Assembly: GCF_002920915.1 (NCBI RefSeq)
Contig: NZ_PQVF01000007.1
Span: 248,001 to 312,000 of the forward strand
Direction: 5' to 3'
DNA: 64,000 nucleotides
Origin: Solitalea longa
Lineage (GTDB): Bacteria; Bacteroidota; Bacteroidia; Sphingobacteriales; Sphingobacteriaceae
Shown here: one piece after another, positions 1 through 64,000 of the stretch
How the letters are laid out: the number at the start of each line of letters is the position of its first letter
Numbering within the stretch: the stretch's first letter is position 1
The notes under the pieces: generated by a model
What the model saw: only the letters and a program-made list of their open reading frames with translations
What the model was told of the DNA's origin: nothing
Databases searched by the model: none
Translations under genes and position numbers: made by a program

Positions 1-1832
1 CGGAATTGGAGATCACTGAAATTACTGACCGCATTTCAAAAGTGTATGGCCCTGCCCTATTATTCGAAAACACGGGTTATGATTTTCCATTGTTGATTAA
101 TTCGATGGGTAATTATGAGCGTATGTGCATGGCGCTGGGAGTTAAACACATGGATGAGATCACCACAGAGATTGAAACCTTGTTTAAAACGCTAACAGGA
201 CCGAAGGAAGGCTTGTTAGATAAATTAAAAATGCTGCCTAAGCTGAGTCAGATTGCTTCCTGGATGCCGAAAGTTATTTCAGGCAAAGGTGAATGCCAGG
301 AAGTGGTAATGACCAATCCTGATATTACCAAATTCCCGGTGTTAAAGTGTTGGCCTGAAGACGGTGGACCCTTTATTACTTTACCGGTCATTCATACCAA
401 AGACCCATTAACAGGCATCAGAAACGTTGGGATGTACCGCATGCAGATATTTGGACCTCAATTGACGGCCCTGCATTGGCATAAGCACAAGGTATCTGCC
501 CGCCATTTTAACGAATACAAAAAACTGGGTCAGAAAATGCCTGTAGCCGTTGCTTTAGGTGGAGATCCTGTGTACACCTATGCAGCCACAGCACCACTTC
601 CTGATGGCATTGATGAATACATGTTAGCCGGTTTCTTGCGTAAAAAGAAAGTTGAACTGGTTCAATGTTTAACACAAGATTGTCAGGTACCTGCTGATGC
701 CGATATCATTATCGAAGGTTATGTGGATCCGGAAGAAGATTTCATCTGGGAAGGTCCTTTTGGTGATCATACAGGTTACTATTCATTAGCTGATTGGTAT
801 CCGAAATTCCATATCACCGCTATCACTCACCGCAAAAACGCTGTTTATCCTGCTACAATTGTAGGCATTCCTCCGCAGGAAGATGCATGGATCGGCAAAG
901 CTACAGAACGTATTTTCCTGGGCCCTATTAAAATGACAATGGTACCTGAGATTGTCGACATGGTGTTGCCAATGGAAGGTGTTTTCCATAACCTGGTTAT
1001 TGTTAAAATTAAAAAAGATTACCCAGGTCAGGCTTTGAAAGTGATGAATTCGATGTGGGGTGCCGGCCAAATGATGTTTACCAAAATGATCATTGTGGTT
1101 GATGGAGAAGTAGATATTCAGGACAATGTGGCTGTAGCCAAATACATTTCCGAAAATGTGGACCCTCAGAACGATATTATCTTTACTCAAGGCCCAATGG
1201 ATGTACTCGATCATTCTTGTTCAAAAATGGCATTTGGTGGTAAAATGGGTATTGATGCCACTAAAAAACTTGAAGAAGAGGTTCGAAGCACCACATTACT
1301 TGAAAAAAGCAAAACCCTTGATCTGAATATTTCTATTTCGGAACTTCAATCTAAATTCCCTGAAATTAACGCTATCAATGATGCTTTGTTAAAAATTGGG
1401 GTTTCATTGATATTTATCTCCGTTGAAAAAAACAGAAAAGGTCATATTGAAGAACTGAATAAACAACTGTTTGAGTCGGGCTTGCTTAAGAATATTAAAG
1501 TTGTTATTTATTTAGAACACACTATTGATATTTCAGATATTGCTGATGCCGTTTGGCGTTTTTCAAACAATGTTGATCCTCGCCGCGACAGTTTTGTAGT
1601 CAAAGCTGAAAGTGCAAACGATTTATCACACATTGGTTTGGATGGAACTCGTAAAACCAAAGAACTTGACGGTTTTGAACGCGACTGGCCAAATATTTTG
1701 GCTTCCACCACCGAAACAATTCAACATATCGACCGGATTTGGGATAAGTTAGGTCTTGGAAAATTCATCCCTTCTCCTTCATTGAAATACCAAAAACAAT
1801 TATACAAAGGTGGAGCAGTTGCTGAAGAATAA
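1..1832 (+). CDS. UbiD-family decarboxylase (menaquinone-type), 5' end cut by window
   Basis: This is a prenylated-FMN-dependent UbiD-family decarboxylase, probably acting in menaquinone biosynthesis since Bacteroidota make menaquinone rather than ubiquinone. About 608 residues are visible. The open frame runs unbroken to the left edge; the first in-frame start-like codon (TTG at 6) lies inside the conserved N-terminal part, so the true start lies some 20-30 codons upstream. The strongly conserved block around EDAWIGKATERIFLGP (nt 880-930), followed by the GAGQMMF stretch (nt 1059-1080), is typical of the bacterial menaquinone decarboxylase subgroup. No signal peptide or membrane segment is seen. 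It is followed 59 nt later by an SRPBCC gene and then a strong terminator, so the two may form one transcript. The family assignment is secure; the exact substrate is inferred. Confidence 0.9.
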   Translation, partial: ELEITEITDRISKVYGPALLFENTGYDFPLLINSMGNYERMCMALGVKHMDEITTEIETLFKTLTGPKEGLLDKLKMLPKLSQIASWMPKVISGKGECQEVVMTNPDITKFPVLKCWPEDGGPFITLPVIHTKDPLTGIRNVGMYRMQIFGPQLTALHWHKHKVSARHFNEYKKLGQKMPVAVALGGDPVYTYAATAPLPDGIDEYMLAGFLRKKKVELVQCLTQDCQVPADADIIIEGYVDPEEDFIWEGPFGDHTGYYSLADWYPKFHITAITHRKNAVYPATIVGIPPQEDAWIGKATERIFLGPIKMTMVPEIVDMVLPMEGVFHNLVIVKIKKDYPGQALKVMNSMWGAGQMMFTKMIIVVDGEVDIQDNVAVAKYISENVDPQNDIIFTQGPMDVLDHSCSKMAFGGKMGIDATKKLEEEVRSTTLLEKSKTLDLNISISELQSKFPEINAINDALLKIGVSLIFISVEKNRKGHIEELNKQLFESGLLKNIKVVIYLEHTIDISDIADAVWRFSNNVDPRRDSFVVKAESANDLSHIGLDGTRKTKELDGFERDWPNILASTTETIQHIDRIWDKLGLGKFIPSPSLKYQKQLYKGGAVAEE

Positions 1833-1891
1833 TGCATAATAATAACTATAAGATTTCTTTTAATACCTTTATAGAATCCATTTATATTATT

Positions 1892-2416
1892 ATGAAAGTT
1901 TTAAAAAATCTACTGATTGGCCTGGTATCAATCGTTCTTTTACTTTATGTTATTTCATTTTTTTTACCGTCGGAATACACAGTTACCAGAACTGCTGTAA
2001 TTAAGGCCCCTGTTGACAGAGTTTTCAATGAGTTTAACGACTTTCAACATTGGCTAAAATGGAACGCATTTGACGATGATTTTCCAGACATTAAATACAC
2101 AACCACTGAACCAAGTACTGGAATGGGTGCTAAACAAAGTTGGGTTAGTGAACAGATGAATGGTTCTATGACTATTATTGAAAGCGCACCTAACCAGCAC
2201 ATTAAATTGTTGCTGATGTTTGAAGGTTTTGATGATCCTTTAATTGCAACCATTCAATTTGAAGCAGTACCAGAAGGGACCAAAGTTACCTGGACAGATC
2301 AAGGGAAATTAGGAAAAAACCCTGTTTACAAATACATGGGTCTGATGATGGACAAAATGATGGGTAAAAACATGGAACAATCATTTGAAAATATTAACAA
2401 GCAATACCAACAATAA
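1892..2416 (+). CDS. SRPBCC-family (START-like) protein with N-terminal membrane anchor
   Basis: A 174-residue protein with one N-terminal hydrophobic segment (about residues 5-24) followed by an SRPBCC/polyketide-cyclase-like domain. Family members form a helix-grip fold with a hydrophobic cavity; the ligand here is unknown. The frame is open from 1832, but the 20 extra residues from there look like translated AT-rich leader. The ATG at 1892, directly followed by the MKVLKNLL membrane segment, is the better start. The body begins after the anchor with the usual pattern of this family (boundary beta strand, then FNEFNDFQHWLKWN). It lies downstream of the UbiD gene and ends directly at a terminator hairpin. 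Family is likely; function is unknown. Confidence 0.8.
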   Translation: MKVLKNLLIGLVSIVLLLYVISFFLPSEYTVTRTAVIKAPVDRVFNEFNDFQHWLKWNAFDDDFPDIKYTTTEPSTGMGAKQSWVSEQMNGSMTIIESAPNQHIKLLLMFEGFDDPLIATIQFEAVPEGTKVTWTDQGKLGKNPVYKYMGLMMDKMMGKNMEQSFENINKQYQQ

Positions 2417-2458
2417 AAAGAAGAAGGCTTGAATGACCATTCAAGCCTTCTTCTTTTT
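2417..2458. terminator. Bidirectional rho-independent terminator
   Basis: A near-perfect hairpin: the GAAGAAGGCTTGAATG arm pairs with its mirror across a 2-nt loop, with an A-run before and a T-run after. It begins at the stop codon of the SRPBCC gene and faces the convergent desaturase gene, so it can end both transcripts. Confidence 0.9.
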
Positions 2459-2476
2459 TATCTATTTCATTTATTG

Positions 2477-3580
2477 TTATGCTTCATTTAAAATAGTACC
2501 TGCATCTACCCCACTGTTCTTTTTCAGTAATTTCCAATGCGATAACATAGCATCACCCAAACTCATACTACGATAATTAACTCCAAAATCATGGGCTGTT
2601 TGTTTTACTATTTTCGTAATTGCCGGATAATGGATATGTGATACAGTTGGGAAAAGATGATGAGCAACATGCAGATTAAATCCACCCATCATGCCTGTAA
2701 CCAATTTACTGTTTGGAGCAAAATCAGAAGTAACTATTAATTGGTGCTCCGACCAGGTATGATCCATTTTACCTTCTTCATTTGCCTGCGGGAAAACTGC
2801 ATTTTCACCCACATGAGATGAAATGAGCGCCAGCAAAGCTAAAAAGCTTGAGGTGACGTGCATGGCAATAAAGGCCCCGAAGACCGCCCAAAAACTTACG
2901 GGAAGAAGCATTGCCGGCAAAACCAGCATATAGAAAAAATAAAACAGTTTAGCACCCAACAATATCAGCACCTGCACAACAGGATGTTTCACCCCTTTTT
3001 TGGGTCCCATTTCATCATCAAAAATATCTTTAAAATCTCTTACAAGAGTCCAGTTTAGCGTGTAAGAAAAGTAAAGGAGTGGCATGTATAGATGTTGAAA
3101 GCGGTGGAATTTTAAATAGGGGCTGTTATCTGCAATTCGTACAATTTTCGACTGCTTGATATCCACATCGTACCCAAACATATTCGGGTAAATATGATGT
3201 GACTCCAAATGCCGCATTCTCCATATATAATTGTTTGTTCCGAATATTTCGAGAAAATGAACCAGAACCAGGTTTGCTCTTTTATTCTTGAATATTGCTT
3301 CGTGAGCGGCATCATGCACCACATTTAAAAAGATCATCACTACTAATGATCCTAAACACACATAGGAAAGGTAAATGGCCCAAAGGCTTTTTACGTTAAA
3401 TAAAAGATTAAAATAGGTTCCAAAGAACAAAATTATAAATACGATGATTTTAACAAAATAAGCTGTATTGGCATAACGGCTTAAGTTATTTTCCTCAAAA
3501 TAATTATTGACACGCTGCTTAAGAGTTGGGTAGAAATCGTTTTGTCCTTCTTTTTTAAACTTAACTGATGTTGTATGCAT
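2477..3580 (-). CDS. Membrane fatty acid desaturase
   Basis: A 367-residue integral membrane di-iron desaturase that introduces double bonds into acyl chains of membrane lipids. All three histidine boxes of the family are present: HDAAH (89-93), HLESHH (124-129) and HVAHH (304-308). Hydrophobic segments lie around residues 43-62, 66-88 and 205-250, matching the usual four-helix topology with the His boxes on the cytoplasmic face. The layout resembles the linoleoyl-CoA/acyl-lipid desaturase group. The gene stands alone between two convergent/divergent neighbours. Regiospecificity cannot be read from the sequence. Confidence 0.92.
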   Translation of the reverse strand: MHTTSVKFKKEGQNDFYPTLKQRVNNYFEENNLSRYANTAYFVKIIVFIILFFGTYFNLLFNVKSLWAIYLSYVCLGSLVVMIFLNVVHDAAHEAIFKNKRANLVLVHFLEIFGTNNYIWRMRHLESHHIYPNMFGYDVDIKQSKIVRIADNSPYLKFHRFQHLYMPLLYFSYTLNWTLVRDFKDIFDDEMGPKKGVKHPVVQVLILLGAKLFYFFYMLVLPAMLLPVSFWAVFGAFIAMHVTSSFLALLALISSHVGENAVFPQANEEGKMDHTWSEHQLIVTSDFAPNSKLVTGMMGGFNLHVAHHLFPTVSHIHYPAITKIVKQTAHDFGVNYRSMSLGDAMLSHWKLLKKNSGVDAGTILNEA

Positions 3581-3659
3581 GTTAATTGAAGGTTGTTTAG
3601 AGAGAATAAAACACTAATTGTTTAGATAAAATAAATATCAGGATGGTATTCGGCGCGGA

Positions 3660-5000
3660 TTAAGTGCTCTTTCTAACAAAAATAGAAATTGTTTCGTGTT
3701 TTATTACGACAACTTTTGTGCCTTTTATAATAAAATCACCTTCGGAAAGTGCATCATAGCGCTCATTATCTATCAAAATTTTTCCGGCTGGTCGCAAATC
3801 GGTAAGTGCTATACCAATTGATCCGGTTAAATTTAATTTTGGAATCGAACTAACATAACCATCCGAAGCCTTTTGTTCATCTTTTAAAACAGCATGTTGA
3901 AACAATTGGCTGTTAAAAAGATTTTTACCAAAAATTAAGGCCAGAATAATCGAGCCGATCATTGAAACGATAACAATAACAAATGAATTCATCAATTTCC
4001 CTCCGGATAAACTAAAGTCGAACATATTATTTGCCACTAAACTGAAAGCTAAACCACAAATTATTAATATAATTCCCGATATCCCTGCAATTCCAAACCC
4101 GGGAATTATGAAAATTTCGGCAAGTAAAAGGAGAATTCCTATAACAAATAACAATATTTCCCAATTTGCCGCTAAACCCTGCAAATAAAGCGGAGCAAAA
4201 AACAATAATGCAGCAATAACAGCAACTAATAATGCAAAACCGATCCCTGGTGCTTGTAATTCAAAATAAATTCCGCCTATTATCAATAAAATTAGCACCC
4301 CACTTACAGCAGGTTTTGTTAAAAAATCAATAACATGATCGATCCAGGTGAGTTGCTGTACTTGCAGGTCATAGTTGGCAATATTCTCCTGTTTAAGAAT
4401 ATCGTAAATACTTTCGGCTTTACCGTCACAATACTTATTAGCAATCGCTTCGGAAGTGGTGAACGTTAAAACAGTGCCTTTTGCTTTTACTCCTTCAATT
4501 ACTGTATTTGAGTCAACAAATGCCTCTGCGATCCTCGGGTCTCTCCCATTCGCTTCGGCCGTTGCCCTCATCAATGATCGCATATACGATTGGTACTTTT
4601 CAGGCATAATGGCTCCCGATTGATTTACAACACTGGCAGCGCCGATACTGGCAGCATTACGCATATAAATTTTATCACAAGCTATGGCTATCAAAGCGCC
4701 TGCAGATGCAGCATTATTATTTATGAAAACGATGGTTTTTATTGGCGACTCAAGGATTTTAGTTCTGATCGAATCGGCCATATCTAACATGCCGCCATAG
4801 GTGTTCATATCTATCACGATCAGATTTGCTTTTATTTTTTCAGCCTCATCATAAGCCTGTTTGGTTTTGCGCCAGGCAGCGGGTGCTATTTCTTCTCCAA
4901 TTCTAAACTGATAGACTTTAAGCTTATCGGTAGTTTGGGCAACAATTGAGTTACTCAGCAGTAAAAAAAGAATGAATAAAAAGTAAATGCGTGCTATCAT
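3660..5000 (-). CDS. NfeD-family membrane-bound ClpP-class serine protease
   Basis: A membrane serine protease/NfeD protein (446 residues from the chosen start). Order: signal peptide MIARIYFLFILFLLLS; ClpP-like protease domain with nucleophile Ser in NNAASAGALIA and general-base Lys in MPEKYQSYMRS (S117 and K153 counted from the upstream ATG); four to five transmembrane segments; C-terminal NfeD OB-fold domain ending in VVVIKHETISIFV. Known relatives cleave membrane partners and work with stomatin-like proteins; no stomatin gene is adjacent here. The frame is open up to 5054, which would overlap the divergent gene's start codon. The ATG at 5000, directly before the signal peptide, is preferred. 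Confidence 0.88.
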   Translation of the reverse strand: MIARIYFLFILFLLLSNSIVAQTTDKLKVYQFRIGEEIAPAAWRKTKQAYDEAEKIKANLIVIDMNTYGGMLDMADSIRTKILESPIKTIVFINNNAASAGALIAIACDKIYMRNAASIGAASVVNQSGAIMPEKYQSYMRSLMRATAEANGRDPRIAEAFVDSNTVIEGVKAKGTVLTFTTSEAIANKYCDGKAESIYDILKQENIANYDLQVQQLTWIDHVIDFLTKPAVSGVLILLIIGGIYFELQAPGIGFALLVAVIAALLFFAPLYLQGLAANWEILLFVIGILLLLAEIFIIPGFGIAGISGIILIICGLAFSLVANNMFDFSLSGGKLMNSFVIVIVSMIGSIILALIFGKNLFNSQLFQHAVLKDEQKASDGYVSSIPKLNLTGSIGIALTDLRPAGKILIDNERYDALSEGDFIIKGTKVVVIKHETISIFVRKST

Positions 5001-5047
5001 AGTTTTTGAAACAGTTCTCTTAACTTCGCTTTCATTTAAAAACGGAA

Positions 5048-5821
5048 ATGACATTACCTAAAGATAATTTAAATCCTCATTTTTCTAAAGTATTTGAAGG
5101 TTTGGTGTGGAAAATGGATATTGATGAAAAGAACGACCTGGTAGCCCTTGAAATAAGAAATCCGGAAAACAAAACCACTTCTTTTTCATCTATCGATTTA
5201 AAAAACGGAGCCGTTCTTTTCGATAAACTTAAGCTTGAAGAACCTTGGTTTTGTGGTATTGAAACCATTTCAGATAAGGTTATTTTATTGCACCTGTATG
5301 CGGTTGATACTTCACCCGAACATCGGGGCATTCTTGCATTTGATGCTTATTCAGGAAAATTACTGTGGGAAAATTACAACCTCACCTTTTCGTCAGTGGG
5401 CCCTAATAGTTTCCTTGCATTTAATCCTAAAATTGAACCCCGAAAGTTTATACAGATCAACAAACAAAATGGGGAGGAATTAAAGGTTGAAATCGAAACA
5501 GTGGAAAGGAATTTCATAACTGCGATAAAACATCCACATGAAATTGACTGGGAACTTCTTCCTCCTGAATTAAAAAACAGTAATATTTCTGAAACAATAG
5601 AATACCTGCATCATGCTGACAGAAAAATTTACTCGTTATATATAAAAGATGATCAGGTAGTTACAAACATACTTTACGTTTTCAACATTGAAGGTGAAAT
5701 GGTTTGGGAGGATAAAATCAGATTAAATGCACAAAAACCAAGTTTTGACACATTTTTTGTCTACAAAAACTACTTATTGTACATAAAAAATCGAACGGAA
5801 TTTGTGTGTTATTTCTTATAA
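5048..5821 (+). CDS. DUF4905-like protein of unknown function
   Basis: A 257-residue soluble protein without signal peptide or membrane segment. The pattern of beta-rich segments with phrases such as LLWENYNLTFSSVGPN and GEMVWEDKIRLN suggests a beta-propeller or WD/PQQ-like fold. I associate it tentatively with DUF4905, a Bacteroidota family. It starts at the ATG at 5048, divergent from the NfeD gene, with only 47 nt between the two chosen start codons, so their promoters must overlap. The LysM gene follows after 25 nt and the uridine kinase after that, suggesting a three-gene transcript. Function unknown. Confidence 0.7.
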   Translation: MTLPKDNLNPHFSKVFEGLVWKMDIDEKNDLVALEIRNPENKTTSFSSIDLKNGAVLFDKLKLEEPWFCGIETISDKVILLHLYAVDTSPEHRGILAFDAYSGKLLWENYNLTFSSVGPNSFLAFNPKIEPRKFIQINKQNGEELKVEIETVERNFITAIKHPHEIDWELLPPELKNSNISETIEYLHHADRKIYSLYIKDDQVVTNILYVFNIEGEMVWEDKIRLNAQKPSFDTFFVYKNYLLYIKNRTEFVCYFL

Positions 5822-5846
5822 TTGCGACACTTTACAATTAATATTT

Positions 5847-6758
5847 ATGAAGAGACTTGCAACACTATTGTTATCGCTTTTAGGTGTAGTTACTATTGCA
5901 AAAGCGTCAACTGTTGACTCACTGGGAATTGGTGAATATAAAGGAAAACCGGTAATTCTTCATCTCATAGAAGCCAAAGAAAATTATTATTCTATAAGTC
6001 GTAAATATCATGTTAGTCCTTCGGACCTGATGACTTTTAATGACAATGCACCTATCAGAATTGGAGACACCTTAAAAATCAATAAAAAGAACCTAAGTCT
6101 TAAAAAAGTAGCTTCAAACACCACTACTGCTGCCACAGGAAAAGCCATTGAGCATACTGTTGTAAGCGGTGAAACAATGTTCTCCATTTCAAGAAAATAC
6201 GGTGTTTCAGTTGAAGACATTTTAACCTGGAATGGACTTACTGATAATAGTGCTAAAATTGGTCAGAAATTAAAGATCATTCCTGGAACTAAAGCAGTTG
6301 CTCCGGCTACCGCTCCAGCAGCAAGCGTTCCTGTAGTAAAACCTGCTGAACAAACGGTAAAGGTTGAAAAACAAGAAGAGGTAAAAGTTAGCCCTAAAAC
6401 TGTCCCTGTTGTAACCGAAGTTACTAAAGAAGATAGCGCCGAAACTGCAGATGCATCAGCGACCACGCCTGTTAAGGTTTCAGGTCGTGAAGTTCATGAA
6501 AGTGGTATGGCCACCTGGATCAGTGACAATGACCTAAACCAGGCCAAAAGTGTTGCTTTGCACCGCACCGCTCCAATTGGAACCATCGTTAAGATAACCA
6601 ACCCAATGTCGAATAAAAGTGTCTACGTTAAAATTGTAGGCAACTTCCCTGAAAGCGCAGATACCAAGAATGTGTTGATCGTAATTTCTAAGTCAGCAGC
6701 TAATTTATTAGGTGTTCGCGATCAGAAGTTCCGTATCGACCTATCTTACGCTTTGTAG
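5847..6758 (+). CDS. Exported LysM-repeat protein with C-terminal RlpA/DPBB-like domain
   Basis: A 303-residue exported cell-wall protein. From the ATG at 5847 it has a signal peptide (MKRLATLLLSLLGVVTIAKA), then two LysM modules (cores YYSISRKYHVSPSDLMTFND and MFSISRKYGVSVEDILTWNG) that bind peptidoglycan. A Pro/Ala/Val/Lys-rich linker follows, then a C-terminal region (about 230-303) resembling the double-psi beta-barrel of RlpA-type proteins. The upstream 15 codons of the open frame overlap the previous gene and lack a signal-peptide start, so 5847 is preferred. It is 7 nt from uridine kinase and probably cotranscribed. Lytic activity is uncertain because the catalytic residues of the barrel are not clearly present. 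Confidence 0.85.
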   Translation: MKRLATLLLSLLGVVTIAKASTVDSLGIGEYKGKPVILHLIEAKENYYSISRKYHVSPSDLMTFNDNAPIRIGDTLKINKKNLSLKKVASNTTTAATGKAIEHTVVSGETMFSISRKYGVSVEDILTWNGLTDNSAKIGQKLKIIPGTKAVAPATAPAASVPVVKPAEQTVKVEKQEEVKVSPKTVPVVTEVTKEDSAETADASATTPVKVSGREVHESGMATWISDNDLNQAKSVALHRTAPIGTIVKITNPMSNKSVYVKIVGNFPESADTKNVLIVISKSAANLLGVRDQKFRIDLSYAL

Positions 6759-6765
6759 TCATAAA

Positions 6766-7398
6766 ATGACCAGTAAACCATTTGTAATTGGTATTGCCGG
6801 CGGAAGCGGTTCCGGAAAAACCTTCTTTTTACGGTCTTTACTGGAATACTTTGAACCTGAAGAAATTTGTATTGTTTCTCAGGATGATTACTACATTCCG
6901 GTAGGTGATCTAAGTCCTGAGGAAAATAAACTTTATAATTTTGACCTTCCCCGAACAATTGATAACGATAAGTTTCAGGAAGATATACAACGATTGATCA
7001 AAGGTGAATCGGTATTTAAAAAGGAGTATACCTTCAATAATCCGAATGTGGTTCCTAAAATGCTGGAGTGTAAACCGGCTCCTATCCTGGTAATTGAAGG
7101 CTTATTTATTTTTCATTTTGAAGGCATTAATACCCTTTTAGACATGCGCATTTTTATTGATGCTCATGAAGAACTGGCGCTTAAGCGCCGCTTAAAAAGA
7201 GATTGGGAAGAAAGAGGTTATTCACACGATGAGGTTATGTACAAGTGGGAAAATCATGTTGTTCCGGCATATAATGAGTTTTTATTGCCTCATAAACTAA
7301 ACGCCGACCTTGTGATTGAAAATAACGAAGTGCAGGATCTGGATTTCATGGGCTTTAAGCATGCCGTTGAAGAAAAGCGAATTAAAAAGAATATGTAA
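6766..7398 (+). CDS. udk: Uridine kinase
   Basis: A 210-residue cytoplasmic P-loop kinase of pyrimidine salvage, phosphorylating uridine/cytidine to UMP/CMP with a nucleoside triphosphate. Walker A GGSGSGKT sits at residues 12-19. Other family marks are SQDDYYIP (substrate site), YNFDLPRTID and the arginine-rich lid RRLKRDWEERG. The open frame extends upstream to 6712 inside the LysM gene, but the ATG at 6766 gives the normal family start. It is the last gene before a strong terminator. Confidence 0.93.
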   Translation: MTSKPFVIGIAGGSGSGKTFFLRSLLEYFEPEEICIVSQDDYYIPVGDLSPEENKLYNFDLPRTIDNDKFQEDIQRLIKGESVFKKEYTFNNPNVVPKMLECKPAPILVIEGLFIFHFEGINTLLDMRIFIDAHEELALKRRLKRDWEERGYSHDEVMYKWENHVVPAYNEFLLPHKLNADLVIENNEVQDLDFMGFKHAVEEKRIKKNM

Positions 7399-7413
7399 AT
7401 CATCAGAGTGCAT

Positions 7414-7460
7414 AAAAACAAAAACTCCCGATAGCATTACTGTCGGGAGTTTTTGTTTTT
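7414..7460. terminator. Rho-independent terminator after udk
   Basis: An 18-bp perfect stem (AAAAACAAAAACTCCCGA and its mirror) with an 11-nt loop, ending in T-runs on both strands. It lies between convergent udk and the CoA-transferase operon and should work in both directions. Confidence 0.92.
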
Positions 7461-7475
7461 ATTTCGAACTTAAAA

Positions 7476-8132
7476 TTATATAGCCATTTCCGGGATTTCC
7501 CCTTCAATGATCAACTTTCCGGCGGTTGAGTTTTTAATGTGTTCAACGCTTACGCCCGGAGCACGTTCTAACAATTTAAAGCCTCCTTCAGGAAGTACAT
7601 CAAACACGCCAAGCTCCGTTACGATCTTTTTAACGCAATTGGTGCCTGTTAAAGGTAATGTGCATGCTGGCAACAATTTCGATTCACCTGCTTTATTTAC
7701 ATGCTGCATGGCAACAATGATATTTTTTGCGGATGCTACCAAATCCATCGCACCACCCATACCCTTCACCATTTTTCCAGGAATTTTCCAATTAGCAATA
7801 TCCCCGTTTTCCGAAACCTCCATTGCTCCCAGAATGGTCAAATCTACCTTACCAGCCCTGATCATTCCGAAACTTAAAGCTGAATCGAAAATGGAGCTAC
7901 CTGGCAACGTGGTAATGGTTTGTTTACCTGCATTAATTAAATCAGGATCTTCTTCACCTTCGAAAGGAAAAGGCCCCATACCCAACAATCCGTTCTCTGA
8001 CTGCAAGGTTACTGAAACTCCATGGGGAATATAATTGGCTACTAAGGTTGGAATACCAATTCCAAGGTTCACATAATAACCATCTTTTAATTCTTTTGCT
8101 ATACGTTTAGCTATACCGTTTTTATCTAACAT
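7476..8132 (-). CDS. scoB: 3-oxoacid CoA-transferase subunit B
   Basis: The 218-residue beta subunit of succinyl-CoA:3-ketoacid CoA-transferase, which moves CoA from succinyl-CoA to acetoacetate in ketone-body and branched-chain catabolism. The catalytic glutamate is E46 in the QSENGLLG motif. The NLGIGIPTLVANY stretch near the N-terminus and MKGMGGAMDL later are family marks. It is the second gene of a two-gene operon, 33 nt after subunit A, and ends at the shared terminator. Confidence 0.94.
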   Translation of the reverse strand: MLDKNGIAKRIAKELKDGYYVNLGIGIPTLVANYIPHGVSVTLQSENGLLGMGPFPFEGEEDPDLINAGKQTITTLPGSSIFDSALSFGMIRAGKVDLTILGAMEVSENGDIANWKIPGKMVKGMGGAMDLVASAKNIIVAMQHVNKAGESKLLPACTLPLTGTNCVKKIVTELGVFDVLPEGGFKLLERAPGVSVEHIKNSTAGKLIIEGEIPEMAI

Positions 8133-8165
8133 GTCAATTAAAGTAAAAAGTCCGAAGTAAAAAGT

Positions 8166-8864
8166 TTATCCTTTGGCTCTTACCGTCCTTTGTTCGATGC
8201 GTTTTTCATAGTCTTTGCCTTGGAAAATACGATGAACATAAATTCCGGGAGTGTGGATCTGATCAGGATCAAGTTCACCTGGCTCCACTAATTCCTCTAC
8301 TTCGGCAATGGTAATTTTTCCTCCCATGGCCATCAGGGGATTAAAGTTTCTTGAAGTAGAACGATAGATAAGATTTCCATGCTTATCCCCTTTCCATGCT
8401 TTTATAATAGCAAAATCAGCATCAAATGCGTACTCCATCAAATAATCCTTGCCGTTAAAATTGCGTACTTCTTTACCTATGGCCACTTCGGTTCCAACAC
8501 CAGCAGGAGTAAAAATAGCAGGCATACCATAACCGGCTGCCATACAACGTGTAGCCAGTGTGCCTTGCGGAATTAGCTCAACTTCCAACTCACCACTTAG
8601 TAACTGACGCTCAAACTCAGCGTTTTCGCCTACATATGAAGAGATCATTTTCTTTATCTGCTTTTGTTGAAGCAGCAAACCTAATCCGAAATCATCAACC
8701 CCCGCATTATTAGAGATACAGGTCAGGTTCTTCACATTTTTTTTAACTAAAGCTGCAATTGAATTCTCGGGAATACCGCATAAACCGAAACCGCCTACCA
8801 TTAATGTAGAGCCATCGGCAATGTCTTTTACCGCTTCAACAGCATTAGCAACTACTTTGTTCAT
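8166..8864 (-). CDS. scoA: 3-oxoacid CoA-transferase subunit A
   Basis: The 232-residue alpha subunit partner of the downstream beta subunit. It carries the glycine-rich [13 protein letters not shown] motif at residues 24-36 and the PAGVGTEVA block of the CoA-transferase fold. The order A then B is usual. A 19-bp interrupted inverted repeat at 8907-8925, about 45 nt upstream of the start codon, may be an operator for this operon. Confidence 0.94.
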
Positions 8865-8906
8865 AAGAAATATTTGAATAATTTATTGATACTTAAGATT
8901 TAGCAT

Positions 8907-8925
8907 TTGAATCTCATGGATTCAA
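8907..8925. promoter_or_regulatory. Inverted repeat upstream of scoAB (possible operator)
   Basis: TTGAATC and GATTCAA flank a 5-nt spacer. It is the only clear dyad in the 240-nt stretch between scoA and the small cysteine-rich gene, and lies closer to scoA. No regulator gene is adjacent. The operator role is a guess. Confidence 0.35.
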
Positions 8926-9050
8926 TTTGCAATAAATTGGTGTTCTAAAATAGTACTAATACATCAATAAATGCATTAAACTTTATTTAAAGTTTAGAAT
9001 GCTGGTAATTTATATTCCCTTAAGTTTATTTAAAATTTGTCTAAATAATA

Positions 9051-9083
9051 TTTGTATTCAATCTAAATAATGCTTTATATTTG
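9051..9083 (+). promoter_or_regulatory. Bacteroidota-type promoter for small Cys-rich gene
   Basis: TTTG at 9051-9054 and TATATTTG at 9076-9083 fit the -33/-7 consensus of the Bacteroidota primary sigma factor, with a 21-nt spacer. The gene's ATG follows 18 nt after the -7 box. Confidence 0.65.
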
Positions 9084-9101
9084 CTCAGCTTTTAAGAACA
9101 G

Positions 9102-9272
9102 ATGCAAGAGATAAAGTTTTTAGATTCAGAAGTTTGTACCATCTCGGTTATTCCAACCGATCCCGAATTAAAAAAGGGTTTAAATATTTATGTAGGTGGA
9201 TGTTGTGCTTTTAAAAAATGCTGCAAAAAATATAAACGTGGCAAAGCCTGCAGAAGCTGTCCTAAACGATAG
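9102..9272 (+). CDS. Small cysteine-rich basic protein (56 aa)
   Basis: A short gene from ATG at 9102 to TAG at 9270-9272. The acidic N-terminal half (MQEIKFLDSEVCTI) is followed by a very basic, cysteine-dense C-terminal half: GGCCAFKKCCKKYKRGKAC then RSCPKR. Of seven cysteines, six fall in the last 23 residues in the pattern CC-x4-CC-x8-C-x2-C, which suggests a metal-binding knuckle or nucleic-acid contact. There is no signal peptide. It is supported by a good promoter 18 nt upstream and a strong terminator 20 nt after the stop, so it looks like a real one-gene unit. I cannot name the family. Confidence 0.75.
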   Translation: MQEIKFLDSEVCTISVIPTDPELKKGLNIYVGGCCAFKKCCKKYKRGKACRSCPKR

Positions 9273-9291
9273 ATTCATTTTAATATACTCC

Positions 9292-9324
9292 AAGAGCCCA
9301 AAAGAAATTTTCTTTTGGGTTCTT
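9292..9324 (+). terminator. Terminator of the small Cys-rich gene
   Basis: A 15-bp stem (AAGAGCCCAAAAGAA with its near-mirror, one G-U pair) around a 3-nt loop. It starts 20 nt after the stop codon. Confidence 0.85.
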
Positions 9325-9409
9325 CCTTTAAATGAAGTTCTTTATGATTCAAAACCGATCAGCACTAAAAACTGAGGAGGATAATTCATCTTGTTCGGTT
9401 CTGTTGGTC

Positions 9410-9636
9410 GGCCTCATAGCCGGCCGAGGCCTAGACCCTTTCTACTTAATGAGAAAGTGTCCAAAGAATCAAGGCTACGCAACTTTAGCTAAAAGATTCT
9501 AAAAAGACTATCTACAATTCGAGCCGTTTCGCTTTGCTTCACTTCTCCGAATTGCTTTACTTCATCTCCTATTCAACTTTACTACTCGTCCTTTTAAAAT
9601 CTTTTTATACGCTAAAGTTACTGAGGCCAATCCTTG
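9410..9636. repeat. GC-rich palindrome plus long imperfect inverted repeat, no gene
   Basis: This is part of a 680-nt stretch without a convincing gene. At 9410-9431 GGCCTC and GAGGCC flank a GC-rich centre. Then 9463-9509 (AATCAAGGCTACGCAACTTT followed by AGCTAAAAGATTC) is roughly complementary to 9588-9636 (which contains GCTAAAGTTACTGAGGCCAA), forming a long imperfect stem. Inside it, CAATTCG and CGAATTG form a nested second stem. It looks like a dispersed intergenic element rather than decayed coding DNA. Copies elsewhere in the genome cannot be checked here. Confidence 0.6.
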
Positions 9637-9711
9637 CAACCTGCTAGTGTAAGCAGATGTATAGGCGAACATTGCCTAAGAATCGGTCAACCATCCGTTG
9701 ATAATAAATAA

Positions 9712-9923
9712 TTGCATCATTAATGCAAAATCATTCAATATTCCCGTAAGGAACCTTGGCCAATTCAGGCCAGTGCGGTATGCTTGAAGGCGAATTGGAC
9801 GTCCCGGTTGAACCGGGATCGGGAATATTCGGTCCGCCTGACCGCGGAAGGCAAAACCTCCATATGATACTGAACTTAATTTCCTGATCCCAAAACCTCT
9901 ACTCCTTTTGCATTTGAATGCAA
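9712..9923. other. Highly structured intergenic DNA, possible structured RNA or repeat element
   Basis: AATATTCCCG (9737-9746) pairs perfectly with CGGGAATATT (9820-9829). Inside, CCAATTC (9760-9766) pairs with GAATTGG (9792-9798), and CCCGG (9803-9807) pairs with CCGGG (9813-9817), giving a three-way junction. Hairpins with the same arms TTGCAT/ATGCAA stand on both sides (9712-9728 and 9908-9923). The stretch is visibly richer in G and C than its surroundings. An antisense 91-codon open frame covers it but looks like translated repeat. Confidence 0.5.
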
Positions 9924-9954
9924 CCGCTTTGCTAAACACTTTCAATAACAAAGA

Positions 9955-10749
9955 CTATTGATCCAGTAAAGCAATAATCCGCAATGGAGCTCCACTTCCA
10001 CCACCTATTTTCATTGGCAAGGCAACAATATTAAAATCTTTATCAGGCAGCAAGTCAAGGTTAGCTACATTTTCAAATATGGGTACCTCCTCTTTAGTTA
10101 AAATAATATGTGTTTCATAAGTTGAGGATTGTCCGAAATCAATACTTGGTGTATCAATTCCAACAGCCTTTATTTTGCGTTCTTTAATTAACCAGTCCGC
10201 AGTTAAAGGCGACAAGCCTGGAAAATGCAGCATCTTAACTCCGTCACTTCCTTTTTTATCGGTGCCCATGTATTTGGTACGATCCGGCCAAAATTTACCG
10301 TATCCTGTTCTCAACAATACAATTGTTCCCGGTTTTAATTGGCCATTTTTTGATTCCCAGCGTAAAATATCTTCCTTGCTTATCAAATAATCAGCATTAG
10401 CGGAACAAGCCTGAACAATATCCACCACCACAGCTTCACCTATTAATTTGTCGAGCGGAATTTGGTCAACGGTTGCCCTGTTTTTATAAAAATGAGCAGG
10501 CGCATCAAAATGAGTACCTCCATGTTCGGCGGCACAAAAGGTGTTTGCCTCATAATGATACCCTTTTTCTGTTTCCCCTTTAAAACCTACGGTAAGTTGA
10601 AAGCCGTTTTCGGTAGGCCAGTAAATTGTTTCCTTGTCGAAAGAGTAAGTAAGATCGATAATTTTCTTGCCTGATACTTGGGCGAAAACTGACTCAGGTT
10701 GAGCGAATAGCAATATAAAAGCTATAAAGGCCCATGCATAATTTTTCAT
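9955..10749 (-). CDS. Exported cyclase-family (kynurenine-formamidase-like) metal hydrolase
   Basis: A 264-residue protein of the cyclase family (PF04199), whose members hydrolyse amide or ester bonds using a divalent metal. The metal-binding motif HGGTHFDAPAH is complete (H76, H80, D82 and H86 from the chosen start). From ATG at 10749 it carries a signal peptide (MKNYAWAFIAFILLFAQPESVFA), so it should be periplasmic, unlike the cytoplasmic KynB. The frame opens seven codons further up, but the signal peptide favours 10749. No tryptophan-degradation genes are nearby, so the substrate is unknown. Confidence 0.85.
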   Translation of the reverse strand: MKNYAWAFIAFILLFAQPESVFAQVSGKKIIDLTYSFDKETIYWPTENGFQLTVGFKGETEKGYHYEANTFCAAEHGGTHFDAPAHFYKNRATVDQIPLDKLIGEAVVVDIVQACSANADYLISKEDILRWESKNGQLKPGTIVLLRTGYGKFWPDRTKYMGTDKKGSDGVKMLHFPGLSPLTADWLIKERKIKAVGIDTPSIDFGQSSTYETHIILTKEEVPIFENVANLDLLPDKDFNIVALPMKIGGGSGAPLRIIALLDQ

Positions 10750-10860
10750 TTTTATTGAATTAGCATTCAATAAATTACAAAAAAAGAGGCTTTCCGAAAA
10801 GAATAGCCTCTAGTATCATCGTTATGCTGAAAAAATACTATCGAGTTAAAAACTCAATAC

Positions 10861-10879
10861 AGTGTTTCGCGCGCGAGCT
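10861..10879. repeat. Direct repeat copy 1 (AGTGTTTCGC...GCGAGCT)
   Basis: AGTGTTTCGCGCGCGAGCT. A longer copy sits at 11622-11656 on the other side of the orphan gene at 11030, with extra GCGTTGCAAACGC-like bases in the middle. GC-rich and unlike the surrounding AT-rich DNA. Confidence 0.55.
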
Positions 10880-10944
10880 GGGTTTCTCTGGTGCAAAGAC
10901 TTACGCAACCCTGCCTAACTCTTAACCGAACAGTTGGGGTTTTA

Positions 10945-10988
10945 TTGATTGTAATCAAAAATTGAAAAAACCAACAACCATACCTTTG
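10945..10988 (+). promoter_or_regulatory. Promoter with FNR/CRP-like box and -7 element
   Basis: TTGATTGTAATCAA (10945-10958) exactly fits the FNR-type consensus TTGAT-N4-ATCAA. The -7 box TACCTTTG lies at 10981-10988. The box centre lies 29.5 nt before the first base of the -7 element, which is about -41 to -43 from the expected transcription start, the class II activator position. A second promoter at 24625 has identical geometry. Confidence 0.6.
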
Positions 10989-11029
10989 TTTTTAATTAAC
11001 CAATTTTTCAACCTTAATATATAAAGATC

Positions 11030-11494
11030 ATGGATTTTTTAAAGCGATTAGTAAATATTAACGACGAAATTGACAACTATGTCCATTATATAATTAAGTT
11101 ACTAAGCGAATCTGAGGCTATTAAAAAAATGAATATTCAACCAAATTATGACAATTGGATATCATTCATTATTGCAGAAATAGATTTTCGGAATCACAGG
11201 AAAGGTTTAACTCCAAAATACAAAGCATCATATACTGATCTTATTTATGATGTTAGAAATCGCGTTAGCTATAAAGACATCCTTGAGCAGATGAATGGTT
11301 ATAATGCGCCAAACTTAAACTCGGCATCATTTTCATTAACCAGAGTATATATGAAACATGTTTGGGGAATAACGGACCGAAGGTTATCAGACCCAATTCA
11401 ACTGACATTTTTTTCAAAAGTTTGTTCAGGCTTAAGAGAGTTTATCATGGATAGATATGAAAAAGTAATGATCTATCGTAAATCAAAGGCTTAA
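11030..11494 (+). CDS. Orphan hypothetical protein (154 aa)
   Basis: I do not recognise this 154-residue protein. It is soluble by appearance, with no signal peptide or membrane segment, and rich in helix-forming and basic residues (for example RRLSDPIQLTFFSKVCSGLREF). The ATG at 11030 is about 35 nt downstream of the predicted start of transcription from an FNR-like promoter. The gene stands alone, closed by a hairpin at 11549, and the whole unit is bracketed by related GC-rich direct repeats (10861 and 11622), which could mean it arrived as a cassette. Confidence 0.7.
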   Translation: MDFLKRLVNINDEIDNYVHYIIKLLSESEAIKKMNIQPNYDNWISFIIAEIDFRNHRKGLTPKYKASYTDLIYDVRNRVSYKDILEQMNGYNAPNLNSASFSLTRVYMKHVWGITDRRLSDPIQLTFFSKVCSGLREFIMDRYEKVMIYRKSKA

Positions 11495-11548
11495 CTTTTC
11501 CTTTTGCGCATTAGCAATGCGTGTGAAATACTTTTATACGTTAAAACA

Positions 11549-11585
11549 ATAAAGCTCGAGTATTTGTAGACTGCTCGAGCTTTAT
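11549..11585 (+). terminator. Probable terminator after the orphan gene
   Basis: ATAAAGCTCGAG and CTCGAGCTTTAT form a 12-bp stem around a 13-nt loop, about 55 nt after the stop codon. The T-run is short, so termination strength is uncertain. Confidence 0.6.
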
Positions 11586-11620
11586 GATTTGGGTTGCTAT
11601 TTTGTATTACAAACACTAAC

Positions 11621-11660
11621 AAGTGTTTCGCACGCGTTGCAAACGCGCGCGAGCTTGGTT
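11621..11660. repeat. Direct repeat copy 2 with internal palindrome
   Basis: AAGTGTTTCGCACGCG followed by TTGCAAACGCGCGCGAGCT. It shares both ends with the copy at 10861-10879 and includes the near-palindrome ACGCGTTGCAAACGCG. The remaining intergenic DNA up to mutS2 shows nothing else. Confidence 0.55.
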
Positions 11661-11739
11661 AATCTAAAAACGCTATTTCTAACAAGCCTTTTTGATTGCC
11701 TAAAAAAGCAGACTCTATATAAAGTATTTAAATACCAAA

Positions 11740-14106
11740 TTACTTAAGTTTCACAATCGAAATCCCATCCCCGCCTCTATCCGGGTGTTCATCTTCAACT
11801 GAATCAACGCCGGTGTATTTTTTCAGGTAATCCCGGATGAGTTTTCTTAAAATACCGTCACCTCGGCCGTGGATAATTCGCAAGGAGTTCATACCCATCA
11901 TCAATGCACGATCGAGGTACTTTTCAATCTCGTAAAGCGTTTCCTCACCTCGCATACCCCTTACATCAATTTCAGGGTTAAACGAAGTACGCTGCTGGAT
12001 CTGATACTCGGCATAGCCGCTGGTTTTACTTTGCTTTTGCTGATCCTTATTCTGAATCTTTTCCAGCCTGTTCAATTTTACCACCGATAACAGATCACCA
12101 ATGGCAATTACCGCGTTCGATTTATTCAACTCAATCACTTTACCTGTTGCATCGGTATCCATTAGTTTCACCCAATCGCCAATGGCCAATGGTTGCGCCT
12201 CTTTTTTATGCGCTGCTTTTTCAGGTTTGGTTTGAAGTTTTTGCTGTTCGGTAGTTAGCTTTTCACGGGCTTGCTTAGTTTTTTCCTTATCAGCCTTCGC
12301 ATGTTTTATTTCGGCAATAGTATTTTCAACCAGTTTATTAGCGCCGCGAATAATGTCCTGAGCCTGTTGCTTGGCATCATTTACCAGCTTTTTGCGGTTC
12401 TCGTCATAATACTCTTTCAGCTTCTTATTTTCTTCAAGAAGCTCATTCAAACGTTTCTGGCGTTTTTCAATCTCTACCTTGGTATCGTAAACCTGCTTTT
12501 TCTCACGCTCAAGGTCCACCAATAAAGTATCTACTTTTTTCTGCTGATCGCCAATTTTGATCTTGGCCAGTTTTAAAACCTGCTCCGGCAAACCTATTTT
12601 CTGAGCTATTTCAAATGCATACGAACTACCCGGTTTTCCCAATTGCAGCACGTACATCGGCTGCATATGCTCATTATCAAACAACATGGAAGCATTTTCA
12701 AGCCCATCGGTATTATTGGCAAATAGTTTCAGGTTTGAATAGTGAGTAGTAATAACGCCTTTTACTTTCTTTTGGTTCAGCACTTGTAAAACCGCTTCGG
12801 CAATGGGTCCGCCAAATTGAGGGTCGGTACCGGTACCAAACTCATCGATCATTACCAGGGTATGAAAATTGGCCATCTCTACAAAATATTTCATTTTAGT
12901 AAGATGGGCACTGTAGGTACTTAAATCGCTTTCAATCGACTGATCATCGCCAATATCTACCAAAACCCTTCTAAAAACGCCCATTTCGGAGAAATTATCG
13001 GCTGGAATTAACATGCCGGCCTGCAACATTAATTGAAGCAAACCTACCGTTTTCATACAAACCGATTTCCCTCCGGCATTAGGTCCTGATACCAAAACAA
13101 CGCGGCCACGGTCATCAATTTTAATATTTAAGGGAACAACCGTTTGTCCGCTTTGCTTAAAGTTTAAATACAAAAGCGGGTGTCGTGCATTGCTCAATTT
13201 CAGTGATGGCTCATTCTTAAGAATCGGCATACTGGCATCTAGCTTAATGGCCAGTGATGCTTTTGCCCTAATGAAATCGATCTTTGTTAAAAGGCTGTGA
13301 TAGGAGTTTAATAACGGAGAATACGGACGCACCTCGTTGGTTAACGAAGTAAGGATCTTTACAATTTCACGGCGTTTTTCAAACTCAAGGTCCCGAACCT
13401 TATTATTCAGTTCAAAAACTTCTGCCGGTTCTAAGTAAATAGTTTGCCCGGTAGCCGATTCATCATGAATAAAGCCTTTCATTTTACGCTTATGCTCCGC
13501 CAAAACAGGAATTACCAAGCGACCATCCCGGATCGTTAAACTTCCATCGGCGCTCCAACCTTCTTTTATCGCATTCCGGAAAATTACATCCAATCTCCTT
13601 CTCGACTCACTCTCGGCTGATGAAATTTCACGTATCACTTTTTGAAGTTCCGGAGTGGCATTGGGCCTTAATTTCCCTTTCGGATCAATAACAGCATCAA
13701 TACTTTTCAGAATTTTTTGCTCAACCACCAAACCTTCAAACAAGGTTTGCAGATTCGGATACAGCTCTTCGCGGTCTTTGAAGTATTTTATAGTTTGAAA
13801 TACCGTGGTAAGCACCAGGGTAAGCGAATAAAAATCTTCTTCCGACAAAAAGGTTCCTTCCACCCTGATCTTATTGACCAGGTATTGAATATCCAAGTAG
13901 TTGGAGGCAGGAAAAGGCGTATCGTTAACTAATACTTCTTTGAATTCGGCGGTTTGCGAAAGCAACTTTTTAAGCAACTCATAATTGGTAATGAATTGCA
14001 TTTTATCAACAAGGTTTTTGCCCATCGAACTCAAGCATTCGTGGCGCAATAACTCTTTAATTTCACTAAAACCTAATTTATCTCCTACGTTTTCGGGGTA
14101 TAGCAC
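11740..14106 (-). CDS. mutS2: Endonuclease MutS2
   Basis: A 788-residue MutS2, which limits homologous recombination and in other bacteria acts on collided ribosomes. Order: N-terminal core and lever helices; ABC-type ATPase with Walker A GPNAGGKSV (about residues 340-348), STYSAHL signature and Walker B MIDEFGTGTDP; a long coiled-coil (about 510-640) rich in Lys/Glu; a KOW-like segment; and a C-terminal Smr nuclease domain (about 708-788) with DVRG and IIHGRGDGIL. Length matches the family. The DUF4296 lipoprotein gene lies 6 nt upstream in the same direction, so the two are cotranscribed. Confidence 0.95.
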   Translation of the reverse strand: MLYPENVGDKLGFSEIKELLRHECLSSMGKNLVDKMQFITNYELLKKLLSQTAEFKEVLVNDTPFPASNYLDIQYLVNKIRVEGTFLSEEDFYSLTLVLTTVFQTIKYFKDREELYPNLQTLFEGLVVEQKILKSIDAVIDPKGKLRPNATPELQKVIREISSAESESRRRLDVIFRNAIKEGWSADGSLTIRDGRLVIPVLAEHKRKMKGFIHDESATGQTIYLEPAEVFELNNKVRDLEFEKRREIVKILTSLTNEVRPYSPLLNSYHSLLTKIDFIRAKASLAIKLDASMPILKNEPSLKLSNARHPLLYLNFKQSGQTVVPLNIKIDDRGRVVLVSGPNAGGKSVCMKTVGLLQLMLQAGMLIPADNFSEMGVFRRVLVDIGDDQSIESDLSTYSAHLTKMKYFVEMANFHTLVMIDEFGTGTDPQFGGPIAEAVLQVLNQKKVKGVITTHYSNLKLFANNTDGLENASMLFDNEHMQPMYVLQLGKPGSSYAFEIAQKIGLPEQVLKLAKIKIGDQQKKVDTLLVDLEREKKQVYDTKVEIEKRQKRLNELLEENKKLKEYYDENRKKLVNDAKQQAQDIIRGANKLVENTIAEIKHAKADKEKTKQAREKLTTEQQKLQTKPEKAAHKKEAQPLAIGDWVKLMDTDATGKVIELNKSNAVIAIGDLLSVVKLNRLEKIQNKDQQKQSKTSGYAEYQIQQRTSFNPEIDVRGMRGEETLYEIEKYLDRALMMGMNSLRIIHGRGDGILRKLIRDYLKKYTGVDSVEDEHPDRGGDGISIVKLK

Positions 14107-14112
14107 GTTATA

Positions 14113-14685
14113 TTATATTTTTTTTACCTGGGGCTTTTTCACGCTAAAAAAAGACTTTTTACGAATAGAATCCCTGGTTCTTAATACTGAATCTCTTTTA
14201 TGTTTTTCTTTTTGCAAATTCTTCTTGATCAAAGTCGAATCAATTTTTGGCCTCGCTTCGGCCGAAAGTTTACTTTGTCGTTTCGATAAACTATCGATCA
14301 TTTGCTCATACATCTTATCCATCACATCGGGATGTTTCAGATAATACTCCATACTGCTTCTAAACTGAGCCGTATCGACCTTATACTTTTTTAAAACAAA
14401 CAAATAAGAAGCCTTGGTAACTCTTTTGGCTGAATCGTCTTTTACGATCCGGTATGATCTCGACTCGATCAAATGCATGTCGGTTAACAAATACCTCATT
14501 TTATCCTGTGGGATAAGGTTGGCAGGTTTATCATTGGTACTACAACCGGCAAATACCAATAAGATCAAACTCAAATACCAATGTTTATCAATCCTTAATC
14601 TGCTACATTTTTTCAAATAATCTCTCACTCTATCAATCCTTATAAATGTTGTTGAACATGCTCTTTTCATATTGTAAATTTGCAA
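14113..14685 (-). CDS. DUF4296 lipoprotein
   Basis: A Bacteroidota DUF4296 protein. The lipobox LVFAGC ends at residue 48 of the longest frame, which is too far in for a normal signal peptide. GTG (14628) or TTG (14616) starts would place LKKCSRLRIDKHW right before the hydrophobic core and give a standard lipoprotein signal, so one of these is probably the real start; the listed end is the longest open frame. The mature part begins KPANLIPQDKMRYLLTDMHLIES, typical of the family, and ends in a Lys/Arg-rich tail. Function unknown. It shares a transcript with mutS2. Confidence 0.8.
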   Translation of the reverse strand: MQIYNMKRACSTTFIRIDRVRDYLKKCSRLRIDKHWYLSLILLVFAGCSTNDKPANLIPQDKMRYLLTDMHLIESRSYRIVKDDSAKRVTKASYLFVLKKYKVDTAQFRSSMEYYLKHPDVMDKMYEQMIDSLSKRQSKLSAEARPKIDSTLIKKNLQKEKHKRDSVLRTRDSIRKKSFFSVKKPQVKKI

Positions 14686-14756
14686 ACCATCGAAAAGGCG
14701 GTTTGGTTTCTGTCTAATAAGCTTTTCGTTTTAATAATCCGTAAAATTATACATTA

Positions 14757-15434
14757 ATGAGCATCTCTGCTAACATCAACGACTTTAAAAAGCAATTAGG
14801 CGCTGTAAAGGTTAAATTAATCGCTGTTTCAAAAACGCAACCTATCGAAAAGATACAGGAAGCGTATGATGCAGGGCACAAAATATTTGGAGAAAACCAG
14901 GTTCAGGAAATGGTGGAAAAGCATGAAGCTTTGCCAAAAGATATCGAATGGCACCTGATCGGCCACCTTCAAACTAATAAAGTAAAGTACATTGCACCCT
15001 TTGTAAGCGTTATTCATTCTGTGGATAGCCTGAAATTACTTCAGGAGATCAATAAGCAAGCATTGAAGAATAACCGCATAATTGACTGTCTGTTTCAAGT
15101 ATACATTGCCGATGAGGACACCAAATTTGGTTTGGGTTATGATGAACTGATCGAACTTTTACGATCGGAAGAGTTTGCCGAACTTAAGAATGTTAGAATT
15201 ACCGGTGTAATGGGAATTGCGACCAATACCAACAACCAGAAACAAATTAAAGAGGAATTTTATGAGCTGGCCACGCTTTTTAATGGCTTAAAAACGGCCT
15301 TTTTCAGAAAGCAGCCTGAGTTCAAAGAAATTTCGATGGGCATGTCGAGCGATTACCTGGTTGCCATTGAACAAGGCAGCACTATGATCAGGGTTGGAAG
15401 TGCCATTTTTGGTGTAAGAAGTAGAAAACCGTAG
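14757..15434 (+). CDS. YggS-family PLP homeostasis protein
   Basis: A 225-residue protein of the YggS/PROSC family that binds pyridoxal 5'-phosphate and keeps free PLP and keto/amino acid pools balanced. The PLP lysine is K26 in LIAVSKTQP. Further marks are FGENQVQEM, WHLIGHLQTNK and the C-terminal MGMSSDYLVAIEQGSTMIRVGSAIFG, which holds the phosphate. Divergent from the DUF4296-mutS2 operon with a 71-nt gap. The start codon at 14757 fits the family. Confidence 0.93.
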   Translation: MSISANINDFKKQLGAVKVKLIAVSKTQPIEKIQEAYDAGHKIFGENQVQEMVEKHEALPKDIEWHLIGHLQTNKVKYIAPFVSVIHSVDSLKLLQEINKQALKNNRIIDCLFQVYIADEDTKFGLGYDELIELLRSEEFAELKNVRITGVMGIATNTNNQKQIKEEFYELATLFNGLKTAFFRKQPEFKEISMGMSSDYLVAIEQGSTMIRVGSAIFGVRSRKP

Positions 15435-15439
15435 GTTGC

Positions 15440-15560
15440 ATTCAGTCGGCAGTATTCAGTCTGCTGTAGGCAGTCGACAGTACTCAATAAATAGTAGGAG
15501 AAAACGGCAATTAGGTCTAATTGCTTATAAAGCTAATCGCTAATAACTAATTGCTAACAG
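15440..15560. repeat. Degenerate short-repeat intergenic DNA
   Basis: Two simple patterns follow each other. The first is CAGTCGGCAGTATTCAGTCTG, in pieces of about 10-12 nt recurring three to four times (AGTCGGCAGT, AGTCTGCTGT, AGTCGACAGT). The second is a run built on GCTAATCGCTAATAACTAAT up to the next start codon. It resembles slipped-strand repeats and has no coding potential. Confidence 0.6.
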
Positions 15561-15562
15561 CT

Positions 15563-16015
15563 ATGTCAATACACATTAGAGACGCCAGAAAAGAAGACTG
15601 TCCGCGTCTTTTAGAACTGATAAAAGAACTGGCCGAATATGAAAAGGCACCTGATGAAGTAACCGTAACACTTGAACATTTTGAAGAAACCGGATTTGGT
15701 GTAAATCCTGTTTGGAAAGCTTTTGTGGCCGAGAAAGATGGTTATGTGGTAGGTTTTGCCTTGTATTATGTGAGATATTCGACCTGGAAAGGCTCGAGGA
15801 TGTACCTGGAAGATATTTTAGTTACCGAAGAAATGCGTGGTGCAGGTATTGGCAAGCTGCTGTTCGACCGATTGATCGTTGAAGCCCGCGAAAAGAATTT
15901 TAACGGCATGGTTTGGCAGGTTTTAGAATGGAACGAACCGGCTATCAATTTTTATAAAAAATACCAAGCTGCTTTTGATGCCGAATGGATAAATTGCAGC
16001 ATTGAAATAAAATGA
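15563..16015 (+). CDS. GNAT-family N-acetyltransferase
   Basis: A 150-residue acetyl-CoA-dependent acetyltransferase of the GNAT superfamily. The acetyl-CoA loop motif is in VTEEMRGAGIGKLLFDRL, preceded by the strand LEDILV; the C-terminal part NEPAINFYKKY is also typical. It is close to the spermidine/diamine acetyltransferase-like subgroup by its opening IRDARKEDCPRLLELIKELAEYEKAPDEV. The upstream four codons of the frame are discarded in favour of ATG 15563. Substrate not determinable. Confidence 0.88.
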   Translation: MSIHIRDARKEDCPRLLELIKELAEYEKAPDEVTVTLEHFEETGFGVNPVWKAFVAEKDGYVVGFALYYVRYSTWKGSRMYLEDILVTEEMRGAGIGKLLFDRLIVEAREKNFNGMVWQVLEWNEPAINFYKKYQAAFDAEWINCSIEIK

Positions 16016-16084
16016 GTGAAGGAATGAATGATAAAATGATTGAATAAATCCTAGACTTCTATCATTCTCCCATTCTATCATTCC
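16016..16084. repeat. GAATGA/TCATTC mirrored repeat
   Basis: GAATGAATGATAAAATGA on the left is mirrored by TATCATTCTCCCATTC and ATCATTCC on the right, so the segment can fold on itself. It separates the acetyltransferase from aspartate kinase and looks like a decayed simple repeat. Confidence 0.5.
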
Positions 16085-16129
16085 ATTATTTTTGATCCAA
16101 AGTACACATAAAAACAAAAACCAAGATTA

Positions 16130-17398
16130 ATGCAAATATTCAAGTTTGGCGGAGCTTCAGTAAAGAATGCCAGTGGTGTTAAAAATCTCTCAAAAATTAT
16201 AAAAGAATACGGTCCGAAGGAATTGTTGATTGTGGTTTCGGCTATGGGTAAAACCACCAATGCCCTGGAAGACCTGACCAAATCATTCTTCAACGGAAAT
16301 GAAGATATGCATGAAATTTTTGACAAGATCAAAAATTATCATTTTGACATTATTGATGAACTTTTTGAAAACAATGAAAGACAAACCGTTCATGATGAAG
16401 TTGCCAATGCTTTTGTTGAGATCGATTGGATATTAGAAGATGAACCTCATGAGGATTATGATTTTGTGTATGACCAGATCGTTTCTATAGGTGAACTGGT
16501 TTCGACCAAAATAGTTGCGCATTATTTGAATACCCAACAACCCACCAAATGGATCGATGCACGTAGTTTTATCCAAACCGATAACACCTATCGTGAAGGT
16601 AAAGTAGATTGGGACTTATCCTCTAATTTGATTAAAAATGAGCTTTCAGGTGTTTTAAAAGGCTCTATAATAGTAACACAGGGTTTTATTGGAAGTACTT
16701 CGGAAAACTTTACCACCACCTTAGGTAGAGAGGGCTCAGATTATAGTGCAGCCATTTTTGCCTATAGCCTGGATGCTGAGCGCATGACGATCTGGAAAGA
16801 TGTTCCGGGGGTTTTAAATGCAGACCCTAAATGGTTTGATGAAACGCAAAAGTTAGATCAGCTTTCGTATTTAGATGCCATTGAATTGGCTTATTATGGC
16901 GCTACCGTCATTCACCCTAAAACCATTAAGCCGCTGCAAAACAAGCAGATTCCGCTGTATGTTCAGTCGTTTATTAAACCGGAGGAAAGTGGAACGGTAA
17001 TCAGCAATGAATCGGCTAAAAACATCATTCCTTCCTTTATTTTTAAGGTAAAACAGGTGTTGATTTCGATCTCTCCTACCGATTTTTCGTTTATTGTAGA
17101 AGAGAATTTGAGTGATATATTCGAACTGTTTCATGACCATGGCGTTAAAATTAACACCATGCATAATTCGGCCATCAGCTTTTCGGTAAGCGTCGATTTT
17201 GATGAGCGCAAAACACCAGCTTTAATTGATAGCTTAAAGAAAACCTTTAAGGTTCGTTACAACGATAACCTTGAACTGATCACCATCAGGCATTACAATC
17301 AGGCAACGATTGACCGTGTTTTGGTTGATAAGGACATTTTGCTGGAAGTACGCAGCAGGCATACCATACAAATGGTAGTTAAAGATCTTAGTAAATAA
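16130..17398 (+). CDS. lysC: Aspartate kinase
   Basis: A 422-residue monofunctional aspartokinase, first step of the lysine/threonine/methionine pathway (aspartate + ATP to aspartyl phosphate). N-terminal KFGGASV (5-11), VVSAMGKTTNAL, TTLGREGSDYSA and the IHPKTIKPLQ block cover the catalytic domain. The last about 130 residues form the ACT regulatory pair (VLISISPTDFSFI and following). A perfect terminator follows directly. No other pathway gene is adjacent. Confidence 0.93.
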   Translation: MQIFKFGGASVKNASGVKNLSKIIKEYGPKELLIVVSAMGKTTNALEDLTKSFFNGNEDMHEIFDKIKNYHFDIIDELFENNERQTVHDEVANAFVEIDWILEDEPHEDYDFVYDQIVSIGELVSTKIVAHYLNTQQPTKWIDARSFIQTDNTYREGKVDWDLSSNLIKNELSGVLKGSIIVTQGFIGSTSENFTTTLGREGSDYSAAIFAYSLDAERMTIWKDVPGVLNADPKWFDETQKLDQLSYLDAIELAYYGATVIHPKTIKPLQNKQIPLYVQSFIKPEESGTVISNESAKNIIPSFIFKVKQVLISISPTDFSFIVEENLSDIFELFHDHGVKINTMHNSAISFSVSVDFDERKTPALIDSLKKTFKVRYNDNLELITIRHYNQATIDRVLVDKDILLEVRSRHTIQMVVKDLSK

Positions 17399-17436
17399 AA
17401 CAAGAAGGCCGTCTCCAAAAGACGGCCTTCTTGTTT
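17398..17436. terminator. Bidirectional terminator
   Basis: AAACAAGAAGGCCGTCT pairs with its full mirror across a short CCAAA loop and is flanked by A- and T-runs. It starts at the aspartate kinase stop and faces the convergent pirin gene. Confidence 0.93.
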
Positions 17437-17448
17437 AACTCCATTTAT

Positions 17449-18312
17449 TTAGTAATCCAGCGTTCCAAAAACACCTTTTTTATAATCTTCAATTGCCTGT
17501 AATGTTTCTTCGGGCGTATTCATTACAAAATTATCTTTAGCGGCAACTGGTTCATCAATTGGTTCGGCCGATAAGAATAGCAATTGTGCATCTTCATTAG
17601 CCGTAAGCTTTATTTCATCTCCATCCTTTTCAAAAACAATGAGATTATGCTCTGTAACCACTTGTAGATCGTTAATGGTAACTGAACCATGCGCCACATA
17701 GATCAGGGTCCAATAACCGGCTTTAACCGGAAAATCAACGGTTTTACCTTTAGCTACTTCCCCAATAATTGAAATAACGGCCGTAAAGGAACGCTTCATA
17801 CCTCCTACTTTGCCCTCAAACTCTCCTGATGCCAAACGAAGCGACACTCCCTCCTGCTGTAATACCTCAGGCAATTCGCTTTTACGGGCAAACTGGTAAA
17901 ACGGGGCATCCCATTTATGCGCTTTTGGAACATTCACCCAAATCTGGATCAGCTCATAAACACCACCTTGTTGAATGTATTCCTTCGTCGGTCCTTCACT
18001 ATGCAGAAGCCCTTTTCCGGCAAACATCCATTGCACATCTCCCCCTTCAACCACCATGTCATGACCTGCATTATCTTTATGGTAGCCTTGCCCCTGCAGC
18101 ATAAATGTAACCGGAGCAAAACCACGGTGCGGATGCGGATGGATCCTGAACTCTTGCGAACCCGGCAAAATAGTTTGTGGCCTTAAATGATGGACCACAA
18201 TAAAAGGATTAGCAAAACGAAAATCTTTATGAGGCAAAGGCTGCAATACTACTTCGGTATCCGTAATGTTCTTTTCGCGACCCAAAAGCAGGTGGGAAAT
18301 GTTCTTTTTCAT
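17449..18312 (-). CDS. Pirin-family protein (first copy)
   Basis: A 287-residue bicupin pirin. The N-terminal cupin metal site is HPHPHRGF with a following histidine and GKGLLHSE. Bacterial pirins bind Fe or Ni; some degrade quercetin and others modulate enzymes. It is the last gene of a MarR-YceI-pirin-pirin cluster, separated from the second pirin by a 65-nt gap that contains a hairpin terminator, so it may be partly independent. The two pirins share architecture but are clearly diverged. Confidence 0.88.
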   Translation of the reverse strand: MKKNISHLLLGREKNITDTEVVLQPLPHKDFRFANPFIVVHHLRPQTILPGSQEFRIHPHPHRGFAPVTFMLQGQGYHKDNAGHDMVVEGGDVQWMFAGKGLLHSEGPTKEYIQQGGVYELIQIWVNVPKAHKWDAPFYQFARKSELPEVLQQEGVSLRLASGEFEGKVGGMKRSFTAVISIIGEVAKGKTVDFPVKAGYWTLIYVAHGSVTINDLQVVTEHNLIVFEKDGDEIKLTANEDAQLLFLSAEPIDEPVAAKDNFVMNTPEETLQAIEDYKKGVFGTLDY

Positions 18313-18336
18313 GGTTTAGCTGGATTTTATAAACAA

Positions 18337-18367
18337 CAAAGTTCGGTTAAAGATCAACCGAACTTTG
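18337..18367 (-). terminator. Hairpin terminator between the two pirin genes
   Basis: CAAAGTTCGGTT and AACCGAACTTTG pair perfectly around a 7-nt loop. On the minus strand it follows the pirin gene at 18378 with a modest T-rich tail. Confidence 0.75.
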
Positions 18368-18377
18368 CTGTAACAAT

Positions 18378-19250
18378 TTATTGAATTGATCCGAATTTAC
18401 CTGCATTGAAATCATCAATTGCCTGAACAATCTCTTCCTTGGTATTCATCACAAATGGCCCATAGCTTACAATCGGTTCGTTGATCGGTTCACCGCTCAA
18501 TACCATTGCGTAGCTGTCTTCATCGGCTTTCAGCTTAATGGTTTCACCTTCATGCTTAAACAAAACGAAATCTTTATGACCTGCCTTTTGTTCATCATTT
18601 ATAGTGAAACTGCCTTTGGTTACCAAAATCATGGTGTTGTTGGAAGCCGGAATATCAAAACTGACCTCCGCTCCCGCAACCATTCTTAGATCATACATTT
18701 CAATTGGAGTAAAGGTACTTGCAGCACCTTGAATACCTTTAAAATTACCGGCAATGATGCGGTTTACGCTTCCCTTATCATCAATTTTATAAACACTGAT
18801 ATTTTCATTGGTAATTGCCTGATACTTAGGTGGACTCATTTTATCTTTGGCCGGCAAGTTCACCCATATTTGGATAAAATGCTGAATGCCTCCTTTTTCG
18901 GCAAATGCTTGCGACTGAAACTCATCATGCATTAAACCCGAAGCGGCGGTCATCCATTGCACATCATCGGCACTGATTACGCCACCGCCACCTGAAGAAT
19001 CACGATGTTCAATCTGCCCTTCGTAAGCAATACTTACTGTTTCAAATCCCCGGTGAGGGTGCTCTCCAACACCTCTTCGGTAATCTGAAGGCGGAAAATT
19101 ATACGGCATATTATAATCCAGCATAATAAACGGGTTGGTTTGCTGGGCAATATTAGCCGGACCTGGTATATAGTTGGATACACGGAAACCATCTCCCACC
19201 ATATGAGGAGATGCTCCGCTAAGTACTTGTTTTATTTGTTTTGTTGCCAT
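18378..19250 (-). CDS. Pirin-family protein (second copy)
   Basis: A 290-residue pirin. The cupin signature is GEHPHRGFETVSIAYEGQIEHRD with SADDVQWMTAASGLMHDEF, giving the His/His/His/Glu metal site. The C-terminal cupin is followed by FVMNTKEEIVQAIDDF, shared with the first copy. It follows the YceI gene after 74 nt. The association with a MarR repressor suggests induction by an aromatic or oxidative signal; that is inferred. Confidence 0.9.
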   Translation of the reverse strand: MATKQIKQVLSGASPHMVGDGFRVSNYIPGPANIAQQTNPFIMLDYNMPYNFPPSDYRRGVGEHPHRGFETVSIAYEGQIEHRDSSGGGGVISADDVQWMTAASGLMHDEFQSQAFAEKGGIQHFIQIWVNLPAKDKMSPPKYQAITNENISVYKIDDKGSVNRIIAGNFKGIQGAASTFTPIEMYDLRMVAGAEVSFDIPASNNTMILVTKGSFTINDEQKAGHKDFVLFKHEGETIKLKADEDSYAMVLSGEPINEPIVSYGPFVMNTKEEIVQAIDDFNAGKFGSIQ

Positions 19251-19324
19251 TTTATTAACCTTTTAATGATTATTTAAACCATGTTTATTCTCGATGCACC
19301 TAACGGTTAATGATAAAACGTAGT

Positions 19325-19864
19325 TTAAGCTTCAACAACTTCAGCCAATTGAATTTCGGCAGAAAGCCTCACATCATCGCTTACCAAAACGCCTCCTGTT
19401 TCAAGGGCTGCATTCCAATTTAAGCCGAAATCTTTTCTGTTTATTTTACCCTGGATACTGAAACCAGCTTTTTTATTACCCCAGGGATCTTTACCTGAAC
19501 CACCAAACTCCACTTTAAGTTTAACAGATTTGGTTACGTCTTTTATTGTCAGGTTACCTGTAAGTTCATATTCTTCGTCATCAACTTTGTTAAACTCAGT
19601 TGAAACAAATTTTAACTGCGGATAGTTTGCCGCATCAAAGAAATCAGGTGATTTTAAATGATCATCGCGTTGGGTATTACCCGTAGAGATCGAAGAAATA
19701 TCTGCAGTGAATGCAATGCTGGCCTGATCAAAATCTTCCCCCGTTGATTCAACGTCCACATCAAACTTACCAAAATTACCGGTTACATTGCTAACCATCA
19801 TGTGTTTTACTTTAAATTGAATTTCGCTATGCGAAGGGTCAATCGCCCATTTTGAGTTTGCCAT
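19325..19864 (-). CDS. YceI-family lipid-binding protein, cytoplasmic form
   Basis: A 179-residue YceI-like lipocalin-fold protein that binds polyprenyl or other long lipids. Marks: WAIDPSHSEIQFKVKHMM at the start, SISTGNTQRDDHLKSPDFFD in the middle and IQGKINRKDFGLNW near the end. Unlike E. coli YceI it has no signal peptide. It sits between the MarR gene (72 nt upstream) and the pirin, and probably shares their control. Confidence 0.92.
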   Translation of the reverse strand: MANSKWAIDPSHSEIQFKVKHMMVSNVTGNFGKFDVDVESTGEDFDQASIAFTADISSISTGNTQRDDHLKSPDFFDAANYPQLKFVSTEFNKVDDEEYELTGNLTIKDVTKSVKLKVEFGGSGKDPWGNKKAGFSIQGKINRKDFGLNWNAALETGGVLVSDDVRLSAEIQLAEVVEA

Positions 19865-19936
19865 ATTATTAGAATTTAGATTTTACTTATTTTAAAAAAT
19901 TATTTGTTTAAACATCTATTTAGGTAAAAAAAGGAC

Positions 19937-20389
19937 CTATCCTCTTAGCTTATCCAACAGATCACTGAGTTGCTCAGCATCGTGTTTACTAAATCTGTTT
20001 TTAATCGAATCAAGAAAAATAGTTAATGGAACATCGATCGCTGTTAGAAGTTCTAATCCTTTATCAGTAATTGTTATATCCATTTTTCTTCTATTGTGCT
20101 CGCAAAGTTTCCGGTCGATCAGTTCTTTAACAACCATTTTATCGAGTAAACGTGTAATATCATTACCCTTATCGAGCATTACTTTTTTTATTTCGCCTGG
20201 CGATACCGGGTTTGGGTGCTTTCCTCTGATAATTCTTAGTATATTAAAGTGCTGAGGCAAAATATCATACTGCTTAAAATGCTCGTTTTGCAGATCACGC
20301 AACCAGTTATTGGTAAATATTAAATTGATGATCGCCTTCTGATAGCTATCTTCAAATTTCTCCTGTAATATTTCCTGTTCAATTTTCAC
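19937..20389 (-). CDS. MarR-family transcriptional regulator
   Basis: A 150-residue winged-helix MarR repressor. Helix-turn-helix region: PVSPGEIKKVMLDKGNDITRLLDKMVVKELIDR, then the wing HNRRKMDITITDKG. The open frame extends to an ATG at 20446, but the 19 extra residues are a translation of the palindromic promoter (cysteine- and tyrosine-rich, unlike any MarR). The GTG at 20389 gives the usual length. A -7 box ends 5 nt before this GTG, so the mRNA may be leaderless. Likely represses itself and the downstream YceI and pirin genes. Confidence 0.88.
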   Translation of the reverse strand: MKIEQEILQEKFEDSYQKAIINLIFTNNWLRDLQNEHFKQYDILPQHFNILRIIRGKHPNPVSPGEIKKVMLDKGNDITRLLDKMVVKELIDRKLCEHNRRKMDITITDKGLELLTAIDVPLTIFLDSIKNRFSKHDAEQLSDLLDKLRG

Positions 20390-20393
20390 ACTA

Positions 20394-20431
20394 CAAATAT
20401 AGTAAAAACAATATTTGTTGCAACAAATATT
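20394..20431 (-). promoter_or_regulatory. MarR promoter with perfect 22-bp palindrome
   Basis: AATATTTGTTG and its exact mirror occupy 20410-20431. On the minus strand the -7 box TATATTTG (20401-20394) follows, and a TTTG inside the palindrome is the likely -33 element (22-nt spacer). A MarR dimer bound here would cover the promoter, the usual autorepression layout. Confidence 0.75.
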
Positions 20432-20541
20432 TTCGTAACAATTCAAATACTTATTTCTTCCCTGCTTACAATAAACCTAACCTCTTCATTATTTCTTCAT
20501 TACGCTTGTTTTAATTTGAGTCGTTACCAATTCTAAATCGT

Positions 20542-23500
20542 ATGTCTGAATCTAAACACCAGGTATTTCAGACCTCAAACACCAAACGTTGGAAACGTTT
20601 CTTGTGGGTTGTAAGACTTTGCATTTTTTTCTTCCTTGTTTTAGGAACTACCTTCGGAATAGCGTTATGGAGAAGTTCAGGAACGGCATTGCCAAAGCTT
20701 AGCAATAAAAACCTCGCCTATAAAAAGATCCTCAATCCCGACGATCCGATTATGTTCCGGAATGAACAAAACCAATCGTACAATAAATTAAAAGCCAAGT
20801 TGCTTCATGCCAAACCGCGTGAGATAAAGATGCGCAGCCACCATAAATCCAACCCAAATGAACCGATGGCTATTCGGGCGGGCTATTATGTAAACTGGGA
20901 TGCACAATCGTTCAGCACTTTAAAAACTCATATTGATCAAATGAACATGATCATGCCCGAATGGTTCTTTGTAACCGACACTTCGGATGTGGTTCAAACT
21001 GATATTGATGAAGCGGCGCTAGAGCTAATGAAAAAACATAAGGTGTCAATACTTCCCATGATCTCCAATTTCAGCAATGAAAAATGGAATGCAGCCAATG
21101 TGCACCGCATCATCTCCTCCCCTGAGAAACGAAAATTATTTATTGCCAGTGTTGTAAAAAAGTTAGATCAATACAAGTTTCAAGGTGTAAATATTGATTT
21201 TGAAGATCTCAACGAAACCACCGATGAGTACCTGATCGCTTTTCAAAAAGAACTTTATACCGAGCTTCATGCCAAAGGTTTTTTGGTAACACAGGATATT
21301 GCTCCCGGAAACGCGGATTATAATCTGAAAGCCGTAAATAATTACAATGACTACGTGTGCTTAATGGCTTATGACCAGCATTATTCTACCAGTAAGCCGG
21401 GCCCAATTGCTCAGTTGCATTGGATCGAATCGGCCATAGGAACAACGGAAGAGGTAATTCCGGAGGATAAGATCATTTTATGCTTGGCCGCATATGGTTA
21501 TGATTGGGCAAAAGACAGTGAAGGCGAAGACATTACTTACCAGGAAGCCCTGACAACAGCTGCAGAATCAGAAGGTAAGATCAGGTATAACAATGATGAT
21601 TATAACCTCTCTTACACCTATTCGGATGATGCCGATATAGAACACCAGGTATTTTTTACCGATGCTGCCACCGACTTTAACACGATGGTAACCGCCAACG
21701 AGGCAGGGTTAGCCGGCGTTTCACTATGGCGACTGGGTTCGGAAGACCCAAGGGTTTGGTCCTTCTATAAAAAAGATTTTAATGACCCTAAAGCTCAGCT
21801 TTTCAATCAAAATCAAATGCAAAACCTCAGTGGCGGTACTGCAGTGGATTATATTGGCGAAGGTGAAGTATTGGATATTTTAAGCAGTCCACAGAATGGA
21901 TATATTAAAGTAGCCTACGATCAGAAGAATAATTTAATAACCGAGCAGCAGTACCAAAAACTGCCTACCTCCTACGTGGTTAAAAAGTTCGGAATGGCCA
22001 ATAAGCAGGTTTTGTTAACTTTTGATGATGGTCCTGATGGACAATACACACCCGCCATTTTAGATATTTTAAAGAAAGAAAATGTGCCAGCGGCTTTTTT
22101 TATGATCGGTGAAAATGCCGAGAACAACATTCCATTGGTAAAACAGATCTATAAAGAGGGCTATGAAATTGGCAATCACACCTTTACCCACCCTAACCTG
22201 GCATTGATGACGCCCGAACGTCAGCGGCTTGAATTGAATGCCACACGCCGGCTAATTGAATGCATCACCGGTCATTCAACGGTTTTGTTCAGACCTCCTT
22301 TTAACGCCGACGCCGAGCCCCAAAGCTTTGCGGAAATTGAACCTGTAGCCATGAGTAAACAAGACCATTACGTAACCATTGGTGAATCTATTGACCCACG
22401 CGACTGGGAAAAAGATGTTTCGGCGGATACTATCTTTCAACGCGTAGTTGACCAACAACAGTTAGGTAGTATTATTCTACTTCATGATGCGGGAGGAAAT
22501 AGAACCGCTACCATTGAAGCTTTACCGCGCATCATCCATTATTTTAAAAACAAAGGTTATAAGTTTATTACCGTTGCCGATTTACTGGGCAAAAAACACG
22601 AAGATCTGATGCCGGCTTTGAGTAACTCTAAAGACCTGATGCTTTCTAAAATTAATTTCTTGCTGGCGGTGCTCATGTTTTATTTCCAACATGTGCTCGA
22701 AGCTGTTTTCATCCTAGGTATTATCCTTTCCGTTGCGCGGATGATCATTATTGGGATAATGGCTTACCTGCAAAAAAGGAAACAGTTTACTGATAGTACA
22801 TTGAAACCCGGGGTGAGCATTATTGTTCCGGCCTATAATGAAGAAATAAACGCAATAAAAACAGTTATCAACCTGCTAAAAAGCGACTATCCTGAGTTTG
22901 AGGTGATTTTTGTTGATGACGGCTCAAAAGACAATACCTATTCAATAGTCGACAGTCATTTTTATAATCACCAACACGTCACGGTTTTAACAAAACCAAA
23001 TGGAGGCAAAGCTTCGGCCTTAAATTTTGGAATTGCCCATGCTAAATATGATTATGTGGTTTGTATTGATGCCGACACGCTGTTAAAAACCGATGCCATT
23101 ACCCAGTTAATGAAAAAGTTTAACAGCAATGAGGTGGTTGGCGTGGCCGGCAATGTGAAGGTGGGCAATGAACTGAACCTGCTTACCAAATGGCAGTCGA
23201 TTGAGTACATAACGGCTCAAAATTTCGATCGCCGGGCTTTTGACCTGCTGAATTGTATCACCGTTATACCCGGTGCCAATGGCGCTTTCAAAAAATCAGC
23301 ATTAATAAAAGCGGGATTGTTTACCTCCGATACCTTGGCCGAAGACTGTGATCTAACGATACGTTTATTAAAAAATGGCGGGAAAGTAGCTTATGCGCCT
23401 GAAGCTATTGCTGTTACTGAAGCGCCTGAAACGGTAAAAATGTTTCTGAAACAACGTTTCCGCTGGACCTTTGGTATTATGCAATCGTTTTGGAAACACC

Positions 23501-23877
23501 GCAATGTTTGTTTCAATGTAAATTATAAATCGCTGGGTATGGTGGCTATGCCCAATCTGTTGATTTTTCAATTGCTGATGCCGTTAATATCACCACTTGC
23601 CGATCTGTTGATGATATACGCATTAATTGCCGGAGGCGTTACCTATGTATTGGGCTACTACTTAATTTTTATTTTGATAGATGCCTTAGGCGCTGCAATT
23701 GCCTTTTCATTTGAAAAAGAACCTGTTTATAAACTTTGGCTACTGATTCCGCAACGGTTCTTTTATCGTCAGCTAATGTATTTTGTGCTGCTAAAAGCAT
23801 TACTCAATGCACTAAAAGGCGAGCTCATGACCTGGGGAGTTTTAAAACGAAGCGGCAGTGTAGAGCTTAGTGCTTAG
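20542..23877 (+). CDS. Membrane GH18-like / NodB deacetylase / GT2 glycosyltransferase fusion
   Basis: A 1111-residue membrane protein with three enzymatic domains. Residues 20-42: first membrane helix. About 110-425: GH18-like hydrolase with the catalytic acid E221 in GVNIDFED. About 490-680: NodB polysaccharide deacetylase with TFDDGPDG (D495/D496), HTFTHP and RPPF. Then membrane helices (about 710-745). About 757-975: family 2 glycosyltransferase with VDDGS, DADTLL, EDCDLT and the QRFRW motif (Q971). Then several C-terminal helices. The set could make, trim and de-N-acetylate a surface N-acetylhexosamine polymer. The same order is known in other Bacteroidota proteins. It stands alone, divergent from marR. 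Confidence 0.9.
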   Translation: MSESKHQVFQTSNTKRWKRFLWVVRLCIFFFLVLGTTFGIALWRSSGTALPKLSNKNLAYKKILNPDDPIMFRNEQNQSYNKLKAKLLHAKPREIKMRSHHKSNPNEPMAIRAGYYVNWDAQSFSTLKTHIDQMNMIMPEWFFVTDTSDVVQTDIDEAALELMKKHKVSILPMISNFSNEKWNAANVHRIISSPEKRKLFIASVVKKLDQYKFQGVNIDFEDLNETTDEYLIAFQKELYTELHAKGFLVTQDIAPGNADYNLKAVNNYNDYVCLMAYDQHYSTSKPGPIAQLHWIESAIGTTEEVIPEDKIILCLAAYGYDWAKDSEGEDITYQEALTTAAESEGKIRYNNDDYNLSYTYSDDADIEHQVFFTDAATDFNTMVTANEAGLAGVSLWRLGSEDPRVWSFYKKDFNDPKAQLFNQNQMQNLSGGTAVDYIGEGEVLDILSSPQNGYIKVAYDQKNNLITEQQYQKLPTSYVVKKFGMANKQVLLTFDDGPDGQYTPAILDILKKENVPAAFFMIGENAENNIPLVKQIYKEGYEIGNHTFTHPNLALMTPERQRLELNATRRLIECITGHSTVLFRPPFNADAEPQSFAEIEPVAMSKQDHYVTIGESIDPRDWEKDVSADTIFQRVVDQQQLGSIILLHDAGGNRTATIEALPRIIHYFKNKGYKFITVADLLGKKHEDLMPALSNSKDLMLSKINFLLAVLMFYFQHVLEAVFILGIILSVARMIIIGIMAYLQKRKQFTDSTLKPGVSIIVPAYNEEINAIKTVINLLKSDYPEFEVIFVDDGSKDNTYSIVDSHFYNHQHVTVLTKPNGGKASALNFGIAHAKYDYVVCIDADTLLKTDAITQLMKKFNSNEVVGVAGNVKVGNELNLLTKWQSIEYITAQNFDRRAFDLLNCITVIPGANGAFKKSALIKAGLFTSDTLAEDCDLTIRLLKNGGKVAYAPEAIAVTEAPETVKMFLKQRFRWTFGIMQSFWKHRNVCFNVNYKSLGMVAMPNLLIFQLLMPLISPLADLLMIYALIAGGVTYVLGYYLIFILIDALGAAIAFSFEKEPVYKLWLLIPQRFFYRQLMYFVLLKALLNALKGELMTWGVLKRSGSVELSA

Positions 23878-23911
23878 TAGAGTTAAAACTGTAACGATTC
23901 TACTAAAACAG

Positions 23912-23943
23912 CAAAACCACCGCTGAATACAGCAGTGGTTTTG
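23912..23943. terminator. Bidirectional terminator
   Basis: CAAAACCACCGCTG pairs with CAGCAGTGGTTTTG (one mismatch) around a 4-nt loop. It lies between the convergent fusion gene and the lipoprotein gene. Confidence 0.8.
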
Positions 23944-23966
23944 TGATAACTTTAATTCTTATTGAT

Positions 23967-24395
23967 CTATTGTTTTTTGTAAACAGCAGTACCGATTCTA
24001 AATTCAGTTTTGGCATCATTCATAGCTAGACCAACAACCTTGGTTTGACCCCAGGTACCATTGGTATAATAAGTATTATTGTAAGCATCCCAATAGCCAC
24101 CGCTCTGATGTTCTATCACAGTTAGAGGGGTACCTCCTACTGCAGCTGAAGGAAAAGCTGTTCCTGCATTTGTTAGTACTCCAGTTCCTGAAGTGGAAGA
24201 AGTCACTCCTGAAATTCTAATAACAAGACCGGTTTTCGTTTCTTTCCATGTTCCATTAATATCTGTTGCGTAAAAGCCACCGCTTTCAGATGCATCTTCG
24301 GCATATTCTGATGCCGGCTCACAGCTTACTAAAGCAAATACGCTTAAAACTAATAGAAAGAGTTTGGTTAATTTGTTTGTAAAGGTTTGGTACAT
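23967..24395 (-). CDS. Small lipoprotein of unknown function
   Basis: A 142-residue lipoprotein: signal peptide with lipobox ALVSC (Cys25), then a Gly/Ser/Thr-rich mature part. The sequence DINGTWKETKTGLVIRISG followed by tandem Tyr/Trp-rich strands (GGYWDAYNNTYYTNGTWGQT) suggests a small beta barrel of the lipocalin-like type found in Bacteroidota lipoproteins. No family recognised with certainty. Divergent from the FNR-like promoter at 24625, with 229 nt between its start and that box. Confidence 0.75.
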   Translation of the reverse strand: MYQTFTNKLTKLFLLVLSVFALVSCEPASEYAEDASESGGFYATDINGTWKETKTGLVIRISGVTSSTSGTGVLTNAGTAFPSAAVGGTPLTVIEHQSGGYWDAYNNTYYTNGTWGQTKVVGLAMNDAKTEFRIGTAVYKKQ

Positions 24396-24624
24396 AAGGT
24401 TAATTTAAGATTGATTTTGAATGAAATTTCTGCCGCAAAGATGTAGAAAGCCATCCCCCGTATGCAATACTCAGTTCTTAGTATTTTTCATAGGGGATTC
24501 TTTGATATACACCCAAAAAAGGTATTAAGCAATTACAATTCTTATAAGAGCCCTAACTATTCCTTTAGAGCAGATTCTGAAAAATTTCTTCTAATCACTT
24601 CCGATAATTCGACCAGGATATTTA

Positions 24625-24668
24625 TTGATTAAAATCAATCCTATCACTTTTCGAACATGATAGTTTTG
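24625..24668 (+). promoter_or_regulatory. Second FNR/CRP-like box with -7 element
   Basis: TTGATTAAAATCAA (24625-24638) exactly fits TTGAT-N4-ATCAA and is followed by -7 box TAGTTTTG at 24661-24668. The centre-to-box distance, 29.5 nt, equals that of the promoter at 10945. Predicted transcription start is about 24673, leaving a 60-nt leader. The rest of the 339-nt gap (24396-24734) shows no other feature. Confidence 0.6.
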
Positions 24669-24734
24669 GCGGGTTGCTAAAAACGATTTTGTCCCGGAAT
24701 AACCAAATGATGGTGCTCTTTAATTAGTAAGAAG

Positions 24735-25121
24735 ATGAAGAAAAATCACGTAGTACTCTTAATATTCAGTTTGATTATTCTTGTAGCTGTATTGACGAAT
24801 CCAAATCAGGACAGGCATAAAGAGGTTCTCAAGAATAAATTAAATGCTTACCTGCAAAAATCCATGAAGAAAAGTCATACGAAATCAAAAAATAAATGGG
24901 AACAAGCAGGGCAAGCACTTGGGATAATGCTGGGTGGGGCCTTAATTGATCAAATAACTGACAACTTGGTGAGTACCGATAATTATGTATTGTTTTCAAC
25001 CACAAAGATCACATGGGAAGGCCAAGCAAAAGTTATTGGTATTGGAGCTTTTGGAAATGTGTTTATAAGCGAAAAAGTTGACAAACTATTAAATGAACAA
25101 TTGAAAAATAATATCCATTGA
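24735..25121 (+). CDS. DUF4359-like membrane-anchored small protein
   Basis: A 128-residue protein with an N-terminal hydrophobic anchor (MKKNHVVLLIFSLIILVAVLTNP), a lysine-rich middle and a C-terminal half with VLFSTTKITWEGQAKVIGIGAFGNVFI. The final glycine-rich strand pattern recalls DUF4359, whose function is unknown. It is first in a probable operon with the secreted protein at 25140 (18-nt gap), under the FNR-like promoter. Confidence 0.65.
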   Translation: MKKNHVVLLIFSLIILVAVLTNPNQDRHKEVLKNKLNAYLQKSMKKSHTKSKNKWEQAGQALGIMLGGALIDQITDNLVSTDNYVLFSTTKITWEGQAKVIGIGAFGNVFISEKVDKLLNEQLKNNIH

Positions 25122-25139
25122 TTAAAAACCTATTATAAT

Positions 25140-25730
25140 ATGAAGAAGCTAATCGTATCAATAATTTTTGTATTAACTGCTATCATTTCATTTGCGCAAG
25201 TGAATACTAAGCCATCGGGCCATCTTATGTTCAAAGGAGTTCCTATTGATGGAACACTTACCGAGTATGTTGCTAAAATGAAACAAAATGGTTTTATTCA
25301 TTTTGGGACAGATGATGGGACAGCTCTATTAAAAGGTGATTTTGCTGCATTTAAAGGCTGTATTGTAGGAGTATCGACGTTGAAGCAAAAGGATTTGGTT
25401 AGTAAAATTGCCGTAGTGTTTCCTGAATGTGATACTTGGTCATCTCTTTCATCCAATTACTTTTCATTGAAAGAAATGTTAACTGAGAAATATGGTCAAC
25501 CTTCAGATTGTGTAGAGAAGTTTCAATCTTATTCAGAACCTGACGACAACTACAAAATGTATGAAGTGCAATTTGACAGATGTAAATATTACACCTCCTT
25601 CGAAACAGAAAAAGGTAGTATTCAATTATCCATCGAACATAAAGGGGCATCCAAGTGTTTTGTGATGTTAGTATATCATGATAAAATCAATGGTTCAATT
25701 ATAAAAGCTAATGCTATAGATGACCTGTAA
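25140..25730 (+). CDS. Exported protein of unknown function (196 aa)
   Basis: Signal peptide MKKLIVSIIFVLTAIISFAQ, mature part of about 176 residues. There are four spaced cysteines in the mature chain (KGCIVG, FPECDTW, SDCVEKF, DRCKYY) plus one near the end, so disulfides are possible. The phrase FKGVPIDGTLTEYVAKMKQNGF recurs in small Bacteroidota exported proteins, but I cannot name a family. It follows the DUF4359-like gene after 18 nt. Confidence 0.7.
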   Translation: MKKLIVSIIFVLTAIISFAQVNTKPSGHLMFKGVPIDGTLTEYVAKMKQNGFIHFGTDDGTALLKGDFAAFKGCIVGVSTLKQKDLVSKIAVVFPECDTWSSLSSNYFSLKEMLTEKYGQPSDCVEKFQSYSEPDDNYKMYEVQFDRCKYYTSFETEKGSIQLSIEHKGASKCFVMLVYHDKINGSIIKANAIDDL

Positions 25731-25821
25731 TTTTGAATAATAAAAGCAGGTACGGAAACCTTGTATGCTACTTTGGCTATAAGGACAAGACATCCAGCAG
25801 GTAAGAAATTGGGAGAGGAAT

Positions 25822-27327
25822 ATGTGCAAAGTTTATAGACCCGTTGGTTCACTAACAACAATAAAATCTCATTTGCGTAATCACAATGTAAATGAGTTCA
25901 GCTCATTAAATGAATTAATAACTTTTCAAAAAAACTATTCAGGTAATCAACAGGAAATTATTTCAAATCATTCAATCTTAATCGAGCAAGAAAAGAGTAC
26001 ACTTAACAAAGAAATAGTACAGTTAGAAGATTTCATTAAGACAAGAAAAAATGAAATTGAACAAGAACTGTTTTTTGAACTTGAAAAATTAAAGCAACAG
26101 TTAGGAAGCTTACTATCGTCACACTTTAATATTTTCAACACATTTACTAACTACTTAAAGAAAATAGGCATCAAGAAAAGGATTCGAGAGATCGAACTTA
26201 ATTTGAATCTAGAAATTGCTTATTCAATTCAAGAATCTACTAATACGCTTACTAAAAAGATCAATCGATATCAATATATCACCTCTCATTTTATGGATGC
26301 AGTTAAGCAGAGTAGCTCACTGCAACTTAAGGAACTCGAAAGAAAAAAAAGCTTAATTGATGAATTAAATACTACTATATATGGCGCTTTAGGCGAGCAG
26401 AAGGTTTCCAATGAATTAGAAAATTTACCTGATGAATATATTTTAATAAATGATTTTACTTGTTCATTTTATCCGCCAATTTATAACCGGAAAGAGAACG
26501 ACTATATAAAATCTGTTCAAATTGATCACATTTTAATCTCTCCTGCTGGTATTTTTCTTATCGAAACAAAAAACTGGAGTGAGCATTCATTAAATAATAT
26601 AAATTTACGTTCACCCGTTGAGCAAATAAAAAGAACCAACTTTGCCTTATTTAAAATTTTAACTGGAAGAATCACTAATTCACTTGACCATCATCATTGG
26701 GGAGAAAGAAAAGTTCCAATAAGAAATCTTATTGTGCTAATTAATCAGAAACCAAGGGAAGAGTTTCAACATGTGAAAATATTGATCTTAAAAGAACTTC
26801 GGAATTATGTGGAGTATTTTAAACCCAGTTTTTCAAGTAAAGAGACACAAATTATAGCCAACTTTTTACTTAGTCTTAACAGGGACAATTTCACTAAAAC
26901 ACCTGTACCCATTTCGAAAAGTGAAAGATCGATTAGGCCTTCTTTGGATTCTGGTTCAATGACTTATTCAAACGTTGACACAATTAACAAGTGGAAAACA
27001 ATCAAACTCATTTTTGGGGTTGCCTTAATTGCCATTACTATTACGTTCATTGATTTTTTAAGGCAATCCTTTGACTCATCCAAGACGGCCAATTTCCAAT
27101 ATAGCGCACAGACAGCGAGAATAAATTCAAAAAAAGGACTTCATCTACGAGACCAGCCAAGCTCGAGAGGTAAAATATTACTAACTATTCCCTTTAACGA
27201 AAAAGTAGAGATCATAGACAAAAGCGGTAATGGTGAAACAATTTATGGTCAAACAGCATACTGGTACAAAGTTGACTATAACGGTACAACTGGTTGGTTA
27301 TGGAATGAATATCTTCAAATGCAATAA
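25822..27327 (+). CDS. NERD-domain protein with coiled coil, membrane helix and SH3b domain
   Basis: A 501-residue protein. Residues 40-185: long charged coiled coil. About 190-345: NERD nuclease-related domain, opening GALGEQKVSNELENLPDEY and with the PD-(D/E)xK-like core IDHILISP...FLIETKNW (Asp and Glu-x-Lys in place). About 393-412: one transmembrane helix. About 430-501: bacterial SH3 domain (KGLHLRDQPSSRGKIL ... TGWLWNEYLQMQ). The arrangement implies a NERD domain on one side of the membrane and a wall-binding SH3 on the other. There is no signal peptide. Function unknown; NERD proteins are sometimes found with mobile DNA and defence. Confidence 0.8.
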   Translation: MCKVYRPVGSLTTIKSHLRNHNVNEFSSLNELITFQKNYSGNQQEIISNHSILIEQEKSTLNKEIVQLEDFIKTRKNEIEQELFFELEKLKQQLGSLLSSHFNIFNTFTNYLKKIGIKKRIREIELNLNLEIAYSIQESTNTLTKKINRYQYITSHFMDAVKQSSSLQLKELERKKSLIDELNTTIYGALGEQKVSNELENLPDEYILINDFTCSFYPPIYNRKENDYIKSVQIDHILISPAGIFLIETKNWSEHSLNNINLRSPVEQIKRTNFALFKILTGRITNSLDHHHWGERKVPIRNLIVLINQKPREEFQHVKILILKELRNYVEYFKPSFSSKETQIIANFLLSLNRDNFTKTPVPISKSERSIRPSLDSGSMTYSNVDTINKWKTIKLIFGVALIAITITFIDFLRQSFDSSKTANFQYSAQTARINSKKGLHLRDQPSSRGKILLTIPFNEKVEIIDKSGNGETIYGQTAYWYKVDYNGTTGWLWNEYLQMQ

Positions 27328-27502
27328 CAATGAATTGAAGTTCTGTTTTTGTGTGGCCCTTAAATTAGGAGAAGCAGTTTTTGAAAGCCAGATGAGTTCC
27401 ACCGTAGCTAGAACTTTCCACTTAGTTTCTTGTTAATAGCTATTGAAAATTATCTGTAATCCTTTCACTAACTTATTGCATATCTATTAAATCATTACCT
27501 AT

Positions 27503-28462
27503 ATGGAAACAAGAAAATTAGGAAGATCTGATCTGGAGTTTTTGCCATTGGCTTTTGGTGGCAATGTATTTGGCTGGACCATTGACCAAGCAACCTCATT
27601 TGAACTGCTGGATGCCTTTGTGGAGAATGGCTTTACCTTTATTGATACCGCCGATGTGTATTCAAACTGGAAACCGGGAAATTCAGGTGGTGAATCAGAA
27701 ATTATCATTGGCAATTGGCATAAACAACGAGGAAAGCGCGATAAAGTAATTATCGCCACTAAGGTTGGTTCTTCAATGGTAAGAGGCGGAGCTAAAGATC
27801 TTTCTAAAAACTATATTCTAAAAGCTGTTGAAGATTCATTAAAACGACTTCAAACCGACTATATCGATCTTTACCAATCGCATTACGACGACCTTACCAC
27901 GCCAGTTGAAGAACCTCTGGAAGCTTATGCGCAGTTGATTAAAGAAGGTAAAGTACGATTCATTGGTGCATCTAATTTTAGCGCTGAAAGACTATGGGAA
28001 GCTTTAACCGCCAGCCAAAGAGATGGTTTGCCACGTTACGAAAGCCTGCAGCCGCTTTACAATTTATATGATCGGGCAGATTTTGAAACCGATCTACAGG
28101 CATTAGCTGTAAAAGAAGAAGTAGGCGTTATACCCTACTATTCATTGGCCAGTGGTTTTTTAAGCGGTAAATATCGATCAGAAGCTGATCTGGGTCAAAG
28201 TGCACGCGGTGCAGGAATTCAGAAATACCTGGATGAAAAGGGCTTTACACTATTAAAAGCTCTCGACGAAGTTGCTGAAGAATATAAAACTACCCCAACG
28301 CAAGTATCAATAGCCTGGCTTTTGGCCCAAAAAGGGATCACCGCTCCTATTGCCAGCGCCACAAAAATCAATCAGCTAAATGAACTTATGGAGGCCGTTA
28401 AGATTAAACTCGATGAAAAATCAATTGCACGCTTAACCGGAGCCATCAAAAAAGAGGCTTAA
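27503..28462 (+). CDS. Aldo/keto reductase
   Basis: A 319-residue NADPH-dependent oxidoreductase of the AKR superfamily (YajO/YccK-like group). The catalytic tetrad is recognisable: Asp in DTADVYSNW, Tyr in the same motif, Lys in IATKVG and His in YQSHYDD. The C-terminal NADPH-binding part is in PIASATKINQLNELMEAV. The gene follows an uninformative 175-nt gap. It is the last chromosomal gene before the tRNA where the integrative element sits. Confidence 0.92.
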   Translation: METRKLGRSDLEFLPLAFGGNVFGWTIDQATSFELLDAFVENGFTFIDTADVYSNWKPGNSGGESEIIIGNWHKQRGKRDKVIIATKVGSSMVRGGAKDLSKNYILKAVEDSLKRLQTDYIDLYQSHYDDLTTPVEEPLEAYAQLIKEGKVRFIGASNFSAERLWEALTASQRDGLPRYESLQPLYNLYDRADFETDLQALAVKEEVGVIPYYSLASGFLSGKYRSEADLGQSARGAGIQKYLDEKGFTLLKALDEVAEEYKTTPTQVSIAWLLAQKGITAPIASATKINQLNELMEAVKIKLDEKSIARLTGAIKKEA

Positions 28463-28559
28463 AACCGGTTTAAAGTGGCTGTTTTAAATTTATTTTAAAA
28501 TTTATTTAACTGAGGGTGAACAAAATAGGCCTTTATGGGTCTATGAACACTAAAAAAGA

Positions 28560-28590
28560 TTTGCCAGTATGACCTGAATTTGTACTTTTG
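28560..28590 (+). promoter_or_regulatory. tRNA-Ser promoter (model -33/-7)
   Basis: TTTG (28560-28563), 19-nt spacer, TACTTTTG (28583-28590), then the mature tRNA starts 6 nt later. It is the cleanest promoter in the window and calibrates the consensus used for the other calls. Confidence 0.85.
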
Positions 28591-28595
28591 CCTTC

Positions 28596-28680
28596 GGAAA
28601 GTTGGCAGAGTGGTCGAATGCGGCGGTCTTGAAAACCGTTGACTGTTACAGGTCCGGGGGTTCGAATCCCTCACTTTCCG
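28596..28680 (+). tRNA. tRNA-Ser (anticodon UGA)
   Basis: An 85-nt class II tRNA. Acceptor arm GGAAAGT pairs with ACTTTCC, discriminator G at 28680. Anticodon loop CTTGAAA (anticodon TGA) sits between GCGGT and ACCGT. It has a long variable arm, and T-arm GGGGGTTCGAATCCC. CCA is not encoded. The integrase gene starts 250 nt downstream in the same direction, so the 3' end of this gene is the probable attachment site. Confidence 0.95.
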
Positions 28681-28703
28681 CACCACGTAGTTTAAAACTA
28701 TTC

Positions 28704-28738
28704 AAAAGCCTTCAAATCGTATGATTTGAAGGCTTTTT
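28704..28738 (+). terminator. Terminator downstream of tRNA-Ser
   Basis: AAAAGCCTTCAAATC pairs perfectly with its mirror around GTAT, followed by a T-run. It ends the tRNA transcript. Confidence 0.92.
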
Positions 28739-28789
28739 GTTTTGCTCCCCTAGTCAATTCATTCATCAAATCGCAATGCGTAGGTGGTA

Positions 28790-28834
28790 AATTCGGTGAC
28801 CCGAATTTTCCGGACCAATTTGGGTCACCGAATT
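28790..28834. repeat. Perfect 13-bp inverted repeat before integrase
   Basis: AATTCGGTGACCC and GGGTCACCGAATT flank a 19-nt centre that itself contains TTCCGGA. It lies between the tRNA terminator and the integrase, at the entry to the element. It could be an accessory recombinase site, an operator, or the joined ends of a lost insertion sequence. Confidence 0.6.
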
Positions 28835-28929
28835 ATAGAAATACTTAATTCTAAGTAGTTCATCTATTGAACATCTTGTTCTGAGCAGTTATGCAAATTA
28901 GATTCAATAACCCTAAAAAAGCATTAACT

Positions 28930-30174
28930 ATGCGATATAGACTATCAATCCTCTTTTTCGTAAAGAGGTCAAAAACAACAAAGGAAGGTCTTATTCCAAT
29001 TTATTTAAGAGTAACAATCGAGGGACAACGAATTGAGATAAGTACCAAACGATATGTTCATGAAAGCAAGTGGAGTGTGGATTCTGGCAGAATGAAAGGT
29101 CATTCCGAAGAAGCCCGATCAATTAATAGCTACCTCGACCTTTTGCGAGGGAAAGTTTACGATTATCAACAAGAATTGATTCGGGAAGGCAAGCCGATAA
29201 CAGTGGATTTGATGAGAAATAAACTCCTGGGAACAGATGGAAAGCAACGGTCATTGATCAAAATCTTTCAGGACCATAATAACCGAATGGAAGACCTGGT
29301 GGGTGATGAATTTGCACCAGGAACCTTGGAAAGATACAAGACTGCATTGAAGCATACTGTTGATTTCCTCGATTGGAAATTTAATGTGTCGGATATGGAT
29401 ATCCGAAATGTCGATCATGCCTTTATCACCGAATATGAATTTTATCTAAGATCCGTTTGTAAGTGCAGCAATAATACTGCAGTTAAATACATCAAGAATT
29501 TTGGCAAGATCATCCGAATTTGCATAGCCAATGGCTGGTTGGATAGAAATCCTTTTGTCAACTATAAAGCGAAGGTGAAAGAGGTCGAACGGGTATATCT
29601 AAGTGAAGAAGAATTGCAGGGACTCATGAAAAAGGATTTCCGAAATGAAAGGCTTGATCTGGTGAGGGATATTTTTTTATTCAGTTGTTTTACCGGCCTG
29701 GCGTATGTGGATGTAAAAAAACTTACTTTGCATAATATATCCACGGGTATTGATGGCGAAAAATGGATATTTACTCATCGTACCAAAACCGAAACACCTT
29801 CCAATATTCCGCTCCTACCCTCCTCACTTGCAATTATTGATAAATACAAGAATAACCCTCAGGCCATCAACAAAGGCTGCTTGTTCCCGATTTTAAGCAA
29901 TCAGAAAATGAATGCCTATTTAAAGGAAATAGCGGCTCTCAGTGGTATTGAAAAAGAACTTACTTTCCACATTGCCCGCCATACTTTTGCCACAACAGTG
30001 ACTCTAAATAACAATGTCCCCATCGAGAGTGTTTCTAAAATGCTGGGTCACAAAAACTTGCGCACCACCCAACATTACGCGAAAATTTTGGATAAAAAAG
30101 TAAGTGAGGATATGAAAGCGTTAAAGGAGAAGTTTTCGTTAAAAGCAAACTCACGCAAATCCAAGCTTGGTTAG
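28930..30174 (+). CDS. Tyrosine recombinase (site-specific integrase)
   Basis: A 414-residue Bacteroidota-type integrase. N-terminal arm-binding domain (RLSILFFVKRSKTTKEGLIPIYLRV), SAM-like core-binding domain (about 110-200), C-terminal catalytic domain. The catalytic Lys lies in HRTKTE. The second arginine and histidines are in HIARHTFA and LGHKNLRTTQHYAK, ending in the nucleophile Tyr. The first catalytic arginine is replaced: the usual GLRxxD position reads GLAYVD, as in several Bacteroidota integrases. ATG 28930 is chosen over 28891 because family members begin MRYRLSILFF. It directs integration at tRNA-Ser by position. Confidence 0.93.
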   Translation: MRYRLSILFFVKRSKTTKEGLIPIYLRVTIEGQRIEISTKRYVHESKWSVDSGRMKGHSEEARSINSYLDLLRGKVYDYQQELIREGKPITVDLMRNKLLGTDGKQRSLIKIFQDHNNRMEDLVGDEFAPGTLERYKTALKHTVDFLDWKFNVSDMDIRNVDHAFITEYEFYLRSVCKCSNNTAVKYIKNFGKIIRICIANGWLDRNPFVNYKAKVKEVERVYLSEEELQGLMKKDFRNERLDLVRDIFLFSCFTGLAYVDVKKLTLHNISTGIDGEKWIFTHRTKTETPSNIPLLPSSLAIIDKYKNNPQAINKGCLFPILSNQKMNAYLKEIAALSGIEKELTFHIARHTFATTVTLNNNVPIESVSKMLGHKNLRTTQHYAKILDKKVSEDMKALKEKFSLKANSRKSKLG

Positions 30175-30254
30175 TTGTTAATATTAAAAAGCAAATTATT
30201 TAACTAAAAAAAATATTTAGGTATATATACGCAGGTTTTAAAATTAATTTAATA

Positions 30255-30262
30255 TATTTTTG
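30255..30262 (+). promoter_or_regulatory. Possible -7 element for the element's replication gene block
   Basis: TATTTTTG fits TAnnTTTG and lies 40 nt before the ATG at 30303. A convincing -33 TTTG is missing (only GGTTTT at the right distance), so confidence is low. Confidence 0.35.
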
Positions 30263-30302
30263 GTAGCCCCCACAGCAGAACATCTAACTTTTTGCTAATA
30301 CT

Positions 30303-31505
30303 ATGAAATACGAGTTGTCATTTTTTGATGATTTAATTCTGCATGCGCTACATCCGGATAACATTGCTTTACGCATTGGAGATTTTGATGAAATAGTTCA
30401 AAACGCAAAAGAGCAGGCTAAGCAAATACGTACCAATTTGATGGCCCTGATTTTTAACTTTCAAAAATCAGAAGAAATTGAACTGTTTATTCAAAACCAC
30501 CAAAACCAACTGATTAATTTAACCGATACGCTATTAAAATACCTCGGACCAGAGGGAGGAAAGGAAATTTTTAAAGATGTAACTGGTAAAACCCCTTCCA
30601 ACCTTTACAAAAAGTTGTACATAACCCTCGAGGATCTCATCACCTTTCTGGAAGAATATTTTCGGAAATATTTCAATATTAACTCCAAAATCACATTATC
30701 CTACCGGTTAATTACGCTCAGAGATTTTCAGGAAACACTGCCAATTTTAGAATCGGCCCTCCACACACAAAAAGTCCCTGCAGAGTTTATTGAAGTCTTA
30801 TTGCAACCTATACAAGTTTTCATAAAAGCATGTCTAAAAAAAGAAATCACCTATCAACGTGTCTTGTATTTAAAGTCATTTTTAGCCGATTTAATGGAAC
30901 AATCCCTGAAACAAAATGAAAATACATTACTGACGATCGTTGTTCGCTGTGGCTACCTAAATTTGAATTCCATAGAGTTTTACAACTGGTGTATTGGATA
31001 CTTAAAGGAAAGATTAGAAATGGAAGACAATGCCACCGACAAACTGAAAACACTCTCCTATTTTTTAAAACACATTAATCAATCCATTCAGAAACCAAAT
31101 TTTGCATATAAACCCCATAAGCCCTCCGTAAAAGAACTGGTCAGTAGCTGGATCAAGGAAGAAACCAAACACCTGGAGCGGACCCTTCAATTAAGCCTGG
31201 AGTTTGCTAATGGGGAGGAAAAAAATGTACTTTCCCAAAAGAAAGCAGATAAAATCAAATTGAATTTAACCGTACCTCAAATCGCTTACTTTGCACGCTT
31301 GATGATTGATGCAAACGTCTATTTAAATACAAATCAAACAGAAGTCCTGAAGATCCTATCAAGAACCTACTCTACATCCAAAGCCGAACAAATTTCCCCG
31401 ATTAGTCTTCGTTCCAAATTTTATTCAGAGGATGAAAGTACGCGTGAATCGGTAAAAGAACTGCTGATTAAATTGTTAAACGAGGTTAACAAAAGAAAAA
31501 ATTAA
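30303..31505 (+). CDS. Unknown 400-aa protein of the integrative element
   Basis: I do not recognise a domain. The 400 residues are Lys/Leu/Glu-rich and almost entirely helical in appearance, without signal peptide or membrane segment. The C-terminal region (VPQIAYFARLMIDANVYLNTNQTEVLKILSRTYST) looks the most ordered. It lies between integrase and the HTH gene, and is followed by a strong terminator-like hairpin. By position it is part of the element's core module rather than cargo; a role in replication or regulation is a guess. Confidence 0.75.
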   Translation: MKYELSFFDDLILHALHPDNIALRIGDFDEIVQNAKEQAKQIRTNLMALIFNFQKSEEIELFIQNHQNQLINLTDTLLKYLGPEGGKEIFKDVTGKTPSNLYKKLYITLEDLITFLEEYFRKYFNINSKITLSYRLITLRDFQETLPILESALHTQKVPAEFIEVLLQPIQVFIKACLKKEITYQRVLYLKSFLADLMEQSLKQNENTLLTIVVRCGYLNLNSIEFYNWCIGYLKERLEMEDNATDKLKTLSYFLKHINQSIQKPNFAYKPHKPSVKELVSSWIKEETKHLERTLQLSLEFANGEEKNVLSQKKADKIKLNLTVPQIAYFARLMIDANVYLNTNQTEVLKILSRTYSTSKAEQISPISLRSKFYSEDESTRESVKELLIKLLNEVNKRKN

Positions 31506-31534
31506 AAGTCCTATTTCATTGATAATCAGCAGGG

Positions 31535-31571
31535 GTTACAGGGGGTAACGCTACCCCTGTAACTGTTTTTT
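31535..31571 (+). terminator. Terminator after the 400-aa gene
   Basis: GTTACAGGGG and CCCCTGTAAC pair around a 9-nt loop, followed by seven T. The GC-rich stem contrasts with the AT-rich flanks. Confidence 0.85.
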
Positions 31572-31621
31572 TAATGATAATTTTTTTCTATTTGAAGCCA
31601 TAACAAAACACAACAAATTCT

Positions 31622-31897
31622 ATGGCTGTAGAAATTCTTACAAAAGAAGATTTGAACCATTTCAAATCAGAGCTCCTAACTGAAATCAAATCGCTTCTCA
31701 AGCAAAATCAGCTAAGCAAAAAATGGCTCAAGTCTCCCGAAGTCCGTAAACTCCTTAACATCTCACCAGGCACCCTCCAAAACTTTCGGATCAATGGCAC
31801 CCTTCCCTACACTAAGGTCAACGGAATTATATTTTACAATTACGAAGACATTGTGAAAATCTTGGAACAGAAAAAAATTCACAGATCCAACTCCTGA
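31622..31897 (+). CDS. Excisionase-like helix-turn-helix protein
   Basis: A 91-residue protein with a MerR/excisionase-type winged helix: WLKSPEVRKLLNISPGTLQNFRINGTLPYTKVNGIIFYNYEDIVKIL. The family is common beside Bacteroidota integrases and probably acts as recombination directionality factor or regulator. It is followed after 9 nt by the replication-type gene, so they are cotranscribed. Confidence 0.82.
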   Translation: MAVEILTKEDLNHFKSELLTEIKSLLKQNQLSKKWLKSPEVRKLLNISPGTLQNFRINGTLPYTKVNGIIFYNYEDIVKILEQKKIHRSNS

Positions 31898-31906
31898 TGA
31901 TACCCT

Positions 31907-32779
31907 ATGAACTACATCAAGCACCTTACCGGTTTTTTCAATAAAGTGATGGCGGATGACCAATTGAATCCAACCCATATCAGTCTCTACATTTCCCTGT
32001 TTCAATTTTGGAATGTAAGCCGGTTTCAAAACCCTATCAGCATTTCAAGAGATGAAGTCATGCGTGTAAGTAAAATCAGCGCCAAAGCCACTTATCACAA
32101 ATGCATGAAAGATTTACATAACTATGGATACATTAAATATGATCCATCTTATAATCCCTTCCGTGGCAGTTTGGTTCATCTGATCAATTTTGCCGATGAC
32201 CTTAAACCTGTTCAAAAAAGAGTTAGGAACAAAGCTAAGACCCAATCAGATTTTGAACAAGCATTGAACAAGCAGCAGACAAGTAGTGGGACGGCTAGTG
32301 GTACAGGTAGTGAGACAGGCACTGAACAAGCACTAGTACCTTATATAAACAATATAAACAATATAAAAACAGATATAAACAAATTAAACATTGCTAAACA
32401 CCGGCAAGCAAATCCAAAAAATAAAAGTCAAAAGTTTTCTTCTTCAAAAGAGGATTTAGGAGAGGGCATAAGAAAGTCCTCTCCTTCAGGAGAGGATTTA
32501 GGAGAGGTAATTCCGCCCAGTCAATTTTCAGTTCTTCAATTTTTTCAAAAAAACAATTGGCCCGAAATCGAAGCGCAAAAATTTTTCAATCATTTCGAAG
32601 CCAATGGCTGGAAGGTGGGCGGGAAATCAGCTATGAAAAATTGGATGGCCGCTGCTAGAAATTGGATGATCAATTCTGAAGAATTTCAAAAAAACGAAAA
32701 TCAGTCTGGAGATTCAGGATCCCCAAAGAAAGGAAATTTACATGCCAGCACTTCAAAAAACTATGCCGAACCATTATAA
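31907..32779 (+). CDS. Replication-initiator-like winged-helix protein
   Basis: A 290-residue protein. N-terminal 100 residues (NYIKHLTGFFNKVMADDQLNPTHISLYISLFQFWN and following ISISRDEVMRVSKISAKATYHKCMKDLHNYGYI) form a winged-helix like phage replisome organisers. The middle is low-complexity: a Ser/Thr/Gly run (SSGTASGTGSETGTE), an Asn/Ile run and a duplicated EDLGE peptide encoded by a DNA repeat. The C-terminal part (FFQKNNWPEIEAQKFFNHFEANGWKVGGKSAMKNWMAAARNW) matches the DnaD-like/primosomal tail. It overlaps the ATPase gene by 38 nt, so the pair probably acts like DnaD and DnaC. Confidence 0.75.
   Translation: MNYIKHLTGFFNKVMADDQLNPTHISLYISLFQFWNVSRFQNPISISRDEVMRVSKISAKATYHKCMKDLHNYGYIKYDPSYNPFRGSLVHLINFADDLKPVQKRVRNKAKTQSDFEQALNKQQTSSGTASGTGSETGTEQALVPYINNINNIKTDINKLNIAKHRQANPKNKSQKFSSSKEDLGEGIRKSSPSGEDLGEVIPPSQFSVLQFFQKNNWPEIEAQKFFNHFEANGWKVGGKSAMKNWMAAARNWMINSEEFQKNENQSGDSGSPKKGNLHASTSKNYAEPL
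32450..32507. repeat. In-frame palindromic repeat inside the replication gene
   Basis: GAGGATTTAGGAGAGG occurs exactly twice, at 32450-32465 and 32492-32507, 42 nt apart, so both copies read in the same frame (EDLGE). Between them TCCTCTCC and GGAGAGGA form an 8-bp stem with a TTCA loop (32477-32496). It looks like a small palindromic intergenic repeat that jumped into a linker region without breaking the frame. Confidence 0.75.
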
Positions 32780-33389
32780 TTTTGACCAGGTAATTCAGTT
32801 CCTTGCCACCAAAGGAAAACAAATTTATGGTCCCCATTTTCGGATACATGTCGAAGACTACGAAATCCTTTTTCAATTGGCTGTCTATTTTTTAAAGGAT
32901 AAGGACCAACTAAAAAGATTGAGTTTAAGCCCGCATAAAGGTATTCTGTTAACCGGACCAATAGGAAGCGGCAAAACATCCCTCATGAACCTATGCCGCT
33001 TTCTGCAGCCCGAACATCAACGGTTTCTAGTTAAACCCTGTCGTGACATCAGTTTTGAATTCCAGGAACATGGTTATGCTGCAATTCACAGATATGGCAA
33101 AGATTCTTTTCAATTGATCAAAGGATCCGTTATTACTAAAACCTATTGTTTTGACGACCTGGGTACGGAAAACACGTTAAAACACTACGGGAATGAGTGC
33201 AATGTCATGGCAGAGATCCTGCTTACTCGATATGATCTCTTTGTCACCCAAAAGCTAAAAACCCACATCACAACTAATCTCAATAGCCAGGAGTTGGAAA
33301 ATCTTTATGGGAATAGGGTAAGAAGTAGGTTACGTGAAATGTTTAATCTCATTGCTTTTGATAAAGACACCATGGATAAGAGAAAGTAA
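32742..33389 (+). CDS. DnaC-like ATPase / helicase loader
   Basis: A 215-residue AAA+ ATPase. Walker A GPIGSGKTSLMN (near residue 75), Walker B YCFDDLGTEN, sensor-like HITTNLNSQELENLYGNRVRSRLREMFNLIAF. The last motif with the arginine finger is typical of DnaC/IstB-type loaders. ATG 32742 is preceded by AAAGGAAA, making it a better start than 32763. It overlaps the replication-initiator gene, suggesting translational coupling. It presumably loads the host helicase at the element's origin. Confidence 0.85.
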   Translation: MPALQKTMPNHYNFDQVIQFLATKGKQIYGPHFRIHVEDYEILFQLAVYFLKDKDQLKRLSLSPHKGILLTGPIGSGKTSLMNLCRFLQPEHQRFLVKPCRDISFEFQEHGYAAIHRYGKDSFQLIKGSVITKTYCFDDLGTENTLKHYGNECNVMAEILLTRYDLFVTQKLKTHITTNLNSQELENLYGNRVRSRLREMFNLIAFDKDTMDKRK

Positions 33390-33615
33390 AATAATTTATC
33401 TGAAGAATTTACCCCGTAAGAGCCATTTGTTTGCGAAAGAATAACTTTTTTATGGGATGGGAAGTCCGAAACAGGCTGACGCCAATAATACTACAAAGTA
33501 ATCCTGCAATTTGGATGATAGAGTAATAAATTCCTGTCTGTTTTTTATTTTAGATCTCTTGGAATTTAAATTGTGTTATCTTTTTGTTATTTATGCGCCT
33601 TATTTGTAATGATCC

Positions 33616-34032
33616 ATGAAAGACAATTCAACAATCTACCACTTTAAATATGAGGGTGATTTTCACAGCGTTGACGCATTAACTATTTTGCATACCCAGC
33701 TTAATTTTATCTCGATATTAACTGAAATAAAAGATCAAATTTATCCGGAGGTAAAACTAAATATTAAACTTCAGGGTCTTGAAAAAGGGTCTTTAGATGT
33801 ACAGCATGTAGTTGAAATTGCCACTGTTTCGGGCATGTTTGTAATGGAAAATTATTCTTACATAAGTAAGATTTTTGAAGTATTTGGCGATTTAGTAAAG
33901 TTAAAAAGCTTTTTAAAAGGAGAAAAAGCTACCGAGACAAAGGAAGTTGGTAATGATAAAATTGAAATTCATATTAAGGGAGATAATATTACCATCCATC
34001 CTGATGCATTTAAGATGGAGATCGACTTGTAG
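33616..34032 (+). CDS. Unknown 138-aa protein, possibly truncated by frameshift
   Basis: I do not recognise the family. The sequence is soluble and mixed alpha/beta (FHSVDALTILHTQLNFISILTEIKDQIYPEVKLNIKLQGLEKGSLDVQHVVEIA, then a hydrophobic stretch and IEIHIKGDNITIHPDAF). It stops at 34030. A second frame stays open for a further 44 codons from 34032, encoding a plausible charged tail, so the gene may originally have been longer. It sits at the right end of the integrative element's recognisable part. Confidence 0.6.
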   Translation: MKDNSTIYHFKYEGDFHSVDALTILHTQLNFISILTEIKDQIYPEVKLNIKLQGLEKGSLDVQHVVEIATVSGMFVMENYSYISKIFEVFGDLVKLKSFLKGEKATETKEVGNDKIEIHIKGDNITIHPDAFKMEIDL

Positions 34033-34166
34033 CAGATTTGAAAATCTATTTAAAATGGGATGAACGATTTAATACTTATGTAGAGGCTAACAAATATGAA
34101 GTATCAAATATTTCTAATATAATCCCACGAACAGATCAAACAAAATTCGACTTTACAAATAACTAA
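34032..34166 (+). pseudogene. Open frame continuing the 33616 gene after a possible frameshift
   Basis: In the frame offset from the upstream gene, codons from GCA at 34032 stay open to TAA at 34164-34166 and encode DLKIYLKWDERFNTYVEANK and more, a normal-looking composition. There is no start codon of its own. It may be the tail of the upstream gene shifted out of frame, or chance. Confidence 0.3.
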
Positions 34167-34192
34167 TTTATTATTAAACATACTTTTTTTAT

Positions 34193-34233
34193 AAAAAGAC
34201 AAAAACCGCTTAAGTAGCGGCTTTTGTCTTTTA
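34193..34233. terminator. Hairpin terminator at the element/metal-island boundary
   Basis: AAAAAGACAAAAACCGCT pairs imperfectly with AGCGGCTTTTGTCTTTT. It separates the plus-strand element genes from the minus-strand metal genes. The remaining 160 nt to 34393 hold only a short open frame without a start. Confidence 0.75.
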
Positions 34234-34392
34234 TCCCCACATCAAGCCGCAATTATGAAAGGCTGATGGTTTTTTATCAGCAAGGAGAGCAACAACCCGA
34301 TTGGAAAAAGCATATAGCTAGAATAATCTTCCGGGGTCATACCCACCCTCCTAGTCCTTCACTGGATCTCAAATTCATACCCTAAATTTTCT

Positions 34393-36459
34393 TTAAAACT
34401 TCATCTTCTGCACCCTCACCGCATTTAATATTGCCAATAAAGCCACCCCCACATCCGCAAAAACAGCCTCCCACATGGTAGCCAAACCACCTGCACCAAG
34501 TGTTAGCACAATTAGCTTGACTCCAAAAGCCAGCCCTATATTTTGCCAAACAACGCGTTTAGTAGCTTTACCAATTTTAATAGCGGTCGAAATTTTTGAA
34601 GGTTGATCGGTTTGAATAACCACATCGGCCGTTTCAATAGCCGCATCACTTCCCAAACCGCCCATAGCAATACCCACATCACTTAGAGCAAGCACCGGAG
34701 CATCATTAATGCCATCTCCAACAAAGGCCACTACTTTTGATTTATCGCTTTTAATTTCTTCTACTTTCTGTACTTTATTTTCTGGAAGTAAATCACCAAA
34801 GGCTGCATCGATACCTAAAAGCTTAGCGACTTTTTGAGTGATAGAAGATTTATCGCCGGACAGCATCACGGTTTCTTTAATACCGTTTTGGTGCATGTCG
34901 GTTATCGCTTGCTTTGCATCCTCTTTTATTTCATCGGCAATGGTTACATAACCGGCAAATTTTCCATTGATAGCTACCAGTACAATTGTTTCAACAACAG
35001 CATGCAGAGAGTCATCAAAACTTACATTGAATTTATCCATCAATTTGCTGTTCCCGGCCAGCATTTCATAACCGTTCACCTTCCCCTTTAATCCATGCCC
35101 TGAAATTTCTTCCACGCCATTTACTGCTATTTCCTTTACACCATCGCCGGCATACTCTACTATCGCTTTTGCAATTGGATGGGTGGATTTATTTTCTAAT
35201 GCTGCTAATAATTCAATAAACTCCTTTTCACCTAATCCATTAGCTTTTACATCCTGAACTTTGAAAATACCTTGGGTAAGTGTACCTGTTTTATCCATAA
35301 CAACCGTATTTACTACAGACATAAGATCTAGGTAATTAGAACCTTTGAACAAAATGCCGTTACGTGATGCTGCACCGATACCTCCGAAATAACCTAATGG
35401 AATAGAAACTACTAATGCACATGGGCAGGATATTACCAGAAAAATCAATGCTCTGTATAGCCACTCTGAAAACACATAGTGTTGAACAAAAAAGTAAGGT
35501 AAAAATGTTAGGGCTATCGCCAGGTAAACTACAATCGGGGTATAAACTTTTGCAAACTTACGGATGAATAATTCCGTTTTGGCCTTCCTGGATGTGGCAT
35601 TTTGAACAAGATCGAGTATTCTGGCTAGGCTGCTATCAGCGAATTTTTTGTTCACCTTAATTTCAATCACCTTATCCAAATTTAGCATGCCGGCCAACAC
35701 TTGTTCATCTTTACGAATAGTTTTGGGCTTACTTTCACCTGTCAAGGCGGCTGTATTAAAGCTGCTGCTTTCAGAAAGCATAGTGCCATCCAATGGAACT
35801 TTTTCACCTGCTTTTACTTGGATGGTTTCGGCAATTGCCACCGCTTCAGGATTTACTGTGGTGTAGTTGCCCTCTCTCATTACGCTGGCAACATCAGGTC
35901 GCACATCTAACAAAGCTTTGATATTGCCTTTTGCTCTCTTAACTGCTGCACTTTGAAACAATTCACCAACCGCATAAAATAGCATTACAGCTACACCTTC
36001 TGGATATTGGCCAATAGCAAATGCACCGATGGTGGCAATACTCATTAATAAAAACTCGGTGAAAAATTCGCCTTTAATAATGCTTTGCCAGGCTTCTTTT
36101 ATAACAAGTAAACCTACAAAAGCGTAAGCAATAAGGTACCAACCCAAACGCACGTATCCCTTAAAGAAATCAGGCTGAATATAATTATCTAAAGCAATAC
36201 CAATGATTAGCATGGTAAAACTGATGATAGCAGGCAGATATTGCTTCCAGGCCACATCTTCAACATGCTCGTGATCATGGCCGTCGTTATCTTTATGTTC
36301 TTCCTTTAAAAGATTTATGGCATTTGCATTTGCATAAACCTTCTCTTCCTCCGTGCAGCAGGTCATTCTTCCCTGTGCATCATAAGTATGCACATGATAA
36401 GGGTCGATATTTTTCATTGATGTCGGGTTAGATTCCTTTAACTTTTGATTTATTTCCAT
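34393..36459 (-). CDS. Zn/Cd/Pb-type heavy-metal P-type ATPase
   Basis: A P1B-type metal-exporting ATPase (688 residues) of the ZntA/CadA group, pumping divalent metal from cytoplasm to periplasm. N-terminus: short, with TYDAQGRMTCCTEEE (Cys pair) and a His-rich DGHDHEH stretch instead of a full HMA domain. Motifs: TGES, ISCPCALVVSIP in the membrane, DKTGTLTQG (phosphorylated Asp), VGDGINDAP, and the final membrane helix with ADVGVALLAILNAVR, which carries the Zn-type aspartate. ATG 36459 is preferred over the TTG three codons earlier. It is the last gene of module A, 61 nt after the adaptor gene. Confidence 0.93.
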   Translation of the reverse strand: MEINQKLKESNPTSMKNIDPYHVHTYDAQGRMTCCTEEEKVYANANAINLLKEEHKDNDGHDHEHVEDVAWKQYLPAIISFTMLIIGIALDNYIQPDFFKGYVRLGWYLIAYAFVGLLVIKEAWQSIIKGEFFTEFLLMSIATIGAFAIGQYPEGVAVMLFYAVGELFQSAAVKRAKGNIKALLDVRPDVASVMREGNYTTVNPEAVAIAETIQVKAGEKVPLDGTMLSESSSFNTAALTGESKPKTIRKDEQVLAGMLNLDKVIEIKVNKKFADSSLARILDLVQNATSRKAKTELFIRKFAKVYTPIVVYLAIALTFLPYFFVQHYVFSEWLYRALIFLVISCPCALVVSIPLGYFGGIGAASRNGILFKGSNYLDLMSVVNTVVMDKTGTLTQGIFKVQDVKANGLGEKEFIELLAALENKSTHPIAKAIVEYAGDGVKEIAVNGVEEISGHGLKGKVNGYEMLAGNSKLMDKFNVSFDDSLHAVVETIVLVAINGKFAGYVTIADEIKEDAKQAITDMHQNGIKETVMLSGDKSSITQKVAKLLGIDAAFGDLLPENKVQKVEEIKSDKSKVVAFVGDGINDAPVLALSDVGIAMGGLGSDAAIETADVVIQTDQPSKISTAIKIGKATKRVVWQNIGLAFGVKLIVLTLGAGGLATMWEAVFADVGVALLAILNAVRVQKMKF

Positions 36460-36520
36460 TGGTAACAAAGGAGGAACCTTCGCTCCTCCCGTGTTGCAAA
36501 TTTCATTTCGTTCACTTTAA

Positions 36521-37837
36521 TTAATGTGAATGCCCTTCACCTGCATTTGTCATCTTTCCTAAAACAAAGAAGGCCCCTTTGATAACAATATTAGCATCTG
36601 CGGGTGTTTCCTTCAACATGGTAATTTCTGTGTATCCTCCATAAGTAACGCCTTTCTTTACCGGGATACGTTCGAATGTATTTCCAGGCTCGTCAACATG
36701 CGCTTTTTCGCCAGACTCCTTATGGTCGTTGGCTTCACCTGCTTCATGCTGATGAACATCTTCATGCGGTTCCGAATGTTTTGCATTCTTTTCTTCCTCA
36801 TGATGCTCTTCATCTGCAGTTTGAATAAAAACATAGTCTTGGCCCTGGTAGTTGACAATTGCCTCTGTAGGAATTGCAGGCACTTTAACATTATCTAAAC
36901 TGATCATGGCAGAAATGTTCATGCCGTCAATCAATCCCGTCTTGTCGCCTTTTACCAATGCGTGTACAGGAATCGTTTTACTCCCATTTTCGAATGAGGA
37001 CCCAATTGAGAAAATTGCTGCACTATAACTTTTAGAGGGATTGTTGGTTAACACAAAATTGATAATCTGCTTATTATTTACCTTCTGGATGTCTTGCTCA
37101 AAGATGGATAGGTCTAAATGAAGCTGACTGTTATCAACAATATCGGCAATGCTGGTACTTTCACTCACATAGGAACCTATATTTACTTGAATATTGCTTA
37201 TAGAACCGGCAATGGGACTTTTTATAGCAATTGCTGAACTTAGATTACTATTATTAAGACTGGAGGCGCTTATTCCTAAGAGGGACAATTGTTGTTGCAA
37301 AGAAGCTTTGCGTGTCCTTAATGTCTTTAACTCGGCATCAGCTTGTTGGAAATTCTTTAAAGCGCCCGCATTTCCGCTTGTAAGCTCTTTTTGGCGATTA
37401 TATTCTAACTCGGCAAGGGTAATTTTGGCTGAAACCGATAAATACTCTTCCTGCATTTGTACAAATTGAGTATTTACAATTGTGGCAATGGTTTGCCCTT
37501 TTTTAACAAAGCTGCCAGGCTGAACCAAAATGGATTTTACTACGCCTCCAAATAAGGCAGTGGCCGTTGCCTTGTTTTGATTAGGTACCTTTAATACGCC
37601 ATTGGCCTTTAAAGTAGAGGTAAGGTTTTTTTGTTCAATTTTACCTAATTGAACTCCTATCGACTTCATCTGTTCATTGGTCAATGACACGGTGCTAGCG
37701 CTTGCATGTTCATCTTCATGTTCATGCCCTTCTTCCACATGTTCCGCATGTTCACTTTTTGATGCACTTGAATTACCACAAGCGGTAATGAATAATGCTG
37801 CTGAAAATATATAAATGACAATAAATACCTTTTTCAT
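36521..37837 (-). CDS. czcB: RND efflux periplasmic adaptor (CzcB-type)
   Basis: A 438-residue membrane-fusion lipoprotein linking the RND pump to the outer-membrane channel. Signal peptide with lipobox FITAC, then a His-rich segment (EHAEHVEEGHEHEDEHAS), lipoyl-like domain (GGVVKSILVQPGSFVKKGQ), a long alpha-hairpin (about 150-200), beta-barrel, and a second His-rich insertion near the C-terminus (DEEHHEEEKNAKHSEPHED). The two His-rich segments are probable Zn/Co/Cd-binding sites. It follows the pump gene after 11 nt. Confidence 0.92.
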   Translation of the reverse strand: MKKVFIVIYIFSAALFITACGNSSASKSEHAEHVEEGHEHEDEHASASTVSLTNEQMKSIGVQLGKIEQKNLTSTLKANGVLKVPNQNKATATALFGGVVKSILVQPGSFVKKGQTIATIVNTQFVQMQEEYLSVSAKITLAELEYNRQKELTSGNAGALKNFQQADAELKTLRTRKASLQQQLSLLGISASSLNNSNLSSAIAIKSPIAGSISNIQVNIGSYVSESTSIADIVDNSQLHLDLSIFEQDIQKVNNKQIINFVLTNNPSKSYSAAIFSIGSSFENGSKTIPVHALVKGDKTGLIDGMNISAMISLDNVKVPAIPTEAIVNYQGQDYVFIQTADEEHHEEEKNAKHSEPHEDVHQHEAGEANDHKESGEKAHVDEPGNTFERIPVKKGVTYGGYTEITMLKETPADANIVIKGAFFVLGKMTNAGEGHSH

Positions 37838-37848
37838 TCTTAAAATTC

Positions 37849-40800
37849 TTAGTTGTTGATGATATAATTGAATTGAATGGCTGATTGATTATATTGATTA
37901 AGATTTTCCAGATAATTTTTCTGGATATCAATTGCCTGGGTTAAATATTGTGATAGCTCCGTAAAACTTATTTCTCCTAAACGATACGAAGTCGTAGCCG
38001 CCTTGATTATCTCCTGAGCCTGTTTAAGTCCTGTGGTTTCATAAAACGACAACATAGAATTGTTTCTTTCGAGTTGCTTAACCGCTTGATTAAAACCCGT
38101 GATTAACAACTGCCGATCAGCAATTAATTGTTTTTCTTGAGCATAACTTTCAATTTGGGCCGCCTTGATCTTGTTTTTAAAACTTCCAAATGCTAACGGA
38201 ATTCCAATGGATACTGAATAACCTGAATAAGGATTATTATCATATCCATATAAGCGCTGCGAGTAAAACCGACCGGAAAGATCAGGCAAAAGTGTTCTTT
38301 TCTGAACTTTTACTTCAGCGGTAGCAATATTTACATTTTGTTGCTGCAATTGTATTATTGGATGCTTATCGCTTTGGAATTGATCTGAATAATCAACAAT
38401 CACCTTGTTTAAGGGCTTTAATTCCGGCAATAAATCATCAGCAGTATTTAAAAATCTTTTGAAATCTTGTTGCTGCAACTGAATGTCTTTCTCAATCTGC
38501 TGAATTTGTACTTTCAGCTCCTTCAGTTTTGCATCAACAGCTATTTGATCTAGCCCGGCACTTTCACCGGTTTTTACTTTCAAGGCAACTGCATTATAGA
38601 GCTCGGTATAAATACTATCCAATCGATTATATAAAAAACGCTTATCCTGCAGATACCATATGGAATAATAAGTGGATCGAATGTTTCGCTTTAATTCCGT
38701 AATTGTTTTATTCTTATTAAACTCTGAAAACTTTAACCGCTCATTGAATACGTCTTTTCGGGCCGTGTAAACTCCTGGCCAACTCAACTCTTGCGACAAT
38801 CCGATTTTCAACAAACCATCTTTATCGCTTGGGTTCATATCCTCGTTTTCTACAAAAAAACCGGTTTTTGCAAGGTCAAAAGAGGTTTTTACCTGAGCCT
38901 TTGATTTTTGAATTTGAAGCTCATTGACCTGTACCTGTAAATTATTTTTTAAGGCAGTATCTATTGCATTGAGCAAAGAGATTCTTTTAGTTGTTGGATT
39001 ATCCTGAGCTGAAGCAGAAAAATTTACAGTAATCAGTAAAGCAATCATTACCGAAGCTATAGGCTTTAACACCTTCGATTTTTTTCCTGCAAAAAGGATA
39101 TATAGTAAAGGCAACACAACTAAGGTGAGGAAGGTGGCCGTAATAAGTCCGCCAATTACTACTGTTGCCAATGGTTTTTGAACTTCGGCTCCGGCTCCGG
39201 TTGAAATAGCCATGGGCAAAAAGCCGAGTGAAGCCACGGTTGCTGTCATGAGTACTGGTCTCAAACGGATTTTTGTGCCTTCCAACACCCTGGCCACTAC
39301 ATCAGACATCCCTTCTTTTTCCAATTGGTTGAAAGTTCCAATCAAGACAATGCCATTCAATACAGCCACTCCAAACAAGGCAATAAATCCAACCCCCGCT
39401 GAAATACTAAAGGGCATTCCTCGCATTAATAAGGCAAATACTCCTCCGATAGCAGCCATAGGGATAGCTGTAAAGATTAAAGCAGCTTGTTTTAAGGAGT
39501 TGAATGTAAAATACAACAATGAAAAAATTAATAATAAAGCAATTGGCACTGCTAAACTTAAGCGTTTAGAAGCCTTTTCAAGGTTTTCAAAGGTTCCCCC
39601 GAAAGTGTAATAATAACCGGTTGGAAGTTTAACTTGCTCATCCAGCTTTTCTCTTATTTCCTTTACAACAGATTGTACATCCCGTCCTTTTACATTAAAG
39701 CCAATAACAATTCTTCGTTTAGCATCTTCTCTGCTAATTTGTGCAGGACCTTCTTTAAAGGAAATGGTTGCAATTTGCTTAAGAGGTATTTGAGAGCCGT
39801 TACTGGTGGGAATAAATAGATTATTCACATCCTCGATAGATGTTCGGTAAGCGCTATCCAACCTTACGACAAGGTCAAATTTTCGTTCATTTTCAAATAC
39901 AACACCTGCTGCTTCTCCTGCAAAACCTGCACTGACTACAGAATTTACATCCTCTATGTTCAGTCCGTAATTAGCCATCCTACTACGATCATATTGAATC
40001 GTTATTTGAGGCAAACCGGTTGTTCTTTCAATTTGGGGTGAAGTCGTTCCTGATACGGATTGAATTACTTTAGCAATCTCTGGAGCCAGCTTAGCTAGGT
40101 CATCAATATTTCCTCCAAAAATTTTAATCGCAACGTCTTGGCGTATTCCTGTCATTAACTCATTAAACCGCATTTGTATCGGCTGATTTGCTTCAAAGAA
40201 AACCCCGGGTATTGCCTCCAACTTCTCCTCCATCATTCTGGCCAATTCGTTGTAATCATCTGTGGTCGTCCATTCATCTTTGTCTTTCAGAATGATCATT
40301 ATATCAGATGCTTCAGGAGGCATGGGGTCTGTCGGCACTTCTGCACTTCCTGTTTTCCCTATAACCTGCTTCACTTCTGGAAATTGTTTCAGAATTCTGC
40401 TTACCTGCATGGATGTTTCAACACTTTGAGACAATGAGCTGCCTTGGGGTAAAATGCAGTGAAACGCATAGTCACCCTCTTGCAACTGTGGAATGAACTC
40501 TCCACCAAGTCGGGTGAATAAAAAGATGCTGAGGACTAAAAGTGCTACAGCAGCTGTTACAACATAATATTTAACCCTGATTGCCCATTGAATTACCGGC
40601 TCGTACTTTCTTTGAAAATACTCCATAATTCTATCGGAAATATTTTTCTTTTCTGATAACTGCTTAGGTAAGAAACGGGCACACATCATTGGTATATAAG
40701 TCAGCGATAAAATAAGAGCACCTAAAATGGCAAATCCTACCGTCTGCGCCATTGGCCTGAACATTTTACCTTCTATCCCAACAAGTGTTAATATGGGGAT

Positions 40801-42177
40801 GTATACAATAAGAATGATGATTTCTCCGAAGGCTGCACTTTTCCTGATCTTTGACGCAGAACTATAAACTTCAGCATCCATTTCATGTTGAGTAAGTCTA
40901 TTGCTCAGTTTTCTTAATCCTAAATGATGCATGGTGGCTTCGACAATAATCACTGCGCCATCTACAATCAACCCAAAATCAATAGCTCCCAGTGACATTA
41001 AGTTAGCTGAAACCCCAAATACATTCATCATTCCTAAGGCGAATAACATTGATAATGGAATGGCCGATGCTACTATTAATCCTGCTCGCAGGTTTCCAAG
41101 AAAAACAACCAATACGAGAATGACAATCAGTGCTCCTTCGATCAGGTTTTTTTCTACTGTACTTATAGCGCGATCGACGAGGTCTGTACGGTCAAGAAAG
41201 GCTTCCACTTCTATATCTGCCGGAAGGGATCTTTTAACCGTTTCCATCTTTTCTTTGACGAGACTCACCACTTCGGCACTATTACTCCCTTTAAGCATCA
41301 TTACAATTCCGCCCACTACTTCATTTTCGCCATTTCGTGTCATGGCCCCATATCGTATCGCACTTCCAAACTGGACTTTAGCAACATCTTTTATTAGGAT
41401 GGGAACACCGTCTTCATTTTTTACGATGATGTTCCGAATATCATCAAGCGAGGATACAAGTCCGATTCCTCTTATAAAATAGGCATTTGGCTTTTTGTCG
41501 ATGTAAGCGCCTCCGGTGTTTTGATTATTTTTTTCAAGTGCTGTGAATATGTCCGAAACAGTAATATTAATGGCTTTTAATCGATCGGGATTAACAGCTA
41601 CCTCATATTGTTTCAAGACTCCTCCAAAGCTGTTTACTTCCGCTACTCCCGGTGTTCCATACAATTGTCGGGCTACGATCCAATCTTGCATGGTTCGTAA
41701 ATCCATCGCATTGTATTTATGTTCACTACCTTTTTTAGGATAAATTACATATTGATATACTTCTCCTAAACCGGTACTTACCGGAGCTAATTCTGGCGTG
41801 CCAACTCCGTGAGGTATTTGACTTTCAGCCTGTTTTAGTTTTTCATTAATAAGTTGGCGAGCAAAATAGATATTAACATCATCATGAAACACCACCGTGA
41901 TCACTGATAATCCAAATCGTGAAATGGACCTAATTTCTTCAAGGTCAGGTAAATTTGCTAAACTTTGCTCAATAGGATAGGTTACAAACTGCTCAACCTC
42001 CTGCGAAGCCAGAGTTGGCGTATTTGTGATAATCTGAACCTGGTTATTGGTAATATCAGGCACGGCATCAATAGGTAGTTTGGTTGCACTCCAAATCCCC
42101 CATATTATTAACGCCAAAGTGAAAAGGGCAATAATGAGCTTATTCTTTATTGAAAAATGAATGACTTTATCTAACAT
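37849..42177 (-). CDS. czcA: CzcA heavy-metal RND pump fused to a TolC-family channel
   Basis: A 1442-residue fusion. Residues 1 to about 1040 are a complete CzcA/CusA-type RND proton antiporter: MLDKVIHFSIKNKLIIALF start, PIDAVPDITNNQVQI, and proton-relay helix FGLIVDGAVIIVEA. About 1040-1058 form a new hydrophobic stretch ending SASAQ, resembling a cleavable signal peptide. 1059-1442 are an outer-membrane efflux protein (TolC) with paired long helical repeats. Such fusions occur in Bacteroidota. The internal signal would let the channel reach the outer membrane after cleavage. Starts 196 nt after the small Cys-rich gene and continues to czcB in 11 nt. Confidence 0.94.
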   Translation of the reverse strand: MLDKVIHFSIKNKLIIALFTLALIIWGIWSATKLPIDAVPDITNNQVQIITNTPTLASQEVEQFVTYPIEQSLANLPDLEEIRSISRFGLSVITVVFHDDVNIYFARQLINEKLKQAESQIPHGVGTPELAPVSTGLGEVYQYVIYPKKGSEHKYNAMDLRTMQDWIVARQLYGTPGVAEVNSFGGVLKQYEVAVNPDRLKAINITVSDIFTALEKNNQNTGGAYIDKKPNAYFIRGIGLVSSLDDIRNIIVKNEDGVPILIKDVAKVQFGSAIRYGAMTRNGENEVVGGIVMMLKGSNSAEVVSLVKEKMETVKRSLPADIEVEAFLDRTDLVDRAISTVEKNLIEGALIVILVLVVFLGNLRAGLIVASAIPLSMLFALGMMNVFGVSANLMSLGAIDFGLIVDGAVIIVEATMHHLGLRKLSNRLTQHEMDAEVYSSASKIRKSAAFGEIIILIVYIPILTLVGIEGKMFRPMAQTVGFAILGALILSLTYIPMMCARFLPKQLSEKKNISDRIMEYFQRKYEPVIQWAIRVKYYVVTAAVALLVLSIFLFTRLGGEFIPQLQEGDYAFHCILPQGSSLSQSVETSMQVSRILKQFPEVKQVIGKTGSAEVPTDPMPPEASDIMIILKDKDEWTTTDDYNELARMMEEKLEAIPGVFFEANQPIQMRFNELMTGIRQDVAIKIFGGNIDDLAKLAPEIAKVIQSVSGTTSPQIERTTGLPQITIQYDRSRMANYGLNIEDVNSVVSAGFAGEAAGVVFENERKFDLVVRLDSAYRTSIEDVNNLFIPTSNGSQIPLKQIATISFKEGPAQISREDAKRRIVIGFNVKGRDVQSVVKEIREKLDEQVKLPTGYYYTFGGTFENLEKASKRLSLAVPIALLLIFSLLYFTFNSLKQAALIFTAIPMAAIGGVFALLMRGMPFSISAGVGFIALFGVAVLNGIVLIGTFNQLEKEGMSDVVARVLEGTKIRLRPVLMTATVASLGFLPMAISTGAGAEVQKPLATVVIGGLITATFLTLVVLPLLYILFAGKKSKVLKPIASVMIALLITVNFSASAQDNPTTKRISLLNAIDTALKNNLQVQVNELQIQKSKAQVKTSFDLAKTGFFVENEDMNPSDKDGLLKIGLSQELSWPGVYTARKDVFNERLKFSEFNKNKTITELKRNIRSTYYSIWYLQDKRFLYNRLDSIYTELYNAVALKVKTGESAGLDQIAVDAKLKELKVQIQQIEKDIQLQQQDFKRFLNTADDLLPELKPLNKVIVDYSDQFQSDKHPIIQLQQQNVNIATAEVKVQKRTLLPDLSGRFYSQRLYGYDNNPYSGYSVSIGIPLAFGSFKNKIKAAQIESYAQEKQLIADRQLLITGFNQAVKQLERNNSMLSFYETTGLKQAQEIIKAATTSYRLGEISFTELSQYLTQAIDIQKNYLENLNQYNQSAIQFNYIINN

Positions 42178-42373
42178 TTTATTTTGGTTAGGGTAATAAC
42201 GGCCTTTAAACCATCGACAGTAATGCTCAATGGTAAGGAAGGACGCGATTAAATTATTCGGATCTTTTTATTCCGCGCTTTTTGCCGGCATTGGGGGATA
42301 ATCTTTTATGAATAAAAAAGATATACCAATGCTAATGGCACAGTTTAATTTTAATTAAAAAGAAAAAATAGAT

Positions 42374-42685
42374 TTAAGACCTTGGAGGCTGCCAAATGTG
42401 CGAGGAGATTTTGGGAATAGAAAATGGTATATGAACTGTAATATGTTCAATAAAATGTGTCAGTTCAAATGATACTAAAAGCGGTTCTGTGGTGTTTATA
42501 GCAATGCTGCAACAGGAACATAAGCAAAAGGGCGAGCAATTTTCTTGTTCATGGTTATGAGAATCATGGTTACCAGCATTACCTTCCTGCTCTTGTGTAA
42601 TTTTTTTACACTCAATATTATCTCCGCATGGCACGCAAATTAATACGAGCATGTACAGACTTAATATGTAGCACAACCATTTCAC
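42374..42685 (-). CDS. DUF6660-type small Cys-rich exported protein, module A leader
   Basis: A 103-residue protein, signal peptide MKWLCYILSLYMLVLICVPC. The mature part has a His/Asn/Glu-rich stretch (NAGNHDSHNHEQENC) followed by CSPFCLCSCC, five cysteines in ten residues, and ends SSHIWQPPRS. The start codon is GTG at 42685; a -7 box ends 6 nt before it, so the mRNA would be practically leaderless. It precedes the CzcA-TolC fusion. I associate it with the DUF6660 family, found by Bacteroidota RND pumps. Role: periplasmic metal binding, or a metal-sensing leader. Confidence 0.8.
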   Translation of the reverse strand: MKWLCYILSLYMLVLICVPCGDNIECKKITQEQEGNAGNHDSHNHEQENCSPFCLCSCCSIAINTTEPLLVSFELTHFIEHITVHIPFSIPKISSHIWQPPRS

Positions 42686-42690
42686 CAGTG

Positions 42691-42698
42691 CAAATATA
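42691..42698 (-). promoter_or_regulatory. -7 box of module A promoter
   Basis: Read on the minus strand: TATATTTG, six nucleotides before the GTG of the small Cys-rich gene. No clear -33 TTTG is present at the normal spacing, so activation by a regulator is plausible. Confidence 0.6.
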
Positions 42699-42746
42699 TA
42701 ATTATTAGCTATACCTGATAATAAAGAGACGTATGTAACAAAGACT

Positions 42747-43979
42747 TTAAAAATAAGAAGAAATGCCGAACTGAAAACCGCCTGTTTTAGCAGGTGGGTT
42801 GCCTAAAATATCCTGTTGCCAATTGTACAAATAGTTGAAGCGAATAACGGATTGAGCGGATGGCCGCCAGCTGATGGCTCCGGAAATTCCCCAGTAATCG
42901 TCCGCTATGTTCTGATTGTTTTCGTTAAAACGGCCCACGTTCCAGTCTACGTACTCCAATCTTGCTGCAACGTTAATGACTGATTTTTCAAAGTCCAAAA
43001 TAGGCCTCCTTAAAACTGGCTGCACGATGTCCAGAAAACCGCCTTTTTGTTTTCTGCCAAATTGCTGTGTATAGCTACCTGGCACATCCACCCAAACCCA
43101 GGAGAATTCTCCATTCAGGTGAGTATTTAGCTTCGGCAGAACTGAATTAAAATCAAGCGCAAATACGTCAACATGTCTGCGCTTATCCAGGGTTAAGCCA
43201 TCTTCTTCAAATTTATTGTACACACCACCCATATAAGAAATGCCTAACTCGCCTACTTTTTTATGCCTGATTGCGGCTTTACCCGTCATCAACGGAACTC
43301 CGTTAAAGCTCTCCTCAAAACGTTCCTGGTTGAGTTTGCTGGCCGGAAGGAAAGTTTTGTTTTTCGTATTCTCGATGATCTGGTTATCAAAACCATTCGT
43401 CAAATAACCTTCATAAGCTAAAACCCAATCTCCGGTAAATTTCTTGCCGTAAACTCCAAAACCCACATTGCTCCAGGTTGCCGGAAGCATTTGAGTAGCC
43501 GAAACAGGCCTATCCACAAATTCCCATTTTGGCCCATCATGGTTTTGGTTAAAAGAACCAATGGGATTCATAATAATGCCTCCTCTAAAATTAACCAATG
43601 GATTCAATTCAAAGTCGATCGCGGCAAATTCTATATTGATCTCCTTTGCTCCGTCCTCAAATTCAATTTCCGTTAGAAATTTCACCCTTTTCATTACCGT
43701 AGAGGCAGCGAAAAGCGTAAAACGCCTCATTTGAAAACTGCTACCTTCCGTTATACCATCTGTAGTTAAATGCTGATAGTTAGCCTCAACATACCCCCCA
43801 AATGCTATCGGCAATTTGCCAAAACTTAAAAATGGGCGATTATACACCGCATCCATATTCATAGTCAGTTTTGAAGTATCCTGTGCCTGACGTTTAAGCA
43901 AGGATGAATCGATCTGAGCAAATCCGGATGTGGTTAATAAGAATGTGAAACTGATAAATGTGAATAAACGTAAGTTCAT
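42747..43979 (-). CDS. Outer-membrane porin (phosphate-selective porin type)
   Basis: A 410-residue beta-barrel porin. Signal peptide MNLRLFTFISFTFLLTTSGFAQ, then alternating amphipathic strands through to a C-terminal aromatic (GGFQFGISSYF), as in OprO/OprP-type porins of Bacteroidota. RFNYLYNWQQDIL and WDVGRF-like strands are typical. It is the third gene of the di-haem/Rieske/porin operon and follows the Rieske gene by 1 nt. It probably supplies or drains a substrate for the redox pair. Confidence 0.85.
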   Translation of the reverse strand: MNLRLFTFISFTFLLTTSGFAQIDSSLLKRQAQDTSKLTMNMDAVYNRPFLSFGKLPIAFGGYVEANYQHLTTDGITEGSSFQMRRFTLFAASTVMKRVKFLTEIEFEDGAKEINIEFAAIDFELNPLVNFRGGIIMNPIGSFNQNHDGPKWEFVDRPVSATQMLPATWSNVGFGVYGKKFTGDWVLAYEGYLTNGFDNQIIENTKNKTFLPASKLNQERFEESFNGVPLMTGKAAIRHKKVGELGISYMGGVYNKFEEDGLTLDKRRHVDVFALDFNSVLPKLNTHLNGEFSWVWVDVPGSYTQQFGRKQKGGFLDIVQPVLRRPILDFEKSVINVAARLEYVDWNVGRFNENNQNIADDYWGISGAISWRPSAQSVIRFNYLYNWQQDILGNPPAKTGGFQFGISSYF

Positions 43980-43980
43980 A

Positions 43981-44427
43981 TTACTTCTTTCTTAGATCAA
44001 TAAAAAGTTGATCATTCATAATTGATACGGGGAATTTCCTTAAATTTTCTTCTGCGGGCCCTTGAGTTACTGTTCCTTTCTTGTCAAACTCGCTGCCGTG
44101 CCCTGGGCAATGCAATGAATCTCCTGCCACTTGCACCTCAGCCCCTGCATGGGTACATTGTAGCCAAAGTGCGCTGTATTCCTGCTCATTCAATCGATAC
44201 ACACAAATAGGAAATTGTAAAGCATCATTTTTTACCAATAGGTAAGAGCGATATACATTTGCTCCTTTTTTTACATCCAAAAATTCGGACATTGGCACCG
44301 ATAAACCGTTTGCACTCATTAAGCCGCTTGTATAATGAACGGTGTTGCAGGAAGCCAATGCACTTGCAAGTGAAGGACCAGCCAAACAGGCTATGCAAGT
44401 TTTTAAAATAAATTCACTTCTTTTCAT
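43981..44427 (-). CDS. Rieske [2Fe-2S] protein, exported
   Basis: A 148-residue protein with a complete Rieske cluster site: C91-T-H93 and C107-P-G-H110 (CTHAG ... HCPGHGSEF). The N-terminus (MKRSEFILKTCIACLAGPSLASALASC) looks like a lipoprotein or a weak Tat-type signal. The protein is small for a dioxygenase and has no partner oxygenase nearby. It is most likely an electron carrier for the di-haem oxidoreductase 11 nt upstream. Tightly linked to the porin (1 nt). Confidence 0.88.
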   Translation of the reverse strand: MKRSEFILKTCIACLAGPSLASALASCNTVHYTSGLMSANGLSVPMSEFLDVKKGANVYRSYLLVKNDALQFPICVYRLNEQEYSALWLQCTHAGAEVQVAGDSLHCPGHGSEFDKKGTVTQGPAEENLRKFPVSIMNDQLFIDLRKK

Positions 44428-44438
44428 GGCCTATGGAA

Positions 44439-45638
44439 TTACAAACTTTCCAAGAATTTGATCAGCTTTTGTTTTTCTGATTCGGTTAGTTGGTTAAACC
44501 TGTCGTTACTATTTTGAGCTTCACCGCCGTGCAATAAAATAGCTTGTTCAATGCTTCTGGCCCTGCCGTCGTGCAATAAGAAACATTGTCCGCCTTGTGA
44601 ATTTTTCGACAAACCCAAGCCCCAAAGAGGAGGAGTTCTCCATTCAGCCGTTTTGGCCGAACCTTCGGTGTATCCATCGTCCAACCCCGGTCCCATATCA
44701 TGCAATAAAAGGTCTGTGTATGGATGGAAAATTTGGTTTGCCAATGCTGCAATAGGCGATGTGCCCGTTTTAAGCTCTTGTTTATGGCAGGTTTCGCAAC
44801 CAATGTTTATAAAGAGTTGTTTTCCGCTAATAATATCAGGGTCATTTTGATTGCGTTGAATTGGAGCTTTCAAGGTTTTCAGGTAAAAAACTACATCCAG
44901 TACCGTTTGATTACTTATTTCCGGATCAACTACCTGACCTGAATATGTATCCTTAGACTCATAGAAGGAGGTAATTCCCATATCCTGGTTGTAAGCATTG
45001 GCTGTTTGTTGCATTAGATCATAAGCAGCGGCTTTTTTGCCAAACCTTGCTATGTATTTACCATTATTATTAATGGAATTCGGTCTTAATGTAGCATAAG
45101 CAGGAACTTTGATCCAGTTTGGAATACCGCTGATGCCATCGCCGTTCGCATCTTGTGGATCCGCCATGGCCATAATATCAGCATCGGTTACTGCATCCAG
45201 AAAACCTAAACCAGTATTGGCTGGTGGAGTAAATGAAGAAAAGGTAGCTCCGGCTGGAATTTGCTCAGGTTGAAAACCCGGAACAGCACGGTTTTGTAAT
45301 TGCGGCCCTCCTTGATGAAGGTATTGATTGCCGGTTTCATTGATCTGACCGAAGCGGGTAAGAGTAGTAAAAGGATGGCCTTTCCCATCGCCGGCATGAC
45401 AACTTCCACATGAAGTGGCCACGAACATTGGGCCCAATCCTGTTGCTGTGGTAAACACATCGTCATTAAAGGCAACATCACCTTTTAAGAATTGAGCATT
45501 TTCGGCATATGTAAGGCCTTCAAGGGGCCCATCTAATATCTCATCATCTTTAGGAAGAGAGGGAGAAGTTTTTTCGCAACCAATAAGCAAACTGCTCATG
45601 CCAATTATAACATAGAGCACAATTAATTTTTTGTCCAT
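44439..45638 (-). CDS. Di-haem oxidoreductase (DUF1111-type) lipoprotein
   Basis: A 399-residue exported di-haem cytochrome c. Lipobox SLLIGC (Cys21). First haem motif CGSCH at 77-81 (SCGSCHAGDGKG), second CETCH (IGCETCHKQELK) in the C-terminal half. Between are GLGFLDAVTDADIMAMADPQ and later APIQRN, marks of the putative thiol oxidoreductase family PF06537. The first gene of the operon; a DtxR-type palindrome overlaps its promoter. Substrate unknown; involvement in iron or copper redox is inferred from the regulator. Confidence 0.88.
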   Translation of the reverse strand: MDKKLIVLYVIIGMSSLLIGCEKTSPSLPKDDEILDGPLEGLTYAENAQFLKGDVAFNDDVFTTATGLGPMFVATSCGSCHAGDGKGHPFTTLTRFGQINETGNQYLHQGGPQLQNRAVPGFQPEQIPAGATFSSFTPPANTGLGFLDAVTDADIMAMADPQDANGDGISGIPNWIKVPAYATLRPNSINNNGKYIARFGKKAAAYDLMQQTANAYNQDMGITSFYESKDTYSGQVVDPEISNQTVLDVVFYLKTLKAPIQRNQNDPDIISGKQLFINIGCETCHKQELKTGTSPIAALANQIFHPYTDLLLHDMGPGLDDGYTEGSAKTAEWRTPPLWGLGLSKNSQGGQCFLLHDGRARSIEQAILLHGGEAQNSNDRFNQLTESEKQKLIKFLESL

Positions 45639-45655
45639 TTTGGTGTATTATAAAG

Positions 45656-45686
45656 CAAAAATATGTATTTTTAGACGTATCTAAAA
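45656..45686 (-). promoter_or_regulatory. DtxR-type operator in the di-haem operon promoter
   Basis: TTTTAGA and TCTAAAA flank a CGTA centre (45669-45686), an 18-bp dyad of the kind bound by metal-dependent DtxR/MntR regulators. On the minus strand the -7 box TATTTTTG lies at 45663-45656, so the dyad covers the spacer of the promoter. The DtxR gene starts 67 nt to the right. Confidence 0.65.
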
Positions 45687-45753
45687 TTTATTTTAAGGCG
45701 AACTAATGCAATAACTACAAATAGTTAAAAAATAAACTTAGCCTTACTAAAAA

Positions 45754-46410
45754 ATGGTGTCTACTACGGAAGAAAATTATCTTAAGACCATACAATTATT
45801 ATCCAATAAGGCAGAGGTCAATAGCTTCTTAAGCATTGCTAAAGAGTTGAAAGTATTTCCCTCTTCAGTTACTAGCATGACTAAAAAGCTGGAAAGCAAA
45901 GGATGGGTTATCTACGAATCGGGGCGATCAGTAAAACTTACAAATCAAGGTGAAATCGAAGCACTAAAAATCATTCGAAAACATCGACTTATTGAACTCT
46001 TTTTAATGGAAGTATTAAAAATGGGTTGGGCAGAAGTACATGAAATTGCAGAACAGATGGAGCATATCAAATCAGAACTATTTTTTAATCAATTAGATAA
46101 ACTATTAGGACACCCAAGATTTGATCCCCACGGAGAAGCAATACCCGATGTTAATGGTAAAATAAAGCTTAGAAATACAATCCCATTAAGCGCCTTAAAA
46201 GTTGGAAATAAAGCAACTTTTGTTGCTGTCACCGACGAATCAAGCGATTTTTTGAGGTTTCTTGATAAAATTAACTTATCCATTAACAGCAATATCGAAG
46301 TTCTTCAAATTGAAAGCTATGACGGATCAGTAACTTTTAAATCAGATAAAATTAAAGGACTGACAATAAGTTCTAAAGTTGCCGAAAGGTTGTTGACAAT
46401 AAGTAAATAA
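45754..46410 (+). CDS. DtxR/MntR-family metal-dependent repressor
   Basis: A 218-residue regulator. N-terminal winged helix TEENYLKTIQLLSNKAE...SFLSIAKELKVFPSSVTSMTKKLESKGWV. Dimerisation/metal domain HRLIELFLMEVLKMGWAEVHEIAEQMEHIKSEL with His/Glu ligands, and LGHPRFDPHGEAIPD. C-terminal SH3/FeoA-like domain (about 145-218). It senses Fe or Mn. It is divergent from the di-haem operon and the only plus-strand gene of the metal island, so it is the likely controller of that operon and itself. Confidence 0.92.
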   Translation: MVSTTEENYLKTIQLLSNKAEVNSFLSIAKELKVFPSSVTSMTKKLESKGWVIYESGRSVKLTNQGEIEALKIIRKHRLIELFLMEVLKMGWAEVHEIAEQMEHIKSELFFNQLDKLLGHPRFDPHGEAIPDVNGKIKLRNTIPLSALKVGNKATFVAVTDESSDFLRFLDKINLSINSNIEVLQIESYDGSVTFKSDKIKGLTISSKVAERLLTISK

Positions 46411-46461
46411 TCACCCATAGGTAATCAGTAAAATGAAAACTTGTCACTAAATAAAAAACAA

Positions 46462-46487
46462 AAACGGTGAAGCATGCCTCACCGTTT
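46462..46487. terminator. Bidirectional terminator between dtxR-like and HMA genes
   Basis: AAACGGTGA and TCACCGTTT pair around AGCATGCC. It lies between two convergent genes. Confidence 0.8.
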
Positions 46488-46533
46488 ATATGATTTTTAG
46501 GACAAAGTACCCTAATTGGTATAGCGATTTAGA

Positions 46534-47142
46534 TTAATTGTTTTTAACAACCTCTGCACGGTATTTACTTGATTCGCCTTCGGCACTAAACTCTTCAATG
46601 ATCTTTATCATTTGATCCACTGAAAACTTTGATTGATCAAATACAACCTTTGCAATACCAGTATCAAAATTTACTTCGCTTTGCTTAACGCCTTTTTGCT
46701 TATAAAGGGCTTTCTCAATTCCTTTAGCACAGCCACTGGCGCAGGTCATACCAGATACTTTAAAGAACACGGTTTGAATCCCGCTTTTTGAAGTCTCCTG
46801 AATAGCTGTTTCACGCTGATACTGACAACAACGATGCAACTTATCATATGCTTTCTGAGGAGCTTTTTCACCTTCGGTATCATGTCCAACCGTTGCCACG
46901 GCTTTTTGAACAGATAAAAGATTAGCTGGGGCAGCATAGCTAACTTTTAACTGCTTTGTTTCTTCGTTCCATTCGGCTGAATTTACACCCTGAACTTTCA
47001 TTGCAGCACCCTCAATTCGTGTTTTGCACATACCACAATTGCCCGACACTTTAAAAGTTTCTGTTTTAAGTTCTTGAGCCATTGAGAAATGGGCAATAAA
47101 GCACATAAGTGCTGCTGTTAAAATGAATTTTAATTTTTTCAT
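46534..47142 (-). CDS. Exported two-domain HMA metal-binding protein
   Basis: A 202-residue protein. Signal peptide MKKLKFILTAALMCFIAHFSMA. First HMA domain (about 26-95) with the Cu-type pair C36-x2-C39 in SGNCGMCK. A linker with RCCQYQ. Second HMA domain (about 123-195) with C134-x3-C138 in MTCASGC, a spacing one residue longer than normal CxxC, plus K139-like neighbours. It probably carries Cu(I) in the periplasm for the receptor or pump next door. It follows the TonB receptor by 34 nt. Confidence 0.85.
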   Translation of the reverse strand: MKKLKFILTAALMCFIAHFSMAQELKTETFKVSGNCGMCKTRIEGAAMKVQGVNSAEWNEETKQLKVSYAAPANLLSVQKAVATVGHDTEGEKAPQKAYDKLHRCCQYQRETAIQETSKSGIQTVFFKVSGMTCASGCAKGIEKALYKQKGVKQSEVNFDTGIAKVVFDQSKFSVDQMIKIIEEFSAEGESSKYRAEVVKNN

Positions 47143-47176
47143 GTTATATTATTCTTTATGATTTAGTGAATTTTAT

Positions 47177-49399
47177 TTATCTGTCAATTTTATACCTGAA
47201 ACCGGTATAAATTCTTCGTCCTTCAATTGGCCCCCAGATGTAAGAGGCATCGAAAAAACCCGTGTTAGGATCACCGGAACCTACGATGTAATTTTGCTGG
47301 CGAAAATCGAACAAATTCTCTGCTCCCATGTATAATTCAAAATTTCGCCAGTGACGAGTAAGCTGCAGGTTGATAGTTGAATAAGATTTCGAGAATTCCT
47401 TATAATCACTTATCTCATGCTGATAAGCCTCATTTAAATACGGCAATCTTTTACTTCCAAACCATTGCCAGGTAAAGTTGGCGTTCCATCTACGGTCAAA
47501 AGTTTCATAGAATAAGGAAGCTACCGCACGATGCTTAGATACATAAGGTTCAGTAAATCGTTGGCCATTGGTTTCACGGTACACATCGAGGTATTTGTAT
47601 GAGAGCTTTAGCTCCACTGGTTTCAGGAGATAGTAAGAAGCTTCTACCTGAACATTATTAGCATATGATTCGCCTGTTAAGTTGTGAAAATATACTTTTG
47701 AAGGATCGGTATCGTAATCAGGAATGATCTTATTTGAAAATTGTGTTCTGTAAAGATCAATTCCGATGCTACCGCTTCTGTAATCAAGTTCAAACTTTCT
47801 ATTGGCATTAAAACCGTAGTTCAGGGCTTTTTCCAACTTTAATGGTTCTTCTATTACAATTTCCCGATTGCTAACCTTGATATTGACATTTTCAGCAAGA
47901 ATATTGACTGATTTAAAACCGGTTCCCATAGTAAAACGCAAATCGGTATTTTTATCAACCGACCATTTTACGTTTCCTCTTGGCGTAAGATTAAACTCTC
48001 CATTTGCCCAATCAGCACGCAAACCCGTAACTATTGACAAAGGGCGGTCTCCCGTACTGGTAAAGGTATTTTCTACAAAAACACCTGGCATATTGAGGTC
48101 GTTATTCAATTGCAAGTTTCCGAATTGTTCGTTGATCTTATCTAAACGATAACTTCCCCCCAAATTGATTGAATTCAGCTTGCCGATGGCTTGGTTGTAA
48201 ATCAACCGAAGGTTGAGGCTTTGCTGTCGACCATTATTTGACCTTAAACCATAAAAGCCATCCATATCATGCAATACATACGTGTACTGCAAGCCCAAAC
48301 TTTTGGAATTGCCTGTAGGCACTACAAAACCGGTACGCCCGTATAGCTCCAAACGGTTGGTGATTAATTGCTGCCCGTAGGCTGAAAGATCGCCTTGTTT
48401 TTGGCCAAAACTAAAGCTCTGCTGTCCGCCCATTCGCTCTTCATTTAAGTACTTCACAGAATTTTGAGAGAACCATCCATTACCTGATTCATATTTCCAT
48501 TTACTCAGTACGTTAATATTTTGCAGCATCGGCATATCTAGAAAAGAATCACCATTCTGATCCATTTTCTGTTTAAAACGATCGATATGGAAAGAGAATA
48601 AGGTACTAAGGTCTTTGTTCAGCTTAAACGTTTTGTCCACATTCAACTCGGCACGTGCATATGCATCGAGATATCCGTTCACGAAAAGGTTATCAGTCCG
48701 CATCGGGTCTTTCAGCTCTACGTTAATCATTCCGCTGATGGATTCAGGTCCAACAATCACTGATCCAGGTCCTTTTACAATGTGTATCTGATCAATTTGC
48801 GTTCCCGGTATTCCGTACAAGCCGTAAGTAGAGCCCAATCCGGTAATAACAGGTGCATTTTCGGTTAGTAATTGAGTGTATGATCCGGCGAGTCCCAATA
48901 CCTGTAATTCTTTACTTCCGGTAACACCATCTCGATAGGTAACATCTACGGTAGTATTGGTCTGAAAACTTTCTCCCAGATTGCAACAGGCCGCTTTTTT
49001 CAGTTCTTTAGAAGTAAAAATCTCCGTTTTGCGGGGCTGAACAGAAATCATTGTTGATTCGCGCTGATGCGTAACCACCACTTCATCCAACTGGCGCCCA
49101 CCAGTGACTAAAACTATTTTAATTTCTTTGCTATCGTCAACCAAAACGGTATCTGTTTGCAAACCTACAAATGAGATCACCAATCGACGATCGGTAATAC
49201 CATCTGCTTTAATTGTAAACTCTCCGGTAGTACTTGTACTTACCCCTAAGGCAGTATTTATCCACGACACACTTGCCCCTGCAAGCGGAATTTCTTTTTT
49301 TTCCGGATTGAGTTCAAACACCCTGCCTTTGAGAATTTGCTGGGCATTTACATCAAAACCGACTATAAATAATATTACAATTAGTATTAGACGTTTCAT
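47177..49399 (-). CDS. TonB-dependent receptor, metal-island type
   Basis: A 740-residue outer-membrane receptor. Signal peptide MKRLILIVILFIVGFDVNA; carboxypeptidase-regulatory-like domain (about 22-105); plug with SKELKKAACCNLGESFQTNT and GSVIVGPESISGMINV; then the barrel, ending with a conserved C-terminal aromatic strand (YTGFRYKIDR). The plug carries an adjacent Cys pair (CC), unusual in most receptors. Located between a HYC_CC_PP protein and the HMA protein, it is probably a copper or copper-chelate importer/sensor. Confidence 0.92.
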   Translation of the reverse strand: MKRLILIVILFIVGFDVNAQQILKGRVFELNPEKKEIPLAGASVSWINTALGVSTSTTGEFTIKADGITDRRLVISFVGLQTDTVLVDDSKEIKIVLVTGGRQLDEVVVTHQRESTMISVQPRKTEIFTSKELKKAACCNLGESFQTNTTVDVTYRDGVTGSKELQVLGLAGSYTQLLTENAPVITGLGSTYGLYGIPGTQIDQIHIVKGPGSVIVGPESISGMINVELKDPMRTDNLFVNGYLDAYARAELNVDKTFKLNKDLSTLFSFHIDRFKQKMDQNGDSFLDMPMLQNINVLSKWKYESGNGWFSQNSVKYLNEERMGGQQSFSFGQKQGDLSAYGQQLITNRLELYGRTGFVVPTGNSKSLGLQYTYVLHDMDGFYGLRSNNGRQQSLNLRLIYNQAIGKLNSINLGGSYRLDKINEQFGNLQLNNDLNMPGVFVENTFTSTGDRPLSIVTGLRADWANGEFNLTPRGNVKWSVDKNTDLRFTMGTGFKSVNILAENVNIKVSNREIVIEEPLKLEKALNYGFNANRKFELDYRSGSIGIDLYRTQFSNKIIPDYDTDPSKVYFHNLTGESYANNVQVEASYYLLKPVELKLSYKYLDVYRETNGQRFTEPYVSKHRAVASLFYETFDRRWNANFTWQWFGSKRLPYLNEAYQHEISDYKEFSKSYSTINLQLTRHWRNFELYMGAENLFDFRQQNYIVGSGDPNTGFFDASYIWGPIEGRRIYTGFRYKIDR

Positions 49400-49432
49400 T
49401 AAAAATCAAATTTGTATGACAATAAAATTCAG

Positions 49433-49455
49433 GGCAAAAACAGATTGTTTCTGCC
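49433..49455 (-). promoter_or_regulatory. Hairpin in the leader between HYC gene and TonB receptor gene
   Basis: On the minus strand, GGCAGAAAC pairs with GTTTTTGCC (one G-U pair) around AATCT. It ends 34 nt before the receptor ATG and starts about 20 nt after the HYC stop codon. Confidence 0.5.
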
Positions 49456-49476
49456 AAATTGGTCAACAGAAAATGA

Positions 49477-49956
49477 TCAAATAAGGAAGGTTTGGGTGAG
49501 AAGTAGGATGGAGCAATTTCGGGGAGGAGGTTCCTTGAAGTTGCTGGAAGTAGTAGAATGAAGGCTTGCTAAATCATTCTGAAAGGTAAAATGGTAAGCA
49601 AACAGGAATAGTTCAACAGATAATAGTTTTGCCTGTTCGGCCCTTGCCAATGAAAGAAAATCATCTTTAGTTTGGATGGTTTTCACCTCATTATGGCAAA
49701 AACTTTCATCATCAGCCTTTGGCTCATCGATTACACCGCAGCTTTCTGCCGCTACTAAAAAGCTGGAATCTTTAGTATGGCAACAAAAGCCAACATCAGC
49801 CTTTTGCTCATCGTTTACATCACAGCAACAGCTTTCTACCGCTGCCAAAACGCTGACATCTTTTAATTTACCACCGCAATAATGCGCATACACACTCACT
49901 CCTACCACGTTTAGCAGTAAGAATATGCACATTGTTATAGCGATGATTTTTTTCAT
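49477..49956 (-). CDS. HYC_CC_PP-type Cys-rich exported protein, module C leader
   Basis: A 159-residue protein. Signal peptide MKKIIAITMCIFLLLNVVGVSVYA, then HYC (25-27), ESCCC (41-45), a second CC near 58-59 and SC at 72-73. Residues 38-61 and 68-91 are imperfect copies. The C-terminal tail carries KEPPPRNC, the proline motif of the HYC_CC_PP family. The longest frame begins three codons earlier, but the -7 box TATGTTTG ends 7 nt before the ATG at 49956, so this start is chosen. It directly precedes the TonB receptor. Confidence 0.85.
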   Translation of the reverse strand: MKKIIAITMCIFLLLNVVGVSVYAHYCGGKLKDVSVLAAVESCCCDVNDEQKADVGFCCHTKDSSFLVAAESCGVIDEPKADDESFCHNEVKTIQTKDDFLSLARAEQAKLLSVELFLFAYHFTFQNDLASLHSTTSSNFKEPPPRNCSILLLTQTFLI

Positions 49957-49962
49957 TGGTTG

Positions 49963-49993
49963 CAAACATAAAATCTTCTTTATTTATTTTCAA
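49963..49993 (-). promoter_or_regulatory. Promoter of module C, abutting the start codon
   Basis: On the minus strand: TTG (49993-49991), 20-nt spacer, TATGTTTG (49970-49963), then ATG after 7 nt. The expected leader is 0-3 nt long. Confidence 0.65.
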
Positions 49994-50126
49994 CATGAGT
50001 ATGTAACAAAAGAGATGGATCTTTGAGCGTAGTGAGTTGCTTTATCCGACGCCAGTTTCCCAATTCCCACCACAGAGCAAACACGCTAGCGAAGAAAAAT
50101 AATTAACAGGCGTGGCAAGAGGCCTT

Positions 50127-52229
50127 CTATAGTGTAGCCTGGGCAGGAACTTTTAGCATCTTAGCATTAATCGCAACTATGATTGTGCTCAGGCTCATTA
50201 ACACAGCACCCATTGCCGGACTAAGTATAAATTTTGGATATAAAACACCCGCCGCTAATGGTATGGCAATAATGTTATAACCTACTGCCCAAACTAGGTT
50301 CTGTATCATTTTACGGTAGGTTGCTTTTCCGAAAGTTATCAATTGAACCACATCCTTTGGATCACTGTTTACCAGAATAATATCAGCAGTTTCAGCCGCC
50401 ACATCGGTACCAGAACCAACCGCGATGCCCACATCTGCCTGGGCTAGAGCAGGGGCATCATTTACTCCATCTCCTGTCATTGCTACCCGTTCCCCTTTAT
50501 CTTGAAACTCTTTCAACTTGAGCAGTTTTTCATGGGGTAATACATTGGCAAAATAACCATCCATCCCTAATTTTTGAGCAACAGCCGCTGCTACCTTCTC
50601 GTTGTCACCGGTGAGTAAATATGCTTTTATATTCATTCTCTTTAAATCAGCGATAGATTCTGCGGCTGTTTCCCTAATACTATCGGCTAAAGCAATCAAT
50701 CCAACTGGTTCATTATTTATCAATACAAACGTAACAGTACTAATCGCCTGATCAATGTCCGCTGGAATTTCCGGAATGGATTTGCCTTCCTGTTTAAAAT
50801 AATTGGGGCCGGCAACAACAACTATTTTTTCATTCACTATTCCCTTAACCCCTATACCTTGTATGGACTCAAAGTTTCCAGATTTCCAAAGAGTTAGTTG
50901 TTTTGCTTTCAGCTTCCGTACTATGCCAAGAGCAATGTGGTGTTCAGAGTTTTGTTGCACAGCAGCAGCGTATTGTAATATTTCATCTGCAGAATACTGA
51001 GTTGTTAATGGTTTAACTTCTTGTACCTCATGTGATCCTTTAGTCAACGTCCCTGTTTTGTCAAAAATAATGGTGGTCAGTTTCCTTGCATTTTCAAAAG
51101 CTGTCCGATTTCTAATCAAAAGACCATGAGTTGCAGATAATGTAGTAGAGATAGCCACTACAAGCGGGATAGCCACACCTAAAGCATGAGGGCACGAAGT
51201 AACCATAACGGTTACCATGCGCTCTAAAGCAAAAGAGAGTTCTTTGCCAGAACTTAACCAAATAATTAAAGTCACAACTCCTATGCTGATGGATACAATG
51301 GTTAACCATTTAGCAACTATAGTAGCCAAATTTTGAGTTATAGATTTTGTTCCCTGGGCTTTTTGAACCATTTCAATTACCTTATTCAAGTAGCTGTCGG
51401 TTCCGGCTCCTGTAACATTTACTTTCAAGACTCCATCTCCATTGATTGCCCCTCCAATAACCTTTCCCCCTTTTTCTCTTTTTACTGGTACACTTTCACC
51501 AGTTAACATGCTTTCGTTTACATAAGAATTGCCTTCAATGATCAGCCCGTCGGCAGGGATTTTTTCTCCCGGTTTTATAACTACTATATCATTATTCTTC
51601 AGTTCTTTTAATGAAATATCCTGTACTTCGCCATTTCTTTCCAGATGCACTAAGGCTGGAAGTAACTCTACCAATGATTCCAACGCATTTGAAGCGGCCA
51701 TTTGCGATTTCATTTCAAGCCAATGACCTAATAGCATAATGTCAATCAGCGTAGCCAGTTCCCAGAAAAAATCCATGCCCTTCAACCCAAATACAACCGC
51801 TACACTATAAATGAAAGCTGTTGTAATTGCAACCGCAACAAGAGTCATCATTCCGGGATTGCCTGCGCGTAATTCCCTTACAATTCCTACCAAAAACGGC
51901 CACCCCCCGTAGAAATAGATGGTGGAACTAAGCATTAACAATACGAAATTATCCCCACTGAAAACCAATTCTATCCCCAACCAATGCTGAATCATCCGAG
52001 ACAATAGCAATACAGGTATCGTTAATGCCAGGCAAATCCAAAAACGTTTTAAAAAATCTTCGACATGATGGCCTTTGTGTAGATTATGATCATCATGTTT
52101 GTCATACTGCTTATGATGAGCATGCTTATCATGCTGTTTTTCAGCAGCTACTTTCTCAGCCGATTTTCCCGACACATCCATACCTGGATGATGCTGGTGG
52201 TGTTGGTGATTTTCAGTAGAATGTTCCAT
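50127..52229 (-). CDS. copB: CopB-type copper P-type ATPase
   Basis: A 700-residue P1B-3-type ATPase. N-terminal about 55 residues are His-rich (HHQHHPGMD, HDKHAHHKQYDKHDDH, HKGHH), the metal-collecting tail of CopB. Membrane ion motif is CPH (VTSCPHALGVAIP) rather than CPC, which marks CopB. Catalytic motifs are DKTGTLTKG, TGDN and GVNDAPAL. It should export Cu to the periplasm. ATG 52229 is preferred to the GTG before it. It ends module D and follows the haem-binding gene by 25 nt. Confidence 0.93.
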   Translation of the reverse strand: MEHSTENHQHHQHHPGMDVSGKSAEKVAAEKQHDKHAHHKQYDKHDDHNLHKGHHVEDFLKRFWICLALTIPVLLLSRMIQHWLGIELVFSGDNFVLLMLSSTIYFYGGWPFLVGIVRELRAGNPGMMTLVAVAITTAFIYSVAVVFGLKGMDFFWELATLIDIMLLGHWLEMKSQMAASNALESLVELLPALVHLERNGEVQDISLKELKNNDIVVIKPGEKIPADGLIIEGNSYVNESMLTGESVPVKREKGGKVIGGAINGDGVLKVNVTGAGTDSYLNKVIEMVQKAQGTKSITQNLATIVAKWLTIVSISIGVVTLIIWLSSGKELSFALERMVTVMVTSCPHALGVAIPLVVAISTTLSATHGLLIRNRTAFENARKLTTIIFDKTGTLTKGSHEVQEVKPLTTQYSADEILQYAAAVQQNSEHHIALGIVRKLKAKQLTLWKSGNFESIQGIGVKGIVNEKIVVVAGPNYFKQEGKSIPEIPADIDQAISTVTFVLINNEPVGLIALADSIRETAAESIADLKRMNIKAYLLTGDNEKVAAAVAQKLGMDGYFANVLPHEKLLKLKEFQDKGERVAMTGDGVNDAPALAQADVGIAVGSGTDVAAETADIILVNSDPKDVVQLITFGKATYRKMIQNLVWAVGYNIIAIPLAAGVLYPKFILSPAMGAVLMSLSTIIVAINAKMLKVPAQATL

Positions 52230-52254
52230 CACAACTATAAATATTTGCTATACT

Positions 52255-52719
52255 TTAATTCTCTTGGGAAAGACTATCTTTCAAGTTTTCAACCCAATTC
52301 AGGAGGAGTATCTTATCTTCTTTAGAAAGTTTTGCATTTTTATGGATTAGGGCATAGGCGGGCAGAGGCATAGTTTTATCCTTCACACTGTTCGCTATAG
52401 CCTTTAACTTACTTTGTTGTTTACGTTTGGAATAATTTCCAAACTCATTGAAGTTCAGGTCAGCTTTTCCTTTTTTTATATGTGATGCCAGCCACCAACC
52501 AACAGGCTGAATAGTGGCGTACCATTGATAATTGGTATTGTTGCTATGGCAATCGTAGCAAGCATTTTTTAAAACAACCTGTACATTTTCAGGCAGGTTA
52601 TACATTTTTGTTATATCTGTTGGCAATACCTGCCCGCTTTTATTGCGGGCAGGTTGTATAAACTGAATTCCAATAAATACAAAGAGTAGTGCTAATACTA
52701 TTTTCCTTCCGAGACTCAT
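52255..52719 (-). CDS. Haem-binding domain cytochrome, exported
   Basis: A 154-residue protein: N-terminal signal anchor (MSLGRKIVLALLFVFIGIQF), one c-type haem motif C54-YD-C57-H58 (ACYDCHSN), then WYATIQPVGWWLASHIKKGKADLNFNEF and KTMPLPAYALIHKNAKLS, the pattern of the haem-binding family PF14376. It sits between the copper ATPase and the DUF3347 proteins. It may pass electrons or protect against periplasmic copper. Confidence 0.85.
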   Translation of the reverse strand: MSLGRKIVLALLFVFIGIQFIQPARNKSGQVLPTDITKMYNLPENVQVVLKNACYDCHSNNTNYQWYATIQPVGWWLASHIKKGKADLNFNEFGNYSKRKQQSKLKAIANSVKDKTMPLPAYALIHKNAKLSKEDKILLLNWVENLKDSLSQEN

Positions 52720-52731
52720 GCTACTTGAAGG

Positions 52732-53346
52732 TTATTTAATTTCCTCTTTAACCGATCCGCATGTTAGCATTTGGCTGCCATAATAGGGGTTTTTTATTTC
52801 TTTTGTTTCGCTTAGCCATATAGCGCCCTTTTTGTCGTTGTACATAGGACAATAGTCCTTATACAATGGCTGTCCTCCTCCAAATGATTTAACCAGTTCA
52901 TATACATCTTTACTCAACATATCAAAATGTTCACGTTGATGCTTAAGGTTACCGGTATTCTCTCCAATATGTTCTGCATGTTCTCTTGCATCATCTTCTA
53001 TATCATTATACATTTCGGCTTGTGAGGCGGTTAATGAAACTTTATCAAAATCGGTAAATGCGTTTACCATTTCCTTCCCAGCCGCAGCGGCATCTTTATC
53101 ATTATCTTTCGTTAGGGCGTTTTTCATACTCAAATAGCCGTCAACAATTTTTTTTACTGAAGCTGCAACTTTTGCATTTACACCGGGTGGCGTTGCTAAC
53201 GCCTTTTCTTCTGTGTCGTTAACTGGAGGCTGTGTTTGAGTAGTATCATTACTCATATCGTGACTTTCGTTTGATTTTTTGTTGCCACTGTTGCAGGCAG
53301 TAAAGAATGCTACGCTTAGTGCAGCTATTAAAAATTTATTTTTCAT
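52732..53346 (-). CDS. DUF3347 lipoprotein (first copy)
   Basis: A 204-residue lipoprotein. Lipobox FFTAC; then a Ser/Asn/Thr-rich linker; then the DUF3347 helical domain, ending in YCPMYNDKKGAIWLSETKEI, then NPYYGSQMLTCGSVKEEI. The Cys-Pro-Met and Cys-Gly pair around the domain's end are candidate soft-metal ligands. ATG 53346 is preferred over the longer frame because it carries the lipoprotein signal. DUF3347 domains are also found fused to CusB-type adaptors. The paralogue is the next gene upstream. Confidence 0.85.
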   Translation of the reverse strand: MKNKFLIAALSVAFFTACNSGNKKSNESHDMSNDTTQTQPPVNDTEEKALATPPGVNAKVAASVKKIVDGYLSMKNALTKDNDKDAAAAGKEMVNAFTDFDKVSLTASQAEMYNDIEDDAREHAEHIGENTGNLKHQREHFDMLSKDVYELVKSFGGGQPLYKDYCPMYNDKKGAIWLSETKEIKNPYYGSQMLTCGSVKEEIK

Positions 53347-53431
53347 GTTTTGAGTTTTTATGATTGAATTTTTGTAATAGATTATGTATGTATCACTTGC
53401 TTTCCACATGTGAGCATTTATCCAACCGGTT

Positions 53432-53962
53432 CTATTTTTTTGCCAACGTTTCTTTAACAGAACCGCATTTCATCATTTTATCACCGAAGTAAGGATTTTT
53501 GATCTCTTTTTCGTTCGATAACCAATATCCGCCGTCGTTATTGTTGGCCATCGGGCAATATTCAAGATACACCTCCCCAGTTTTTACACCCGACGCTTTG
53601 ATCAAACGTTCTATATTTTTGGTCAGGTCGTTTAGAACAGCCCTTTGCCCCTCAATTGTGGTTGCGTGTGCCAGTTTTTCAGCTACTACTGTGGCATCTT
53701 TATCGTTTAGCTTGGCGATAGCTGTTTTTAAGGCCCCGGAGGCTTTTTGGGCTTCTTTAACATTGGAGGCCACCAATGCATTTTTTAGATGAATATAATG
53801 CTGGTATACCATGTTCAACTTTTCATTGTTAAATGTTGGATTGCTTCCTCCTTTTTCTTCTGCTATAGTATGTTCGGTATGTTCCTTCGCGTTGCTTTTT
53901 CCGTTGCATGCGACAAACGCTCCTGCTACAAGAGTGATTGCCAAAATTGTGCGTAATTGCAT
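53432..53962 (-). CDS. DUF3347 lipoprotein (second copy)
   Basis: A 176-residue lipoprotein, lipobox FVAC, with the same DUF3347 domain and C-terminal pattern YCPMANNNDGGYWLSNEKEI, then NPYFGDKMMKCGSVKETL as the downstream gene, so the two are tandem paralogues. A His-Glu stretch (EHTEHTIAEE) follows the lipidated cysteine. It is located 49 nt after the adaptor gene and probably binds copper in the periplasm. Confidence 0.86.
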   Translation of the reverse strand: MQLRTILAITLVAGAFVACNGKSNAKEHTEHTIAEEKGGSNPTFNNEKLNMVYQHYIHLKNALVASNVKEAQKASGALKTAIAKLNDKDATVVAEKLAHATTIEGQRAVLNDLTKNIERLIKASGVKTGEVYLEYCPMANNNDGGYWLSNEKEIKNPYFGDKMMKCGSVKETLAKK

Positions 53963-54011
53963 AGTTTGTTTTTAATTATTCTGGTTTGTAAATTTTTTAA
54001 ATATTAATTAA

Positions 54012-55250
54012 TTACATAGCTCCATGTTCATGCCCGGCCATGGGGTCCGTTCCTTTTTTAAGTTTCATCTCACTGTAAAGCAAATATGCTCCGCTGGTCA
54101 CAACCTCATCTCCGTCCTTTAATCCTTGTACAATTAGCACCTGATCAAAATTTTCTATACCGGTTTTTACCATGCGCGGTTCAAACGTATTATCGCCGGT
54201 TTTTATCCACACATGTTCGCCTTTCCCATCGCGCAACACCGCATCTACAGGAAGGGTGATGGCATTTGATGTATTGCCGTATGGTAGTAACATATTGGCC
54301 TGCATACCCGGTTGAAATTGGAGTTTAGAATTTGCCAGCTTGGCCCTTATTGTAATGATCTGCGAGTTGGCGTCGAATTGGGGTGAAATGAAATCAAGTA
54401 CTGATTTAACCGGTTCTGATTCAAAGCCTGCAACTTGTACTGTTACGATAGATTTTTCCTTCAAATTTTCCAACTCATTTGCATACACTTGAGCTTCTAC
54501 CCACAGCTGCTCTAAATTTTCCAGTTTCATCAATACACTTCCTTCACCGACATATTGCCCCTCGATGGCGCTTAACTCCGCAACTATGCCACTGGCCGGA
54601 GCAAGGAAATTGATATAGGGATCAGTTTTTCCGAATTTACGAAGCTTATCGATCTGTCCGGAAGTTTGGCCGTATAGTTCCAACTTCTCTTTAGCAGCAT
54701 CGGCCATTTCACTGTATCGTTTTTCATTCGGAAAGGCCGCCAATTGTTTCAAGGCAAGCAGGTACTCCTGTTCCATGGTCAATAATTGCTCGCTGTAAAT
54801 TTTGTAGAGTGGTTGACCTTTTCGTACCATAACACCAGTTTCCTTCACATAAAGCTGTTCAAGCCGGCCGCTCACTCTGCTAGAAATAACTTCGGTAAAT
54901 TCAGGATTGGTTACAAGTTTCCCATTCAGCACTTTACTGTTCGCAATGCTTCCTTTTCCAACTTTCATTGTATGTATGTTGGCCAGCCTTTGTTGACTTT
55001 CATTAAGCATGATCGATCTGCTGCTGCTCTCTCCTTGGTTCGTCATGGGCACCAGGTCCATCCCGCAGATGGGGCATGTGCCAGGTTTATCCTGTACGAT
55101 CTGCGGATGCATCGGGCAGGTATATTTTGTGCCCGCCTTGGCTTCCGTTTTATGCCCTTCATGATCATGCCTTTTGTCCTTATCGCTGCAGGAACCCAAG
55201 ATAAAAAGAGACAGCAGCATGAGAGCGTTTAAATATCGTTTCGATGTCAT
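54012..55250 (-). CDS. cusB: CusB-type adaptor with heavy-metal-binding domain (first copy)
   Basis: A 412-residue membrane-fusion lipoprotein. Lipobox ILGSC (C21); His-rich segment [11 protein letters not shown]; metal-binding motif [10 protein letters not shown]...[12 protein letters not shown] with C45, H48, C59 and C62; then barrel/hairpin/lipoyl domains ([24 protein letters not shown]). It overlaps the preceding adaptor gene by 4 nt (ATGA), so translation is coupled. The Cys/His motif is known as a metal donor in CusB-like proteins. Confidence 0.93.
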
Positions 55251-56593
55251 TGCGTGCTTTTTTGATTGTTCAACTTTTCTTTGAATTTCACCAGGCTTTC
55301 ACTGTCGACAAGGAACCAGGCGTTTTCAGCGATCTTGTCGTTTACATCAAGTCCTGATAAAATTTCAATAGAGCCATTTGTATTTATTCCGGAAGTCACC
55401 AGGCGCGGTTCAAATGCGCCCGAGTGCTTTACAAATACCACGCGTTGATTGCCTAATTGTAACACAGCTTGCTTTGGCAGCCACATCCCTTCTTTACTTT
55501 CCGAAGTAATATTACCCCTGATTAATTGGCCCACTCTCCAATTTTTTATATTATTAGTTAAGTAGCTCCGCACCAACAGAAAGTTTTGGCCTTCTTTATA
55601 AAAAGGCTGTACAAGGCTTAGAGTGGCCGAAATCGTTTCTGTGCTATCATCAGCATTGATTAAATTCACCTGCTGCCCTTTTTTAAGTGTTTGAGTTTGA
55701 CTGGAAGGTACATAGAATTCAACCCATAATTTAGTCGGGTTGAAGATCTTAAACACAGTTTCGCCGGCTCCAACGTACTGCCCTTCCCTGATGGTTAGGG
55801 TTTGCCCTGCAGATGTTGGCGTTTGAGAGGTTGAAGCCGTAGTCGCTGATGCAGCTCCCGTTGCTCCTCCCATGTTCGACATACCTCCTCCTGAAGAACT
55901 TTCCGAAGAGGAAGTAGTTGGCGTTGGGCTGGAACTGCTTAAATTATTTTCCGTAATGTATCCGCTGTAAGGGCTATATATCGGGAACGCATGCTGCATT
56001 TTACCCGTCCCGGCAATCTGGTTAACCTGCTGATTCGTAGCTCCAAGCAACAACAGCTTATCTTTTGCACGCCTTATTAAATCTTGGTCATTAGTTTTTA
56101 TTAGATAGATCAGTTCTCGTTGAGCATTCACCAAGTCAGGACTGTAAATATCCATTACACGTTGACCTTTTTTTACAGGTTGATAATTGTAGCGAACATA
56201 CAAACGTTCAATTCGCCCCGGGATGCGTGAAGCAAGTACTTTCCAATTGCGAGTATCATATGTAAGGCTTCCATTTAAGGTCAATTTTATTTTCTTCGAT
56301 CCCTTTTCAGGATAAATAGTTTTGATGTTGCTTACTATGATCTCGTTGGTAGGCTTCACTAATGCGTTCAGATTTAAAGTAGAATCCAATGCCTCTCCGC
56401 CTGCCATCTTTTTCACCAGATCCATTCCACAGATCGGACAGGTTCCCTGTTTATTTTGAACAATTTGAGGATGCATTGGGCAAGTGTATTCCTCAGCTTC
56501 ATCCTTATTGGTTTTTTTTTCGCAATATGAAAGTAGCAGTAATGGCAAGGCCAATAGCGTCAGCAGCAGTTTATTTTTCAAGCTGTTTCTCAT
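55247..56593 (-). CDS. cusB: CusB-type adaptor with heavy-metal-binding domain (second copy)
   Basis: A 448-residue adaptor, lipobox LLLLSYC, with the same motif [10 protein letters not shown]...[10 protein letters not shown] right after the anchor. It is distinguished by a long Ser/Thr/Gly/Ala-rich insertion (about residues 222-268, [19 protein letters not shown] and more) inside the adaptor hairpin, absent from the first copy. It overlaps the TolC gene by 23 nt and the next adaptor by 4 nt. Confidence 0.9.
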
Positions 56594-57824
56594 AATCCAC
56601 AATCATTTGGTAATACTGTTGTTTTTGTTCCAGGTACTTCATCTGGGCCATGTTCAACGCCTCCCAGCCATCAATCACCAAAGGGAGATCGAGCTTGTTT
56701 TCCTGGTAAGAGATCATCAGCGTTTCAAAACTCTTCTTCAACGCAGGTAGAATGGTCATTTCATAATTCATTAGGTGATGCTCCATGGTATGGATTCCCT
56801 GTTTCATACTGAAGCTCATCCCCGACATTTGATTTAGCATCGCCTGACGCTCTTTCTTCATAGCCTCAATTTCATAATCCATTTGTTTTACGCCCGATTT
56901 GTACATTTTTGATGCCCAGGGCACAATGGGGATGGAGACCATACCCATCAACGTATACTGCTGTGGCATGTGCGGATTGTAACCCGACATGTGATCAAAC
57001 TTGATCTTAAAATCGGGTTTAGCTTCCGACCGCATGGCGGCCTGATTAAGTTTCATGGATTGAATGGTTTCGTTCATTCTTTGTATGTCGCTGCGCACAG
57101 AACTTAAATAGGCTGTATCAGGCAGAACTTCCTCATCATATTTTACTTTGAAGGTGGTATCGATAGTGAAATCAAAATCGTAGGGGACATTCATCAGCCC
57201 TCTCATCCAGTATTTGTTCTCCAGGATTTTAGAAGTTGTTTCAATGAGCATATCATCCACCTCACCGATTCGGCCTTCTGTTTTATAAATGGAGCTCAGC
57301 AGGCCCTGATTGTAGGTGTAGCGAATCTCGCCCAGCTTTTTCATGGTTTGCAGAATCTCCTTGTTTTGCTGAAGAACGACAATCTTTTTGTCGAGTACCA
57401 GCCATTCATAGTATAATTTCTTAGCCTGGCTGCGCAATTCATTGTAGGAAACATTTTTGTTTTGAGTCTCAATACCAGCCTTCGATTTCAAATAATTAGC
57501 CTTCGCATTCAACTTTGCGGGATTTGGAATATCCTGCTCCAGCGAGATCATGAACTGCCCCTGATCATTGGGCTCTTCTGCCATTTGTCCGGGGTAGGGA
57601 GTCATAAATGTTCCGGCACCGGCCATTGGGGCCATCCAAGCTTTGGCTCCCTTGGCCGACTCTTCTACTGCTTTAATCCTGTCGTCGTATTGCAAAAGCT
57701 GTGGGTTATTTTGCTTTATCCGCATTAAAATGCTATCAAGCGTCATAACTCTTTGCTGTGCGAATACCCAGAAAGGCAAAAGAGTAAGGATGGTTATATT
57801 TAGTATTTTTTTAATGCTGCACAT
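56571..57824 (-). CDS. TolC-family outer-membrane efflux protein
   Basis: A 417-residue outer-membrane channel. From ATG 57824: signal peptide MCSIKKILNITILTLLPFWVFAQ, then the two long helical hairpin repeats of the CusC/TolC fold (for example TLDSILMRIKQNNPQLLQYDDRIKAVEESAKGAK). The region PIVPWASKMYKSGVKQM is typical of the metal-efflux subgroup. The frame is open to 57860, but the signal peptide places the start lower. The start region overlaps the end of CusA by 14 nt. Confidence 0.88.
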   Translation of the reverse strand: MCSIKKILNITILTLLPFWVFAQQRVMTLDSILMRIKQNNPQLLQYDDRIKAVEESAKGAKAWMAPMAGAGTFMTPYPGQMAEEPNDQGQFMISLEQDIPNPAKLNAKANYLKSKAGIETQNKNVSYNELRSQAKKLYYEWLVLDKKIVVLQQNKEILQTMKKLGEIRYTYNQGLLSSIYKTEGRIGEVDDMLIETTSKILENKYWMRGLMNVPYDFDFTIDTTFKVKYDEEVLPDTAYLSSVRSDIQRMNETIQSMKLNQAAMRSEAKPDFKIKFDHMSGYNPHMPQQYTLMGMVSIPIVPWASKMYKSGVKQMDYEIEAMKKERQAMLNQMSGMSFSMKQGIHTMEHHLMNYEMTILPALKKSFETLMISYQENKLDLPLVIDGWEALNMAQMKYLEQKQQYYQMIVDYEKQLEK

Positions 57825-59763
57825 CGTGAACCTCCATTTTTCCATGTTTTCGCAGTTCATACTCTTTAGTCATTAAAAAGATAAGTGGCGTAACCAATAA
57901 AATATGGGTTGATGAAGTCAACACACCTCCGATCATCGGCAATACAATCGGTTTCATTACATCACTGCCCACACCCATCGACCATAAAACCGGCACCAAA
58001 CCGAACAAGGCTACTGAAACGGTCATTAGTTTAGGACGGAGACGTTTGGCAGCACCTGCGATCACAAATTCTTTTAATTCTTCGTTAGAAATTGTTTCTC
58101 GTGAATTGCCTTTTAATGTTACTAGTTGGCGCATGGCATCGTTCAAGTAGATCACCATTACCACACCGGTTTCAACAGCAATACCAAACAGCGCGATAAA
58201 TCCAACGGCCACAGCCACCGACAGGTTTACTCCGTAGAAATAAACCATATACGCCCCACCAATCAAGGCAAAAGGTATTGTAATAAGACTGAGGAAGGCT
58301 TCTCGGAGGGATTTGAAAGCAAAATACAACGACAGGAAAATGATCACTAACACGATTGGAAGAATGAGCATTAGTGTACGTTCCCCGCTGATCAGGTTTT
58401 CGTATTGACCGCTCCACTCAACGAAATAGCCGTTGGGCAAATTCAGCTCGTTGTTCAATTTTTTTATCGCCTCATTAACGGTAGTACCCAGATCTCTTTC
58501 CCTAACATTGAACATGACAGCTCCACGCAGAATGGCATTTTCTGAAGTGATCATAGGTGGGCCATCAACAAATTTGATATTAGCTACCGATGAAAGCGGA
58601 ACGATTCCTGCATCCGAAGCGTTGAGCGGAATACGCTTAATTTTCTCTACGCTGTTGCGGTAATCCTGCGCCAGGCGTACATGTATATTAAATCGCTGAC
58701 GACCTTCAATGGTATTAGTGAAAGGGGTTCCGCCCAAGGCTGATTCAACCGTCATATTCACTTCATCAATAGATAAACCATAACGCGTCAGTTTCTCGCG
58801 GTCAATATCGATTTCCAAATATTTGCCGCCGGTAACAGGCTCAACATACAGGTCTTTTACTCCAGGGATGTCCTGCAACAGCGTCTTAACCCTTTCAGAA
58901 ACTAGGGCAATACTATCCAGTCGCTGGCCGTACACTTTTACACCCACATCGGTGCGTATACCTGTTGCCAACATATTGATGCGATTGATGATGGGTTGAG
59001 TCCAGCCGTTTACCACTCCGGGTATTTGAAGCTTAGTATCCAACTCATCAACGAGATCTTTCTTAGTAATGCCCTCCCGCCATTCCGATTTGGGTTTCAG
59101 CATAATGATCGTTTCAATCATGCTGATGGGGGAGTTATCGGTAGCCGTACTGGCCCTGCCCGCTTTGCCCAGCACTTTCTCCACCTCAGGAACAGATTTG
59201 ATGATCTTATCCTGTACCTGCAGTATGCGTTTGGCTTCTGCATTGGAAACATCAGGCAACGTTACCGGCATGAACAGAATGGATTGTTCATCCAACGGAG
59301 GCATAAACTCGCGCCCCATGCTTAATACCAATGGAATACTGATAAGTAGCGCAATAATGTTTAAGCCGATGGTGGTTTTGCGATGCTTTATGCACCAACG
59401 AATTACCGGTTCATAAATTCTTTCTAGAAACCGATTGATAGGGTTTTCCTCATCCGTTTTAAATCTTCCTTTCATGAAAAAGGAAATCATTACCGGCGCT
59501 AAAGTGATCACTAAAAGCGCATCAATGATCATGATGAACGTTTTGGTGTAAGCAAGCGGGTGAAACAGTTTTCCCTCTTGCCCGCTTAGCAGGAATACAG
59601 GTAAGAATGAGGTGATAATGATAATTGTTGAATAAAACACACCTCTTGAAACCTGCTTGCACGATTTTTCAATGATCTCCATGCGCTCTTCGCGGGATAA
59701 CTCAACGTAATCTCGTTCTTTGGAAGAACCGATGCCCAGCCATTTTTTTAGTTTATTCCACAT
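57811..59763 (-). CDS. cusA: CusA-type RND pump, C-terminal part (split)
   Basis: A 650-residue ORF starting MWNKLKKWLGIGSSKERDYVELSREE. It covers the CusA region from the cytoplasmic loop after the fourth membrane helix to the C-terminus: VFYSTIIIITSFLPVFLLSGQEGKLFHPLAYTKTF, the second periplasmic domain, then ALIGGAYMVYFYGVNLSVAVAVGFIALFGIAVETGVVM, and ends HDVQH. The start ATG lies 11 nt inside the upstream ORF and is preceded by AAGGAAA, so it may be translated by restart. Without the N-terminal ORF it would lack part of the proton relay. Confidence 0.9.
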   Translation of the reverse strand: MWNKLKKWLGIGSSKERDYVELSREERMEIIEKSCKQVSRGVFYSTIIIITSFLPVFLLSGQEGKLFHPLAYTKTFIMIIDALLVITLAPVMISFFMKGRFKTDEENPINRFLERIYEPVIRWCIKHRKTTIGLNIIALLISIPLVLSMGREFMPPLDEQSILFMPVTLPDVSNAEAKRILQVQDKIIKSVPEVEKVLGKAGRASTATDNSPISMIETIIMLKPKSEWREGITKKDLVDELDTKLQIPGVVNGWTQPIINRINMLATGIRTDVGVKVYGQRLDSIALVSERVKTLLQDIPGVKDLYVEPVTGGKYLEIDIDREKLTRYGLSIDEVNMTVESALGGTPFTNTIEGRQRFNIHVRLAQDYRNSVEKIKRIPLNASDAGIVPLSSVANIKFVDGPPMITSENAILRGAVMFNVRERDLGTTVNEAIKKLNNELNLPNGYFVEWSGQYENLISGERTLMLILPIVLVIIFLSLYFAFKSLREAFLSLITIPFALIGGAYMVYFYGVNLSVAVAVGFIALFGIAVETGVVMVIYLNDAMRQLVTLKGNSRETISNEELKEFVIAGAAKRLRPKLMTVSVALFGLVPVLWSMGVGSDVMKPIVLPMIGGVLTSSTHILLVTPLIFLMTKEYELRKHGKMEVHDVQH

Positions 59764-61069
59764 AGCGAGTTTCCTTATTCTTGATTAACTGTTTTTCTTT
59801 ATTTAATTCAGCTTGCCTAGTAGCCAAATGTTTGTATGAGTTCTCGGCCATAATAATTCCATTATCCACAATTACCCCAATAGCCAAAGCGATACCCGTT
59901 AGAGACATAATGTTTGAACTAATGTCAAAAGCATTCAGCAAAATGAAACTTGCAGCAAGAGTGATCGGTATTTGAATGATAATGCTCAAGGCGCTTCGCC
60001 AATGGAAAAGAAAAACGATCACGATCAGCGAAACCACGATCATTTCTTCGATCAGCGTTCTCTTTATTGAATTAATTGATTCTTCAATCAGTCCGCTACG
60101 GTCATACATAATATTGAATTTCATCCCTTTGGGAAGGCCCTTTGCCACTTCTGTCATTTTGGCTTTCACATTTGTAATCACTGCATCGGCATTTTCACCA
60201 TAGCGCATCACCACGATTCCGCCGACGGCTTCCCCTTCTCCATTCACATCAAATATTCCCAAACGATTTCCACCCGAGAGCTGCACAGTACCCACGTCGC
60301 TGAGTTTTACAGGGATAGTTTGACTGGTTTTTACAGGAAGATTTTCTAACTCGCCGATGGATTTAATGTACCCTGTAGTTTTAATGATGTAACCGATGTC
60401 GCTTAACTCAAACTTGCGTCCGCCTGCTTCATTATTGTTGGTTCTGATAGTATTGATAACCTGGGCAACGCTTAATCCGTAGTAGTTTAGCTTGTTCGGA
60501 TCAAGGGTTACTTCATATTCTTTTTGAAATCCACCAAATGAAGCGATCTCACTAACACCCGATACATTTTGAAGAGCAAATTTTACATACCAGTCCTGGA
60601 CCGCACGTTGTTCGCCCAAGTCCATTCCGGGGGCATCCAGAGTATACCAAAGGATGTGTCCCACGCCGGTACCATCAGGTCCCAGTTGTGGACTTACTCC
60701 TGCCGGTAATAGGTTAATTGCCGAACTTAATCTTTCCAATACGCGTGAGCGGGCCCAGTAGATGTCCACATTATCTTCAAAAATGATGTAGATAAAGCTC
60801 ATGCCAAACATGGAGTTGGCCCGAACGTATTTTTCCATGGGGATGCCCTGCAGGTTGGTTACCAGTGGATAAGTTATCTGGTCTTCCATAATTTGCGGAC
60901 TCCGGCCCATCCATTCGGTAAAAACGATTACCTGATTTTCGGAAAGATCGGGGATGGCATCTACTTTACTGGTTCGGACGGAGTGTATTCCCCAGCCAAA
61001 GAGCACGATAGCCACCAAGAGTACCATAAACCTGTTCCTTAATGAAAAGGAAATAAGTTTTTCAATCAT
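59753..61069 (-). CDS. cusA: CusA-type RND pump, N-terminal part (split)
   Basis: A 438-residue ORF with the N-terminal third of CusA: MIEKLISFSLRNRFMVLLVAIVLFGWG, DAIPDLSENQVIVFTEW, the first periplasmic domain, and the relay helix GIALAIGVIVDNGIIMAEN. It stops after KETRYVE just inside the cytoplasmic loop, 9 nt upstream of the end of the next ORF's start codon. Both parts together equal one full-length pump. Preceded by the second HYC-type gene 91 nt upstream. Whether it is an inactivating frameshift or a working two-piece pump cannot be told here. Confidence 0.9.
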   Translation of the reverse strand: MIEKLISFSLRNRFMVLLVAIVLFGWGIHSVRTSKVDAIPDLSENQVIVFTEWMGRSPQIMEDQITYPLVTNLQGIPMEKYVRANSMFGMSFIYIIFEDNVDIYWARSRVLERLSSAINLLPAGVSPQLGPDGTGVGHILWYTLDAPGMDLGEQRAVQDWYVKFALQNVSGVSEIASFGGFQKEYEVTLDPNKLNYYGLSVAQVINTIRTNNNEAGGRKFELSDIGYIIKTTGYIKSIGELENLPVKTSQTIPVKLSDVGTVQLSGGNRLGIFDVNGEGEAVGGIVVMRYGENADAVITNVKAKMTEVAKGLPKGMKFNIMYDRSGLIEESINSIKRTLIEEMIVVSLIVIVFLFHWRSALSIIIQIPITLAASFILLNAFDISSNIMSLTGIALAIGVIVDNGIIMAENSYKHLATRQAELNKEKQLIKNKETRYVE

Positions 61070-61079
61070 AAATAGTAAG

Positions 61080-61093
61080 ACTAGTTAACTAGT
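61080..61093. repeat. ACTAGTTAACTAGT palindrome before cusA
   Basis: A perfect 14-bp palindrome 10 nt upstream of the cusA start codon. Role unknown; could be a simple repeat. Confidence 0.35.
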
Positions 61094-61160
61094 TATAGAA
61101 AATAGAATAGGATATAGGGTAAGAATGAAACACTTACCACTTAAGAAAAGGCAGAATAAA

Positions 61161-61598
61161 TCAAATACGGAAAACCTGCAGGTAGGCTGCAGTATCAGAG
61201 TAGAGTGAACAATATTTATCACCCGTGACTAAGGGTGCGTGGTTAATAGAAATTTCAGGGAGATAATATTTTACAAATGAGAAAACATAAACAAAGGTAT
61301 TCAGCAACTTGAAGTCGACAGAAGGAATATGAACTTTTGGCTCTAATTTAAACTCCTGTGCTTTTACCTGGAAGGTTTTGTCCTCGCAGCAAAATTTCTT
61401 GAAAACAATTGCTGATGGGTTACTCTTTTCTGCAGTGACGGACTTGATATCCATCATGCCGCAGTCATGCGCTTTTGTAAACACAGAAAAATTATCGACT
61501 TTTTGTCCGCAAAAATGAACAGACAATGAGAATCCCGTTGCTGATATTAAAATCAGAACGGAAAATAACGCTGCCCATATTTGCTTGTATTTACGCAT
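61161..61598 (-). CDS. HYC-type Cys-rich exported protein, module D leader
   Basis: A 145-residue protein. Signal peptide MRKYKQIWAALFSVLILISATGFSLS, then HFC (28-30), HDCGMMD, and KFCCEDK, matching the order H-aromatic-C ... C ... CC of the HYC_CC_PP family. The tail (HAPLVTGDKYCSLYSDTAAY) lacks the proline pair of the family members. It precedes cusA by 91 nt. A -7-like box ends 7 nt before its ATG at 61598. It is related in layout to the module C leader but strongly diverged. Confidence 0.75.
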   Translation of the reverse strand: MRKYKQIWAALFSVLILISATGFSLSVHFCGQKVDNFSVFTKAHDCGMMDIKSVTAEKSNPSAIVFKKFCCEDKTFQVKAQEFKLEPKVHIPSVDFKLLNTFVYVFSFVKYYLPEISINHAPLVTGDKYCSLYSDTAAYLQVFRI

Positions 61599-61604
61599 CA
61601 ATAG

Positions 61605-61612
61605 CTAAAGTA
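61605..61612 (-). promoter_or_regulatory. Near-consensus -7 box of module D promoter
   Basis: On the minus strand TACTTTAG, one mismatch to TAnnTTTG, ending 7 nt before the ATG at 61598. No -33 TTTG is visible. Confidence 0.4.
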
Positions 61613-61746
61613 AATAAATATTTTTATTAGTTGAAATTTATTGAGCCCGTTTTTAGTGATGTGCTTAAGCAAGAAGTAGGATTTTTTGAGAGGCTAATTT
61701 TCCTTGCTTTTCACTATTTTGCAAACTTATCATTAGTGGCTATTGC

Positions 61747-64000
61747 ATGAATTTGATTTCTGATAACATCATTTTAAATCCGAGAAAAGCATTAAACAAA
61801 GCGTTTTTAAAAGTTAAGCCTAACCGTTCTGAAATAGAAAAATTCAAGGCCAATCTGATCCATTTGCTTGATCAGATCAACGAGAAAGAAACGGAAGAGT
61901 TCCATAAAAACCTTATTGCCGACTTTTTAAAGAACACCTATTATAACCCGGATCATTTTGTAAATACCAAGGGACGGAATGATCTGGTCATTCATAATGG
62001 CAAAGATGCCAAATCAACGGTGGGCGTTTTAATTGAGGCTAAAAGCCCCACTAACAGGGCCGAAATGCTGAAAGAAAATAACATCAATACCAAAGCCTTT
62101 CAGGAATTGGTGTTGTATTATTTGCGGGAAAGAATCACACATAAGAACCTTGAAATAAAACACCTGGTAGTTACTAATATTTATGAGTGGTTTATATTTG
62201 ACGTAGCCTCATTTGAAAAGCATTTTGCGCAAAATAAGCCATTGGTTAAACAGTTTACCGACTTTGAAGAAGGTCGTTTATCTGGCAGTAAAACAGATTT
62301 CTTTTATAAAGAAATTGCCGGTCCTCTTATTGAAACAGTAGCCGCGGAAATTCAGTTTACCCATTTCGACTTAAAGGAGTACAATAAGCCGTTACGTAAT
62401 AAAGATAAACAGGACGACACCAAGCTGATTGCCCTGTTTAAACTATTATCCCCAGAGCATTTACTAAAACTACCATTCACCAATGATAGCAACAGTTTAG
62501 ATAAACGTTTCTATTCCGAATTGCTCCATATTATTGGTTTAACTGAAACCAAAGAAGGTAGTAAAAAACTCATTGAGCGTAAAAAAGTTGGAGAGCGTAA
62601 CAGCGGCTCCCTCTTGGAAAACTCCATTAAACAGCTCGATTCACTTGATAAGATTTCACGTTTAGAAAAACCTTCTCAATATGGTGATAACCATCAGGAA
62701 CGCCTATTCAACGTGGGTTTAGAGTTGGTGATAACCTGGGTAAACCGTATTCTTTTCTTAAAGTTGTTAGAGGCCCAACTGATCAGCTATCATAAAGGAG
62801 ATAAATCGTATGCCTTTTTAAGTCGTACTAGAATTCGCGACTTTGACGATTTAAACAGCTTATTTTTTCAGGTGTTAGCCCGTAAAGTTGAAGATCGTGA
62901 CGAAGAAGTCATAAAACGATTTGGGAAGGTGCCTTATTTAAACAGCTCATTGTTTGAACCAACAGAGTTAGAACATCTCACCCTTTTTGTCAGCAATCTG
63001 GACGATAGAGGCATGTTGCCGACACTTTCAAACACGGTACTAAAAGATTTAACAGGCACAAAGAAAACCGGTGAAATCAGCACTCTTGAATATTTATTCG
63101 ATTTTTTAGATGCCTATGATTTTGCGGGTGAAGGTTCAGAAGAAATACAGGAAGATAATAAGACCCTCATCAATGCCTCCGTTTTAGGTTTGATCTTCGA
63201 AAAAATAAATGGTTATAAGGACGGTTCCTTCTTTACGCCTGGCTTTATTACCATGTACATGTGCCGCGAAACCATTCGCAGGGCTGTGGTGCAAAAGTTT
63301 AACGAGGCTAAAGGTTGGAAGTGTGAAACCATTGAAGACCTATACGATAAAATTGAAGACCGTTCCGAAGCCAATACCATTATAAACAGTCTGAAGATTT
63401 GTGACCCTGCAGTAGGCTCCGGTCACTTCCTGGTATCAGCCTTAAATGAAATCATTGCCATTAAAAACGATTTGAAGGTTTTACAAGATCGTCAGGGAAA
63501 ACGATTAAAAGAGTACCATGTAGAAGTGGTAAATGACGAGTTAGTGGTAACCGATGAAGATGGCAATTTATTTGAATATAACCCTGCCAATAAAGAAAGC
63601 CAGCGCATTCAGGAAACCCTGTTCCACGAAAAGCAAACCATTATTGAAAATTGCCTCTTTGGCGTCGATATTAATCCCAATTCGGTAAAAATATGCCGCT
63701 TAAGGCTATGGATAGAACTGTTAAAAAATGCCTATTACAAAAATGAGTTGGTACTTGAAACCCTGCCCAATATCGACATCAACATCAAATGCGGTAATTC
63801 ACTCATCAGTCGTTTTGCCCTAGATGCCGACTTAAAACAGGCATTAAAGAAAAGTAAGTGGAACGTGGAAATGTACCGTACTGCCGTAAAAACCTATCGC
63901 AATGCCGAAAGCAAAGAGCAAAAACGTGAAATGGAACGCCTCATTGAAACCATAAAAGGCGATTTCAGAAGCGAGATCAATAAGAACGATCCTAAAATCC
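61747..64000 (+). CDS. Type IIG restriction-modification enzyme (Eco57I-like), 3' end beyond window
   Basis: The frame is open from ATG 61747 to the right edge (751 codons). The N-terminal region opens ISDNIILNPRKALNKAFLKVKPNRSEIEKFK (abbreviated here), then carries a PD-(D/E)xK nuclease core: ND followed by GVLIEAK near residue 97. Methyltransferase motif I DPAVGSGHFLVSA is at about residue 553. The NPPY motif and target-recognition domain should lie past 64000. It modifies and cuts DNA in one polypeptide. It is divergent from the metal island and likely a defence gene at its edge. Confidence 0.85.
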   Translation, partial: MNLISDNIILNPRKALNKAFLKVKPNRSEIEKFKANLIHLLDQINEKETEEFHKNLIADFLKNTYYNPDHFVNTKGRNDLVIHNGKDAKSTVGVLIEAKSPTNRAEMLKENNINTKAFQELVLYYLRERITHKNLEIKHLVVTNIYEWFIFDVASFEKHFAQNKPLVKQFTDFEEGRLSGSKTDFFYKEIAGPLIETVAAEIQFTHFDLKEYNKPLRNKDKQDDTKLIALFKLLSPEHLLKLPFTNDSNSLDKRFYSELLHIIGLTETKEGSKKLIERKKVGERNSGSLLENSIKQLDSLDKISRLEKPSQYGDNHQERLFNVGLELVITWVNRILFLKLLEAQLISYHKGDKSYAFLSRTRIRDFDDLNSLFFQVLARKVEDRDEEVIKRFGKVPYLNSSLFEPTELEHLTLFVSNLDDRGMLPTLSNTVLKDLTGTKKTGEISTLEYLFDFLDAYDFAGEGSEEIQEDNKTLINASVLGLIFEKINGYKDGSFFTPGFITMYMCRETIRRAVVQKFNEAKGWKCETIEDLYDKIEDRSEANTIINSLKICDPAVGSGHFLVSALNEIIAIKNDLKVLQDRQGKRLKEYHVEVVNDELVVTDEDGNLFEYNPANKESQRIQETLFHEKQTIIENCLFGVDINPNSVKICRLRLWIELLKNAYYKNELVLETLPNIDINIKCGNSLISRFALDADLKQALKKSKWNVEMYRTAVKTYRNAESKEQKREMERLIETIKGDFRSEINKNDPKI

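Follow-up and report, generated by a model that had tools for sequence, protein, structure and literature searches.

A predicted class II Crp/Fnr promoter with a fixed 22-nt spacing rule in Solitalea longa, and its candidate low-oxygen regulon

In the window, meaning the whole 64,000-nt stretch of Solitalea longa DNA that was analysed, the element at 24625-24668 is a predicted class II Crp/Fnr promoter, an ordinary kind of element; its use lies in the strict spacing rule and in the regulon to which it leads. It is fairly probable that this element is activator-dependent, with the four-cysteine Fnr encoded elsewhere in the genome (G000:C31) as the likeliest activator and low oxygen as the inducing condition. 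The original prediction had described two FNR-type promoters of identical geometry, and the geometry holds: both lie on the + strand, with 22 nt between palindrome and box. The two copies and the genes behind them are as follows.

24625-24638, + strand: Crp/Fnr-type palindrome TTGATTAAAATCAA, an exact TTGAT-N4-ATCAA match, centre 24631.5, predicted position -41.5
24661-24668, + strand: -7 box TAGTTTTG (TAnnTTTG, primary sigma factor), predicted transcription start 24673
24735-25121, + strand: membrane-anchored DUF4359 protein, 128 aa, first gene past the promoter, predicted leader 62 nt
25140-25730, + strand: predicted secreted protein, 196 aa, starting 18 nt past the DUF4359 gene, no family above cut-off
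25728-25735, + strand: sequence match to TAnnTTTG, TAATTTTG, possibly the NERD gene's own promoter
25822-27327, + strand: NERD-SH3 protein, 501 aa, NERD and SH3_3 domains, transcript membership uncertain
10945-10958, + strand: second Crp/Fnr-type palindrome TTGATTGTAATCAA, centre 10951.5
10981-10988, + strand: -7 box TACCTTTG (TAnnTTTG), gap 22, predicted transcription start 10993
11030-11494, + strand: orphan protein, 154 aa, no Pfam match

A gap of 22, counted in nucleotides from the palindrome to TAnnTTTG, equals 29.5 nt from palindrome centre to box start, the distance found at both window copies (24631.5 to 24661; 10951.5 to 10981). The site at 24625-24668 has the DUF4359 gene on one side and a divergently transcribed gene (23967-24395, - strand) on the other, and there is no TTTG at -33 of this promoter, the right half of the palindrome occupying that place. 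Mapped starts in Flavobacterium psychrophilum place TAnnTTTG at -12 to -5 (PMC9723704), so the palindrome centre is predicted to fall at -41.5 relative to a start placed by the position of the box. That start would lie 5 nt past the box, within the range of 4-7 nt proposed earlier. Position -41.5 is the textbook position of class II activators, known for CRP and FNR; the features of this class found here are a two-fold palindrome of FNR type, a centre at about -41.5 from the predicted start, and a core-promoter distance that is fixed across targets. At the second copy, the orphan gene is bracketed by imperfect direct repeats with CGCGCGCGAGC (10846-10889 and 11607-11665).

The same register recurs elsewhere in the genome. 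There are 29 perfect palindromes genome-wide, and five oriented TTGAT-type matches are followed by TAnnTTTG after 8-38 nt; in four of the five the gap is exactly 22 nt (C7:661, C23:122036 and both window copies; binomial P ~5e-6). The regulon scan suggested by the original prediction places the register upstream of the following genes.

C7:661: focA-pflB, exact TTGAT gap-22 site (Form_Nir_trans, E 8e-71; PFL, E 2e-131)
C31:305783: ccoS-ccoNO, gap-22 site (NCBIfam TIGR00847, PRK14485)
C31:308418: ccoI, gap-22 site
C34:133312: formate-THF ligase (fhs), gap-22 site (PRK13505)

These are classical low-oxygen genes, and the same type of site thus stands before established low-oxygen genes of the genome itself. 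The focA-pflB genes of G001, another species of the genus, have a CTGATTAATATCAA site ahead of them with this spacing. Over the family as a whole, sites with a perfect TTGAT palindrome at gap 22 often stand before DoxX, pirin, nitroreductase, YceI and efflux genes and, twice, before pairs of an MFS gene and a Crp/Fnr-paralogue gene, instead of before anaerobic genes (all named by eye). Small proteins also stand behind such promoters: a gap-22 promoter precedes a 62-70-aa protein (MKASSSTFS...) and is kept in two species (L136:145, L153:243), and gap-22-type promoters precede 47-53-aa proteins with a single membrane span in two relatives (L111:382 in G003; L151:179 in G002). The G003 promoter lies near a gene for a Crp/Fnr protein of the cysteine-less kind described below, and the counterpart of that gene in the S. 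longa genome is directly followed by a site at C35:251988.

The genome encodes 13 proteins with a cNMP-binding domain, among them an Fnr of 237 aa (L030) whose gene adjoins ccoI on G000:C31 and which aligns to Aliivibrio fischeri FNR structures (E ~1e-19 to 1e-20). It carries the Fe-S ligand cysteines of an Fnr, with a different spacing of the third: Cys11, Cys14 and Cys23 match the N-terminal cluster region, with the third spacing longer (C-x2-C-x8-C), and Cys113 falls in the column of the conserved VC(E/F)IP cysteine of FNR. The VCFI motif recurs, together with N-terminal cysteines, in two more proteins (L032, L033). The recognition helix of this Fnr reads ETAIR, compared with ETISR in Escherichia coli FNR, and most of the paralogues of ~190 aa without N-terminal cluster cysteines have helices of the ETLSR/ESLSR type, closer to that of E. 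coli FNR than is the helix of the genome's own Fnr. The sites at ccoI, ccoNO, the RNA array on contig C5 (see below), G001 focA-pflB and fhs differ at the outermost base, a variation that would fit the change from Ser to Ile in this Fnr's helix.

The resemblance of the ETLSR/ESLSR helices to that of FNR lends some plausibility to a reading in which the class II geometry is the same and the activator is one of the approximately ten cysteine-less paralogues, answering to a signal other than oxygen (electrophile, redox or metabolite stress). Such a reading would also suit the detoxification and redox genes that follow TTGAT-N4-ATCAA gap-22 sites across the family, including the two cases where an MFS gene is followed by a paralogue of this very kind. 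However, of the four exact TTGAT sites in the S. longa genome, one stands before the classical Fnr target focA-pflB and none of the remaining three adjoins a detoxification gene; moreover, the C5 array uses ATGAT and TTGAT interchangeably, so one regulator probably reads both. We regard a cysteine-less activator at 24625 as a possibility of clearly lower standing, rather unlikely on this evidence. Given that paralogues share an FNR-like helix, the gap-22 geometry itself is probably common to several Crp/Fnr regulators. One cysteine-less gene, at C34:110366, has a perfect TTGAT-N4-ATCAA palindrome just upstream (L041:1919, equal to G000:C34:110784), which may reflect autoregulation; it was rejected as the regulator, since the palindrome is all that speaks for it and has no gap-22 box. 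The earlier label of FNR-type promoter is supported for the Crp/Fnr promoter class, with Fnr itself the likelier candidate and the cysteine-less paralogues with an FNR-like ETLSR helix the less likely ones.

The co-occurrence of palindrome and box in a fixed register is not a product of chance, as argued in the original prediction from the two window copies, and simulations together with the gap-22 statistics of genome and family bear this out. Two perfect palindromes are observed in the window, compared with a mean of 0.25 per 64 kb in simulated sequence of the window's dinucleotide make-up, and none of 400 simulated windows contained two sites of equal gap. TAnnTTTG occurs just 60 times in the window on the two strands, below shuffle counts, so the probability of a box at one given place is ~5e-4. 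Palindromes with one mismatch, counted without the box, show no excess in the window (6 observed, 6.2 expected); the signal there is the perfect palindrome combined with the register. With up to two palindrome mismatches at gap 22, the whole genome yields 37 matches as against 12 for a reversed control pattern, and the variant ATGATnnnnATCAT (ATGAT-N4-ATCAT) with a box has four genomic matches, all four at gap 22. In the family (up to 399 genomes), gap 22 accounts for 26 of 122 TTGAT-type sites among the matches listed, other gaps averaging 3.2 each (P ~2e-14 under a uniform gap, among the matches listed), and for 29 of 114 distinct ATGAT-type sites among the matches listed (P ~4e-18); these P values are indicative only, as near-identical copies were excluded and some of the remaining matches are related by descent. 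That the pair at 24625 is an accidental one beside an ordinary or absent promoter, as might be argued from the ordinary count of one-mismatch palindromes and from a gene-promoter combination that relatives have not kept, is contradicted by the simulations and by the genome and family statistics and is very improbable.

In the mechanism proposed, a Crp/Fnr-family dimer would bind around -41.5, on the palindrome that takes the place of a -33 element, and contact RNA polymerase carrying the primary sigma factor on TAGTTTTG. Transcription would begin near 24673 and proceed into the DUF4359 gene and probably 25140, and low oxygen would induce these genes together with the cbb3 oxidase, ccoI, focA-pflB and formate-THF ligase. 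For 24625-24668, the binding, the start, the activation and the oxygen response are predictions from sequence, oxygen being the likely signal; the uncharacterized gene after the promoter would probably be turned on when oxygen runs out. Crp/Fnr proteins also act as repressors and the start is a predicted one, so the site might be bound as a repressor site or as an upstream enhancer for another start, but repression would not need a fixed placement at -41.5, and the family-wide register and the absent -33 TTTG favour activation so far that we give this reading very little weight.

The assignment of the gene at 24735 to DUF4359 (PF14271) in the original prediction was correct (E 1.7e-9; 38.7 bits, with a Pfam gathering cut-off of 27), and 25140 probably shares its transcript. 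For the third gene the domain identity (NERD, SH3_3) was confirmed, whereas the case for its inclusion in the transcript is weakened by the separate TAnnTTTG at 25728-25735. Of 251 family genomes, 55 carry relatives of the DUF4359 protein, almost all of them belonging to one other genus; full-length matches show 29-43% identity, and the gene is absent from three other genomes of the same genus as S. longa. Its relatives at 64% identity in two metagenome-assembled genomes titled Desulfuromonadales and Chitinophagales point to horizontal transfer. The orphan at 11030 has no relatives in 150 other family genomes and is unique among the 151 searched. No gap-22 site was found upstream of the DUF4359 relatives examined (in the family and the two distant assemblies) or of the 25140 relatives at the seven loci read; the pairing of site and gene has not been kept in related species, and the proposed co-regulation of 24735, 25140, 11030 and the NERD gene draws on one genome's sequence.

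Relatives of both the DUF4359 gene and 25140 (L184, L160, L161) share a neighbouring toxin-antitoxin-like pair of one type (~120 aa, and ~100 aa with HTH), which suggests mobile cargo. A gap-22 promoter with a ~60-nt leader is common to a locus on contig C13 (L138/L186) and one in the second species (G001:C18:9957; L154/L187), and the next gene differs, being unrelated at C13 and a degraded 25140 relative at G001:C18; at both loci a Nudix gene and a 1047-aa protein follow. An integron-like origin of this swap was considered and set aside, no integrase being recognised by eye among the ORFs of the stretches examined.

Gap-22 sites also precede what look like small RNAs of Fnr type, judged from their sequence features. 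The array on contig C5 (L007, 1566-2785) consists of three tandem units, at 1566, 2035 and 2462, each of which has a gap-22 site, lacks any ORF reaching 60 aa, and carries a conserved 3' hairpin with a U-run behind it. Among relatives (L147, L148, L149), the 3' element is present five times in G001, where four of these copies have the promoter in the stretch examined; G002 carries a single 3' element and a single promoter, and G003 a single promoter with a diverged 3' element; outside the genus, the 3' element was found in none of 56 genomes. In nine hairpin sequences, 88% of the cells in the 21-pair stem are standard pairs, and three pairs are changed on both sides, whereas a shift of the partners by 1-3 columns leaves 0-1 such pairs; a shuffle control is weaker, with 35 of 500 shuffles reaching three. 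On contig C23 (L016, 2037-2420), two tandem gap-22 sites are each followed within ~60-110 nt by a hairpin, the first before a T-run, and one of these sites is kept in G001. No Rfam match was found at the C5 array, C23, focA or ccoI loci. It is conceivable, and we offer it tentatively, that several Crp/Fnr regulators of the family all work through a single rigid -41.5 architecture, which also drives a tandem structured RNA array in the genus (three copies here, at least four and probably five in a relative), the array forming an oxygen-controlled small-RNA system and the window orphans being lineage-specific additions to the regulon.

Little work has been done on oxygen control in environmental Bacteroidota, which have promoters unlike those of E. 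coli. The constant spacing of 22 nt from palindrome to TAnnTTTG provides a simple rule by which activator-dependent promoters, starts included, can be predicted from sequence alone, and places DUF4359, the 25140 family, 11030, the small membrane proteins and the candidate noncoding RNAs in a testable regulon. The candidate Fnr-driven RNA array is more novel than the 24625 promoter itself.

No report of an Fnr regulon with this register in Bacteroidota was found in a literature search that was scant on subscription papers. HcpR, MalR/Cur and Crp-Pg of Bacteroides and Porphyromonas belong to the Crp/Fnr superfamily and to the same phylum, but sense heme/NO or carbon state, and the literature searched describes none of them as an Fe-S Fnr that uses this register to control cbb3 oxidase and focA-pflB. 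The Bacteroidota promoters of the primary sigma factor (TTTG at -33, TAnnTTTG at -7) share the exact TAnnTTTG, whereas here the -33 TTTG is replaced by the activator site. Class II FNR and CRP promoters of E. coli are alike in TTGAT-N4-ATCAA, in a centre predicted here at -41.5, and in focA-pflB and cbb3-oxidase targets. They differ in the core, which is the -10 TATAAT in E. coli and the Bacteroidota -7 box TAnnTTTG here, and in the activator, the putative one here having ETAIR in place of ETISR and the N-terminal spacing C-x2-C-x8-C.
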